A stretch of DNA of 64,000 bases from Corynespora cassiicola. Taxonomy: Eukaryota > Ascomycota > Dothideomycetes > Pleosporales > Corynesporascaceae. Under the pieces are notes generated by a model. The model had not been told where the DNA came from. It ran no database searches and was given only the letters and a program-made list of their open reading frames with translations. The translations under genes and the position numbers were made by a program. The stretch covers positions 1,240,001 to 1,304,000 of the forward strand of contig JAEUWY010000016.1 in assembly GCA_022059125.1 (NCBI GenBank), in the 5' to 3' direction. Below are positions 1 through 64,000 of the stretch, in pieces (the stretch's first letter is position 1; each line of letters starts with the position of its first letter).

Positions 1-2224
1 ATACACGCCGAAGCATGGAGAAGGGCCGTAGTGTGAGAATTCGACGAGGCACGTACATTGTGTAGGTCGGCGAGTCTTTACGTTCAACAAGAAGGGAAGA
101 TAGATCAGTTCATTTATAGTATGAGAAGTCAACAAAGCAGGCCTGTACATCCAGCAGTATGGTCAGATACATCAGGCCATGTATCGTCTAAGAAGTGAGC
201 AGCAGAGCACATGGATCGACAAACCAGCCCATCCATCTAGCAAAACAAACACATGGAGTCAGCTCATGTGTAAGCAGTCCGAGGCCCGGACAACACTACC
301 TGACGCATCGCATTGATCGACGGCGAGCCCAGCAGAACGGTCAGGCAAAGCCAGGTCGTGTATAGTCCGTAGCCCTACCTCAGCAACCCCCGAGTCAAGC
401 TTTCCTCTCGTACTACCCCGCCATGCTACTACAACAAACACCGTGCAGACACAGCACAGCCCATGGATCGCCCATCTCCGTCCGCCTCAACTCGAGACGC
501 ACACACAGCACGACGCACATGCGCGTGCCCATCTACTACGGTCCATGTCGATGAAATCGAGGAGATATATGCACGTCACGCCAGCAACAGCAGCAGTAAC
601 AACAACATGCCTAGGCCAGGCCCATCACGCCGATCGCTGCACCCATGGCCTGACCAGCGCACCCCGCTGCGGACCAGTCGGAAAGAATCTCAGGTCTGCC
701 ATTCCATCTCGCAGACGAGATAAACTAAACAAGGGGGCACTTCCGCAGTGATCGGTCAGCCAGGACGAGTCGATTGCAGATACCCGGGGCCAGGCGTACA
801 TGGGGCAGAGAGACGGGTCTGAGATCTGGGGTAAGGGAGATGGATGGGGGCATCTCACCGGGCCCGCGGGACGAGGTGCAGAGCTCCGCTGCAGCACGCA
901 CAGTACCCCATCTGCAGCGTCGTCGGAAAGCAGCATCGGGCGCGCAGCCAGCGACCGCGCCAGCACAGAGCAAAGAGGGCGCACGCCGTCAAGCAAAAAC
1001 ATGACCCCAAGGCACGCCATCACCGCACCTACGCCCTTATCGTTCCAATCCGCATCCCGAGTCTGCTTTCCACCACGGCTTCAGGGGTCTCGCAAATGGA
1101 ACCATGCTTTTCCCCCTCACCAGCACGGATTCCCATGCCCGCACAATGGGAATCGCGCACCGAAGCCACACAGCCACAGGGCTGGCGGCCTCCATCCGCG
1201 GGGAGGGGGAGAGGGGAGGGGGAGGAGGGGTGCGGCAAGCCTCAGGAGCAGCAAACGAGAGGCTCCCCACTGCCGTCTTACCTGCAGCCAGCCCTGATCC
1301 GCAAGCGATCTTGCATGCCCCGATCAAGCAATGCCTATGCACCTAACCACGGATGGATGGGCAAAAGAAGAAAAACGCCAGGGAAAGCAAGCAAACTGGC
1401 AGCCAGGCAGCCAGGCGGACAGGATGCAAGGCGGCCGGGGCGCGGAACCGGAAGCGGGCGGAGTGGAGTATGTAGAGCGCCAGGACGGGCCTCATCCTCA
1501 TCCTTCTCCTGACGATGGCCGTTTGCTTTTTGGGGGTGGCACTGCGCGGTATGCAGGGTGCAGGCGGGGAAACGGGCGGGATCGTGGTGGTTTGTTGCTT
1601 TGCTCCAAGCATGGGCGCGGGCTCGAGATGCAATGCGGGGCTGATTAGAAGAAGGAACACGTCCGTTGGATAGCGATCGATTCGTCAATCCACTAATCGG
1701 TATGTGGTAACGTGCTGGATTGGGGGCCGGGGAGATTTGAAGGTGCTTTTGCTCGGTAGTTGCCTAGATGGGCATCGCTCAATGGGGACGGCCGTGAAGG
1801 CGATTGAGAACATGTGAGAGAAACATGGGACTACATGGATTAGTATAATGCGCGTATAAAAGTAAATTCAATAATGCAAGTACTGCTGGAAAGGTACAGA
1901 GCCAGTTACTAGGTACCTAGGTACACAGTGGTTGGTAGGGCACGTGATCTGCTATGCTCGGCAAGCAGCATGTCGTGGTAAGCCGACAAAAACCTCGCCA
2001 TTCCGTACACTCTCATCGCGTAGAGTGGAGAAGCCCGTATAGGAATGGTGTTATCCAAAGCGATTGTCATGTTGGCAGGCAGAAAGGCATGTCAAGATCG
2101 CGCCCTTCGATGAATGAGTCATCGGTGACTCAGATGTGCCAGTACAACGTAAATTGGCAATCGTCATAAAAACGTAGACATCCGCATAATTGACTGACCG
2201 AAATCTGAACAAAAGATTAGCACA
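1..2224. other. Left-end intergenic region, no supported gene
   Basis: No open frame here has recognisable protein features. Frames between about 440 and 1690 are open on both strands only because the DNA is GC-rich; their translations are rich in Pro, Arg, Ser and His. The stretch could hold the promoter or UTR of a gene beyond the left edge and the promoter of the PhzF-like gene. A 12-bp perfect palindrome CTAGGTACCTAG lies at 1909-1920. Confidence 0.5.
1909..1920. repeat. Perfect 12-bp palindrome CTAGGTACCTAG
   Basis: The palindrome is flanked by a further GTAC (1921-1924), giving a partly repeated TAGGTAC pattern about 300 bp upstream of the PhzF-like start codon. It could be a chance microsatellite-like word or a cis element; nothing else supports a function. 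Confidence 0.5.
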
Positions 2225-3556
2225 ATGACCTCCAACACTCTCGAGCTCGAGTACGTCACCCTCGACGTCTTCACCCAGACACGATACGCAGGCAATCCGC
2301 TTGCCGTTGTTCATGTGCCAAAGACTGCGTCTCTGAGCCAAGAGCAGAAGCAGGCCATTGCCCGCGAATTCAATTTCTCCGAGACGACCTTTGTGCATGA
2401 AGATGGTGCAGCCCAGTGGACCGTTGATATCTTCACCCCATGGACGGAGCTTCCTTTTGCTGGTCATCCAACCGTCGGAACGGCGTGCCATGTTCTCTCC
2501 AAGATTGCACAAGACGATGGCTTGACAGGAACCAAGATCAATGGGACGTTCAACTTGAAAGCTGGGCCCGTCGACTTGTCATATGATCCGACGAGCAAGA
2601 CTGCCAAGGCAGCCATACCTCATGACGTGTACGTACATCTCGATTTGTTCTGGTTTCGTGGAAAGCTCCTGCAATACCGATGTGTTTCGCTACATGTGCC
2701 AAGCAGCTTCGCGCGGCGCAAAGTTATGCTCATGTTCGCGCACACGGAGATGCTGCAAACGTTCGACCAAGACAATAGACTCTTGCAGGACGGATTGGCG
2801 ATTTTGATCTTCGTCCAAGACAGCGCGGCAGAGTTTGGGCAGCGCATTTCCACTGTCAGACGTGAAAAACTGGACAGGGCAGAACGGATGCGATAGGACG
2901 CGGCGTCGACTGGCTCAAGACTCGAGTGCCGGTAGCTACGTCTATTGAATATCAGTGTTTAATTCTGCGGTACGGCTACAGCTGATCGAACGCTGACATA
3001 TTATCGTAGGCATGTCCATAAGAAGACATGGGGGCAAGGAGATGTCTTAGAGGTGCAGCCTCGACTGAAGAGCGCCGTGAACAAGAAGGATGTCGCAATG
3101 AAAGAGCAGTTCTCAATTGTCTCCATAGTAAAGGGGATGACCTTCATCCTGATTGAACTGGAGAGCCAGGAAGCTCTGAACTTGGTCGAGACAAGCGGAC
3201 GCAGCATATCCGTTGAGGGGCTTGACGAAGGCTGGAACGACACCTTCGTGGGGACGTACTTTTTCGTTCGAACGGGAAAAACTGCAGAGGGTGTGACGCT
3301 GTTACAGACTAGAATGATTGAAGGCACCCTCGAAGATCCGGCGACGGGAAGTGCAGCGAGTGATTTGGCATGTTATCTCTCACTCGTCGAAGGCAAGCCA
3401 GGCCAAGCATTGCGATACGCAATAATACAGGGCGTGGAAATGGGCCGAAAGAGCGAGATCAACATCGAGGTTGTATTGGCAGAGAGCGGGGGCATTGCCA
3501 GCGTCCACCTCGAAGGGGGTGCCATTCAAGTGATGCAAGGACGATTAACAATCTGA
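2225..3556 (+). CDS. PhzF-like isomerase/epimerase family protein, two exons
   Basis: Joining exons 2225-2628 and 3010-3556 (donor GTACGT, acceptor TAG) gives a 316-residue protein, normal for the PhzF family. The join reads IPHDV|HVHKK in frame. Family marks are the N-terminal YAGNPLAVV segment, FSETTF with the expected catalytic Glu at residue 53, the PFAGHPTVGTA loop, and EDPATGSAA in the second half. PhzF relatives share a diaminopimelate-epimerase fold and catalyse proton-transfer isomerisation; PhzF itself acts in phenazine synthesis. Most fungal members have no known substrate, and no phenazine genes are nearby, so only the family is assigned. The 381-nt intron is long for this window. 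Confidence 0.9.
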
Positions 3557-5242
3557 CGGGGCGAGGCGATAAGGAGGCACAATTCGGACCTTTCAATGTC
3601 TGTCACGTAGAATGGAACGAGATGGCAACAAAAAAACTGACCACTATTGCTGGTATCCCATGCGCGCAGAAAAGTAAAAGGGAGGCGGACGCACACGTCG
3701 CTGTTCCAAGACTCGGAGCCCAGCCGAATACGTATGCGACGACGCTAATCCGCAAGAGATTATGGAATCTGTGGGGCAAAGGGGCCTGATTTCTCAGTCT
3801 TCGCCCCAAGACTTCAAGAGCAGCGACTTGGCAAACGTTTTTGTTGCACTTGGACGCCTTGGAAGCGACGTAGTCCGTGGGGTGTTCCTTGTGTAAAACA
3901 AGACCTGTCTCTGTAGTGATCCTTGGCCCCAGCCTATGGGAAGCGTAGAAGATGTGGGCATAAGCCGTCAATGTAAGATCGTCGGTGCAAATGGGTCGAT
4001 TCTACCAGTCTCTCCGCGTCCAACGTGGCCCTTCAGGCAGATCACATCGGAAACGTCGACTCCGGAAGGGCACTCTAAAGGATTTGAGAGCAGATCAGAG
4101 GCGGCCAGTGGGCCCAGTGGTTTGTGGCCTCACGCGCCTGAGGTAGCAAGAGCTTCAGCATGTTCGATGAACCTTTGCAATATTAGTTGGATCATAGATG
4201 TAAGCGACTATGGGGCCTCGGGTTTGTCGATGCCGTAGCTCGTGTTCTGGCGACGCCGGACATCTCGCGAAAAGTCCATGTGCAGGATGCGATCATTGAA
4301 GGCCCATCCACAGTACGGTTCGCTGCCTCAGATCCAACCTCACTGTCACTTGTCACAGGCGGCGTTGGCAGTGTTGGCAGCGTTGGCAGCGATGACAGAC
4401 AGTGGGAGTCCAGAGCCCCTAACGGTTTTCCGCCTCGGGCTACAGGGATGGCCGTCCAATTGCGCAACGGGCCCTGGGAGGAGGCTGGGGGGGGCGCAGT
4501 TTATTTGGTGGGGTGGAAGCTTTTCCAAGCACATTGGCAGTGGAGCAAAGAACAGGAACCGGGACCGTCAACATCGTCCTGCCGTGAAGTCGGTTGCCGC
4601 TGAGGGCATCGTCATGAGGCATCGAGGAGTTTGAAGGGTCAGAATAAGATTATTTGGTGTGCTCGTATCCGGACTAGCACACCCCCTGTTTGGCTTAGCG
4701 CGGACCATCAACACTCGGAACGTCGCAGGTGGAGCTCCACCCCCTCGGTTCCTTCAGACAGTGCCCGTTTCCAGCGACATTCTCAATGCCTTGGGCTTTT
4801 CTTGTCCCGACAAGGCTGCCGTTGTGCCCGTCGGCAGCCTCAGCGCGGTATGGCGCTTCTTGATTCCCGCGCCCCGTGCGGCCTTCTCAGGCAGGCCTGT
4901 GCCATAGTTCGTGAGACACGACCGCCCTCATCGTAGGTTTCATGCCCAAGGAACCCTCAGCCGCCTTACCAGGTTACTCCGGCTCTAAAGTCCGCCAAGT
5001 GGATTAAAGACCATCGCACCGTCGTCCTAGGTTCTTTTTTACCACCATCCGCAGTCACTTATTTTCAGCAGTTGGGGACCGTCCATTTGAGGGTTACATT
5101 CCTTTCTCTTCTCCTCCCTTCTTTCATCAGATCACGTTGAACGTATCTGCAATTCCACCTAATCCACCGCGAGTCGGAGTCCATTCTTTTATTTTCACTT
5201 CTTTCTAGTCGCTCGTCGCCCTCACCCTCCCCAACCGTCAAC
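3557..5242. other. Intergenic region, no supported gene
   Basis: About 1.7 kb between the PhzF-like gene and the secreted repeat protein. Open frames are short and unlike any family I know. A small run of GTTGGCAGY 9-mers lies at about 4363-4391. A pyrimidine-rich stretch (about 5080-5240) directly precedes the next start codon and probably belongs to its promoter or 5' UTR. Confidence 0.5.
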
Positions 5243-6488
5243 ATGCGTTTCTCGACATTGATGCCATTGCTGCTCGCAGCCGGTGTAGCCCAGGCCCAGT
5301 TCGGTGGAAACAACAACGGCCAGAACAACAACAATAACAACAACAACCAGGGCCAGAACAACCAGAACAACAACAACAACAACCAGGACCAGAACAACCA
5401 GGACCAGAACAACAACAACAATAACAACAACAACGGCGGCGATGCTGGTGATCTTGCTCTCGACCCGAACAACGTCCAGACCGGCAGCCAGTCCGATGGA
5501 TTGGAACAGGCTGAGGACGGACAGGCCCCGTCTTTGACGTGAGTGTACCAAAGTGTCGAGCCTCTAGTACAAATCACTGACTTTCTCAGCGACAATGCCA
5601 ACTTCATCAACTTCTGTACTGGCAAGGAACTCACCAATGGTCTCCAGGTCCGCGGCGGCTCTTGCAACGGCATTCGTATGTCACCAATCCCTCCTCTCAC
5701 AGGCAACATACTGACCATTTCTAGCCATGGGTGAAATCCCTGCCGCCGGCGCCATGGTGTCTGGTGTGTTCACCTCGCCCCAGAACGGTGACGACATTGA
5801 AGAGAACTCCCCCATCACCTTCACTGTTCAGGTTGCCAACCTCCAGGCCGGTGCATTCACCAACCCTGATGTCACCTACTACGCTGCACCCCAGACCCTC
5901 CAGAACGGTCAGGTTGTTGGCCACACTCACATCACGGTCCAAGACACCGGCAATGACCTCAACCCGACTCAGCCCCTGGATGCCGAAACCTTTGCCTTCT
6001 TCAAGGGTATCAACGACGCTGGAGATGGTAACGGTGGTCTCAGCGCTCAACTTGACGAGGGTCTTCCGGCTGGTAACTACCGTGTCTGCTCCATGACCTC
6101 GGCTAGCAACCATCAGCCTGTACTGATGCCTGTCGCCCAGCGTGGTGCTCAGGATGACTGTGTCCGATTCACTGTTGGAGCCGGAGGCGGCAACAACAAC
6201 AACAACCAGGACCAGAACAACCAAAACGGCCAAGACCAGAACAACCAAGACCAGAACAACCAGGACCAGAACAACCAGGACCAGAACAACCAGAACGGCC
6301 AGGACCAGAACAACCAGAACGGTCAAAACCAGAACGGTCAGCAGGGTCAACAGGGCCAGCAGGGTCAGCAAGGCGGTGGTGGTCGTGGTCAGGGCGGCTT
6401 CGGCGGCGGCTTTGGCGGCTTCGGCGGCGGACGTGGACGTGGACGCTTTGGCCGCAAGAAGTTCGCTGCCCGCGAGTTCATCGCCTAA
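5243..6488 (+). CDS. Secreted Asn/Gln-repeat protein with conserved extracellular domain
   Basis: Three exons (5243-5538, 5590-5675, 5725-6488) encode 381 residues; introns are 51 and 49 nt with GTGAGT and GTATGT donors. Residues 1-19 form a signal peptide ending near AQA. An N/Q-rich repeat follows, then a globular domain with FINFCTGKELTNG, GGSCNGI, PMGEIPAAG, TYYAAPQ and GHTHITVQD motifs, then a second QDQNN-type repeat block, then a Gly/Arg-rich tail ending in GRFGRKKF. The central domain matches a widespread fungal secreted family that carries inconsistent names in databases; I know no proven activity. The repeats are made of a 15-bp unit, so their length may vary between strains. Likely a cell-wall or matrix protein (inference). 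Confidence 0.88.
5305..5440 (+). repeat. Coding minisatellite, N-terminal N/Q block
   Basis: Imperfect AAC/CAG-rich units encode runs of Asn with Gln and Asp (QNNQ, QDQNN). They lie in exon 1 of the secreted protein, directly after the signal peptide. Confidence 0.9.
6190..6366 (+). repeat. Coding minisatellite, C-terminal QDQNN/QNGQ block
   Basis: About ten near-identical 15-bp units of the type CAGGACCAGAACAAC encode (QDQNN)n and then QNGQ/QQG units. The same unit family occurs before the globular domain at 5305-5440, so the two blocks flank it almost symmetrically. Confidence 0.9.
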
Positions 6489-7620
6489 GCGGAGTCACAG
6501 GAGGGATCTGGTGAGTGGGGTGTAGTGTGGGAAGGGCAGGTGCGTCACGACTAGAGGTATTGTATGTGGTAATGGTACTTTTTTCCAAATTTCTGGTTTC
6601 AATGTTGACATAGAATACCACTCTTGTCTTTGGGGATTGTGACTCTACGGAGGATGAAGCGCAGCGCTTCATTTGGACTGGTTCTGAGGGCGCTTTTCGT
6701 TTCCTATCATCGGCGCTTAAGATTTTTTCTAACGAAATGTAAACCTATTTTCATCGCATCAAAAAAAGTATCGTTTTCGCCTCAGATAGCCTTCCAAGTG
6801 CGCATCAATAGCAAAGCCTTAGATCTGCCGGAAGCATTGATGCATTAGGTGCCGAAACCTTGTCGTCTCAGGAACCATTATCAGGCGACAAGGGTCTGCA
6901 ACGAGGCTGTCTCAGGTTGCGGATAAAAAGCCTCACCTGAGTCTTGAAGGCGACAAGCCGTTTTGAAAATGGAATTGGGCTACAGCCACGTGCATTTCTG
7001 GTGGAGATGGCCGCTTCAGGTATATTATCGTTCAGACGCCCTCCAGTATGCGCTGGCCTCGCCCCCAGACCGATGGCTGTGAATGGGGCACGGGCCACAC
7101 CTTAAAGGCTAGCTGCCGCTGTTCCGCTTCAGCCGAGCGCCCCTGTATCCACCCGCCCCTGAGAGCCTGGCAGAGGCTTCGGTGACGTTGAAGTTCGGTA
7201 ACCGTCGCGACTGGAAGCCCAGACCTTGGACTGTATGGCTGGGGGTCCGCGGACTTGAGCTCAAGCTCTGACATGCCGACTTCCTTTCTTGCTTAGCCTC
7301 CTTCACATCATTGACATCAGCGCACAGAGGAGAAGGGAAAAAAAAATCAAGTTTTGGATTCTACATGGCCCGAATCCTTTAACCGAGGGCCAGAATGCTG
7401 GACACCGTTACAAGAAGAAGCAGACAGCTACGCAAGGAGATGTAATGTAGGTCGACATGTCTCATCATAGAACCTTTTCCTTGGAGTATCCTATGACTCT
7501 TCAGACTGGACCAGAATTTCAGCGCAAACGAACGATTCAAGCTCCAAGCACTTTGTCTTGTTTGGTACCGCTAGTACCACCTATTTGAAAAAACTCAGAT
7601 CATTTCATCTCGCGTATATA
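6489..7620. other. Intergenic region between convergent genes
   Basis: The stretch holds the 3' ends of the secreted protein gene (+) and the F-box gene (-). No gene is supported; open frames are short and without recognisable domains. Confidence 0.5.
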
Positions 7621-8316
7621 TCACATGAGTAGTGAAGCTGCAAGCACGTACGTTCGCTTTCCTCTTCCCGCAACCTGCCAAGATCTCATGCCCCCTTCCA
7701 GCCGCTCTGCCTTCTTCTTCTGCATAACTCTCCGGAGTCTTGTCTTCTTCGCGATGTATGCTGTGATGAATTTCTTCCAGTCCGTCTCCCATTTCCACAC
7801 TCCCTCTGCGTCGTCCCACGTGATCCGTCGCTCTCCCACCGGCATGTTCATGGTTATGCCCTTTCCCTTGCTGCTGCCCGTCCCGATCCATACCCACATG
7901 GCCGCTTCTTCTAGGCGCTGCAGGGGCAGGACGCCCGTTTGCTTCATTTCCCGGACGCTCGTGCCCCGCAGATTCGTAGGCGAGGCCAGAACCAGGTTGG
8001 ACATTGTGGCGTCCAGGTTCGAGAAGGTAAATGTCATTTCTACCAGTGGCACAGCGCCGGGATATTTCAGAGTGTTGGTGCTCGGGTCGCGACGGGGCAG
8101 GGAGAGCGATATCGCTGTCAAGGGGAGAACTTTGGAACGAAAGGCTCGCTCGACTAAGGCCCTGTGCCGTCGCGACACGAGGCGAACGTTCGCCCAGAGC
8201 TCCTCCGCATCCCCGATGAGTTCCAATATCTCCAGCCAGATCTCGGCAGGCAGCGAGTTCGCTAGGGTGGAGGGTGGTTGGACCACAGGCTCCGAGTTTT
8301 GCGGATGTTGCGACAT
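7621..8316 (-). CDS. F-box domain protein
   Basis: A single exon encodes 231 residues. The first ATG of the frame is at 8316; upstream in-frame codons have only a TTG. Residues about 20-65 match an F-box: LPAEIWLEILELI, then WANVRLVSRRHRALVE. F-box proteins bind Skp1 in SCF ubiquitin ligases and recruit substrates. The rest has no WD40 or LRR repeats; a WVWIGTG segment and a basic Lys/Arg-rich C-terminus (KKTRLRRVMQKKKAE) are visible. Substrate unknown. An upstream exon cannot be excluded. Confidence 0.75.
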   Translation of the reverse strand: MSQHPQNSEPVVQPPSTLANSLPAEIWLEILELIGDAEELWANVRLVSRRHRALVERAFRSKVLPLTAISLSLPRRDPSTNTLKYPGAVPLVEMTFTFSNLDATMSNLVLASPTNLRGTSVREMKQTGVLPLQRLEEAAMWVWIGTGSSKGKGITMNMPVGERRITWDDAEGVWKWETDWKKFITAYIAKKTRLRRVMQKKKAERLEGGMRSWQVAGRGKRTYVLAASLLM

Positions 8317-8655
8317 TGTGTCTTTGAGTATAGTCGTCCAATGCAGTTCCGGTATGACTAGTGAGCGGTATAGGTTAATGGCGACTGGGAAATGCAACGA
8401 GCAAAGCTCCTTATGGTTGGCAAGCCGTAAGCCGTCAGCTGGGGGCTGTAGGCTGTGAGCCGACGGACTCCGGAAAGCCGTGACTCATTGTGGCTCAACA
8501 CCGCCTCACAGCAAGACGCAGCACCAGGCTGCCGACACGATGACGTCCGTGCACTCACCAGCCACGCCGAAACCAATACCAGAGTCATCCATGCAATGGG
8601 TGCTGCGCATGCTAGCCGTCGTCGTGTGGTCCCGTCTTGTTGCAAAATGACATAC
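8317..8655. other. Intergenic region upstream of F-box gene
   Basis: This gap contains the promoter of the F-box gene and the 3' flank of the DUF3176 gene. It includes an imperfect repeat of AGCCGT/AAGCCG words near 8420-8480. Nothing else is seen. Confidence 0.45.
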
Positions 8656-10760
8656 TCAGACGGCAACCAGCCGACTATTCCCGTTGTGCGACGAAAGCTT
8701 TACATCCAGCTTTTGCGACATGGCCTCGACTTCACTCAACGATGCCGCCGGATGATATCGCTCCCGCACGTCCTCCGTGATCCCGTGCAAAAGCGTGGCT
8801 AGTGCTGAGGACTTGTAGACCTCGGCATTTTGTCGTCGAGTTTCGAGTATCGTAGCACAGACAAAGACCAGTGTGCTCAGTAGTAATGTTGCGGGCAATG
8901 TCACCCAGGGCCACCTTATCCGAACAAAATTCTCGTTCGTCCAAGCTGTCCCATTCGCCATCTCCGTGTCGTTCGTTCGTAAACGCATATTGTTCGTTGC
9001 AGCTTCTGCGATCTTGGCCAACGGGACGTTTATGTCGTAGGGCGGTGTTCGGATGAAATCCCAAATCCCAGGGAATTTCCCGGTAGAGTCAACATCGTCG
9101 TTATCCAGCCTTGTTGGCACGTAGGCTTGTATGACTCCTTCGACCATGGCCGTTACATTTTGTGGAATCGTAAAGGTTTTCCCATTAGATGCGATTGCAA
9201 AGGGTCCTTTCATTGACTCGTTGTATCCTGGAAGCATCACCTGCTTGGATTCGGTACTCACAAGAGTCTCATGGAGTTGACCATTCTCATAAGTCGCGTT
9301 GAAAGTTTTTGCACACCAGTGAAACATGCACTCATAGAGAGATGCTGGGCTGTTGCGTTGTGCATCGTATTCACCTCCGTGTACGAATGACATGTAGAAA
9401 TCAGATATGGGGTTGCTGACATCGCCATAAACAGTGGAATTCCAAACCGTACTTCTGTTTCTGTCTCTGTCCTGGGTCCGTGTTCCTATCCCAGTAGATC
9501 CGAGGACGTGCTGGATTCGCTTTTGGAGGTTCTGCTTCGATGGAGAGTAGGTTCCAACGGCGAACGCATGCTGGAAACGGTATCCACAAGGGTTCGTGGC
9601 CAAGGTTGAGTAGTAGAGAAAATTCAAAGTCTGTTCCTCTCCACATACATAGGCCATTAATTCAGATATGTCTTCGCAGCGATGGCAGATGCCTAGAGAG
9701 GTGTACAGTGACCAATCACAATTCCCTGAAGGACATACGAATGACGGTGGCCGAACCGATTTTTCACGTGAATTGATGGCATCTCCAACGTCAAGGTATA
9801 AAGATCTCGGAATGTTCCGCATACGATTGTCTGAATCCACATGGTAGTTGATTTCATCGACTGTCCTGTAGACATTGGCAATCGGCATAGTGGCATCAAA
9901 CCTTGCTGATTTTCGGGTAGGGAAGGTCACAATTTGCTGGAAAAATGGCTCAAAGGCTAAAGCCAGGACGGTAATGCAAGCACCAAGGGATACCAGGTGT
10001 CTGTGAGTTGTCAGTTCCTAACTTCCTCTTGCGTTGCGGGAATGAATCTTGATGTGACACAACAGCCATATGAAGTTATGGCCCGATCGCTTCGGAAATG
10101 ATCTTTTACTTACTTACACTTGGTGGTCCCCAATAAGATAAGAGAACCCCATGGTCCGCGACTAGCGCTGTCAAATGTCTGAAAATCCCAGATTCTGGAT
10201 CCCCTATTGAACCACAGCCATTTTAATTGACCAATAGCTTCAGAGATAGGCAATATCATAGCCGCCTTCGCAATGGCCGCGAAAATAGCGACATACGCGT
10301 TTAGAGTGATCCCCGGCAGAACATGATCAGGCTGTTTTTTTCCATCGTAATATAGGAGGACCCCTATGATGGCGGCGACGGCAGAAAAGCTCACGATCCA
10401 GCTCAGAAGTTCCCACCACCACCAATCTGTTATAGTCCTTTGGAAGAAAGTGGTGGAGGCCTGAGGCAATGGCTGTTTCTCTTGCTTTTCGACATTCACG
10501 AATGTCGTCGCATTCGTTGACGGTCTATCCACTTGCTGCATAGGAACATTGACAGGACTGGAAGTAGGAGCTGTTTCATCGTGCATGTCGATCGTGCGAA
10601 CACTCTGGGAACAGGACATGTGACCATACGTACCCTCCAGCAGGGGTGTACCCTGATATCTCTGGTCTGTATCGTAGCGGCCCAATAGCTGCGACTCAAG
10701 ACTCCAACTTCTTCCTCGTGAAGCAACTTTGCATGCTGTCGGCGGAGCGTCTGAGGCCAT
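8656..10760 (-). CDS. DUF3176 family membrane protein
   Basis: Exons 10114-10760 and 8656-10000 (GTAAGT donor, CAG acceptor, 113-nt intron) give 663 residues. The ATG at 10760 is chosen because the upstream codon in frame is TTG. Membrane segments lie at WWWWELLSWIVSFSAVAAI, at AYVAIFAAIAKAAMILP, at HLVSLGACITVLALAFEPF (rebuilt across the splice) and near the C-terminus (TLPATLLLSTLVFVCATIL). A large middle region between the third and last segments holds many Cys and N-glycosylation sequons, so it is probably extracellular. This is the usual layout of DUF3176 proteins of filamentous ascomycetes, whose function is unknown. Confidence 0.88.
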
Positions 10761-11795
10761 ATTTCTAACAGCCCGTTTCTTTGCCAAGCATGCAGCCTGA
10801 CTGATCCAATTCCAGTCTAAGGTTCACGAGTGTTAGGCGGTAGAAGGTCGAGATTTGCTGTCGTAAAAGCCTTTCCGGCAGGTATGAGAGATTCAGATTT
10901 GGGCTTCTCCCATCCTCTTATTAGTGTCGATCATCTACAATGTGCCACACAGTTAGATAGACCGGTCAGTTTGGGGCTGGGCTTCATCGTCCAAGGAATG
11001 GGCGTTCTTGTCCACATTGCGCTTATATCGCCACATGGGGGCCTCTTCAGGCCTTTTTGTCAGATTTATTGGATGACAGAAAATAGACGATCGTCCGCAG
11101 TCGCTGGAATGGGCGCCTGCGATCGACATATGTGTAAGCGCCAGCGCACAGGTTTGTATCGTTGCCTAAACGGGTTCCCTCGTGGACAAAAGTCCGTCGA
11201 TATAGATCATAGATAACATACCTCTGACAAATCGGATATCGGAAGTTGGTTTGGTGCACGTACACGTTGGAAATATATTAGCAAGCACAACAGGTGGAGC
11301 AACAATAAGTCCGAGGCTGTATAGAATGATCATATGGTCCGTGCACGAGAGCTATTTTTGAATATCCTGAAACAAGACACCAAACTCACAAGGGGGTAAT
11401 GGGCAGGGTTTGGATCACACCGCTATCCCTTGCCAACAGCGGAGATAATTTTATGTAATCTGGGATATTATAGCTTTCTTCTATCCAGGTACGATAAGGA
11501 TCATGGTTTTGTTCATCCCTGGATTTCACCGTTTCGCAGCATTGCCTTGTTTCAAGGTGACTTTTCTAACCTGCTTGAAGAATATCAAGATCAGTGATAT
11601 CATGAATTCGACTGGATTCACTCATTTATTATCTTTCGGAAGACCGGGCATAATCTGGTGCCTATTCACTTGGGAACAGCTGAAAAGAGGGAAGGACAGT
11701 GGATAGAAGAATGCATATTATTCCTTATTCCGAAGTTGGCTACTATGCCGCTAGAAATTAGTATCGACATTCAGTTCTCTTCACTCCTTGACCCA
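10761..11795. other. Intergenic region, no supported gene
   Basis: About 1 kb, fairly AT-rich, between the DUF3176 start and the 3' end of the permease gene. Short open frames exist but none resembles a protein. No TCGGCCGA element is present, unlike in the three promoters to the right. Confidence 0.5.
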
Positions 11796-13559
11796 TCATA
11801 CCTTGTTAGGTTGTTCTTGTACTTTAGATCCGACCCCTGCTTTCAGACCGTCTACATATTTCCCATCCTTGCTATGCACGGTCCCTGCATCGATTCCCTC
11901 AATTGACTCTGCATCGAACCCTGTTACGACCTTTGGGATCTGCGTTTCTGCACTCGGAAACACGATATGTGTGGTATAGTACAGGAATATACTAACAAAA
12001 AAACCGTAAAGCCAGTTGAAAGAAAAGAGGTTTTTAAGTCCGGTTGCAAGTTCTATATCAGTATTCACTTTGTTCGCCAACCCAGGAAGTACAGGCACAA
12101 TGGTGACAAAAGTGGCAAGGAAGGCGCGCCAATTCGTGCCGAATTTGTTGCCGTACGAATAGATGCCCCTTGGGTCATAGAGAGCTGGGACATCATAGCG
12201 GCGGCGCTTGACCAGCCAATAGTCAGCAAAGAGAATTCCCGCCATGGGGGCCATGAAGATCGCATAGGCAGACATGAAATTGAGGAATGCTCTGCCAGAG
12301 GCGATGATAATCCAAGGACAGAGCGCCCAGCCACCGACAAGAGAGACAAGAATTGTCCCGCGGCGAACATTGAACCACTTTGGCGCGAGGGTGGTGATGT
12401 CATTGGCGAACGAAATGGCATTTGCGCTGATATTCACACAGATTTGGCTTAGGAGCCAGATTGCAGCGCAGAAGAACGTGGCTGCACGCCCACCGGAGGT
12501 ATCTTGCCACTGGTCCATGATTTCAAATGGCGTCCAATACGGTACACCCCAGATTTGTTGGGCGGCTGACGCGGAGATGATGCCCATAAGCGCAGTCAAT
12601 GTCTTAAGGATGGGAATGACCGGCAGTTGCCAGTAGTGTGCGTGAGGATCATTGCTGAAGCGTGAAAAATCGGAGATGTTGACAGCGAGTGTGCTGTAGC
12701 CTCCAGTTACACTGGTCTAATCATATGAAATCAGTCTGATATCCCCATGGGTGTTGAATAGATCACTTACCATGCTCGATAGCCAGAGCCAAGCCCGCTC
12801 GGCGCCATGAACCTGGCTAGGTCTTGCAAAGAAGGCACCGTTACCACCGGCCTTGACAGCGACCCAGACGACCGTTCCAATGGCCACAGGTGGGGTTAAG
12901 ATGGTTTTGACCCAAAAGATGGATTGTAGCCGGTGAGTCGGCACAAGCAGGAGCGGAAATTGGATCAGCCAGTACAGGGAGTACGAGCACATACCAGCAG
13001 TCGTGAGGCCGGCTGATGCTGGAAGATGATTGGGGATGTTTCTGTAGCTTGGCCATATGGACGTGATAACAGCTGTCACGCAGGTACCCCCATTTGCAGT
13101 CTGAACCCCAAACCAGAACATTGCCAAAATGGCGCGGCTGACCACGGCAAAGTAGCTGAACCAATACCCAAAGCTTGCTCGTGAGGCAATTGGAAATGGG
13201 ACATGAAGATTTGCTCCAATTGCTCCGTTGAGAACAGTCGGGATTGCGTTGCATATGGAGGCTACCAGGGTGATGATGACGGCATCTGTGGGGGTAAGAC
13301 CAAGGGTGACGATGGCGGATCCAGTGCTCCAGGTAGCTATGGTGACCAGATCCGAGAACCAATAAGTGACGAAAGCGCTTTTCCCCCAAGTGCGCTTTTC
13401 GAGGGGCACCGGGTCCATATCGGCGTTGGTCCAGACATCTGAAGGTGCAATGCTGCTGCTTTGCTTGGGTAGCTTCCAACTCGCAGGCTCTGTAAGCCGG
13501 AGCTTTGCCTTTTGCTTTGCGGCATGGCTTCGATCTCGAAGCCTGAGTTTGTCGAGCAT
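11796..13559 (-). CDS. NCS1 nucleobase/allantoin-type permease
   Basis: Exons 12771-13559 and 11796-12716 (GTAAGT donor, TTAG acceptor, 54-nt intron, phase 0) give 569 residues, normal for fungal Fur/Dal4-type NCS1 carriers. The ATG at 13559 is the first in frame. Family marks are WKLPKQSSSIAP and WTNADMDPVP before the first helix, then about twelve hydrophobic segments, and NISDFSRF (residues 276-283) spanning the region after the splice. NCS1 carriers import uracil, uridine, allantoin, purines or related bases with protons; the exact substrate cannot be read here. It is divergent from the Zn2Cys6 regulator, and their shared promoter holds a TCGGCCGA palindrome. Supplying substrate to the neighbouring oxygenases is an inference. 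Confidence 0.92.
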
Positions 13560-14089
13560 GTCGTCTTTGTCTCTGCAGATAAACGACTGGGGCAACGGAG
13601 ATTTATTTAAGCCTTAGTGATGGGATGCCATGACAGTTATCTCCAGGCATCAGACGGAATCTTACATCCAGCCAGTATCATTGGTATCTTGGGGATTATG
13701 GGGACCATGGCCCGGGTGCTGCTATCGGCTAGATAACTGGCTGCCACGGGCCAGGCCACACCCATGTTTGCCCCGCGGATCCGCGCTCGATTCTTGTCCT
13801 AGCATGATGCAGCGCAGTCGTAGATTGGCCGTATTGTTGTCAGTACACAAGGATGATAGAAGAGTGGAGGTAGCGTGGTGGAGATTCAACGGATTCGGCC
13901 GATGTGCCCCCTTTATCGGTAGCCAGTCATGTTGATCTCGATAACGCCTAAGACGTGATTGGTCAACCCCAGACCAGAGGGCTGGCATGCCCTACAAACC
14001 TTCCACTCTACTTATATTACTACCCAGGAGCCTCGTCCGAAGCCCGCCTGGCTGCTACAGTCCGAAATATCTGGCCCGAATGTCTCCCA
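13560..14089. promoter_or_regulatory. Divergent promoter: NCS1 permease / Zn2Cys6 regulator
   Basis: A head-to-head intergenic region of 530 bp containing one TCGGCCGA palindrome (13895-13902) and a GATAA word at 13732-13736. GATAA words are bound by AreA-like nitrogen regulators in filamentous fungi, but so short a word is common by chance. Confidence 0.65.
13895..13902. promoter_or_regulatory. TCGGCCGA palindrome, copy 1
   Basis: The palindrome (context ATTCGGCCGATG) joins a CGG and a CCG half-site with no spacer. The same 8-mer occurs twice in each of the other two divergent promoters of the cluster. Candidate operator for the Zn2Cys6 protein encoded at 14090-16129. Confidence 0.6.
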
Positions 14090-16129
14090 ATGTCGGGTAC
14101 AGCTGCACGAAGTCGCCTCGCGTGTTCTTCCTGCACCCGGCGAAAAGTCAAGTGTAGCAAGACTACTCCGTGCACCAACTGTGTCCGAAGGGGAGAGCAG
14201 CACACCTGCAAAGCCGACCTTGAAGACAACCACAATTCGCCCCTACAACGCAATGACTCGGAGCTTAATTACCTACGACGGAGAGTTGCTGAACTCGAGA
14301 GCGAGGCCGAGACACGTACGCTACATGCCTCCCCAGAGGCCTCACCGGTTCCAGCAGATGAGACAGTTATAGAACCTGCGCAGCCTACAGAGTCCGTGGC
14401 GGAAACAGTGATCGCTAATAACGACGCTGTTGATCATAATGCTGCGTCCATCCTCGAGTTCCTAGCCTGGGGTAGGCGAAAAGATCCCAGCTACCAGGCT
14501 GTAGTCTCTCCCGATGTCCACCGAGATAGCATGAGTACGGCTCTCGACCGTTTCGACGAATTCTCTCAGCTTTCCGTCCTTCAGCTCTTGCTTCCGAGCG
14601 CACGCCAAGTTTGGCAGTTAGTCGACTATCATGATGGATCTTTGCTATGGTACCATGGATCGTACTTTTCGCCCACCTTCCGCGCTCAACTGGAGACCTT
14701 TTATACTCAGCATGATGGTCTCATAGACGCACCGTCCGTAAATCTTCAATGGGTCGCGCTCTTGTTCTCCATCATGGCAGCCACACTTGCTTGTGCACCC
14801 CCTGCGCGTACCTTTGCTTGGGGCTTCCGGGACCAAGAGAGAGAGACTCTCTCCAAACGCTGGTTCCAAGCCATCATCACCTGCCTGAATGAGGCTGATT
14901 ATACGACAAACCTTACTATATTCTCATGCCAGGCTATTGCGACAGCAACCATCACAGCACACATGTTGGGTTTCAGCAATACACAAAGTATACATCTGGC
15001 CGCCGCTGTACGGATCGCTCAGTCGCTAGCACTTCACCGCCTGGGACCGGACACCTGTGGTAATACTGTTGAGAAAGAGATTGGGCGACGTGTGTGGTGT
15101 CAACTCTGTAGCCAGGATTGGTTCGGGATACCTTTCTCAGAGAGTTATCTCATCAATCCCGTGTACACGACGTCTGAGCCTCCAGCTAATTGTCACGACC
15201 ATGATATGGTACCATTGCCATCCAATACTCCCACCATAACGAGTTACTGTCGCTTCTTACGCGAGATTGCCGCTATTATGCCCCAGTTGCAGGATGGTTT
15301 GATGTCATGTAATACGCCATACACACGTTATGAGCAGGTTCTCACTTGGGACGCGCGTATGCGATCGCTCGCAATCCGTGAGCGTCCAGTATTCTTAACC
15401 AATGTACCCCTAGATGAAAGTTGGCCACCATGGATCCCATGGGCACGAAGAGCATTAGCCATTAGCTCCAGTCACAAGATCATCATGATTCATCGCTCCT
15501 TTCTCTCGGACAGCTTCACCAACTCCGCATTCGCCTTTACGCGTCGCACATGTCTTGCGGCTTCTAAAACAATAATCAAGGAGTACAAATTTGTCGTTGA
15601 GGAAGACGGCCCAATCCTCTGGATCCACCAGGCTTTTGCGGTTGCAGCATCTATTATACTTCTATTGGATGTCCTTCATCGAGACCCTAGCGAGGCTGAA
15701 TGCACAGAACATCGGCAACTGGCTGAAGATGTTTTACACATTCTCCGTACTTGTCGCAACAGCATGATTGCCACCCGTGGTGTCAAACTCCTCAATGCTC
15801 TCCTTAACGAGGTGTCGAAAATATTGAGCGGTGATTCAGCAGGACAGGGAAGGAAGCGCCGAAGGGATGGATCAATGAAGTTCGATGTCTCAACATTTGC
15901 AAAGACATTTTGTGGCGATAATGCGACCAGACAGCCACAAATATCTCAGCAGGCGAGCCAAATGGACGTCTCGCCATCGAACTACGAGCTGAATGATGTT
16001 TCTGCGCGTCCTGAAACAGTAAACTTGGAGCACTTTGATCTGAACTTTGCGTTTCCTCCAGCAGGGTTGGATAACAATGACTTTGGAAACTTGCTGTATT
16101 TAGCAAACCATGATTTCTCAATACTCTAG
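14090..16129 (+). CDS. Zn2Cys6 transcription factor, probable cluster regulator
   Basis: A single exon encodes 679 residues from the first in-frame ATG. The binuclear zinc cluster sits at the very N-terminus with Cys at 12, 15, 22, 28, 31 and 40 (spacing 2-6-5-2-8), including the basic stretch TRRKVK. A fungal-specific transcription factor middle region follows (from about FSQLSVLQLLLPSARQ onward) with HMLGF and LHRLGPD motifs typical of it. The C-terminus is acidic and Asn-rich and could be an activation region. The gene lies inside the metabolic cluster and is divergent from the permease. Its stop codon is only 23 bp from that of the convergent hydrolase gene. Proposed binder of TCGGCCGA (inference). 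Confidence 0.92.
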   Translation: MSGTAARSRLACSSCTRRKVKCSKTTPCTNCVRRGEQHTCKADLEDNHNSPLQRNDSELNYLRRRVAELESEAETRTLHASPEASPVPADETVIEPAQPTESVAETVIANNDAVDHNAASILEFLAWGRRKDPSYQAVVSPDVHRDSMSTALDRFDEFSQLSVLQLLLPSARQVWQLVDYHDGSLLWYHGSYFSPTFRAQLETFYTQHDGLIDAPSVNLQWVALLFSIMAATLACAPPARTFAWGFRDQERETLSKRWFQAIITCLNEADYTTNLTIFSCQAIATATITAHMLGFSNTQSIHLAAAVRIAQSLALHRLGPDTCGNTVEKEIGRRVWCQLCSQDWFGIPFSESYLINPVYTTSEPPANCHDHDMVPLPSNTPTITSYCRFLREIAAIMPQLQDGLMSCNTPYTRYEQVLTWDARMRSLAIRERPVFLTNVPLDESWPPWIPWARRALAISSSHKIIMIHRSFLSDSFTNSAFAFTRRTCLAASKTIIKEYKFVVEEDGPILWIHQAFAVAASIILLLDVLHRDPSEAECTEHRQLAEDVLHILRTCRNSMIATRGVKLLNALLNEVSKILSGDSAGQGRKRRRDGSMKFDVSTFAKTFCGDNATRQPQISQQASQMDVSPSNYELNDVSARPETVNLEHFDLNFAFPPAGLDNNDFGNLLYLANHDFSIL

Positions 16130-16152
16130 ATACTATCAATACCAGTTTTTTT

Positions 16153-17077
16153 TCATGCGCTAATCGACTTTATGAGTTCTTCTAGTACTGTTTTTACTCC
16201 TGTCAAGTCCTCCAGAATAGGCTGGTGACCACTTCTCACAACTTCTACCCTACTATTACTCCCAACCAATGCGCTCAGTTCTCGGGAACGCTCCACAGGG
16301 CTTATCATGTCCTTGTCCCCAGCGATGAACACACACGGCGCTTCGATCTTTCCATAGTCCGGGTCCTCGTGTTTTGTGTCTACAAGTGCCTCGCAGGTTC
16401 TCGCATAACCCTCTGGATCCGAGGCCATCACGGCCCTTCTCACAGCCTCTCTTGCAGCTGGATCAACTGCTCTCTCCGATCTTTCGCGTAGAATAATTAG
16501 TTGACACACGTGTGAAAAATGTGATCGAAACTTACGTATCTTCATAAAAATTCGATTTTGTCGCTGTTTCGGCCGCTAGTTCAAGCCCTTTCGATCGCAC
16601 GCTGGCGGCTAGATTGAGCATTCGCTCTCGAGCTGCAGGTATGTGCCCTGCGGCTCTTCCTGCTCCGATGAGTGCGAGCCCCTTGACTTTGTTGCTGTTT
16701 TTGGAGGTATAGTGCAATGCAACGATTGCGCCAAGGGAGTGGCCGACGAGGACAATTCCAGTCCTTTTGGTTTGCCGTTGGTCTGGAGATGCTTCCAAGT
16801 GTGATATGAGGTGGTCCAAGTCGGTGACATGGTCTGCGACTGAGATTCCTTCTCTGGTCCCTGTTAAGGGCGTTTTGCCAAAGCCTTGGAAGTCGACAAG
16901 GATAATTCTATATGTTTGGGGTAGGTAGGGTAGAAGCGGAACAAACGTCTCGGTTGATCCTCCAAGGCCGTGTAGACAAATAATTAGAGGTCCTTTTGGA
17001 TTCCCCGTTTGGACAAAGTGGGTTTGCGTCCCTGATGGTGCAATGTAAAATAGTGAATCGAGGGCTGGGATGGCCAT
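16153..17077 (-). CDS. Alpha/beta hydrolase, PcaD (enol-lactonase)-like
   Basis: Exons 16536-17077 and 16153-16480 (GTAAGT donor, AAAG acceptor, 55-nt intron) give 289 residues. The nucleophile elbow is GHSLGA with Ser114; the other likely triad residues are Asp236 in GDKD and His266 in SGHQP. The oxyanion motif HGLGG is at 36-40. The MASDPEGYARTCEAL segment is like that of 3-oxoadipate enol-lactone hydrolases (PcaD), but the substrate could be any small ester, lactone or amide. The gene is divergent from TauD dioxygenase A and shares a promoter with two TCGGCCGA palindromes. In the cluster it would fit hydrolysis of a product made by oxidation (inference). Confidence 0.88.
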
Positions 17078-17223
17078 TTTTAGTTTTGCTTCCTAAAATT
17101 GCATACAATTGAGCAACAGTAACTTGTCAATGGAAGCTGTGATCGAGATTTTGACAAAAGTAGAATGCGCCTCATTTCTTGGAAGAAAGTAACTCTCAAA
17201 AAGCCAGTCAACACCTAGGATAC

Positions 17224-17231
17224 TCGGCCGA
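17224..17231. promoter_or_regulatory. TCGGCCGA palindrome, copy 2
   Basis: Context ACTCGGCCGACT, in the hydrolase/dioxygenase A promoter. Candidate regulator site. Confidence 0.6.
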
Positions 17232-17267
17232 CTTCAAGGGTGGCATATCAGCTACAAAGAATGGGGC

Positions 17268-17275
17268 TCGGCCGA
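17268..17275. promoter_or_regulatory. TCGGCCGA palindrome, copy 3
   Basis: Part of the perfect 10-mer CTCGGCCGAG (17267-17276), 44 bp from copy 2, which is about four helical turns. Confidence 0.6.
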
Positions 17276-17455
17276 GTGCTTTGACAGCCTTATCTACTGG
17301 TCGGTCTAGTGTAGATCGCATGATAAGAACGATCCCGAGGTCTAATTCGAAAGAAGACATCACGTGACTCATACCTAGATCACGGACAGGTATACATCTC
17401 CTGTATATCTCATTTTGGTGGTTTGTTGCATTGAGAAGATACAGTAATATTCAGA

Positions 17456-18860
17456 ATGGTCATTACAGCAGTTGTAACCGAGGAAGCTGCCAGTCTCCGC
17501 CTTGCGCCCCAGAAAGAGCAGCATGTACTTCCTCACGCAGAGAAAACCACCGGCCGATTAGTCCCCATCAAACACTCAGAAAAGAGCCAAGTAGACTTTG
17601 GGGCAGAAGTCTATGGCATTGATCTGAACCACTTCACCGATGCAGACTTCCAATTTATCTCTGATGCCCTCCACAAACACAAGCTACTTGTTTTTAAAGA
17701 GCAACCTGAGATGCTCAAACCTCAACAGCAATATAAGTTGACCTCATGGTGAATATTTACATGAAATTTAGTGACACAGCTAATTATTGATAAAGTTTTG
17801 ATCCCGAAGAAACGACTGGCGGTTTTGCCCACGGTCACGATCCCTTGCTTACACATCACAATGGCGTGGACATTTATGGAATTCCAAAAAGGCCAGCAAT
17901 TCCCTGCCAGCCGCAAGTTCACATTCTTGGTCGCGGCCCGCTTCCGTCGGATCACTATGGCTTTCCACCCGGGTTCGAAGTTCAGGGTATCGACCACGAG
18001 GAGTTTCATCTGCCGCCGCACATCAGTCCGGAAGAAAGGGAGGCTGGTGCATCGCGCTTTTACCAATGGCATTTCGATGGCTCTTTATATGGAATTCCAC
18101 CCCCACGAGTCGGGTGCCTGCTTGCTGTGCGTACACCAAAAGGGCCTAATGTCACAGTACGATGGGAAGATGGCTCAGGCACCGAGATGAAACTTGCCCC
18201 CGGTGCTACGGCCATGGTGGCTGGAAGCCGTGCCTTGGGCCTGCTTGATGACGAGACTAGAAACATTGTGATGCATAGCAGAATCGAATATGCACCACAT
18301 GCGTTTGTGTGGATGTCGACAGCACACAGCACGCGCTTGGGCCATCTGTTAGAGACGGAAGGTCTGGAGAAGCCCCTAGACCAATTACCAAAATGGGAGC
18401 GAAGCAAGGTCTGTGTGTACCCCATGGTATGGACAAACCCAAGGACTGGTGAGAAATCATTGCAAGTACACGGGCAGGGTGCCTTCAAATTACATCTGAA
18501 AGACAGCCCGGGGGGGCAGGAGAGGGTGGTGGAGGATCTGAAGGAAGTGAGAGCATTCATGGATAAGTCAGTATCCCCATGATTCAAAAATGTCATTGAT
18601 TTGCACTAATCTTATATGGTTTACAGGATCATGAAGCCGGTTCTACAGCCGGAGAATATCTATGGCCATCCACATCAGGAACAAGACGTCATTCTTTGGT
18701 ACAACCGTGCATTATGGCATAGCATTGTAAGGCCTTCTAACATAGCAATCGAACGTCTGAAAGAAACTGACAAGCTCCCCAGACTGAATTTCCAAAGTCA
18801 TATGGCCCTCGGGTGATGCATCAGTGCAATATTGCTGCGAGCGATCATCCTTCTGGATAA
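17456..18860 (+). CDS. TauD/TfdA-type 2OG-Fe(II) dioxygenase A
   Basis: Four exons (17456-17748, 17796-18566, 18627-18726, 18783-18860) give 413 residues; introns are 47, 60 and 56 nt. The last junction matters: without splicing out 18727-18782 the frame stops early and loses the conserved end YGPRVMHQCNIAAS. The iron ligands are His190 and Asp192 in WHFDGS and His386 in LWHSI; Arg398 is the expected 2OG-binding residue. It is related to XanA-type enzymes and to dioxygenase C nearby, but differs in residues around the substrate pocket (for example AGSRALGLLDDE where C has FSNVQTYDLMTEE), so its substrate is probably different. These enzymes hydroxylate a substrate while decarboxylating 2-oxoglutarate. 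Confidence 0.88.
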
Positions 18861-19455
18861 TATTCAATACACCAAAATCTGGAACTGCTGCAATAAATAT
18901 TTCCTATGCAATAAGTAGCTATATATACGATAAATTTATTCGACCTCATTGATTTCTCTACCATATACATGATCTTTCATTGTCTTGGTGCTGTTTATAG
19001 CACATGTAAATTCGGTCGCACTTGGATCCCCGCGTGATGCACATCAAAATAGCTGAGACCAAATGCTCGAATCCCAGGTTAGAATAAATCTTTATATTAA
19101 TATTCTCGTATTCTCTGAACATTCGGCATATCTTTCGACAAGAATGTACTAATCCCAAGCCGACAAATCTACTCCAAAGAACCGGTCATGGCCTCTGAAA
19201 ATGCTTATCATACATAGGCCCAAAATACCCAACTTATGAGTATTTGGCATCGTGAATTATTATCAATCTTCTTCATTGCTAAGGAAAACTCTGTTACAAG
19301 TACCAAAACAGATGATTTATTATGAAGTCTTCACTGAACATGGATCGACTAGACACAGCTTTACAATTTCGTCCATTTTCCCGATAGAATATAACCTGAA
19401 TAGATTGAAAAAAAATATACGCAAACCATGTATTAAGAAACTTGATATAAATGTA
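18861..19455. other. AT-rich intergenic region between convergent genes
   Basis: Holds the 3' ends of dioxygenase A (+) and dioxygenase B (-). AT-rich, with no gene and no TCGGCCGA element seen. Confidence 0.5.
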
Positions 19456-20496
19456 CTATGCTGCAGCTTGTATGGGTCCTGCACCCGACGGTACCCCTCT
19501 AGCGTTTTGTTCCTTTGGCTCCTTAGCAGCCAGAGTCGCCTGCAATGCTCCATAATAGCGTTCCATTGCCTTTCTGTTGAATTCTTCACCAGTGACGACC
19601 GGATATTTCCCCTTTGGACCCTGGATAATCGCGTCCTTCACAGGCTGATTGAAAAAGGCAATACTGTATCGTTCCCCGTAGTAATCGCCCTCCTCACTTG
19701 GGGCCTTGACACGATGGAATGTACTCTTGAACCGGTCGTCGCTCCAACTCATCAGCAAGTCCCCGATATTACAAACGATGACACCAGGCTCAAACTCGAC
19801 CTTCGTCCATTCATCACCCAGGGCGTGTTCTGTGACTACCTCGCGCCCAGGGCAGATCTCCAACCCAGACTGCCCTTCGCGCTGGAAGAGCAAAGTGAGG
19901 AAGCCCCAGTCGGCATGTGCTCCTGCGCGATGGTATATCTTGCCGTCGTTGGTCTTTGGCGTTTCGTAGTAGTGGAGCAGCCTGAGCGTTGACTGCGAGT
20001 CAGGTCGGTTGACGTCGTGGTACTTTGTGAAATAATCATCATCGAATCCCAACCCCCGCGCGAGACAGCGCATCAGCTTCTCCGAAACGCCTTGGACGCG
20101 ATGCATGAACTTCAAACTGTCGGACTTGAAGTTGGGCAAGACCTCGTCTCCGACCCAGCGACCCTCCATATTTTCGCCGAATTGTAGCTGATATGATTCT
20201 TTTGTGTCGGGGGCGCCTGTCGATGGTCGGACCTGAGACATCTTCTCATATCCCACGTTCTGTGGGGTCCAGGGAACAGCGGCCTTTGCTTCGTCGGGCA
20301 GGTTGAAAAACGACTCGGAGACATTGAACATGGCTTGCACTTCGGGCTCGGTAAGACCATGATCCTTCACTGCGAAAAAGCCGACCTCTTCAGCGGCGCG
20401 GCATAGCTCTGCTGTGATCTCGTCGATGCGATTGTCAAAATCGCGTAGCGAAACCACGGGTACCTCTCGATCGACGTATTTTGTCGGTTTAGCCAT
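19456..20496 (-). CDS. IPNS-type 2OG-Fe(II) dioxygenase B
   Basis: A single exon encodes 346 residues from the ATG at 20496; the open frame runs further upstream without conserved sequence. The N-terminal DIOX_N region begins EVPVVSLRDF, with VGFFAVKDHGL. The catalytic half has His194 and Asp196 in HADWGF, His261 in STFHRV and Arg277 in RYSIAFF, the 2OG-binding RxS motif. This is the isopenicillin-N-synthase/ACC-oxidase class, different from the TauD class on either side. Fungal thymine-7-hydroxylase belongs to the same broad class, but the match is not specific enough to name it. It is divergent from the XanA-like gene and shares a promoter with two TCGGCCGA palindromes. The Ala/Pro/Gly-rich C-terminal tail is unusual and probably disordered. 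Confidence 0.92.
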   Translation of the reverse strand: MAKPTKYVDREVPVVSLRDFDNRIDEITAELCRAAEEVGFFAVKDHGLTEPEVQAMFNVSESFFNLPDEAKAAVPWTPQNVGYEKMSQVRPSTGAPDTKESYQLQFGENMEGRWVGDEVLPNFKSDSLKFMHRVQGVSEKLMRCLARGLGFDDDYFTKYHDVNRPDSQSTLRLLHYYETPKTNDGKIYHRAGAHADWGFLTLLFQREGQSGLEICPGREVVTEHALGDEWTKVEFEPGVIVCNIGDLLMSWSDDRFKSTFHRVKAPSEEGDYYGERYSIAFFNQPVKDAIIQGPKGKYPVVTGEEFNRKAMERYYGALQATLAAKEPKEQNARGVPSGAGPIQAAA

Positions 20497-20777
20497 TTTG
20501 TGTGATGTGAGGACTCGGTGTGGTAACGGTTTTTTCGAAGATTGCTGTAAATGATAGAGGACGAGATATAGAGTAATTTTCAGGATGAAGTTAGAGTGGT
20601 AGTTCGAAAAAAAAAAACTCAAAGAGGATTGCGATCCCCTCACTCTTAACAATGCCGATATCCAATCATGCAGTCATGTTTGAAGGTAAAGCTCCTGGTG
20701 GCTAGGGCCGGCTCACCCCGCACGAAACTCCATCTCCACCTATGCAACTCAATATCGCTCATATTTTTTGCCAAGCT

Positions 20778-20785
20778 TCGGCCGA
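20778..20785. promoter_or_regulatory. TCGGCCGA palindrome, copy 4
   Basis: Context CTTCGGCCGAGG in the dioxygenase B/C promoter. The flanking CCGAGG also fits the FarA/CTF1-type half-site, an alternative reading. Confidence 0.6.
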
Positions 20786-20852
20786 GGTCGATATCTCCAT
20801 ACTTTATGCTAGGAGTTTACAACGGAAAGAGGGTATAGGATCGTGTAAGACC

Positions 20853-20860
20853 TCGGCCGA
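20853..20860. promoter_or_regulatory. TCGGCCGA palindrome, copy 5
   Basis: Part of the 10-mer CTCGGCCGAG (20852-20861), the same extended palindrome as copy 3 in the neighbouring promoter, followed within 7 bp by GATAAG. Confidence 0.6.
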
Positions 20861-21089
20861 GCTTGCGATAAGCATGTATTCCAAGGTTATCATGAACAAT
20901 TCGAGTATTGACATGGAATATATCAATGATCTAGCGAAATTGGCGATATATCATACTCGTGTCCATGTAGTGAATAAAGCACGTACCCATTGCCCAGACG
21001 CTTTTGCAATCACAGCAGATTTCGTACCAACTGCGCATTTTCTATCCCTGCGCAATATTCAACTCTAGGAGTCCTGTTTCCACCTCACG

Positions 21090-22374
21090 ATGGCGCCAGG
21101 CGTATTTGCTCCTGAACCGACTTTCGCGGTGAAACCCATGGAAAGGGATGCCGCGGCAAAATACAACTTCGGTGCGGTGGCGGATGGTGTAGATCTGGAA
21201 AACATAAGCGGTCAGTTTCATTCTATATCGTGAAACTCTGGCCTGAGTATCCGCATAGATTCGGATGTCAAGGCTTTATCAGACGCTATTTGGACACATA
21301 AAGTTGTAGTCGTCAAGGGCCAAAAGCACATTCACCCCATCAAGCAATGGGAGTTGGTTACCCGCTTTGATCCCACGGCACCCCTCGTACACTCGCACGG
21401 GGATCTCAAGACATTCAACAAGAACAGCGGCATCCTCTCGGTAGGCTTTTCCGTTCCTTGTTGAAAATCTGGACTAATTTGAAATCAAGAGCTCTCGGGA
21501 TGTCCTCGCCGTACCAGGTGCTGAGAACGTGCGGATTATAGGAAAAGGACACCAGGGAGAGGACCACTATGGTATCAAGAACTATATTATCAGGAAGCCT
21601 CTATCGCATGGATGGCATAATCTTCCTCTTTCAGATGAAGATTTTTCGACCGGTCATACGCGCTTTCAGCGTTGGCATATTGATGCTCCACTGTATGCTC
21701 GCGATCCAGCTTGGTTCACAACCTTGCGCTGTTTCAAGAGACCTACCTCGCCCAATGTCACCATTCATTGGGATGATGGTTCTGGCTACACCATGCCTTC
21801 TGAACCAGGCCTCACTGCCTTCTTCAGTAATGTTCAGACCTATGACTTGATGACAGAGGAGGAGCGGCGCATTGCAGACCATTCTTGGGTCGAATATGCG
21901 CCCCACCCCTACAAGTGGATGTCAGACTGCAGGGCTAATTCTCATGGTCTTGGTGTTGTTAGCCAAGGCAAGGAGAAGGCCCTACATGAGCTTGGTGAGT
22001 ATGACGAGAAAGATGTTAAGAGATACCCTATGGTATGGGTAAACCCCGTCACAGGAGAAAGAGCTTTCATGGTACACGGAATTTGTGTAAGACGAGCATT
22101 TATGAGATACTCTCCAAATGAAGAGCCGGATATTATCGATGATGTGGTGAAGATCCGGTCCTGGCTGAAAGGCATACAAGAGCGCGTACTGAAGCCAGAG
22201 TACATCATGCTTCCAAAAGTGGAAGAGGGTGATATCATAATGTGGGCAAATTACCAAATGTTCCATACTGCAGTAGATTATCCGGATCATATGGGCGACC
22301 GTACGATGCATCAGGCAAATATCGGGGCAAGTAGTGGGCCGATTGGACCAGTTCCAATCCCGGCCCTAGGATAG
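21090..22374 (+). CDS. XanA-like TauD dioxygenase C (probable xanthine dioxygenase)
   Basis: Exons 21090-21210, 21259-21440 and 21490-22374 give 395 residues; introns are 48 and 49 nt. It closely resembles fungal 2-oxoglutarate-dependent xanthine dioxygenase XanA: VKQWELVTRFDP-like (IKQWELVTRFDP), GENVR-like GAENVRIIG, HIDAPLY, GLTAFFSNVQ, DHSWVEYAPHPYKWM, YPMVWVNPVTGE and DYPDHMGDRTMHQANIGAS. Iron ligands are His164, Asp166 and His360; Arg372 should bind 2OG. XanA oxidises xanthine to uric acid in fungi, in place of or beside molybdenum-dependent xanthine dehydrogenase. The assignment rests on motif recall, not alignment, so a related purine-like substrate is possible. It sits at the right edge of the cluster and is divergent from dioxygenase B. 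Confidence 0.88.
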
Positions 22375-22843
22375 GAAATCCATGTATCCGAAGGTTCTAA
22401 AGGGCTTTTGTAAGGCTGATTAGGTTTTCTTTTCTTTTCAATGAAGCTGAAGTTGCTCTATTTGTTCTATTTGTGTGTATGAATGGTAGGAGCAATGATA
22501 CCCTAAAATGTTTAAGGGAGTATACTCCACACTTGTGCACTTTGACTCACCAGTGTTTATCCCTAGCACTATTGGATCAATTTTTTTGTGGATTGAATCC
22601 AGAGCCAACTAAGTGACACTGGGGATACCGTACGATTTGTAGTCGCCAAACACGATCAGTCAGTAACTACGTGTATTCCTCCACATTAATTAAATATATG
22701 AAACAATGAAAGAAGTTTAGGTTGGCTATCTGCCATCATACAGACCGGTTATATGTTGAGGAAAATCAGCGCTCGTCCCCAATGCCCTATAATTTGATAG
22801 CTATAGCCATTCGCCTCAGCCAAGCATGGCCGAACCGCAATAA
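22375..22843. other. AT-rich intergenic region
   Basis: Separates the cluster from the next gene (convergent). No open frame of note and no TCGGCCGA element. Confidence 0.5.
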
Positions 22844-23389
22844 TCAAGACTTTAAGTTCTTTGAAGTATTATAGGAACTCATCATGTCAAAATTATGGCC
22901 TTCCACTCTCATAAAAGCTGCACCATTATTGCCCAGAGCCGTAGAACCGGCAGTTTCGACCCTTTGATGGAGTTTTCTGTGTCCACCCCCAATTGTCCTC
23001 GCCTTTTCCACCCCATCCCCACCAACACCCTTCCCCAATTCAGCCACCGCCAATTTCCCCTTCCCCCTTTCTCCAACCTTCGCAGACCTAACATTCTCCT
23101 CCTTCTCCCACTCTCCTCCCCGACAACAACAAAAAAACCTTCCTGACCCAGTCTTCTTATCATTCTCCATCAAAATATCCCAAGCCAAAGCCCCCTTCCC
23201 TTTATTCTTAATCTTCTTCACCCTCTCCCTGTACTTTTCTTTGCTCTCCAAACCGTGGCGAGCGATATGCTGCCCACACGCAAGACAGCAGTCTTTTTCA
23301 CCTTTCTCAATTGCTCTCTTGTCGATTGATTTTTTGACGAGACACTTGGCGAGTTTGAAGGCACAGGGGAGGAGGGCGCAGATGACCAT
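22844..23389 (-). CDS. Small basic Cys-containing hypothetical protein
   Basis: A single exon encodes 181 residues from the ATG at 23389 (MVICALLPCAFK...). I do not recognise the family. Visible are a hydrophobic Cys-containing N-terminus, CCLACGQH (a CxxC that could be half of a zinc site), the charged segment ESKEKYRERVKKIKNKGKG, a second Cys cluster FFCCCRGG, and a Gly/Lys-rich remainder. A TATATAA word at 23521-23527, about 130 bp upstream, could be a TATA box. The biased composition leaves room for a chance frame, but the N-terminal half looks like ordered protein. Confidence 0.5.
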   Translation of the reverse strand: MVICALLPCAFKLAKCLVKKSIDKRAIEKGEKDCCLACGQHIARHGLESKEKYRERVKKIKNKGKGALAWDILMENDKKTGSGRFFCCCRGGEWEKEENVRSAKVGERGKGKLAVAELGKGVGGDGVEKARTIGGGHRKLHQRVETAGSTALGNNGAAFMRVEGHNFDMMSSYNTSKNLKS

Positions 23390-25189
23390 GGTTGTAGGTA
23401 GGGTTTCGCTGTTGTGGGGTGCGTATGTGTGCGTGGTTCGCGCGCCCGAAGGACGAAGATTATGTCCTTTGAGTTTTTTCAATAGTAGGTAGCGTTGAAG
23501 GGATAGTTGTTCCACCAGTGTATATAACCCCCCCTTTTTTTTTGCTCGACTTGAATGATTGAGTGGATTTAATGCTCGAGAGTTGGTCAAGGACGACTTG
23601 AAAAGTAGCCTGGAATAAATCTGCCAACAAGTGCTAGCCAAATATATACTCTCTGTACAATGATATTATCTGCCCACGCCGTGGACAAAGAAAATTGCCG
23701 ATGATGATGGTGTTGGATGTGGCGGGCATCCCCTCCCCGCGGCGAGGTGTTTCCAAACCCATCACAGTCATACGCGTCTGTCTACTCATACTTGAAGACT
23801 CATCGGTCACGCCCGGGCCCATGCACTTATTCATTCCAAATATATCACCGCGTGTGTGAATTCCGCATAGACGCTATACACACACCACCGTGTCGCCGTA
23901 CGCACTGTCACATCTCCATACCCGTTCGCTCGCTCGCTCCATCATGCGCACCTCTGGACGAAAGATCCGGAATGACCCAACACGAAAAGGTTTCGATTCT
24001 CAGCTACGCGTGAATCCAAATGTTCGTACAAAACAACAAGGGCCCACCTCGCATCGCCCCGACCCGCCCAAGCTCAGGAAAAACAAGGAGCGTTGCGAAA
24101 ACGACGATAGCCACCCAATACCCAGTACGACACTCCCTCTTTCTCTCTTCACACACACCCAAAACAAGCACCAGACCACAAAAACAAAAGACTCAAGCAT
24201 GCAAAAAACGCCCCACAAGGCAAACACATACGATAATCTGTCCTACAGCATACCCCGTCCCCATCTCATCTCATCCTTCCTCCACCATCTCTCTACCGAG
24301 CAAGAAGACTCGCAACAATCCGCCTCCCCAAAGAGAAAAAAAGGCCTCCCATCCCCCACGACCCATTCCATGTATCCATTCCTAGACCCCACCTTCGCTC
24401 GAGACCAAGCCAAACAGATAAGCAAAGAACACCACCATCAAAGCGCGAAAGAACCGCGGCAAGATGAAAGCCCTCCACTCCCCCAACGCGCCAAAAACAC
24501 CGGAACCAAAGCACAACCACACATAGCAACAGGACGAAAGCGCGCCTCTGGAAGGAAGTCCTTTGTTGCACACTGTGTGGGCCATGTATGTGTGTGTGTA
24601 TGTGTTGTGTATGTGTATCTTCTTCCTCTCCGCGCTGCGCTGCGCTGCGCTCGGCAAGACATAGACGAGCAACGATCCTCAGCGCGTGTTGACACAAGCT
24701 ATCGAGCAAGCAAGCAAAAGAACCCAGATTGGCGAGGCAAAAAAAAAAAACAGAACAAGACAGATTCCGACCACCAGGGCAGGATAATGAATCCAGCAAA
24801 GCGAGCAAGTAAGCAAGCAAAGCATTCATCGATGGTAGTACAGATCCGATCCTTTGGGGAAACGCCGGTAGGGTATGTGAGTGCGGATATTCGAGCAATG
24901 CGTGTGTGGACATTTTCTCGAGCCGGTCGGGCGAATACTGCCAATGTGCGCGCTGTGCTCGTTCGCGCACGCCCGTTGATGGAACGGACGCGGCGATATC
25001 CTTGTTGATATTAAGGGCGTGGGTTGGTGTACGGGTACTTTACGTATTGTCGTAGACGTCGTTTAGGCCATGAACATATCCTCCGTAGCGACGGTGGTGG
25101 CAGGCATATCGATGGCTAATTAGTAAAGGTAGTTTGCGTATGGTTGAGGGCCATAAAAGCGTGTATGATGCTGTACGACAGGGGTTGCT
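23390..25189. other. Low-complexity intergenic region
   Basis: Between the small hypothetical and the 3' end of the adenylate cyclase gene. Long frames exist on both strands (for example 23890-25008 +) but have no ATG at the stated start, are full of Lys/Gln/His/Ser or derive from the TG microsatellite at about 24586-24620, and show no domain. I regard the region as non-coding, partly 3' UTR of the cyclase gene. Confidence 0.5.
24586..24620. repeat. TG-rich microsatellite
   Basis: An imperfect (TG)n/(TGTA) run in intergenic DNA. Confidence 0.8.
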
Positions 25190-28100
25190 TCAAGCGGAGA
25201 CCATTTGCGAGGCAGCTTCGTCCTTGTATTGTTGCAGTTCGGCGAGCTGGGCCTGGAGCTCGCTAATGATATCGGACATGGGACATGCTTGCTCGAGGAT
25301 CGGGCATGATCCGAATGGGCGGACCATGTGGCGGAGCGCTAGCGTCGTTGCGCACGTCTCGATGCGGGAGATCTGGTGTTCCACAAAATTGATCAAGAAT
25401 CGATCGGTGATCTCTCCCCCACGGTTCTTCATCCTCTCTAATAATGCCGTCTCCGGTGGCTTCAGTTCCACAGAACCTGGATTCTCGAGCGTGCTGCACA
25501 GCATCTCGAGGCGAAGACTGACATTCCAAAGGTCCCATACAGTTTCCGTGTCGATGGTGAGTTCGCTTCCGGGCATCTTCTGTCCGGCTTGGGCGGCCGT
25601 AGCTTGCGGCTGCTTCTGCTGCTCGAGCTGGCGTTGTACGGCCAGACGACTGGCCAGTGAGTGAGGGTACATCAGGTAGATGTACTCTGGGTTCTCCAGA
25701 CCCTTGAGACGTCGCTCTCCCAGGTCCTTCACTTCGAAGCCCTGGCTACTAAGCGAACGCAATTCTTGTCGGATGGCTTGGCTCATCGCATCCTCGCCCA
25801 GCTGTTCCTCGGATCCAGCAGAGTTGCTCCTATCGCCTTCGATGTGCGTCTCCAAAAGCCGTTGGATCTCAGCAATAAAGTCGGACGAAACAGTAATCTG
25901 ACCTCCATCGGCAACGGAAGAGATACGAGAAGCTCGGTTGACCATGGGACCAAAGTAGTCCATGCGCTTGGTGACGGGATCGACTTCGCATACAGGAGTA
26001 CCCCAATGGATACCCATACGCACTGACAGACCACGGAAGATCACGTTACCATCGGGGTCGACCACTTCTTGGCCATTCACACTGCTGAGGATCTCCTGGG
26101 GCCACGGAACATCCAGAAGCTGACTCTGAATCGTGAAACACCACAGCAGGGCCGAAGTAACTGTAGGGAAAGCCACCATAAAAGCATCTCCTTCAGTTTT
26201 CACTTCATAGCCTCCAATGATACGTAACTGTCGGCGCATCAGCTCGTTGTGCATCTTGATGGCTGAGCGCATAGCGATTGGATATGTTTCCCAAAGAAGC
26301 GTAGAGTTCTTGATATCCGTAAATACCAAGCTAACATCTCCGGTCGGAGCGTCCACCTCATTGTCGAGTCGAGCTAGCTTGGAGTCGTTGGGTAGGTTAC
26401 GGTTGCGTTTGTTTCCCCTTCGGTTCCATGGGTAGTCGTCGGGCGAGCCAGAAGGTCCCATTGACATGCTGTGCGTTCGGAAGCGTGCGCGCTGTTTGCT
26501 CTTGAGGTCGCTAACGCCGATCAGCATCACCATGATCTTATTTGTCGCACCAAAGGCTATTGCGAGGTCCCGAAGCTTCTGTGCCGCACGCATCAAATCA
26601 TCGCGGGCGGACCGCGCGACGTCGACGGCAAAATCGGGCGTGAGATAGTCCCAAAGTTCACGCGATGCCATGAGAATCATTTCGTCGGTATCGCCGAGTG
26701 TCAGATTGAGAATATGTGGTGCGGCAATGACGGAAGGAGACATTTGGACGTAGCCAAATGCTCGAGATACTTCGAGAACATCGTTGAGTTTGCCCTGGCG
26801 TGAGACGAAACCACCCGCTTCACGTATCCTCGCTCTTTCGCCGGCTTCGGCGGGGTCATGCTTGCGTGTGAGCATCCTGTGACCTCCTTCGGATCGGATA
26901 AGAAGTGCCTGCGCATCTCCCACATTTGATATGTAGAGCTCCATCTCTTTCAGGTACAATACGGTGGCCACACTTCCAGAGTTCAAGTCATCATCGCTGA
27001 GATCCGGGACTGCCCCGCGCGATTGTGTCGACGGAATCGTCATGTTGTTCTTATCCAGAGCCTGCGTCGCCACGGTGGCCAGCTCCTTGTTGAGACCAAG
27101 ATAAGTCCGTCGCAAGGCATCTTCTGGTGTTTCCTGCGGTCGCAAACGATCCAACTCATCCGCAAAACGATTTTTGAAATTGTCGTACAGGTACTTGGCA
27201 ATCTTGGATCCGCTGCTGGCAAGCGGTTGTCCATCGAAAAGGCCCAAGATTTGCTCGTCGTCGTGACTGCGAAATCGCGGAATGACCATGTCCATAGTGG
27301 AGATGTGTTCATTCCGGCCTAGACTGTCAGCCATTCCATACGCCATGGTGCCCACGGCAGAGCCTGATGTTCGCACTCTCCTGTCTTCGGTTTGCTCAGG
27401 AACAGATGGAACCATCAGAGTGACGTCCATCAGTCCCAGTACTCTAAGATTAATGAGAGATGTGAAGTCGGTGAGGTCGCGACCCTCACGCATTGCAGCT
27501 CCTCCGCCACTAAAGGCGCCGGTGGGCTTGATCTCTAATCGTTTGTTACCTGACAAATTGAGGTACTTTAGATTGTGGTTCCAGTTCCAATTCCAGTCAT
27601 ACGGCCAATTCGAGACGTTGTACTTCAAGGAATTGCTGGCAACATCCAGAATGGCGAGTTTGGCGACTTTTCCGAGTTCAGCAGGAAGGACTTGGAACTT
27701 GTTGCTGTTGATGTGGAGAACCTTGAGCGAACTCACTTCCTCCAAGTCTTCGGCGGGGAGGGAGGTCAGGTCATTGCCAGACAGGTACAGTTCTGTCAGA
27801 TGTTGCCATCTTCGCAAGGTGCGAGGTGGAATGTCATAAATGAGATTGTAAGAGAGGTTGACAATCCTCAGCTCAGGGAGCAAACAAAGCTCATCGAACA
27901 CGTCATCTGTGAGCCTGTTATCGGCGAGGAAGAGGTGGCGCAGCGATCCGGCAAAGGTTGTAACCATCCTGTTAGAAAGGCTAGAATCCTTGCGGGTTAC
28001 CGGAGTTAGTGTTCCTTCGGTGGGTGCACGGGATTGCATCGACTGCTTTCTTGTATTGGATGTGCTTGCCGTGTTGTACGAAGCCATTGAACCCTTGCGT

Positions 28101-31100
28101 TGGGAAGTTGCTGGAGAAGGACCCGACGAACTAAGATATCCGGCAGATGCCTGACTTGGACGGCGGTTGGCAAAATCCTCGAGTTTCCCAAGCTCTTCGT
28201 AGCTTGGACTCGGACCTAGACCAGGGGTGGACAGCGGAGTTGCTGCATCCATACTAGAATTAGCAGCATCTCCATTCATGGTATTTTGTGGCGGCGGCGC
28301 CGTAGGTTTTGGGAATCCATCCAGGACGTTGGACGATACGTTCAGTGTCTCTAACCGTCGCGCATACCAAATCTCAGGCGGAAGCCTTCCAAGATTGTTC
28401 TCACGTACGTCAAGATATCGCAGCTCCGACAGCCGTCCGATCTCGGCAGGCAAGTCATCCAAGGTGTTGCGTGCTACACTCAGATGCTCGAGTCTGTAAA
28501 GTCTGCCGATATTAGAGGAGAGCGACGAGAAATGGTTCTTGTCGAGGATGAGCTTAGTCAAACCGGAGGTGTTCTGAAACAACTCTTCTGGCAGCTGAGC
28601 CAGCTTCGCAGAGGCAAGGTTGAGGGCGGACAGCGTCGGCACAGGTTGGCGGATATCGAATCGTGTGACTGGATTGTGGTTCATATGTAAAACCCGGATC
28701 TTGGGGAAGGAGCCCTCAAAAGCAGAAATGGAGTTGTGGCCAATCATCAGGTATTCCAACCGTGGCAGTCGAGACATTACGTCCATACTAGTGAGTGCAT
28801 TGAATCGAACATCGATCTCTCGCAAATTAACCAGATTGCTGAGCGAAGAAGGGAAGCTGCCCGAAAGTTTGTTATTCGTGGCCCATAGTCTTTCCAGACA
28901 TGTAAGTTGGCCAATCCTTGGTAGGCTTGAAATGGAGTTGAAGCTGATATCAAGATCCACTAGGGTCCTAACTTCGCATAGGAAATCTGGGAATTCATGC
29001 AGCGAATTCGAACTCAGGTTGAGACTACGGAGAGCGCGATACTGTCCGAAATATGCTGGTAGTTGTGTTAACCTATTATTCGAAAGGCGCAGGCCGTGCA
29101 GACTCTGCAATTTGTAGAGGTCCGCATGGTCGAGCTGCTGCAAGCGGTTGTTCGAGATATCCAGCATGGTCAACCGAGTTGCCAGACCAAGACTGGGCGG
29201 GAGTCTTCGTGCGTCGTTGCTCGTGTATTTTATCTCTCGGAGGTTAGTGCAGGCTTGCACAAAATCCTTTGGAATATCTAAAGAAAGATTCCGTGAGAGG
29301 TTAAGGGAGATGATCTCGGTGGCCTTCTGGTACAGCGTGATGGGGATGGTGATGAGATTCCTTCCTTGCAGGTCGATATGGCTGAATTTTTGCATCTTGC
29401 TGAACCCGGGATCTTTCTCCAAGCTCGAGTATCCGCTCATCTTGGCGGGAAGGAAGGTGAATCTGCACAGATAGCTATTGTCCTCCCTCCCGACTTCCTC
29501 GAGACGATCCGCGTCCGTGTAGCCAGCCTGTTCGAGGAGTCTCTTCTGGATGAGAAGTGGGCGCTCATGCGAATCGAGCTGTCTTGACGTGTCATGCTTG
29601 CGCATGACGATATGATAATTGTCTAGTTCGTCTTGTAGTAGAGTCTTTTTGCCCAAAATCTGGATAATCTCCGAGACAGAGGTGTTGAGGGTGGCGGATA
29701 AAGTTGCGAAGGTGGAGTCGACCCTAAAGATACGGACACAATACGTCTTCGAGCTCTCCTCCTCTTTTGGTGTTACAGCCGCTTCGTCGAATTCCCCATG
29801 CCTCGGCATGTTCTCATCGCCCAATCGCTTGACAGCCCAGGAGTCTGGTGCATCCCATGCTCCATTGGCGTCTTCTTTGATTTCTGGGCCAACTTCTTCC
29901 CCGGGCCAAGTCGTCGTTGGCGCTTCGCCCGTGGGCGGTGTCATGGGCGGTTGCTGGGGCTGCGGATGAACAATGCCCTCCATGTGGCTCAGATCGGTAT
30001 CCAGACTCCACAGATTGCCCGTCTCAAAAGTGGCTGGATCCACTTCATTGGGATCTCTCCCAACGGGGGGCTGGTCCTGCATCTGAGGAGGTTGCCTTGA
30101 ACGGCCCAACGGGCCCAGGCGTCGATGCTGAGGTCTGCCATCCTTGCCCTTGTTGTGCCTGTCTTTTTGCGAATCGATGCTGGGCTTCTTCGCAAAGGTT
30201 CCGGGCGAAGGCTCAGGTCGCGGGAAGTTGGCGGACTTGATCGACGGCTGCAATGAGACTTGGGAGGCATTCGCATTGGCATTCCTCAGGTGGTCTGGAT
30301 ATGAACGGTCTGATTTATCCTTTCTGTTCCCCCTAAAGCGGTCCAAAATGGAGATCTTCTTGGATGTACTCGGGGAGGAAGCCGAGGCGTCGCGGGACAT
30401 CTCACTGAAGGAGCTCGGCGTGGGGCTCGACGGACGAGGCATTAGGTTGGCCCGGGAATTGAGTGCGACGCTGAGCGCGGAAGGATACGGCTGCTCGCGA
30501 CGAACGCTGTAGGAGGAGTCTTCCCGGCTGGTCACGGGTCGCAGCGGGTACGGTTGGCTGATCTCGGTGCGGGCGTCGGACGTCTTGATGTCGTCTTTGC
30601 TTCGATTTGAGCGGTGACCGGGGAGTCGCAGCTTGTGCGGGCCCTTGCCTGACTTGGTTGAGTGCTGCTCCGACGATGGGCGCCCATTCTCACCTGGCGG
30701 GGGCGCGGGTGCATCCTAAACTTGGACGTCAGTCAGAAGCTCTTGCTGTGGGCGCAGATGCGCAGATGCGGCCTGAGACAAATCAGGGTAACCACAGGCG
30801 GAATCGCGGGACCTTGGCGAGCTGTGGAAAGAGGATTGGACGGGATGGAAGCTTCTCGCAGAAGGGCGCAAAGGCGCAAAGGCGCCACGCGTAGCTGGAC
30901 TCACCTTGAAATCCTGAAATTCCCACGGCGTCACCTCTGAGGATGGCGCAGGTGTGCGAGGGCGAGAATTTACGGGTGACCCTGGCCTGCTGTTTAAACT
31001 ACTCCCTAGCGTATGATTGAGCGAATTGGTGCGGTTCCGAGTAACGCCGCGATTAGATTGCGTCTCTACCGCATACGGCGTGGGCAAGCTGGTATCGGAG

Positions 31101-32106
31101 TTCTGGCGAGAATCGCCAGGGAACTCTTCACCAAAGAAACCCTGCAACTTCTTGTGGAATCCACCTCTGCTAATGCTTGACTTGGATCCCGAGCTACTGA
31201 TGGTCGTCGCACTGGCCACCGACGGCCGTCTATCATCGCCAGCAAAGGCCATTGCTTCGTCCTTGCCGCTCCCGGGGCGCGCAAAGCCTGGCGACAGTTG
31301 GGCAAGGTTTTCGTCCGAGTCGTTGTAGAAGCTGCCCCATACGCTCGACGGCATGGCGGAACCATTTGTGCCCGACGAAGCCCACGGTGGGGTCGGCGAA
31401 GTAGCGGTCGGCGGGTTTCGCGAAATGGACGGTATCCTGCTCCCCGAAGTCTCTAGCACAGCTAGTTGTTTCCGGTAGTCTCTGAAGTCGTTCGCCTGGG
31501 GGCTATCCCAATTGGAATTTTTCCTCGGCTTGTGGGCGGGGTCCTTTGGCGGAGGGATTGGGGGGACGGTGCCGGGGGAGATTTCAGACTCCTTTTCAAT
31601 CCTGCATCGCGAGGTTAGCCGGGCGCAGGCACAGAGGGCACGCAGCACGCATGTAGCAGGCGTGTCGGGCGCAGAAACAGGGCTGGCGCAGAGCCGCAGC
31701 GCACGCGTGGTGCCGTCTGGAGGTGCAGGGGAAGGAGGGTGCAGAGAGACATATGGCAGAGGCACGCGGCGGCGCATGCAGCCCTGTGGGGCGCGCGCTG
31801 GACAGAGTGTCGAAGCTCTGCGACCAGGCCACTGGGCGTGGGGAGCGGCCGTATCGGCGACAGTCGAGGCGCACAGCTCGCGACTGCGACTACGACGACG
31901 ACGACGACGGCGTGGTGCTCGGGCAGGCAGCTCGGGAGGGGGAATTGGGAGAGGGAGTGCACGTACGGGTAGTTGTGGTCCTTGGACGTCTTGACCGTCA
32001 CGGGGGTGCCGCGAGCGGCTCGAAACGGCCGCACGGTATCGCTGGAGCGCCAGCTGGTGGAGCTCTCGATGGAGGCATGGCGGTTGCCCGCCTCGTTCCT
32101 CGTCAT
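25190..32106 (-). CDS. Adenylate cyclase (RA-LRR-PP2C-cyclase), three exons
   Basis: Exons 31967-32106, 30905-31601 and 25190-30715 join in frame (donors GTACGT and GTGAGT; acceptors CAG and TAG; introns 365 and 189 nt) to give 2,120 residues, usual for fungal adenylate cyclase. Order: Ser/Pro-rich disordered N-terminus; Ras-association domain near 600-690 (KTYCVRIFRVDSTFATL); about twenty leucine-rich repeats from about 720 to 1330; PP2C-like domain about 1400-1690 (GMADSLGRNE, GLFDGQP); class III cyclase domain about 1735-1955 (VFTDIKNSTLLWE, GYEVKTEGDAFMVAF); C-terminal helical tail that in yeast binds the cyclase-associated protein. It makes cAMP for PKA signalling at membranes under Ras/G-alpha control. 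The start MTRNEAGN follows a long GC-rich leader. A Ras-family GEF gene lies about 11 kb to the right. Confidence 0.95.
31892..31909. repeat. (ACG)n microsatellite in adenylate cyclase intron 1
   Basis: Six ACG units on the + strand, inside the 365-nt first intron (31602-31966) of the adenylate cyclase gene. Confidence 0.8.
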
Positions 32107-33911
32107 GGCGGGCGGGACTCGGGCGCAGGCTGGGACGCGATGCGCCCGCTGTCGGGCGTCGTGGGAGCGGGCGTGGTGGGCGGTGGGCGACGCGGGCGAC
32201 GGCGAGGTGGGCGAGGTGGGCGCGGCGGGCTTCTGCTGGGATCGAGGGCTGCAATGCCGCAGAGGAGCCCTAGGACGGCTGCTGCATCGAGGCTGGCCGG
32301 GTGCACATTCGCAGCGGGCGACGAGGGCGAGGACAGCGGCGGCGATGGGCAGGCGAGCGGGCGGGCGGGCAGCGGGCAGCTGGGCGGGATCACGGACTGG
32401 GGCGCTGGAGGTGAATGTGGAGGTGTGGTCTGTGGTCTGTGGTGTGTTCGATGAGGAGTTGAAGACGGGCTCCACACGGCGACTGGAGCGGATCGCTCAG
32501 TCTATCGGGCCGCCCACTTGCCCACTGGCTCTGGCGCTGCCATGGCATTGGCACTGGCACCCACGCCCTCACACCCACTGTCTCTTGCTCGCCCGCCCGG
32601 CTCGGGCCCAGGCCAGGCAGGCCAGACAAGCCAGACAAGCCAGACGCAGCGCTGCTGTGCCAGAGGGCGGCGACACGGCCGCGCACCGTGGCCGCAAGCA
32701 GCAGAGCAGAGCAGCATCACTGCAGCTCCACAGCACCGCAGCACCGCAGCACTCGTCCAGCACGCTGCCTCCCCCCCGTCTCTCGAGCCCATCGCTCCCT
32801 CGCTCGCCCGCCCGCCCGCCCGTGCTGATGCCGCGGGCTAGGCCGGCTGGGGGCTAGTGTGGCACGCGCTGGTCAGAGGGGGAGGGCACCGAGCAGCGGC
32901 CCCCGCCCGCTGGGCTTGGTGGGAGGGCTGGGGGAGCCACAGCTGCCATGTGGCGGCCGCGCTGCTGCTGGCCGGTGGGCAGCCCGCGCATCGTGCGCCC
33001 CCTCTGCATCCAGTGCACGCGCCCCCCCGGCCGCCGGCTCGTCCACCACCACGCCCATCTCTCCACTCTGCATCCGTCCATGACGACAGTGTGTCCTCGA
33101 TTGGGTCCAAGGAAAAACAAAACCAGCCCTCCGGCGCCGCCTGCTGTCTGTCCGTCTGCCTGTCCGTTGGGCTGGCTGCCTCTGCTGCTGCTCTCCGCCT
33201 CTGCCCCGGCCGGCCACGTCGAGCACACGCCCGCTCGCTGCCGTTGCAGATTCTCGCGCACTGGACGTCTAGGATGTCAGTTGGCAGAGTTTCTCCCGCG
33301 CTGCTCGCCTTCGCTGCCCGCCGCACCCACGCCCCGTCTTCTCTCAGGGGCTCTTCTCGAACCCCGCTGCACGCCTCGTGTCCCGGCCACGGCCTTTTAC
33401 TTGGAACAAACACCTGCCCGACCCTGCCGTGACCTCTGCCTGCTGACCCTGATTCCCAATCCAGCACTTCCTCACTCAAGCTCCCCCGTCTTGGGGGCCG
33501 CTGCCACACGCCCGGGTGCTATTTCTAGACATCTGCACAAGACTGCCCTGCCGACCCATACTTTATCGCTGCTTTCAATTGACTATGATACAGTCAGCAT
33601 GCCTAGCTAGAAAACCATTTCAATGCGCTCCGTTCCCATCGCCCTCCCAATCCAACCCCCACTGCTACCTCCAGGTAGGAACGTCGTGTTGCTTCGCCTG
33701 GCACTCTGCTTGGCATTCCCATCTGCTACTCCTGCTCCTGCTCCTGATCTGCCCCCCCTGTGCCGCAAAGCACCCATAGAGCCCCCGTCTTCGCATAGAA
33801 AAGAAAAGAAAAATATTCTTCGCTCGAAAACTCCGGGCACGCTTTTCTGTGCCCCCCAACATTAAGGAGATAAATGTGATAGTACATGTCGAGTCAGTCC
33901 TGCCTCCTCCC
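32107..33911. other. GC-rich 5' region of adenylate cyclase gene
   Basis: About 1.8 kb upstream of the cyclase ATG, reaching the 3' end of NAF1. Very GC-rich to about 33.5 kb, with frames open on all strands but only Ala/Pro/Arg/Gly-rich translations. Probably a large promoter and long 5' UTR of the cyclase gene. No independent gene is supported. Confidence 0.5.
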
Positions 33912-36296
33912 TCATGCGCCCGAGCCACCGCCCAAAGCCCGCAAAATGTCCTGTAGGGACGCGTTGCCACCCTGCGTGTTGTTCTGTTGCGTGTTGGCGT
34001 TCGGGGCCGCGCTGTACTGCTGCTGGTACTGCTGGTACTGCTGGTATTGACCCTGGGGCTGGGCCTGAGGCTGAGCAGCCGCCGGAGCCTGGTACTGTAC
34101 GGGCGGCGGAGCTTGACCTGGAGCGGGAGCTTGACCTTGGTTCTGCGCCATCATGGCTGCTGCACTCTGGAACCACTGCATCCATGCGAGCGCATTCTGC
34201 GTCTGGTCTTGCGGGGGCGCGCTCGCCGCAGCTGGCTGTTGAAAGCCGTACGATGCGGCAGGCGCCGCCGGTGCAGCCGCCGGCGCATTGCTCGTTGCTG
34301 CTGGAGTAGTACTGGGATACGAGGCTGCCCAGTTGGAGCTGCTCGCAGTACTGTTCTGTGCGTAAGCATTCGCGTTCGCCGAGCCCGCCCTTTGAGATCG
34401 GGGGCCGGTCGGTGCTGGCGAAGCATGCTTGTTGTTGTTGTTGTTGTTATTGTTGCTGCTGCTGTTGTTGTTATTGTTCTGGCGCCGATTGTTGGAAGCG
34501 TTGCCGCGCGCAGGAGAGTGCTGAGGTTGTTGGCGTCCTCGGTTGGATCGGCCAGGCGAAGCAGATGCTCCAGAGCCTCCAGAACGGTTCTCCTGATGGG
34601 GGCCATTCCTCTGGCGGTCATTGTGCCTTCCACGCTTCTCCTGCTGACCTCGTCCAAATCTGCCTCCCCTGTCTCGCCCACCGCCCCCACCTCCTCCACC
34701 GCCCCGGCCACGGAAGCCCCGTCCTCCTCGATCCATCCAGGCTCCTCTGGCACCCCGCATCATGCCCCTGCGTACGTGGCTTCGGTCTTCAATGGGAGCC
34801 CCGGCACCGACAATGTCCTCGAAATGGTCTGGTCTCGCAAGAGGCTTGTACATGCCGAGATCCTCATCTTCGTCGTCGCTGTACTTGAGCCCACCACCCT
34901 GGTAATAACCAGATTGAGCAGCAGCCGGTGCATCGGCATGCCCTTTGGGCTGTGGCTTCTCTTCGGGTTCTCGGTTTGCATCGGCTCGAGACCTCTTCAA
35001 CTCCTTCTGTTTCCTCTTGTGTTCCGCCTCCTTTTCGTCATCTGAGAATTCCACGTCATTAGCCTCTTCATCGTGCAAGTTGGATGCATCAGTGTGTTTT
35101 TGAGCGCGCAGCGGCTCGGTGAAGACGAAGGTCGAGTGCTCATCAACGTAGTAAATGGTCGTGTCCTTGCTGATGCCGAGCGTTTCAATCTCTGCTGCGT
35201 CCGAAAAACCCACAGCATATCTGGGCTCTTCTACACGTCCAAGGGTCTCGGAGATCTTTCCGACAACAGTGCGATTTGCCAGGCACAAGGCAGATCCAGA
35301 TTCGAGCACTCGATAGTCTCCAGATGTAGTTCCTTTGATCAGGATGAGGTTGTCTACCACCGATTCAACTTTGCCGAGCTCGGTGATCTTGGTCGTTTCG
35401 GTGACTGTGATATCAGGCTTTTCGTACTGCTCGTCGACTTCGTTCGTGGTCTTGACGCGCGCCTTCCCAGATGCACCTGGATCATCCAAGGTCTCTTCCA
35501 TCAAACGACGAACCTGCTCTTCGGGATCGAGCAGTTCTCCTTCTTCGGAAGAGTCGTCTGAGCTGTCATCATCACTAGACGAGTCAGAAGAGGAATCCGA
35601 GGCCTCTGAGTCTAGCTGCCACTCTGCGTTCTGATCGCCCTTGTTGGCTTCGGCGGCACGAAGAAACTCGGCCTTGCCATCATCTTCTTTGTTGTCCTTG
35701 CTATCTACGCTCGAGGAGGGAATAGCTTGATCGGCCACTACGTTGGGCGGGTCTTGATCGGCCGGGGCTGCTTTGGTCACAAGCTCGCCGTCTTCAGCGT
35801 TAAGCACGGTAGCGTCAGCAGGAGCACCTTCTGCACGACTGTTAGACTCGAGGTGGCAGATTCTAGTCTGCGAGAGCTTACGGGAGGGCGCCGTGCCGTT
35901 TGCATGAGGCGGTTGGGCGAGCTGAGCCTGGCCAGGTTCATCATCATTGTAAAAGGCTTCAGAGTCTGAGACCTCGCCATCCTCGGCATCGGCCTCTTCA
36001 GCAGGACGCGCTGGCCCATCGTGGGCTGGATCTTGCTGGGTAGAGGGACCGCTCAACAGCCCGAGTCCAGGAATGTGCAGCGTGGAGAGGGCCGCCGAGG
36101 CAGGCGCTGCCGCAGTAGACGAGGAGCCCTCAGGGTTTGCGGCAGATGGCGCTGGATCGACAGGATCTGGCTCGTAAAAGTCGTCATCCATATCATCGAC
36201 GGGCGAGCTGGGCACGTCGACACTTGATGCGCCATTGCTGGGGGCGTCGAGATCGAGCCGCTGCCTCTTAGCAGGAGGCTCGAGAGCGTCCGACAT
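33912..36296 (-). CDS. NAF1: H/ACA snoRNP assembly factor NAF1
   Basis: A single exon encodes 794 residues from the ATG at 36296. The Gar1/Naf1 core lies at about 310-400 (VDNLILIKGTTSGDYRVLESGS, VVGKISETLGRVEEPRYAVGFSD), preceded by an acidic Ser/Asp-rich stretch (EEGELLDPEEQVRRLMEETLDD). After it come a Lys/Arg-rich segment, an RGG block (FRGRGGGGG, GRFGRG), an Asn run and a Gln/Ala/Pro-rich tail. NAF1 binds the pseudouridine synthase Cbf5 during nuclear assembly of H/ACA RNPs and is replaced by Gar1. The glycine-rich and Q/N-rich tails are expected in kind but long here. Divergent from ALG9. Confidence 0.93.
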   Translation of the reverse strand: MSDALEPPAKRQRLDLDAPSNGASSVDVPSSPVDDMDDDFYEPDPVDPAPSAANPEGSSSTAAAPASAALSTLHIPGLGLLSGPSTQQDPAHDGPARPAEEADAEDGEVSDSEAFYNDDEPGQAQLAQPPHANGTAPSRKLSQTRICHLESNSRAEGAPADATVLNAEDGELVTKAAPADQDPPNVVADQAIPSSSVDSKDNKEDDGKAEFLRAAEANKGDQNAEWQLDSEASDSSSDSSSDDDSSDDSSEEGELLDPEEQVRRLMEETLDDPGASGKARVKTTNEVDEQYEKPDITVTETTKITELGKVESVVDNLILIKGTTSGDYRVLESGSALCLANRTVVGKISETLGRVEEPRYAVGFSDAAEIETLGISKDTTIYYVDEHSTFVFTEPLRAQKHTDASNLHDEEANDVEFSDDEKEAEHKRKQKELKRSRADANREPEEKPQPKGHADAPAAAQSGYYQGGGLKYSDDEDEDLGMYKPLARPDHFEDIVGAGAPIEDRSHVRRGMMRGARGAWMDRGGRGFRGRGGGGGGGGGRDRGGRFGRGQQEKRGRHNDRQRNGPHQENRSGGSGASASPGRSNRGRQQPQHSPARGNASNNRRQNNNNNSSSNNNNNNNNKHASPAPTGPRSQRAGSANANAYAQNSTASSSNWAASYPSTTPAATSNAPAAAPAAPAASYGFQQPAAASAPPQDQTQNALAWMQWFQSAAAMMAQNQGQAPAPGQAPPPVQYQAPAAAQPQAQPQGQYQQYQQYQQQYSAAPNANTQQNNTQGGNASLQDILRALGGGSGA
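34429..34478. repeat. (GTT)n coding microsatellite in NAF1
   Basis: GTT/ATT/GCT triplets on the + strand encode Asn and Ser runs on the - strand in the low-complexity tail of NAF1. Length polymorphism is likely. Confidence 0.9.
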
Positions 36297-36739
36297 GGTG
36301 CGCTCCTTTCAGATTTCAGGACACGAGCGACAGTCTCTTTTGCAGAGGTCCAGCCAGCACTGAATGCTTGAGGTGGGTGGAGGGTACGTCGCAGTTGCAG
36401 ATGAGAGAATCTTTAGGAGTCGCCTTTTTCCAATAAGACAGCGCCGTCCTAAGCTTAATGCTAGCGTCTTGGCATGGTCCCACCCCAGTCGGCCTCAGCC
36501 CTACGGCAACGCGGCCGGGGAGATCTTGCTGGCGTCCTCTCCCATTCCCAGAGCTTCCTGCCACCTTCGCGCCGTTCCCTTGCGCTGCTGCTTCTCATGG
36601 ACTTGCCGTGAAGTCAATGGCTTCCCTCCCCGTCCCGTAATACTCACCGCTAGTCCGTCCCGCTGAGCTCCATCAGCTGTAGAAAAAAACACCCATCCAC
36701 CGCTCTGCGCTGCCCCTCAGCGCCATTTGAACCTACGCA
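36297..36739. promoter_or_regulatory. Divergent promoter NAF1 / ALG9
   Basis: 443 bp between the two start codons. A pyrimidine-rich stretch precedes the ALG9 ATG. No specific element recognised. Confidence 0.55.
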
Positions 36740-38675
36740 ATGCCTCCAAAAGCAGTTCCAGGGGAGCGATTGGCTCCGTCTCCATCGCCGAAAGCTCCAG
36801 CGTAAGATTACTGCACTGCAAAAGCAAGTTTTAGGCTGACACGGTGCAGCAAGACACAGGCACAAGCTCCCAAAGCTCCTGAGCTCCAACCCATCGTTGC
36901 CTTCTACATCTTCTTCGCCGCCAACGTCGCCGCCGCCGTATTTTCTCCCATCCAAGACTGCGACGAAGTCTTCAACTACTGGGAGCCGACGCACTACCTC
37001 AACCACGGATATGGCTTGCAAACATGGGAGTATTCTCCTGAATATGCCATTAGAAGCTGGGCCTACACGGGCATCCATGCCGTAATCATCCGGATCGGGA
37101 GCCTCCTGCCATTCGAAGGCAAAGTGGCCGAGTTCTACTTTCTCCGGATTGTACTGGCTTTTGTATGCGCAACCTGCGAGACGAAGCTCTTCTCAGTTGT
37201 ATCAAGAGCTATGAACCCTCGGGTGGCCATTTTCTTTCTGATGGTTATGATCTTCAGCCCCGGCATGTACCACGCATCGCCAGCTTATCTTCCTTCCAGC
37301 TTCGCAATGTACACAACGATGCTTGGATTTTCTGCATTCATGGATTGGCAAGGCGGCATCAGGACGGCTCAAGGCATCTTTTGGTTTGCCGTTGGCAGCC
37401 TCCTAGGGTGGCCTTTTGCGGGCGCACTCGTCATTCCATTTGTCGTCGAAGAAGTGTTGCTAGCAACTGTTACGGGCGAACTGTTTGACGGCTTCAGAAG
37501 GCTGCTCGACGGGACTGTGAGGTCGCTCATTGTCTTGGTATGTACTTGTATAACTTGCTCTGCCTGTGCTAATATGTCCCACAGGCACTCCAAACGGGAA
37601 TCGATACCTTCTTTTACAAGAAGCTTGTATGTGTACCACTCAACATCGTTCTTTACAATGTTTTCAGCGGGGGTAGCAGAGGCCCCAACATCTATGGCGT
37701 TGAGCCGTGGCATTTCTATATCCGTAACCTCGTACTGAACTTCAACGTGTGGTTCTTCTTCGCGGTCGCCGCTTTACCCCTGGTCCTCTTCCAGCACCTC
37801 ATCCGTCAAAAGGCCGTCTCTCGACAGACACTTCTCCGTGGCCTGGTCTTTGTCACGCCGTTCTACCTCTGGCTTGGAATCTTCACTCTCCAACCCCACA
37901 AGGAGGAGCGATTCATGTACCCAGCTTATCCAGCTCTGGCACTGAATGCTGCAACATCATTGCACATAATCCTTGCCTATCTAGGATCCACTGATCCAAA
38001 AGACCTTGCAAGTAAGATACCTGCGCAGTTGAAGTTGATATTTGTCAGTGCGCTTGTTCTGGGCTCATTTGATTTGGGAGCACTCCGAACCATTGGGCTG
38101 ATGACGGCCTACTCGGCCCCATTGGCTGTATATAAGCCTCTTCAGCAACCAGGTCTTGCCCTGCCCGGAGACAATGTTTGCCTGGGCAAGGAGTGGTATC
38201 GATTCCCATCTTCTTACCATCTCCCGCACCAGGTGCGAGCCAGGTTCATCAAGAGCGAGTTTTCGGGTCTCCTACCCGGCGAATTCAGCGAGGCGAATGA
38301 GGGGTTTGGGTTCTTTCCTGGTACATGGCTCATTCCTTCAGGTATGAATGACGAGAATCGGGAGGATCCAAGCAAATATGTCAGTACTGATAACGCCTCT
38401 CTGATTTGTATATCGCTAACAGGTCACTGTAGATCGACATCGATCATTGCCATTTTCTAGTGGATTCTCGTCTCCCCAGTGCTGCACCTACAACTCTCGA
38501 GCCTGACTATATTGCTGACTCCAAGAATTGGGAGGCCTTGGCTTGCGAAAGTTTCCTCGACGCCTCCACGACCTCCGCCTTGGGTAGACTTCTGTGGGTG
38601 CCGGACTGGCCATTTATACCTCCACAGTTCCATCGAAGGTGGGGTGAGTATTGTCTGCTGCGTCGCCGGGCCTAA
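36740..38675 (+). CDS. ALG9: ALG9-type alpha-1,2-mannosyltransferase (GT22)
   Basis: Exons 36740-36801, 36850-37537, 37585-38379 and 38433-38675 give 595 residues; introns are 48, 47 and 53 nt with GTAAGA, GTATGT and GTCAGT donors. GT22 marks: DEVFNYWEPTHYL in the first luminal loop (with the catalytic acidic residues), HKEERFMYPAYP after the middle helices, and the ALG9-like end GFFPGTWLIPSGMNDENREDPSKY, IDIDHCHFLVD and RRWGEYCLLRRRA. ALG9 adds two alpha-1,2 mannoses to the dolichol-linked N-glycan precursor in the ER lumen. About ten hydrophobic segments are visible. The first exon is short and Pro-rich. The HKEER and DPSKY features favour ALG9 over ALG12 or GPI10. Confidence 0.93.
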
Positions 38676-39272
38676 CCCAGCCAAAGTACCTATCAGCAAA
38701 AGAAGTCATCCACGGTAATGCGCTGTCCTGACATCCCGGGCCCGTGGCCAATCTGGACCCAGAAGCAGGAAACCCCCAAAAGACAAAATTGGTCATGTCA
38801 AAGTGCGGTCTGATAGCATGCAAGAATACATGGTTTCTACGCCCTGCTAGTTCCCTTTTCATACGGTGTTCGTGTGGAGATGTTGTGTCTCCCGAGGGTC
38901 TCCAAGATGTGCGCTCTTTAGGCTAAACCACAAACAGCAAAAATATCCTGACCTAGAGGAACTGACCTCACAGGCTCACCAGCATCCCACAGTCATCGCT
39001 CCCTATAGGCCTTATCGCGGATGAAGCAATTGCGTGTGAAAGCATGACCGACCAGGCCGGAACTTCTCTTCATACATATACTGCTGACCGTTCCATTTCT
39101 TCTCGTGCTTCTCATCCCGTCACACTTCCGTCTTGTACAAAGGTAACTCGTTTCACATGGACAGTCTTCCATAAGCATTTCTATCAAAATTAGTTTCCTT
39201 TTGTCCAATGTCCACCTAAGTCCCTACGTGTATTTCCACCCAAGTCTCCCAAAGAAAGAAAATATCGGAGTC
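38676..39272. other. Intergenic region
   Basis: The 3' flank of ALG9 and promoter of the HODM-like gene. The frame of the HODM-like gene opens at 39201 with TTG; the first ATG is 39273. Nothing else recognised. Confidence 0.5.
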
Positions 39273-40918
39273 ATGCAGTCTCTTCATCACCGAGCGGCCG
39301 AGAAGATGGACCAAGTGAACAGCTGGGTACGCCACCACTGCAACACTGCGACCCTCAACACCACGGCCAAGAAGCTCGATGTCCACCCCAAGACGGCACT
39401 GTACGGCCTATTGCTCGTCTCTACGATAGCATGGCTAGCATCAATCCTGACGCGTCGTGTACGCAACCGCACTTCCCCCCCAACGCGCCCTCGCACCCCC
39501 GACCTCGAAAAGCGGTCCCCATTCCGCGCGCCCCAACGCGAGCCAGGAGGTAATGACGACTCAGAATCCCATTCATGAGACTGCCAATCATTCATCTAGA
39601 GTAACGAGTTCTAACGCCGACGCAAGTATGGATTCCCCAAGACTTCAAGCGCCCCGCCGCACCGCCATACCCCGACTGGTCTCTCACCAGCACCAAGCCC
39701 CTCCCCTACCGCCCCTTCCGCTACGGCCCCAAGTACAACGTGACCATGGGTCTGCGCACGATGCACTGGGACGACTGGATCGAGCTCGACAACAAGTTCC
39801 TCGAGTTCCATGACCTCAAGGCGCGGCGCATGGCCGAGCGCGGGGCAAAGTGCAGTTACACGGCGCCCGAGGCGTACGACGGGGCCGTGGAGCTGCTCGA
39901 GGAGCTCTGCGACTACCTGCCCCAGCGGTACCCGAGCCTGTACAAGAAGACGGACGTGGGCATGGACAACGTGGCGACGGGGGAGAGCTTCAACGTGGTG
40001 GAGCGCCCGCTCAGGGAGGACCCGATGCAAATGGCGGCGCGCACCGTGCAGGACGACCTCGCCATCATGTTCGAGAAGGCCGACGGCCAGTACTACCTGC
40101 TGGCGGGGTCGATCCTGCTGGCGGGCTTCTGGCGGCTCGAGGACAAGCTCGGCATGGCCCTGTCCGAGATCCACACCAGCGGCGACGTGCCGCAGTACAA
40201 GGAGCGGCTGGAGAAGGGCATGATGAACTTCTTTCGCCGCGTGCAGCCGGACAAGGCGGTGCTGCGCAACAACTACTTCATTCAGGTCGACGATCAGCTG
40301 GCGTGGAGCCCGAGCATCGGCAGCGAGGACAGCGAGGGCATCGGGTGGTTCACCGCGGAGAAGAACAAGCCCATCCGCTGGCACTACTTCCGAAGCGAGA
40401 GGCAGAGTTTACGCAGGTACGTGATGAACTAACTGTGCTGGTTCCTGGCTTAATTATTTGATTTTCCCTTCATTCTATGTGTTTCAGGAGCGAGCGATGG
40501 CTCAACCCCTTTCATTTCTCCTAATTTTGTGCCTGGCTCATTCCTCCCGCCTTTATCCTCCGCCCATCTCGGGGGGGGGAAGGGCGTTTTATTTTTGTGC
40601 GACGAAGGGAGCTGATGGGTGCTTGTGGGCCGTGTACTGACTCGGTGGCGCTCGCTCGACAGACTTCCGCGCTCTGGTGGCGTCGTCTTCACGATCCGCA
40701 CGTACTTCCACCCCATCACGGAGATTTGTGAGGAACCGTACGTTCCGGGGCGATTGGCGAGTGCAGTCAGGAGCTGGGGGGATGATGTCAGTAGGTACAA
40801 AGGCAAGGAAAGGTACCAGGATGTGCTGCTCGAATACCTGGACATGAAGCACGACGAGCAGGTGAAGAATGGCCTCGACCTATCCAAAGAGGAAGAGGCG
40901 AGGGCGTATCCCTTCTGA
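39273..40918 (+). CDS. HODM-like heme-dependent oxidative N-demethylase family protein (DUF3445)
   Basis: Exons 39273-39549, 39627-40416 and 40663-40918 give 440 residues; introns are 77 and 246 nt. Residues about 40-60 (ALYGLLLVSTIAWLASIL) form one membrane anchor. The DUF3445/HODM domain starts at VWIPQDFKRP, rebuilt across the first splice, and includes YNVTMGLRTMHWDDWIELDN, NVVERPLREDPMQMAARTVQDD, LRNNYFIQVDDQLAW and FTIRTYFHPI. Bacterial relatives are the alpha subunits of a heme enzyme that demethylates dimethylamine; fungal members are uncharacterised. The long third intron breaks the domain at a conserved Arg. The substrate is unknown. Confidence 0.87.
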
Positions 40919-42390
40919 GTTCCCCGTTGGTAGTGCTATAAATGTCAGTGCCGGGCGCGAGGGGGGGCAGCCTCGGATGTTGTTGGTTCCTGGTCGGAGG
41001 AGTTGTTTACGTGCTCCTCTAAGAGTTTGGGACCGGACGGGCCCGCTACAATAAGGTTTGTCATTGTCGCCAAAGCTATCCGTTATCAGTCGTTCACAAG
41101 ACGTTATCGGTGGCCATGGAGCCCATGTTTCGGATTCTAGAACTATGGGGCAAGGGCAGCTGAGGGTAGTCTCGGGGACGCTGGGCGCAGACGGCTCCAA
41201 TATCAAAAGCTACCATTCCTCCTAGGCCGGTCTGCAACGGCGGTGCACGACGCCGCGTCTGGTGGCGACCAGTCTACTCTGTCTGTGGTGTGTGGCACGA
41301 GTGCATGTGTGAACCTGTGCCTGAAGATCGCAATCGAGGTCTCGACCTCGCAAATATGGTCAATACAGCAGGAGGCAGCTTGGTGTCCTTGAATGTCATG
41401 CAGGAGACGACGCCGGTGCATGAATGATTGCTCGGGCCTAAAGGCGGGGAGAAAATAGTCCAAGCCCGGTGAGCATGGACACTGTCGAGATTTCAAGATG
41501 TGGACAGACTCGGTGCAATTGCTCGAATCGCGCATGTCATGCATGCAGCGCAATCGTCCCGCTAGATATGACAGGGGGAACATGTCTCAGGCATCAAGGC
41601 CCTGTGTAAAGAAAAACACAAGATGCGGAACTCGACGGAGATTTTGCGCGTTTGAGATGGATGTTTTGGAGGGAGAGGGGAAAAGAAAAGGACGTGGTCC
41701 TGGTCAGAGTGCATGCTTGTATCCGGCGGAGCAGTTGCTTTTGGTGCCTCGTCCTTGCTGCACCGCACGACTAATGGCCCGCATGTGCATGTCAGTTGTC
41801 AGGGCGATTCGGCAGTTTTTTGCTTCACCAACGGTCTTCCCTCGCGGCACGAGTACGTACCGTTGCCGTGCCTGAGCTTGGGTTTAGTAGCCAGTTCGTG
41901 TTATGGGCGGGGAATGTCCCTGTCCAGCCATGACGAGGCGGACGGAGACTCTTGTCTCTGCTGTAGGGGATGCCGTCAGCTCCTAGCCGCAGCTGCCCGC
42001 AGAGGGCGACGAAGTGCTTTTGTCGAGGCTGGACCCCGTGGAGCAGCCTTGCCGGCGGCACCGTAGCTGCACCTAAGCCCAAGGCGCGTTGCTGGTGGAC
42101 GAGAGGACCGAAGGGCAGAGGCAGACGCATGCGGCTCCCAAAGGGGTGGTGCCGCGACAGGACCGAGGCGAAGGAGGCCTGGGGCAGGCGCGATGGCAAT
42201 TTTATTTTTGTTTCTTCCTGTTTGCTCAGGCCGGCGTCGAAACTGCACACGGCCGTTTCGGGGTGGGCCGAGGTGTCGGTTTTGCAGGTCGAGGGACGCG
42301 CAGCGGAGCGGCCATGGAGCCTAGCAGACTGCCGCCCCGACGGCGCAAACTATATGGCCGGGTGCAGCGGTGCAGAGGCCGCGAGGGCAT

Positions 42391-42420
42391 GCGAGAGCCT
42401 GCGAGAGCCTGCGAGAGCCT
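42391..42420. repeat. Tandem 10-mer GCGAGAGCCT x3
   Basis: Three exact copies, with a degenerate fourth (GCGAGGGCAT) directly before at 42381-42390. Confidence 0.9.
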
Positions 42421-42566
42421 GCAGGTCGCGACTAGCCGGCTGGCGCTCGTGTGATGACGGGCCCTGGGGGCTCGCTCACGCGCACCGACGGCGACCTGGA
42501 GGCGCTGGAGCACTGGGCTGGCGGCGCCGCCGCAGCGGAGAGGGTCCGTGGGACGGGGCCCGGGCG

Positions 42567-42601
42567 GCGAGCAGCGAGCAGCGAGCAGCGAGCGGCGAGC
42601 G
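42567..42601. repeat. Tandem 7-mer GCGAGCR x5
   Basis: Five adjacent copies, three ending in A and two in G. Because 7 is not a multiple of 3, this argues against a coding role. Confidence 0.9.
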
Positions 42602-43086
42602 GCGGCAGAGGCAGAGGCAGGCAGGCAGACGTCGACAAGGCGGCTCGCGCTGGCGCTGGCGTTCGCAGCGGGCAGGTGGCAGCGGGCAGGATGCGAACTG
42701 GGCCATGCCGGGCGCTGCTGGGCGACGGCGGGCGGCGAGTGGTGGGCTGGTGCTGTGGGTGCGTGGGCGGAGACTCTCGCGTTGCATGCAATTGACCGGG
42801 GTGACGACGTATGGCTGCTGGAATAGGCTCGGCGGACTGACGCCTCTGTGCCCAAATCGTCGCTGACTAGGATTTGCGTCTTCCTGCTGGCTGGAGGCGC
42901 TGGCTGGCGATGGAGGACGGCGTTCGCGACCTCACCCGTGGCCCTCTCTCCTCCCTCTGCCTGGCACATTCCCTCCTGGACAATGACTGCCGCGAGCTCG
43001 CCCTCCCAGGCCATGCCCCTCTGCCCGCTCCGCTGATGCCATCGCCGCCCTCGTATTAGCTGTTTGCGCGCGGATGATGGGGCAGG

Positions 43087-46000
43087 ATGGCCTTGCCATA
43101 CCCAGGCTCCCCGGCCTTCTCGCCAGATCCAGGGCAGCGACTTGCAGCGCGAAAACCTCAGCGCCGCCCTGACGACGGACGACGACCAGCTGGAGCACGC
43201 CGCCAGTCTCTGCGCCGCGTCAAGGACTCCAAGGAAGAACTGCGCCGAGTGCGCGCCCGCGGCACCAGCAACGCAACCATCGAGTCGTCGACGAGCACCA
43301 CCACCGCCGGCCGCTCCTTTACCGTCGCAAACATCAACAACGGCATCATCTACCTCAGGTACGTCGCCCAGCCACACGACACGGGACTCTCGACCCGGGC
43401 GAGGCCGCCATACACGCAGGGCCAGGCGGGAGCCTCTGCTGGGCGCTTGCTGGGCGTCTGCTGCTGCTCGGGGAGGCTGGGAGGGGGGGCAGTCGGGGCA
43501 GGCGTGGGGAAGGAGCTCTCCGCAGCCCAGCAGGCACGCAGCCTCGCAGCTTCCCCGCAAGACGGCCGCCGCTGCCCACCGCCTGCCGCCTCGCCGACCT
43601 CGTGCGCGCCTGCTGTATATCCATCCGTCCCTCCATTACTAACGCCCTCCCTCGCAGGCCCGTCGTGCGCTCTGCCAACCAGCGCGCCCGCCCGTCGCCC
43701 GACCCCTTCGTCTTCCCTCCCCAGACGCCCCCCGACAGTGCCACCCTCAGCGCCGGCGCACTGCGGTCGTCGAGCAATGACTGGGAGCAGAGCTTGTACG
43801 GCTCCAAAACTCCCACGCGCATCGAGCCCACGCCCCCCCTGCCCGACCAGCTGAACGCCCTCACCGAGCATGACTTCAAGGCAAACCGCCCTGCCCACTT
43901 CACCTCCCCTCCGCGCCCCATCGCCCACGCGCGCTCGCGCTCCTTCTCCACCGTCGACGAGCACACCGTCACCTCGCAGAGCACCGAGCCGGGCACCTTC
44001 AAGGTCGTAATCGAGCGCCCCCCTTTTGCCCGCCCCAAGACTGCAGACACGAGCGTCCTCCCCATCCTCGAGGTCCCCATCCCCCACTACCGCCTGGGGA
44101 CGCCGCGCTTCAGCGCCCGCGGGACCGCCATCCTGCGGAGCTCCGTCTATACGCGCGCGTCGGGGACGGACGACATCAGATCCTCGTTTCTGACCCCGCA
44201 GCGCGCGACCCACTCGTTCCTCTCGTCGCGCCCTCACTCTGACGTGTATTCGCCCTCGTCCATGAACTACCCCACCACCATGGATCGTCTCCCCTTGCAG
44301 CCGTCCACTGCACCGTCGTCTGCCCGCGTGTCCAAAGTCCCGATTGGCCCCCAGCTCTATGATGCTTTGACCGTCAACCCAGACGACCATGCCGTGGTGC
44401 GCTTCTCCCCCTCTGGAGACATTTTAGCCGCCACTCCCTCCCGCCTAGTTGCACACATCACCTCCCCCAGTTTTCTTGACTATGAACTGCTGTCCGACTT
44501 CTTCCTCACCTTTCGTTCATTCTTGTCCAGCCGGGATCTGGCTGCCTATCTAATCTCCCGTCTGCGATGGGCCGTCGACAGGCAAGACGATTTTGGCCGT
44601 ATTGTGCGTGTGCGGACTTTTGTCGCCATCCGACATTGGATACTGAACTATTTCGTCGACGACTTCCTGCCCTTTTTCCAACTCCGCGTCTACTTTTGCG
44701 AATTGGTGAATGGCCTTTACAAAGATCTGCAGGCGCGCGCAGATGGCGGGGGCGGGGACATCAAGATTGTCGGTGAATTGAAAAAATGCTGGCGGCGCAC
44801 TTGCGCTTTGTATTGGGATAGCGAGGATGATTTTGCGAGGGATGCGGCTGACGAGGACCTTCACCCCGGTGGAAAAGTCGAATCCTACATCTCGTTCGAC
44901 GACATGGCCGCCCCAGAACCACCGCCGCCCTCGACCCCTCCACGACAAACCGACCGCAACGCAAAAGTCGAGACCGTGGGGTCCAATCCAAGCGACCAAT
45001 TCGCCAGTCGTCACATGGATTGGGCCCAGAGGACCCGCCATACGCCCCAGAATTCCTTCAGTTCGCCATACATACCCTCGCAAGAATATGAGACGGCAAC
45101 GGTGCCCTTGTCTCCAGCGAGCGAACAAAGTATGCAAGTCTTGTCGTGTTCTATCCCAATGCGCGGTCTGAGCAGAACAGAACCAGCCAACGACATGCCG
45201 CTCTATCCACATCCGGTGCCACATCCAGTGCCTACCGGGCCTAGCAGGTTCGCTGTCAGCCCTACACAGGCACCTTCCATTAAAAAACCCAGCCGGCCAT
45301 CGCATGCGCACAAACGCAGTGGAAGCTTTTCGGACGCATTGAGGGACAACCGCGCCCCCTTGTCCATACCCAAGAGTGCCCCGACTGATGCTACCATTTC
45401 TGCTGTATCCAAGATGCCGGGAACCCTCGTGCGTGGCGGTATTTTCCAGCCTGGCTCCCCTTATATCGATATGAGGAACGGTGGTCTGCGACATACCCGC
45501 TCACATCGCGAACTTGAGCAAGGAGATGTGGCCGGAGGTGATATCCAAGTGAGACCAGGCCATGCTACTAATCCCGGGGTGAAAAAACTCATTGGTAGTG
45601 TCCGACGTGCATTGAGTAGCAAACAGCCCTCTGCTTCCACGCCACAACTTTCTAGCACGATGCACTCGCACTACGGTCCACCATCCACCCGCTCTTCTAA
45701 CCCAGCTACCATCTCAACTGCCTCCGGCGGAGTACACAAGCGCCGATATGCCCGGCCCCGCCCGCAGGTACGCATCGATCTGTTGGCCTCAAAGGTCTGT
45801 GACAGCTTCAAAGAAGCTGCCAAAGAACAGCTCAGGAGTGAGCAGCAACAACTGGAAGCTGCCCCTGATCTAAGTGGATTCGAATTCGAATTCAAACCTG
45901 AGGCAGCACCTGGTGAAGATCAAACGCCCGTCTCGAAGAAGAAAGACCCAAGAGGTTACAGTAACATCACAACGGGCAGCAAATCCATCTTGATTGTCGA

Positions 46001-48546
46001 CGATACCGGACCACCCGCTCTTCCTCTCATGTCTGGAGCCTTGCCTGGCGAACCTCCAGTACCAAGCCCCCATGAGCAGCAGGTTGAGCCTAACGAACCA
46101 AACGAGGAACCTGGCGACGGCCATGTCTCGACGACGGGAGACTCGGACCTATACAAAGACCCTGATTCTGGCCGGGAGGCTTCGCTCGATTGGCACCGGA
46201 CGTCTCGTGGCTCGATACAAAATTCAGTAACTACGCAGCGGAGGTCACTTTCCGAAACCCGGGGGCAAATGCATTCCTTCAGACGACGAGGGTCCAGCAA
46301 AACCTCCATCGCACGCACAGCTTCGCTCAGGAGGCACGCATCACACAACAGCATACTCGGTAGGCAGACACCTGCTAGTATTGCTACCTTCCAGACCATG
46401 TCGTCTGACAACGACCCATTCTTTCTAGATCGGACTCCTACCAGCGCAGATACAGGCCCGGCCCGCCAACTCAGGCGCCGCCCCGGTGGTGACCTCAGAG
46501 CCGTAGATAATGTGCACGATCTGGAGTACATTCAACGTCCGCACTCTACGGGAACGGTGTCGAATCGCACCCACTCAGTCGCCAATTCTGTCATTCTCCA
46601 CTCAGACCGTTATGTGGATCCTGAGCGCGAGGATGCACGTCACACCGATATACCCGAAGCTGATCCTCCCAAGAAGCCCATCTCTTTGGTAGACACCCAT
46701 TCATCCCAGCCCAACTTGAGACCATCGTTCGAGGCCGAGGTCGCAAAGCTCGCTGCGCTGCCAGATGACACAGATGATGATGGTGGGATCGAGTCGGCTC
46801 TGATGAAGCTGGAAGGTCGTTACGAAAAGAAGTCGCCCAATAAAACACCCGAGCCAACAACGCCGCACATTGTCGAGCCAGACGTCTATCGCCCAACTGG
46901 CGCACCTGTGGAATCTTCTAATGCTTCCTACGTGCAGTCTGATCAGACTACGCCGCAAACTTTGAGTTATCAGAGGTCGGATGATGTGTTCCATAGGCCT
47001 CTTGCTCCTCCCGAAGCCGAAGGCCAGGGCATGTACCGTCTTTCGGGAGAAAACTTCACACGGCGTGCGCCAGGTGTTACTTCTGCCGTGGAATCTGAGG
47101 ATTCATACTCGTCCATTCCTCTTCTTGACCGCGGCCTAAGTGACATTACGTCACCACGAGCTCGCACGATGGAAACGATGAGATCTTCGGCAAAACCAGC
47201 CCCGCTCCAACCTACTCAGGCTTCTGCACAATCCAATGATCAAGGAAACCATAGGTCCAGGTCTGCCCATTCCTCCATCGAATACGTCATCGAGACCGAA
47301 TCCATGAAGAAGATACCCAGGGAAGGTACGCTCCCTAGTTCATCCGTGGTTCGGGAGTCATTCCTGCTCGATGATGGTGAAAACCTTAGCGACATGGAAT
47401 CAGCAATGGGAGCCAAGTCTGATGACACTAGCCATGGTGTGCGAAGCTTCTTTGACGATGAGCCCGCAAACGTAGACAGTGAAAAGGATGAGTTCCCCAC
47501 ACATCCCATGCGCCACCCGCCAACACCTCCGCTCACTGCCAACCGGTTAAACAACCCCTTGCCACAAGTCGACACCAATGTTTTCGATCGAGGTCTACCC
47601 ACCCCAGGGCTTACGCCGACATCCCGCCTCACCAACCAACCTTTTGGGCAGGCCAACCAACCAGTAGAGCAAGCGATCGAACTCCAGGAACTGAAAAAGG
47701 ACACGTCTCCACCGCCTCCGGCTCATTTGCCATTCATACTCGCATACGACTCGGAGGTGCTTGCACAGCAGTTCACTATTGTGGAGAAGGATGCCCTGGA
47801 CGAGATCGATTGGAAAGAGCTTGTTGAACTCCGGTGGAAGCAATCTTCTCCCCAGATACGCGACTGGGTCCAATACCTGCGCACACAAGAGGCCAGAGGG
47901 GTTGACGTCGTTATTGCTCGCTTCAATCTTGTCGTCAAATGGGCCGTGTCTGAAATCATCCTAACGGAGAAGATGGAAGAACGAGCTCGCTGCATTGTGA
48001 AGTTTATCCACATTGCTGCGCACTGCCGTAGACTGCGCAACTATGCGACCATGTACCAGCTCACCATTGCTCTTCTTTCGAGCGACATTGCCCGGTTGCG
48101 AAGAACGTGGACCCTCGTCTCCGGAGCTGAATTGCAGACAATGGTAGAACTCGAGGCTCTTGTCCAACCCTTGCGAAATTTCCACAACCTTCGCGTTGAA
48201 ATGGAGACAGCAACGGTGGATGATGGATGTATACCATTTATTGGTGAGTAACTTCTTTTGGCATGGACCACTGGGGCTGACAATGGGTGCAGGCATCTAC
48301 ACGCGGGATCTAATCTACAATGCTCAAAAGCCAGCATTCATCGACTCGCCGCCCGTAGATGGAGAACGACTCGTAAATTTTGAACGACACCATACGGCCG
48401 CCATGATTGTGAAGAGCCTCCTGCGACTTTTGGAGGCCAGCTCAAAATACACATTCAGGGCAGAGCCGAATATAATCAGCAAATGCTTGTGGCTGGCTGC
48501 GCTTAGTGACGAGGAGATCACAAAGCGGAGCCGGCAAATTGAGTGA
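43087..48546 (+). CDS. LTE1: LTE1-like guanine nucleotide exchange factor
   Basis: Exons 43087-43358, 43658-48243 and 48293-48546 give 1,703 residues; introns are 299 and 49 nt. The first splice rebuilds FTVANINNGIIYLRPVVRS. RasGEF N-terminal domain at roughly 335-480 (VVRFSPSGDILAATP, LDYELLSDFFLTFRSFL, VRTFVAIRHWILNYF); about 950 disordered Ser/Pro-rich residues; catalytic RasGEF domain at about 1440-1700 (LPFILAYDSEVLAQQFT, RFNLVVKWAVSEI, AHCRRLRNYATMYQL). N-terminal and catalytic parts at opposite ends of a long protein is the LTE1 layout, not CDC25 (SH3) or BUD5. In yeast Lte1 promotes mitotic exit through Tem1/Kin4; the role in this fungus is inferred. The start at 43087 is the first ATG in frame; an earlier exon is not excluded. 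Confidence 0.85.
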
Positions 48547-49677
48547 TACCCCGAAACGACCTTTTGCATTGCTACATGGCGAGCATCAGCGAGCATAGCA
48601 TTCCTTGTACCTTTCCCATAGGGACCCGTATACCTTTCTGTTAATCTGCACATTTGAAGCGTCACCGGCGTGGCATCAACCCGACACGAATAACGAACAT
48701 GCCTGTATCTCCTTAGTATATACTCTCCATCTTCTTGATTCCCCGGCTTATTAGCCATCAAGCGCCTTTTCATAGACCTAATCACTCACGCTCGGAGGAA
48801 AAACGTCGTGGTCTCTTTGTCAATTGCCTGTATTGCGTTCTCTTTGTATTTTGGATTGCTATTTTGGTGGGCGCTAGGCATGGGTTGTACGGCGGAGTAT
48901 TGAGCTCCGAGATGCCTGGTGCCGGGCTTGGTGTTGGCGGGAGGATGGGACCTCTGTTTGGATGGTGGCAAGGCTTTTGTCGATTATTGATACCTGGGCT
49001 GCGAGAGGACGTCACGTCCACTTGGGAATGAATCTACGCACGCGCACTAGGGCATTAGCCTAGTGGAGAGCTTTCTATTGTTAAACATGGCAGCCCACTT
49101 GAGTGACCGTATACAGCCGTCGATCAGTAGTTGCTCGAGGGCGGTAAGCACGGCGATTGAGGCTTTGCACCCAGGCGACGCGGCCGTGTCTTTGGTGACG
49201 TACAAAGGTGCAGCATCTCACCGGTTCAACACGCGCAACGATGGAAGCGTTGGTGCTGCTAGGCACGAGTAGGTTTGCTCCTATCGTTCTGAGGTGCGAG
49301 TTAATATGGGATCTCTAAAAGCGAAACGGAGCATTTTCTGGAGCCTCGGCAGGCGGTTGGGGCTGTGGTAGCGGCAGATGACTTTCCATCCCATATACAC
49401 CCGGGCACGTCGTAAGATGCGCCCCACTGCGCCTGCCTCTGTTCAGGCCTCCAAGACGTTCCTGCCTCCGTGTGCCATTCCTAAATGGGCGCCTCAGATC
49501 CATCCTCCATAATGTCTGGGCAGCTCCCGCATGGGGGGCTGCCGAGCTTCCAGTCCATGTCGCGTCAGCCGTTTGCTACCTCGACCTCCCCCAGCTGCTG
49601 CGTCGCGCGCACAAAGCCTGCACTTAGCAAGCTTCATCAAGCTTTGCGAAGATTCCGCCGCTGATCCGAGTTCAATC
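48547..49677. other. Intergenic region
   Basis: The 3' flank of LTE1 and promoter of the CorA-type gene. No supported gene and no RNA gene recognised. Confidence 0.5.
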
Positions 49678-52009
49678 ATGGCAGCCCCTCCAAAGCGCTC
49701 CAGATCAGACCCTCCGCCGCCCATTACAGTCGAAGACACGGCTACCGGCACGGAACCACAGCCGTCACCCTCGCCAACCAGCTTCACAGGTCAGTCCTGT
49801 GCTAACACTCGGAACTCGACGTGCCGGTGTCTAACAGCTTCCAGGACGCCCCTTCAGCTCCTTCGCTGCACGTCCAAAACCCCCTCGCCGGGAATCCAAC
49901 AGTCGCGAACAGCGCCGCCAAGGTGCCTCCGAAAAAGCCCACAAACGAACCCACAGCCCCAACGTCGAATGGCACGATAAATGGACAAAGGATCTGTGGA
50001 AGCAGGGGCGTGTCCTGCTCATAGACTATGTCGACAAGGAACATACCAAGGAGGGCAAGACGAAGGTCGTCGCGCAGGAATTCCACGATGTGGAGGGCTT
50101 GAGAAAGTTCTACCGAGACCAGGACCTCTCTGCACAGGCTGCCCTGAGGGTCATACATGTCCAGAATGCGACTTGGGCAACTCGGTTCCTGCTGAAGAAA
50201 TTCAACATTAACTCGAGTGATGATTTGGTGGGCACGACGTTCGCCAGGTGGGCCAAATATGAGAGGCCCCGACGGAGGGGCGGCAAGCCAGTCTTGAACG
50301 GGAAGACATTCAGGACGCAGCGAGATCCATGGAGGGGAATCAGTAGGGCCTCTTTTGGCTGCGATTATCTACGGCAATACGAGAAGCACAAGATTGCAGA
50401 CGAGAGCACGGGAATGAAGATGATGGAGCTGAATCACTACGATGCTCTCGACCAGCCAACGTACGGATACGATGTCTACGCACAGCGCTTCTCTGTCTAC
50501 GTACAGTTGAGTGACGGAGAACCCGGCGTGCATGTCGATGACGATGTTCGAAACCCTTACAATGAGGAGCAATACGAGGAATACCAGCGATTGAGGAGAC
50601 AGTACGAAGGCCCTCAGAACCGAACCACAGCAGAGCCCTACATACCCAAACTTGAAACCCTTGACAATGGTAGCACGATCATCTTATTCGAGTATGCCCA
50701 GTCAGGCTCTCCAATGGACACGCTCATCGGAGCACGGCAGGAGATCGAGTCTCGCTGGCGAAGGCTTACCTTTTACATGTCCAAAGAAGAGATGGAGAAT
50801 GATGAGCGGCTCGCCATATCTTGTATGGATTTGATTCTTCGTGACATCTTCAAGAGTTTGTCTTTTACCTGGGAGAGGTATCTCAATTGCTGCGAGACAC
50901 ATGTCGGCATTCTCGAAGACAAGATTTACGAGAACCCAGCCGACGAATCTCGAGCGCCAGAGCTCTGGACCAACGCATCGCTGTGGTTGAAAGTAGAGCG
51001 TCTGCTCTATCTCCATACAGATATCGTCAAAGAGATGCGCAATCACCTTAAGCAACTCTCCGACGGCGACCCTCGAGAGGGCGAAGTGTGGCTCGGCAAC
51101 ACAGCTGAGGAGCTCGCAAAGTTAACAACACAGTTCGAAGAGGGCGTCACCAAACCCACCGACAATCTATCCGACCTGATGTACAAGATGGTTGGCATCC
51201 GCGATGCACGATACTCTCTCCAACTTGGTGTATCCATGTGGCGTCTCAGCTGGATCACTTTCATCTTCCTCCCACTAACCTTCGTCTGTGGCTTCTTCGG
51301 TATGAATGTCGACACCTTTGAAGGCAACCCCAGCATCAAGTGGTGGTTTGTCGTCACTTTCCCGCTCTTCGCCGTGATCATGGTAAGCTGGTACATCGTC
51401 AAACACAGCGTCGCCTCGCAGCGGCAAGATCCACTCCGCCGTGGCGTCTACGAGAACCTCTACTTTGAACTCGCAGGCAAGCACCCAGGGCTGTGGACCC
51501 GCGGCGGCCCCCGCGACGGCATCGTCCCCATCGGCTGGTGGAATGGCATCAAGTGGAACCTCATCATCAGCTGGTTCAGCGCCGACAAGACGGTCCGCGG
51601 AAAAGCGCACGACGGATACGACGAGCTCGGCGTCTGGAGCCGCACGAAGCGGTACCTCGTTCAGCGCTGGCTCGGCACTCTGACCGTTCTGTCGCAGCAG
51701 CAACAACATGCGGGGCCTTCGGTGGCAGACCTGGAGTCTGCATTTGACGATGGGGGAGAGATGTCGCCGGTGGATGGGCCGGATCCGACGGCGGCGAGTA
51801 AATTGCACAAGCGCTCCCCGTTTGCGCGTATGCGTAGCTTGAGCCCTACACGGACGGATGAGAGTAGGCATAGTTCGGACGGCGCGTCTGGGGTCATGGT
51901 TGAGGAGAAGAGTGGTAGTGAGGATGAGAGGAGCGGGGATGATGGAGTTGGAATGGCGGGGGTGCAGAGACATAGATTGCATGTCCCAGTGTATACGCGG
52001 AGTGCGTGA
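49678..52009 (+). CDS. CorA-like Mg2+/metal-ion transporter
   Basis: Exons 49678-49789 and 49845-52009 (GTCAGT donor; CCAG acceptor; 55-nt intron) give 758 residues. The join reads TSFTG|RPFSSFAARP and restores about 85 N-terminal residues before the first long open stretch. The large cytoplasmic domain is followed by two C-terminal membrane helices, WITFIFLPLTFVCGF and WWFVVTFPLFAVIMVSWYI, with the family signature GMN at 523-525 just after the first. The cytosolic tail is Ser-rich. CorA proteins form pentameric divalent-cation channels. This is a Pezizomycotina-type member (not ALR1/MNR2 or the mitochondrial MRS2), so metal and membrane are not fixed by sequence. Confidence 0.88.
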
Positions 52010-55000
52010 GGGGTATTTGTGTATTTGGGTTCACGAATTTCTCTCGGAAATATGGCTTTAGGCTACTAACTCAGTGTTGGTGTGGTGCTGTTGGAGGCGT
52101 GGGAAGTTTGCATAGCATTGGCGAGAGGTATACCCGGATGATTAACGATTTGTCATGTTGAATGGATACATCCCAACACCAGGTTCCCGAATCTTATGGC
52201 GTAGAGACAATGTGTGAATATCTGGGGGCAACTGTACATTAGGACTATGTCTGCGGACAAGCTGCGTCAAATTGACACATTTACATTCCATGTTTTTCCC
52301 AGCATGCAGCATGGTGATGGTATTCATCATCAACTTACGACAGTTTTTGTCCTTCAAACATCACCGTCGCATCTAAGTGAGTTTAGCTCCCGGGGAAGGT
52401 GGGTATATAAACACCCCCTTCCCACCCTTTCTATGATTCTCTTCTCTCACAGTAATCCTATTTCCTAAAATGCTTCTTCACCAAAAACTGCCAATTCTCT
52501 GAAAACGCACTTAAAAAGAATTATGGGTCTAAAACAGTAGACGGATAGTTTGTGGCTTGTGCTCACTCAAAAGCAGAATAGCACAATTGAAGGAGTTAGA
52601 ACAACAAGAGGACGATGCCATGAGATCAAATCTTTTATACTGACAGTTTCATACAAACGACAATGATACACAGCTATGATCTAGGCTCTTTCGTTCTTCG
52701 GGACGTACATGCTCGGGAATCACCGTTGATATAAAAAAGAAAAGCGCTTGTGGAGAATGGCTTTCCTTCCCAGGCGACTAAAAGAGAAACAGATTTTTTT
52801 ACATGGAATCCAATCCGCCATGAAGAGACTCGGCGCATTTCCCATGTCGCGTTTGGGAACATGGGGCCATAAAAACACGCCATGGCTATGTCTTCTCCTC
52901 CATGACTAATGTCGAAAACCGGAGATGACAAACATCAATCATCTAGTCAAATGGCTCGTATACTCCTCCGATTAAAATATGCGATGAGGCACGTTATGGA
53001 TATAAAAAGTACTCTAGTACGATTGATGTGTGGCCCTGTACCGGGAAATTATTGAAATAAAATTTCAGCAAAATGTATAATTTGTCTTGTTGTCAACGCA
53101 ACGAAAGACATTCAAATGTAGAGATTAAAAATATTCAAATCACTCCCTATGTCTGGATACTTGTCTCTATTAAAATTCCATGATTCATTCAGAGGGACAA
53201 GAAACAGAGGCTGTGCGACAGATGGGCGTTTCTGAAACGGTTAGCACTTTTGAAAGTTGAAAGCATTCAGTGACATGTTCAGCTAAAAAAGGGGAACGGG
53301 CGTATGAAAAAACCTCAAATCCAAAATGATTTTTAGCTTGTTACCAGTGTGCACGGCTGAAGATTTCCCCAAAATAATCAGTACCAAAAATGTGGGCAAT
53401 TATGTCAATATGGATCACTCCTTTATTAAAGCAGCTCCAGTTCTCTTTCCGGGCTGTACACAAAAACTATAAGGCCTCTATCTAATACTCCATCGAATCC
53501 TCTTGACAATTATTTTCCGCCTATTGTAACTATTAAGGCATCGGGGTCACAAAACTTCCTCTACAATGTGCTAGGGAAAACTTGTAGTAAAGAGCAAAAA
53601 CTTCAGAATTAATATGAAATGGACAAAAGTCGTATGGTGAATAAAAAATAGCCAAAAAGACAATTCTTGGACACAAAAGTCACGGTCTTGCCTTTCTTTC
53701 GAATTGAAAAAAACCTATTCCTCCTACTGGACGAGTGTCTGGAAACGAAAACCCCATTGAGCATGTGGAATTTCCCTTCTCAGACGGACTTCAACGTATG
53801 AGGTTTGACTTCATGACCTCTACGTTGCCACATAATCCAATGGTATGCTTGTGGGCTACACTAGTTCTCCGTATGCTTTATCAATGATCTTTAATATACC
53901 AATATGTCCTAAGAGCAAATTGGCAAATGAGTCATGGATACATATCTCTATATGAGCTAGATTGCAGCAATACAAAGGCATAATTATTCGAAATGAACAC
54001 AAGCTATTCTCATGGATCATGGCATTAAGTTCGCACTTCGACGTCTTGTCCAATACAAACATCATACGCCCAGTTCCACGGGGTATCAATCCCAAGGCCA
54101 GAAAGTAAAGATGATATCATGGCAAAATCCTAGGAAGTGAATACAACAACTGCCCTCCTTACATACCTCGAGCTCCCCATTAATGCGGCGGTGTCTTATC
54201 CAAACACATACTTGAATAGAAAATGGATCTGGAAAAAACACAAATCAGCTAAAAATGCAGCTTTCCATCGATTATGCTTACAAAAAGGGTATCGGAGTTG
54301 AGGAAAACGGCATAATTTTCCCTGATGCATCGAAAAAGGTTCTTATGGCTCTAATTGCCAATTTGGCCACTAGTTTCCCTCCACGAAATCCCGTCTATAC
54401 GCCTCATATCGGGGATACTGTAAACTAAAATGCTAAAAAATGAGTTATAGTCAAAGTTCATGAAGGTTTAGAAATCAGCAATGACTTTGAACGTGAATCA
54501 TCCTCTAAAAACCGAAAAATGCTTCGCAATGCTGAGAAAATATCAAAAATGCATGGAGAATTACACTTGCCTTGAACACACACAGACAAGTTCAAAGCCA
54601 AGGAACTAAAGTCTATACCTACGGTCCGTCATGCTTTGAGGGCAGGTTTTTGTTTCATACCAACAAACTCTCTCAAAATATAAAATGTAGGACTTCTCAT
54701 CATGATGTCTACTGTAAGAAGGGCGCTCATGATTTGTAATGAGGTTTAAGCTTGGCTAAAGCACTAAACTTTGTGGGCTGGAAAATTTCACAATACTTGA
54801 TCAGCCAGGTAAATGTTCAGGGATACTGTTTCCAGGAAAACCAAACATCAAACATCGTATTATTGTCGGAAGCATGTGGCATGAAACTGAGCTTAAAAAA
54901 CATGTCGCACCCGTTTCACATGTCATGATACCAGTCGAAACAAAAAGAAGTCCTACCCGCTCTATGACCGTAAAATACTGAGTAAAGCTAATAAACTGAT

Positions 55001-55180
55001 GTCTATTCGTGCCTTCTACTCTAAAATGTAATATGCTCCAGCTTCCAGTGTCATTGGGTTGAGTCTCCGCACCAAGACTTGGACGAGACTCGAGCATGAG
55101 CAGAGTTTTGGGTCAGTGAGGGAGGACTATGATGTGTGCCAGCAATCATTCACCTATCAGGTCCAGCAACTCCACCTCCA
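52010..55180. other. AT-rich gene desert, left half
   Basis: About 3.2 kb of AT-rich DNA; in 53101-53160 I count 19 G+C of 60. Frames are short and broken, and none resembles a protein or a transposon enzyme. Runs of A and words like CTAAAA are frequent. In 53581-53640 I see no excess of TA over AT, so strong RIP is not evident there. Confidence 0.55.
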
Positions 55181-57307
55181 CTACTCAAGCATAGAAAAAG
55201 TCGAATCACCCCACCCATATATCCGCTTCAGTCGACGGGAATAGACTAGCAGACGCGGCCCCTCGATGCATCCCTGGTGAGGCCGATGCAACGTCAAATC
55301 CCTTTGCACAACCATACTCTCAGGGGGAACAAATGTGTAGATGGAACCAACCTTGGGGATCACGGAGAAGCCCAGTTCTGCCATGGCAGCTGCGAACGCA
55401 CTCCAACTGACCGACCCACGAGACTCTGATGATCTGGATAGCAGCGAGGAGAAGACTGCAAACGTGGATGCCTTGACTTTGAACGTTTGCTGAAGCTGAA
55501 CAGGCTGTTCATCAGAGGTGACCTTGTCAGGCTGAGATGTGGTTTCGTGCATGGAAGAATGGTCGGGACGCGTCTTTTCCTTTGGCCCGCGCTTTTCGAT
55601 GGTTGGCTTCGGCGCTTCCGGAACGGTGGGTGTTATATATTTTGTCTTGGCCCCAGCAGCTTTTGTTTCTTGCTCATACTGTTCGTAGATGCTGGCTACA
55701 GAATCATCAACAAGTTTTTGGTACAAGACGTCGGATTTTGTGCCCATTTGCTCCCAGACGTATCTGTCCAGTGCCGCAAGAGCTTTGTCGGCCATGTTTG
55801 GCTCCAGGAGGTTGTCGATAGGAATTGCATAGTCCCCAAGATCTAAGCCGGACTTGATCTGTTCGAGTTTCCGCCCTAGAGAGGAGTATTGAGACAAAAA
55901 GGTCTGTCCTTTCTTGGGATTGACCGGAGGCAATTTCAGTGCCGAAGAAAGTGTCTGAATGAAAATGACAATGATGGCCAGTTCACCTAATGCGTCAAAC
56001 TCTCGCCTCCACATCTTGTCTTTCTCCAGTGGGTGGGCTCGATGGAGATCCTCCAGTTTCTGAAGCCAATCAACTGACCTGGACCAACCCATGTCTTCTT
56101 GGCATAGTCGAAGCATATAATGAAGCTGGGGGTTCTCTACCGTCAGAGTCTCAGGATTGCGTTTCATGGATATGCGGGTAATTCCGTCTTTCCGAACTAT
56201 AGATGCCCGTTTAAACCACTTATTGCCACCCGAGGCTGTTGAAACACTTCGCTTGAACATCTCCTGAGCGCGTGCATACTCTTGATGGCATGTGTTTGAA
56301 AGCTCTTGTAACACGATGGCTCGGAACTTCTTGCTTGGTGAGCCCTTTAATGAAGATAGAAGGCGATGTAAATAGTTCCATACAGCAGCTGCCTTTAAAG
56401 TACCATAAGCAGCGTCGAAAACCGCACCGCTGATGAATTTATCAGTGTGCACAGGTAACATCCGCCCCTTCTCGTCGGCCACGAGCTCCGGTCGTGTAAA
56501 AAACCAAAAGTTGACTTCATGGGCGAGGACAGTAGGTTCGGTGAAGACCAAATTGATATAATCCTCTAGAGAAGATTTGTGGTCGAGAGAGTTGTCGATC
56601 AGGTGAGAGAGCTCAAGCTTTTTTGGTGTGGAATGGTCCGACAATTTAGCGAGCGCTGCAGTCCCAGCATCAGTAGGCTTTTTCGGGCGGATTTTCTTGG
56701 TTCGAGTGGTAGATGCAATGCCGAGAATGTCTTCGATGATGATGTTGAGGTGCTGTAGCAGGTACAATTGTCGCATAAGGATCAGTTCTCCTGTAGCTTG
56801 TGGAACAATGAGCTGAGCTTGGATACCTGGCATTAGGCCCGCAAGAACCTGGACCTTTTTACCTGGTACTATCCTGATCGAATTTCCAAAATCATCTTCA
56901 TCTAGGAAAAGGGTATAGCAATCCTTGTATTTAGAAGCATTGGCTAGTTTAAGGCCCTTCGTTTGCATCATATACAATATGTGCTCATGGTCGCCAATGC
57001 CTCCATTGACACCGCTGCGATACTGGGACGGTAGCGAAGTGCTTGCCCGATGCTCCAAAATTTGGAGAAAGAGATTAGAAGATGGTGAAGCAATGTCACG
57101 CAGGTTCCACTCAGGAATAAGCTTGTACACATTACCTAAGCTTGTGTCTAGGGGGTCCTTTAAGACAAGGCCGTCGCTAGAACCGCTCTTCATAATCTTT
57201 ACTCGTTGTGTTTGGTCAAGAGATTGCCACATTTGCTCGATCTGGGTGCCATGACGTTGAAATTTTCGCGAGAGATCACGATAAAGATCTTTGACCGTCT
57301 CATTCAT
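55181..57307 (-). CDS. Ipa-type fungal protein of unknown function
   Basis: A single exon encodes 708 residues; the ATG at 57307 is chosen because the codon nine bases upstream is GTG. It resembles long intronless proteins of filamentous ascomycetes often labelled 'Ipa protein', whose role is not known to me. Visible are a helical N-terminus, an HNLNII-like segment (LYLLQHLNIIIEDILG), EPTVLAHEVNFWFFTRPELVADEKG, a Lys/Pro/Thr-rich linker near 590-640, and a C-terminal domain (SWSAFAAAMAELGFSVIPK, GSIYTFVPP, HRPHQGCIEGPRLLVYSRRL). The open frame is undamaged although it sits alone in an AT-rich desert, so it is probably maintained by selection. Confidence 0.78.
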   Translation of the reverse strand: MNETVKDLYRDLSRKFQRHGTQIEQMWQSLDQTQRVKIMKSGSSDGLVLKDPLDTSLGNVYKLIPEWNLRDIASPSSNLFLQILEHRASTSLPSQYRSGVNGGIGDHEHILYMMQTKGLKLANASKYKDCYTLFLDEDDFGNSIRIVPGKKVQVLAGLMPGIQAQLIVPQATGELILMRQLYLLQHLNIIIEDILGIASTTRTKKIRPKKPTDAGTAALAKLSDHSTPKKLELSHLIDNSLDHKSSLEDYINLVFTEPTVLAHEVNFWFFTRPELVADEKGRMLPVHTDKFISGAVFDAAYGTLKAAAVWNYLHRLLSSLKGSPSKKFRAIVLQELSNTCHQEYARAQEMFKRSVSTASGGNKWFKRASIVRKDGITRISMKRNPETLTVENPQLHYMLRLCQEDMGWSRSVDWLQKLEDLHRAHPLEKDKMWRREFDALGELAIIVIFIQTLSSALKLPPVNPKKGQTFLSQYSSLGRKLEQIKSGLDLGDYAIPIDNLLEPNMADKALAALDRYVWEQMGTKSDVLYQKLVDDSVASIYEQYEQETKAAGAKTKYITPTVPEAPKPTIEKRGPKEKTRPDHSSMHETTSQPDKVTSDEQPVQLQQTFKVKASTFAVFSSLLSRSSESRGSVSWSAFAAAMAELGFSVIPKVGSIYTFVPPESMVVQRDLTLHRPHQGCIEGPRLLVYSRRLKRIYGWGDSTFSMLE

Positions 57308-60300
57308 TCCGTTCACAAGATTGCAGTGGATTGGATAGAAATCTTGAAATTTGGTTGACTGTGATAGGTATCAGCTATGTTATATATACCAAGACCGTAT
57401 CCACAAACCGTCTCTGTGCCTCTCTAGACAAACTTTGGCAATTTAAGTTTGAGGAGATACGCTTGGGTAGAATCAAAAGGTGGTTGGTCGAGCTAGTACA
57501 AGCAAACAGCGCTTCAATTGTGCTGATTGCGTGGGCTAATATACTAAATCTCATTTTTGCTTACTAAATATATCACATGATCAAAATATCACAAGCTGAA
57601 CTATCTAATAACTTTTATGACGTCAAGTAAGGCAATGCGCTGCTACTCAGCCAATGGTGATCAGGTTCGGTTTAATCTGCTATCATTCAATGTTCCTCTT
57701 TGTTAATTCACTCCCATCCAAATCTTCAGCACATCCTAAAATTCCCTGGCGCTGGACGCGAATATTTCAACCTAAACTTTCCTCGCGAGTATGACTTATC
57801 TTCCCTACAGTCTTGTAGGAAAGTACTAAAACTAACGCCGAGCGGGTTTTGTGATCTTTCAATACTGTCTGAAAAACTCTCGCGACCTTCAGGCATGTCC
57901 ACGTTTGCTTTTCTTAAAGACCGACTAGACAGAGAATCTCTTCCCATTACTGTACTTCTACATCATCATGATATGGGATCGATGTCCTTTTTTTCAGATA
58001 AGAAAACAACATACAACATGGATCCTTTTCTAAGCGTTCTTGAACATGCAGTTACTCTATGTGCATGCTCCTTTGCACCTGTCTAAAAACACAACACTGG
58101 TTGTGGTATGCTCGGTGTATTGCCTTCTCCAGCGCCAACCATGATAATGAGATAATTAGATGATATGGATCCCTAAAGATCTCTTTGGAAAATTTAATGG
58201 GATCCTGTGTCTATCTCCAAAAAGTTTGCGCTTCTGTTCATGTGCACAACGCAAGCCGCTAAAAACTATTTCACTTCTTGAAGATTAAGAGTCTAAACTT
58301 CTGAATTATTTCTCTTATAGTACTAAAATTAGAAACTATTCCTGTCATTTACGGGGGCGTGGGGTTCTTGAAAATCCAAGAAATGGACAAATGTGCCAAA
58401 ACACTTGAAAGGGCTACTCCCATGCCTTTCCCTCTGGTCCAAAACTGAAAAAAACGTGGACATGTGTTCTAAAATGGTATATACAAAAGACTATGATTAT
58501 CACACAAAAGTGTTCCACACTGGATAAAGACAACGAATATGCGAATGATGGAGAGTGAAAAATCACTTGCTACAAGTATGACTCTTGTTCCTTGCTTCTA
58601 ACTACAACAATGTATAAACATCACCTCTGTAACCCAGAATAAAGATCCAAGGAGATGATCCTCAATCACAGCGCGTTGAAAGGCGAAGGATGTGATAATA
58701 TGGGATTAAAAACAGCGCCAGGAATTTGGCCTATGGCCTTCCCCATGGGAACTAAAAAAGCTTTTGGCAGTCAGAATTCGTTTATCAACAAGACAGAAGC
58801 AGTAAAAAACCATGTGTGCTGCGCGTTCCGGGCCGTCAAAACTGAAACATAATAAGACCATGGGATTATAACGCAAATAAACCGATACTGGATCATGACC
58901 ATAGATTACAAAACTAGGAAGGTTGCATCCAGAGATTCTTTCCGACAATAGGAATTCATAAATTCAATGAGTATGTTCTAGCGCATGAAGCTGTTTATAA
59001 AAACCCTTCTCAAATAACGATGGTCAAAACGATCGACTAGCATCTAAATAGGGTATCAGACCAGAAAAGCTAGACAAAGAATATTAACCAAGTGTCGCTC
59101 ATTGCTTCTTGTTCCCTCGCATTCTTGTGTCACTCAGACAGCCATAGGTCTATTGTGAAATACGTTGTGTTTCAAAGAACTCTAGGTCCAAAATCGTGGT
59201 AATATACGCTTTAAAAAAAAGAGCATGTCTACATCCCCTAGATTAAGAATATAATTCATAAACATCAATGTCTCGGACTGCTAAAATTAAAAAAGATATA
59301 CATTATTATGCACACGGATATCCTTGAAAGCCTACTGGAAACATATCCATGTCAACGAAATGTTTTCAATGGCAAAATCATGTAATCAGGCTCCGATATT
59401 ACCGGCAACACAGACACAGACTCATGTTCCGAAAATTGACTTGAATTTGAGGTCATGAAAAGACATAGTTGAGATTGGGATTCATGTCTTGCCCTATAGG
59501 ACCACAGACTGGCGGTAAAAAAAAGTTGGTTCAAAGACATTTCCCATCGCCACGGGTCCTAAAGAATCCAACGAAAGGGACTATGAACATCAAAGGAGGA
59601 AACGATTGGTCCATGAAATAGCAACACTCGATTTTCCTAATATTGGGAGCTCATGTGTTGAACAAAAGCCATCCATGTGCCTGAATGAATGAGGCAATAA
59701 AGCCATACCTCAGGCACTGGACCAAGACCGTGGAAATGCTCAGTAATGTGTCGAAAATTTGACTTGAACGCTGACGCCAGGAAAATCACGATTTTTCTTG
59801 TTTCAGAAAATATACTGACCACCAAAATGGTGAAAAAAACTACAAGCAGGATTCCGTCTGGGAGGAGCCTTAGACATGCTGTGTTCTGCCAGCGAAGATT
59901 TCTGTTACTCCAGGAGGGCACCAAGGATCAAGATATCTGACCATTACCATTGAATTGGCTGGGTCAACGTGGTATTGGCCATGGGTCAGGATTCGGCTCC
60001 GCAGCTACAAAACCAGATGTAGATCCACGAGCCAACAGGTAATGAGCAACAATCCGCTTTGTAGGAATGAGCGGATTTCAGAAAGCAAGAATGTCGCTGA
60101 TCGTCTTTGAAGTTTCGATGATACAGCTAGCCGTTCCGCATGTCTCTTTCATTTAAGAGATCGCCAAACGGAATATCTTCGAGGTCAAATAACATGCCAG
60201 TGTTGGATCAATTAGACTGATGTACGACACATATTAAACATTAGCACGGCATGCATTTAACCTGTGATTCTATTCTCATATCCATAATGAAAGACTCTTA

Positions 60301-60349
60301 AGCTAGACACCGTGTAAACGTCCGCACTCTGAAATTCTAGCACACACAC
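57308..60349. other. AT-rich gene desert, right half
   Basis: About 3 kb similar in composition to the left half. The longest frame (57700-58086 +) starts at TTG and shows no domain; I cannot support it. No tRNA, inverted-repeat ends or transposase remnants were recognised. Confidence 0.55.
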
Positions 60350-62050
60350 CTATTTCCCCATGCTCTGCAGATAAGCCGCATACCCCTGCTCCAAAAGCAA
60401 CTGGTCCTTCCGAAGCACCTCCTTCTCATTTCCCTCCATCCAAACCCTCAACCTCTCCCTAACGTCCAAGTCGTGTGCACCCAGTATCCTCACCGCGAGA
60501 AGAGCGGCATTGGTCGAGTTATTGATCCCCACCGTAGCCACGGGCTCGCCGCGCGGCATCTGCGTCATGCTGTACAAGCTATCCACGCCATCGAGATGCG
60601 TGGCCTTGACGGGGCATCCGATGACGGGGAGCTGAGTCCAAGAGGCGCACATACCGGGGAGGTGTGCGGCGCCGCCGGCCGCGCCGATGATGACCTTGAT
60701 GCCAGCGTCGGCGGCCGACTTGGAGTACTCGCGGAGCCAGTCGGGTGTGCGGTGCGCGGAGGTGATGCGCGTGGTGAAGGGGACTTGGAGCTTTTCGAGG
60801 ATCTGGAGGCCGGCGCGGAGGACGGGGAGGTCAGAGTCTGAACCCATGATGACGGCCACCAGGGGCTGCTCTTTTGGGGTCTCCCGTGGGCCGAGGGCCT
60901 TGCCTTTTTGGTTGTCGACGAGGTCGATGAGGGGCTGGATCTCGCGCTCGGCGGCTGCCAGCGTAGGGGCCGTGATGGTGATGTGGCCCATTTTCCTGCC
61001 TGGACGTGCATCTCCCTTGCCGTACAGGTGGATGGAAGCATTTGGGTATTTGGTGGCGGCCCTAGCAATTTGCTCATGAGAATCTGGGGTCTTGCCACCC
61101 AGGATATTCAACATGATTGCTGGCTCGCGCAGTCGAAGGCCAGCCTCTGGGATATCAATGTCGAGAATGGCGCGCAAGTGAGCATCATACTGTGAGAGTG
61201 GACAAGCTTCAATGGTGTAGTGACCCGAGTTGTGAGGACGAGGAGCAATCTCGTTGATGAGTAGAGAGTCGTCTTCGAGCAGGAACATCTCTACGCCGAA
61301 AACACCCTTACCTTCGAATGCTGCAATAGCCTTCTTAGCCAGCTCCTGAGCCCTTCCAGTAGTCTCCTTCGAGACATTCCTAGGAGGGGCGTAGGTGAGT
61401 TTGCAGATGGAATCCTCATGGACTGTCTCGACGGTAGGGAAGGTGAGAACGCCGTCCTTGGTCTTGACGACCATTACCGCAAGCTCCATCCGGAAGTTTG
61501 CCCATTTCTCGGCGTAAAGAGGCCTATCTCCCAGGGCCTTGTGCGCCGCATCAATGTCACTCTCAGACTTGACAACAAAATTGCCCTTTCCATCGTACGC
61601 TTCCGTCTTGCTCTTGAGCATATAAGGGTAGCCGAAGGTCTTTCCAACTTCCTTCAGACCCTCGATTCCCTTCCCCTCCAGATCCAAGCTCTCTGCAACA
61701 TCCACGCCATGCTCTTTCAGATAATTCTTCTGTGCATATTTATCCTTGATAGTCCGGAGTGTCTTCCAGCTTGGCTCGACAACGACATCGCCGGCTACCT
61801 CCTCCAGCATATGCGTGTCCACGTGCTCAATCTCGACGGTGACGACATCGGAAGATTGTGCCAATCTCTTCACCGATGCCGAGTCCTTGAAAGAGCCCTC
61901 GATGTGTCCATCGTGTGCCGAGATTTGCTTTGCAGGCGTCGCTGCAGCGTCCAGGACGTTGACTTGAATGTTCAGGCGATTTGACGCTTCGATCAACATG
62001 CGACCTAGCTGGCCCCCGCCGAGGACGCCTACTTTCCTTTTGTCGACCAT
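60350..62050 (-). CDS. ADE2: Phosphoribosylaminoimidazole carboxylase (PurK-PurE fusion)
   Basis: A single exon encodes 566 residues, the normal fungal ADE2 length. The N-terminal PurK-like ATP-grasp part begins VGVLGGGQLGRML and includes KSKTEAYDGKGNFVV and NEIAPRPHNSGHYTIEA. The PurE part starts at about 397 (VAVIMGSDSDLP) with TSAHRTPDWL and GAAGGAAHLPGM. It converts aminoimidazole ribotide to its carboxylate in purine synthesis in the cytosol. It lies on the same strand as, and downstream of, RPL18, with 633 bp between them. It is 38 kb from the XanA-like gene, with no sign of a functional link in layout. Confidence 0.97.
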   Translation of the reverse strand: MVDKRKVGVLGGGQLGRMLIEASNRLNIQVNVLDAAATPAKQISAHDGHIEGSFKDSASVKRLAQSSDVVTVEIEHVDTHMLEEVAGDVVVEPSWKTLRTIKDKYAQKNYLKEHGVDVAESLDLEGKGIEGLKEVGKTFGYPYMLKSKTEAYDGKGNFVVKSESDIDAAHKALGDRPLYAEKWANFRMELAVMVVKTKDGVLTFPTVETVHEDSICKLTYAPPRNVSKETTGRAQELAKKAIAAFEGKGVFGVEMFLLEDDSLLINEIAPRPHNSGHYTIEACPLSQYDAHLRAILDIDIPEAGLRLREPAIMLNILGGKTPDSHEQIARAATKYPNASIHLYGKGDARPGRKMGHITITAPTLAAAEREIQPLIDLVDNQKGKALGPRETPKEQPLVAVIMGSDSDLPVLRAGLQILEKLQVPFTTRITSAHRTPDWLREYSKSAADAGIKVIIGAAGGAAHLPGMCASWTQLPVIGCPVKATHLDGVDSLYSMTQMPRGEPVATVGINNSTNAALLAVRILGAHDLDVRERLRVWMEGNEKEVLRKDQLLLEQGYAAYLQSMGK

Positions 62051-62683
62051 TGTTGTGTGAGGATAATCGTAAGAAAAGGTGTGAGTAGATTCGCGCCTTG
62101 ATGATTTATCAAGGCGGAGTCACGATTGTTGGTGCTAGAGGTTCGGTGGTTGGTCGGAGGTGGGGGAAAATTTTGGTTTGGTTGATCCAAGCTACGAAAA
62201 GATCACGTACCCATCCATAACCCCTCAGAGGGAACCCTGCTACGAGCATCATGCACGAGCTAAAACCCGCCGCATTCGTTTACTAGATATAGACATGCAT
62301 AGTGGAAATGATCTAGTAGGCCCTTTTTTTTTTTCGCAAGGTGACTGGCAAATAAAATGCACGTGAAAAGTGCTATTTGAACTGCAAGCTACGGCCATGA
62401 CATCCGCAATTTCAAATATCAGATATCCACCAGAATTCAGCCTTGATAGGCCAATTGTAACCTCACAATCACAGTCCATACGGTGCATTCAATGTGAACG
62501 TCTACATTCATGAGACTATTCCATTGGCTCTGAAGAGCTCATGGTATATTGCCGCTGCATAATCGGACATTGCCTATCATTTTTTGAACCCATACCAGAC
62601 ATAATGAGCGCCTGGTGTGAATAATCCCGCTGACCATGTCCACGCCGACGAGCCGAAGAAACCTAACCATGTCCAAAAGACGC
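62051..62683. other. Intergenic region: ADE2 promoter and RPL18 3' flank
   Basis: Contains the upstream region of ADE2 (-). A poly-T run lies at about 62325-62334. No gene recognised. Confidence 0.5.
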
Positions 62684-63409
62684 TTACACCTTGAAGCCGC
62701 GGGACCGTCTGCGACCACGGGCACGCTCGAACTTGCGGCCCTTGGAGGCGACGTAGGGCTTCTTGCCGGAGTGGGGGCCGAAGCCGAAGTGCTTGACGGC
62801 CTCACGGGAGTTCTTGGGTCCGCGGAGGAGGAGAGTGTTGGCACCAGTGGGGGCCCTGGTGGCAATCTCGTCGATGGTGAGGGTCTCACCACCAGCCTTC
62901 TCGATGCGGGCGCGGGCCGAGGCGGTGAAGCGGAGGGCCGCAACGGAGAGCTTGGGGAGCTCCAAAAGACGGTTGTCGTCAGTGACGGTGCCGACAATGA
63001 CGATGGTCTTGCCCTCGTGAGCCTTGGCCGAGTGCTTGTTGGCGGCAGTCGCAACGATCTTGGACAAGCTGACCGGGGGGCGGTTGATCTTGGACATCAT
63101 GAGGCGGCGGAGCACGACCTTGTTGAAGGGGGCGTCGGTGCGGCCTGGAGTCGCGGTCAGCTCAAACCAGCAGCTCAATGAGCGCAATGGGGTACTTACG
63201 GGACAGGAACTTGTAGAGGCGCACCAACAGCTTCACGTAGGGGTTGTCGGACTTAGGGACCTCTGCAAAAATCGTCAATCACCGCTACTCGGAAATCATG
63301 CTGCGTCCAGAGGACAGCGGCTCGCCAGCGCAAAGCGCCGACTCGACGGGGAAGAACACATACTGCGGTGCCCGTCTCGAACATGATGCCGGTCGAGATC
63401 GATACCCAT
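62684..63409 (-). CDS. RPL18: 60S ribosomal protein eL18
   Basis: Exons 63364-63409, 63200-63262 and 62684-63144 give 189 residues; introns are 101 and 55 nt (donors GTATGT and GTAAGT). Splicing rebuilds the family N-terminus: [14 protein letters not shown], then [22 protein letters not shown], then [18 protein letters not shown]. The C-terminus is the usual basic [13 protein letters not shown]. Structural protein of the large ribosomal subunit. The two early introns are typical of fungal ribosomal protein genes; codon use is strongly biased to C/G-ending codons, as expected for a highly expressed gene. Confidence 0.96.
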
Positions 63410-64000
63410 CTTGGCTGAAGACTGAGGGTATGGTGTTGTCGGTGCTGTAGGGTTAGTGTCGAAGTTGTGAACAAAATCGCGAGTTGAGGATTTTGGTCGA
63501 AGCGAGCCAAGAGTGTGGGCTTGGCGCGAGCAGCTGACCGCCTTCGGCAAAATCGTGGCAGGCACTGAAAAAAGTCGGTGCGTGCCAAGCCTCGATTGAT
63601 GGCGGCCCTTTTTCGTCAACGCCGGTCCCCAGTTGCTCTACCCAGCTCGCAGAAGGTTAGGTTGTTAAACGTACAGTCAGTACAGTCAACGTGCGTACAG
63701 ATGGATTGACAGAGTGCATTGCTTTTTTTGACACGTCGTCCATTACCAATTATGTAGCTATTGTTTGTACACCTGTCGCAGCCGTCCAAAAGACTGCAAT
63801 ATCTATCTATGACACGCAACGTGCAGTTTTCATCGATTTCCCGTCATTTGTTCGAGAGGTATGAAAAAAAAGGAAGTCGAACTACAATGCTGTATCTGCT
63901 CGCTGAGCCGGCCTGGAGGGCAAACGAAAAGCTCCAGGCCGCCGCCTCTTGGAAAATAGGCCTCAGGGCAATGAAACCGGCTTGTCTATGCTGCCAACAC
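63410..64000. other. RPL18 upstream region to window edge
   Basis: The promoter side of RPL18. Nothing else can be supported; short frames only. Confidence 0.5.

Follow-up and report, generated by a model that had tools for sequence, protein, structure and literature searches.

A six-gene cluster of Corynespora cassiicola that looks like an undescribed pathway for the import and oxidation of a small ring-shaped nitrogen compound

Which compound would be handled by a fungal gene cluster that combines a permease, a regulator, a hydrolase and three oxygenases? The question is raised by a six-gene unit at positions 11796..22374 of the window, a 64,000-nucleotide stretch of the genome of the plant-associated fungus Corynespora cassiicola (contig JAEUWY010000016.1). 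The six genes, their order and their head-to-head pairing, as proposed in a first-pass annotation, were re-derived from the sequence and are borne out by it and by Pfam domains in all six; the stop codons of the permease and oxygenase C end at the outer coordinates, 11796 and 22374, respectively. The features are as follows.

11796..13559, minus strand: NCS1 permease, 569 aa; exons 13559-12771 and 12716-11796; PF02133, 6e-98
13560..14089, no strand: divergent promoter, permease/regulator; TCGGCCGA at 13895-13902; 7 HGATAR sites
14090..16129, plus strand: Zn2Cys6 regulator, 679 aa, intronless; PF00172, 28.7 bits (cut-off 21)
16153..17077, minus strand: alpha/beta hydrolase, 289 aa; exons 17077-16536 and 16480-16153; PF00561, 5e-22
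17078..17455, no strand: divergent promoter, hydrolase/A; TCGGCCGA at 17224-17231 and 17268-17275
17456..18860, plus strand: oxygenase A, TauD/XanA-like, 413 aa; exons 17456-17748, 17796-18566, 18627-18726 and 18783-18860; PF02668, 3e-21
19456..20496, minus strand: oxygenase B, IPNS/thymine-dioxygenase type, 346 aa, intronless; PF14226 and PF03171
20497..21089, no strand: divergent promoter, B/C; TCGGCCGA at 20778-20785 and 20853-20860
21090..22374, plus strand: oxygenase C, second TauD/XanA-like enzyme, 395 aa; exons 21090-21210, 21259-21440 and 21490-22374; PF02668, 5e-21

The earlier claim that all frames splice cleanly stands for the coordinates and frames of the cluster but not for oxygenase A, where a two-intron model gives a wrong tail; a third intron (18727-18782) restores the conserved C-terminus PRVMHQCNIAASDHPSG and a protein of 413 residues ending at 18860. 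A Polyplosphaeria protein of 64% identity, ungapped across the junction, supports the hydrolase intron. Full-length relatives occur in many fungi, the best identities being 84% for A, 78% for C, 99% for B (to the C. cassiicola protein P0241) and 64% for the hydrolase. Because of these relatives, and of a promoter palindrome far above expectation, the cluster is not considered a product of chance.

Among the 8-mers of the promoters, only this palindrome, TCGGCCGA, is present in each of the three, whereas 2000 random triples yielded no common 8-mer. All five copies in the window lie inside the three divergent promoters (1, 2 and 2 copies), compared with about 0.026 expected in 1501 promoter bases from a genome total of 756 per 44.35 Mb. 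Genome-wide, the palindrome is only 1.3 times as frequent as its backward control (756 vs 563), and the looser form YTCGGCCGAR, one mismatch allowed, shows no enrichment in the window (9 matches vs 8.4 expected). We infer that TCGGCCGA is likely to be the operator bound by the cluster's own Zn2Cys6 regulator, for which Cep3 and HAP1 are the nearest solved chains and the next best place in the genome is 35% identical. The genome contains a third place with two copies 30-90 bases apart (C12:1064955), flanked by acyl-CoA-ligase-like and DsbA/GST-kappa-like genes (named by eye); it was discounted as a regulon member, since about 0.8 chance pairs are expected from 756 copies and the backward control gave 0 and 1. 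HGATAR sites number 12 in the three promoters together, where shuffling gives a summed mean of 4.9; the excess sits in the permease/regulator promoter (7 vs 1.3, the other two having 2 vs 1.4 and 3 vs 2.2), a hint of possible nitrogen control.

NCS1 carriers transport nucleobases, allantoin and vitamins, and the permease scores 365 bits with TIGR00800 (ncs1; cut-off 353). Its alignment contains identical equivalents of W117, Q121 and N318 of Mhp1, and of W220 in a weakly aligned stretch, which we take to be the hydantoin/base-site residues; on that assumption, their retention indirectly supports the proposed uptake of a base-like ring. W117 is mentioned in the portion of PMC3951388 consulted, and the corresponding portion of PMC10788122, on FurE, names no residues for comparison. 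The hydrolase has a candidate triad of S114, D238 and H266; comparison with NCBIfam gave no specific family, the best matches being PcaD-type families, far below the cut-off.

Linkage in other fungi was assessed for the hydrolase, A, B and C, two genes being assigned to the same contig when the contig size was equal in two match lists. A and C share a contig in 20 of the 27 species found in both lists, A and the hydrolase in all seven species, and the hydrolase and C in seven of eight. B is less often linked (A-B 5/11 and B-C 6/13, with four further rows added to the B counts) and is on another contig in the Aspergillus species concerned, so that B has a role outside the cluster. Locus tags are 009559 (hydrolase), 009560 (A) and 009562 (C) in Verticillium albo-atrum, 004914 (A) and 004915 (B) in Gaeumannomyces, 009328 (B) and 009329 (C) in Ascochyta, and LTR85_006677 (B) and LTR85_006678 (C) in Meristemomyces. 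No permease appears among the 120 matches listed, a listing that includes B-type records. The hydrolase, A, B and C thus recur together in other Pezizomycotina, least clearly B, so that the expectation of genes kept together in related genomes holds for the hydrolase, A and C and partly for B, for the four of six genes checked. Together with the palindrome common to the three promoters, this linkage supports the proposed co-regulated catabolic cluster.

The species distribution bears on what is degraded. Cluster genes occur in plant-associated genera such as Colletotrichum, Alternaria, Pyrenophora and Verticillium, as would be expected if the permease imported a plant defence compound (e.g., an alkaloid or phenolic) and the oxygenases inactivated it, and among the B-type records some bear the name leucoanthocyanidin dioxygenase. 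Fungi not known as plant pathogens, such as Exophiala, Baudoinia and Amorphotheca, nevertheless have relatives of A or C too, and the usual NCS1 substrates as well as the hint of nitrogen control from the GATA sites point away from such a role. Degradation or detoxification of this kind therefore seems rather unlikely, even with the degradative clusters around 'naringenin 3-dioxygenase' catalogued for Trichoderma in the consulted part of PMC10735191.

The three oxygenases retain their metal-binding residues. In A, the HxD motif at 190/192 and a distal His supply the Fe(II) ligands H190, D192 and H386; C has HxD at 164/166 and a distal H360. WHxD is present in all 120 listed matches of the A search. 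Homologues of A reach 84% identity in species of different orders, and the best ten are all 413 residues long; the best three homologues of C likewise have 395. As substrate-site residues of XanA we assume Q99, Q101, K122, E137, D138, R352, Q356, C357 and N358. A has QPQ and R..QCN at the equivalents of six of them (Q99, Q101, R352, Q356, C357 and N358), and all 58 of the 120 listed matches that fit R..[HR]QxN read QCN. In the C search, QPQV occurs in none of the 120 listed matches, and among the 118 that fit R..[HR]QxN, QAN is found in 115 and QCN in none. C is thus without the QPQ and QCN motifs that we take to be XanA-like: of the two TauD-type enzymes it is A, not C, that shares its motifs with the XanA-like paralogue of the genome. 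The latter is a separate gene without introns at C2:850720; by the assumed numbering it agrees with XanA at 9 of the 12 positions compared, with the expected intervals of 50 and 191 residues, and it has a TCGG-N6-CCGA site about 200 bases upstream. In view of this gene, and of the clade of its own that A forms (100/99), A was judged unlikely to be the XanA orthologue, with the assumed XanA numbering as the anchor.

Structure models of an A orthologue and a C orthologue (pLDDT 80.5 and 83.1, respectively) match TauD-superfamily structures, including TauD, RdpA, AAD, PlaO1, ScoE and others, with no substrate hint among the 50 matches listed. One scan with two patterns confirmed no bacterial or archaeal relatives of A. 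Another XanA-like paralogue, on contig C4, adjoins methyltransferase-like and flavin-monooxygenase-like genes (named by eye).

Oxygenase B belongs to the same fold family as thymine-7-hydroxylase (5C3P; E 2.7e-32) and retains the metal and 2OG ligands H214, D216, H271, Y194, R286 and S288. Of the thymine-contact positions, R190 and F292 are kept, as in the enzyme described in 5C3P and the consulted part of PMC4787775, and Y217 is changed to W, E122 to Q and N294 to Q, both in B itself and in each of the 15 relatives checked; HMMER aligns an equivalent of N87, whereas MAFFT places a gap there. By alignment, B therefore does not carry the complete contact set (N87, E122, R190, Y217, F292 and N294). 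E122 and N294, both different in B, are positions that contact thymine through water; W at position 217 occurs in some thymine-7-hydroxylases according to the same part of PMC4787775. F292 is not diagnostic, because all nine loci compared within this genome keep it, the thymine-7-hydroxylase orthologue among them. That orthologue, at C12:2165586-2166478, possesses all 12 checked residues, and the view that B is the genome's thymine hydroxylase was accordingly rejected. B, with 346 residues, is a possible HxnY, a protein of 349 residues (consulted part of PMC8478523); another T7H-like candidate lies at C8:2134491, and a molybdenum-hydroxylase domain is encoded at C8:2163377.

The earlier suggestion of xanthine or thymine as substrate is consequently weakened, by the genome's own thymine-hydroxylase orthologue, the separate XanA-like gene and the differing substrate positions of B and C. 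An accessory purine/pyrimidine salvage route, with A and C as extra xanthine-type and B as an extra thymine-type hydroxylase acting on ordinary substrates, would fit the QPQ and R..QCN positions of A and the R190 and F292 equivalents and aromatic residue 217 of B, but is very unlikely in a genome that already has both enzymes, one with all 12 residues and the other with its TCGG-N6-CCGA site, and with a C enzyme whose listed matches never show QPQV. We regard a small secondary-metabolite tailoring cluster without core synthase as highly improbable: clusters of that kind often contain 2OG oxygenases and Zn2Cys6 regulators, and the neighbours of the C4 paralogue would suit one, but the interval spanned by the six genes has no core synthase and includes an NCS1 carrier, and the identity of A across orders is unlike the biosynthetic genes of these clusters, which generally evolve fast.

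The evidence favours, by a little, a cluster for scavenging nitrogen from an imported planar N-heterocycle that is related to purines or pyrimidines and is probably neither xanthine nor thymine. The nucleobase-like character of the substrate rests mainly on the permease and A, since the water-contact positions differ in B and C is without XanA-like motifs; and because the genome has separate thymine-hydroxylase and XanA-like genes, the oxygenases are probably not the known enzymes. In the order of steps that we infer, the NCS1 permease would import the small planar heterocycle; the regulator would sense it or a product, bind TCGGCCGA in the three bidirectional promoters and turn on the six genes, with GATA-factor (nitrogen) control perhaps layered over it; A, B and C, as three different Fe(II)/2-oxoglutarate enzymes, would act on the ring one after another by hydroxylation or demethylation; and the resulting ester, lactone or amide would be cleaved by the alpha/beta hydrolase. 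A more specific version, in which the three oxygenases in succession strip methyl or other side groups from, and hydroxylate, a modified nucleobase (e.g., a methylxanthine or methylpyrimidine) by a molybdenum- and P450-free route under a Zn2Cys6 regulator with zero-spaced TCGG/CCGA half-sites, is distinctly unlikely. The claim that no described fungal pathway has this exact set agrees with the openly licensed literature searched, in which no description of the cluster was found.

Among known systems, the UaY and Ppr1 regulons use TCGG-N6-CCGA sites. The half-sites are the same as in the cluster palindrome, but the spacing there is zero, and no TCGG-Nx-CCGA site with x from 1 to 14, hence no 6-spaced one, occurs in the three cluster promoters. 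If the palindrome is an operator, it would be one more case of a spacing code that separates the targets of Zn2Cys6 regulators.

The hxn cluster of Aspergillus nidulans, in the parts of PMC5746545, PMC8478523 and PMC9304392 consulted, likewise has a pathway-specific regulator, divergent gene pairs and carriers, and combines the T7H-like 2OG oxygenase HxnY with ring-opening and nitrogen-releasing hydrolases, as 2OG oxygenases and a hydrolase are combined here. The present six genes differ from it in having no molybdenum hydroxylase, flavin enzyme or amidase, an NCS1 instead of MFS carriers, a Zn2Cys6 instead of a C2H2 regulator, and two TauD-type oxygenases absent from the hxn genes listed in those parts. 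Elsewhere, the genome contains xanthine-dehydrogenase-family domains at two places and a uricase.

The XanA-like branch of TauD enzymes includes both A and C, A as a sister subfamily and C further off. Paralogues of XanA whose iron sites are intact and whose substrate residues are altered were noted in 2014 (PMC5611559), for example three in Amorphotheca resinae, a species also in the list of A relatives (P0064); section 4 of that review assigns the paralogues neither function nor cluster. In the listed records, members of the A and C subfamilies, which occur across many Pezizomycotina, carry the labels 'xanthine dioxygenase', 'TauD' or 'hypothetical'. Here A and C are clustered, and because the cluster places them in a common context with a candidate importer and a candidate operator, the function of XanA paralogues becomes directly testable.

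The six genes and their grouping into three head-to-head pairs, as proposed by the first-pass annotation, were borne out: the permease (-) is paired with the Zn2Cys6 regulator (+), the alpha/beta hydrolase (-) with the TauD/XanA-like oxygenase A (+), and the IPNS-type oxygenase B (-) with the second TauD/XanA-like oxygenase C (+). Each gene model received the expected Pfam assignment, and the two-intron model of A proved wrong at its tail. Comparison with relatives revealed a third intron in A (18727-18782), which restores the conserved C-terminal end; the corrected protein has 413 aa, with its stop at 18860, the same length as the ten best homologues listed. The Pfam search and the first homologue searches for A were run with the uncorrected two-intron model. 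The hydrolase intron is backed by a 64% identical relative, in a gap-free alignment across the junction, and B shares 99% identity with a protein of Corynespora cassiicola (P0241). The genome totals 44.35 Mb, spread over 23 contigs. A long open frame on the right-hand side of the cluster (window 25190-30715, minus strand) contains, by eye, leucine-rich repeats with phosphatase-like and cyclase-like parts, and is probably a fungal adenylate cyclase.

Linkage in other fungi was judged from identical contig size in bases and from locus tags, using species present in both lists. The comparison covers the hydrolase, A, B and C, and the joint query gave no permease among the 120 matches listed. Contigs of equal size, which at chromosome scale denote the same chromosome only, carry A and C in 20 of 27 species, the hydrolase with A in all seven and with C in 7 of 8, and B with A in 5 of 11, with C in 6 of 13 and with the hydrolase in 3 of 4. 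Several of these contigs are small (8,952, 18,419, 25,036, 69,746 and 91,390 bases), and the locus tags are close in several genera:

Verticillium albo-atrum: 009559 hydrolase, 009560 A, 009562 C
Gaeumannomyces: 004914 A, 004915 B
Ascochyta: 009328 B, 009329 C
Meristemomyces: LTR85_006677 B, LTR85_006678 C
Magnaporthiopsis: 07266 C, 07268 A

The expectation that the genes are kept together in relatives thus holds for the hydrolase, A and C, and in part for B. In Pyrenophora teres and Kalmusia the tags of A and C are consecutive, so B may be absent between them; in Pestalotiopsis fici the tags of B and C are four apart, and in the three Aspergillus species present among both the A and the B entries, B sits on another contig. 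Some size mismatches may stem from mixed strains within one protein cluster, since the A and C contigs of Pyrenophora teres differ in size despite their consecutive tags. Microdochium trichocladiopsis has two A-type paralogues (P0077 and P0100, 74% and 63% identical to A); both lie on a contig of 2949242 bases, and A may therefore be duplicated there.

The palindrome TCGGCCGA was first spotted by eye, and a count was then made of every word shared by all three divergent promoters, which together span 1501 bases. TCGGCCGA is the only 8-mer found in all three, and its five copies in the window all lie within them (one, two and two). None of 2000 random triples of same-length segments had an 8-mer in all three segments with at least five copies and none elsewhere; shuffled windows averaged 1.19 copies, and not one of the 100 had as many as five. 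From the 756 copies in the genome, about 0.026 would be expected in the promoters. The extended form YTCGGCCGAR occurs 193 times in the genome, three of them in these promoters (Poisson P ~5e-8, with no correction for choosing the motif after it had been seen). Genome-wide enrichment over the backward control is slight (756 versus 563, and 193 versus 160), and the one-mismatch form of YTCGGCCGAR is not enriched within the window. The genome has three places with two copies of TCGGCCGA spaced by 30-90 bases, and two of these places belong to the cluster (backward control, 0 and 1); the third (contig C12:1064955-1065017; L054 4756-4818) sits between acyl-CoA-ligase-like and DsbA/GST-kappa-like genes. 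Among TCGG-Nx-CCGA spacings of 0 to 14, the promoters contain spacing 0 alone. Zn2Cys6 dimers often bind CGG-triplet palindromes; TCGGCCGA is one, and the cluster regulator, which carries a Zn2Cys6 domain, is its putative ligand. The three promoters hold 12 GATA-type HGATAR sites, where shuffling gives a summed mean of 4.9; the surplus is in the permease/regulator promoter (7 versus 1.3) and hints weakly at nitrogen control.

The permease scores above the NCS1 family cut-off and has identical equivalents of W117, Q121 and N318 of the hydantoin carrier Mhp1, and of W220 in a less sure alignment, all of which we take to be binding-site residues. Since these are kept, the predicted cargo is plausibly a flat ring that bears an amide. 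A candidate Ser-Asp-His triad is present in the hydrolase; its family matches are to enol-lactonase and, with less strength, to RutD-type enzymes, both far below the cut-offs.

A and C share 34% identity, and are 36% and 33% identical, respectively, to a third, intronless XanA-like gene (C2:850720-851748; L042). Its tentative identification as the XanA-like gene of the genome leans on the residue numbering of XanA, which it fits at 9 of 12 positions (Q99, Q101, H149, D151, H340, R352, Q356, C357 and N358), departing at K122, E137 and D138. About 200 bases upstream lies TCGGAGGTGGCCGA, of the form TCGG-N6-CCGA, which we take to be the UaY consensus; this is supporting evidence only, as the form is present at 2 of 6 loci examined and once in the window at a site well away from the cluster. 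In a midpoint-rooted tree of 26 proteins, a 100/100 branch splits A and the C2 gene from C and a fourth paralogue on contig C4, the C2 and C4 paralogues both being on long branches and unsure in placement. A branch with 100/99 support sets the A proteins apart from the rest, and the C4 paralogue is nested, with weak support, among those of C. This paralogue (C4:187377-188640; L043) adjoins, by eye, O-methyltransferase-like and flavin-monooxygenase-like genes, possibly a secondary-metabolite locus. The motif R..[HR]QxN is matched by 58 of the 120 listed A homologues, always as QCN (53 of the 62 unmatched are under 380 aa), and by 118 of the 120 listed for C, 115 with QAN; QPQV occurs in 114 and none of them, respectively. 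Predicted structures of A and C orthologues matched the TauD superfamily only.

The best solved-structure match of B is thymine dioxygenase (2.7e-32), and every metal and 2OG ligand is retained. Compared with thymine-7-hydroxylase (T7H), B and each of the 15 relatives checked have Q for E122 and for N294, and W for Y217; E122 and N294 are water-mediated base contacts (PMC4787775). The genome's own thymine hydroxylase keeps 12 of 12 checked residues. F292 says little, being kept in all nine loci of the genome compared. A T7H-like oxygenase and a molybdenum-hydroxylase domain, ~28 kb apart (C8:2134491-2164268), may belong to a nicotinate (hxn-type) cluster.

Elsewhere the genome encodes xanthine-dehydrogenase-family domains (two places), a uricase, the XanA-like gene and the thymine hydroxylase; some other compound is therefore the probable substrate of the cluster. 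We favour a modified nucleobase or similar N-heterocycle, which would be taken up and then oxidised stepwise as a nitrogen source. The accessible portions of the openly licensed literature yielded no account of the cluster. A 2014 review already held that XanA paralogues, for example in Amorphotheca resinae, must act on other substrates (PMC5611559); the present analysis adds their setting in a cluster, a candidate operator and the division into subfamilies.
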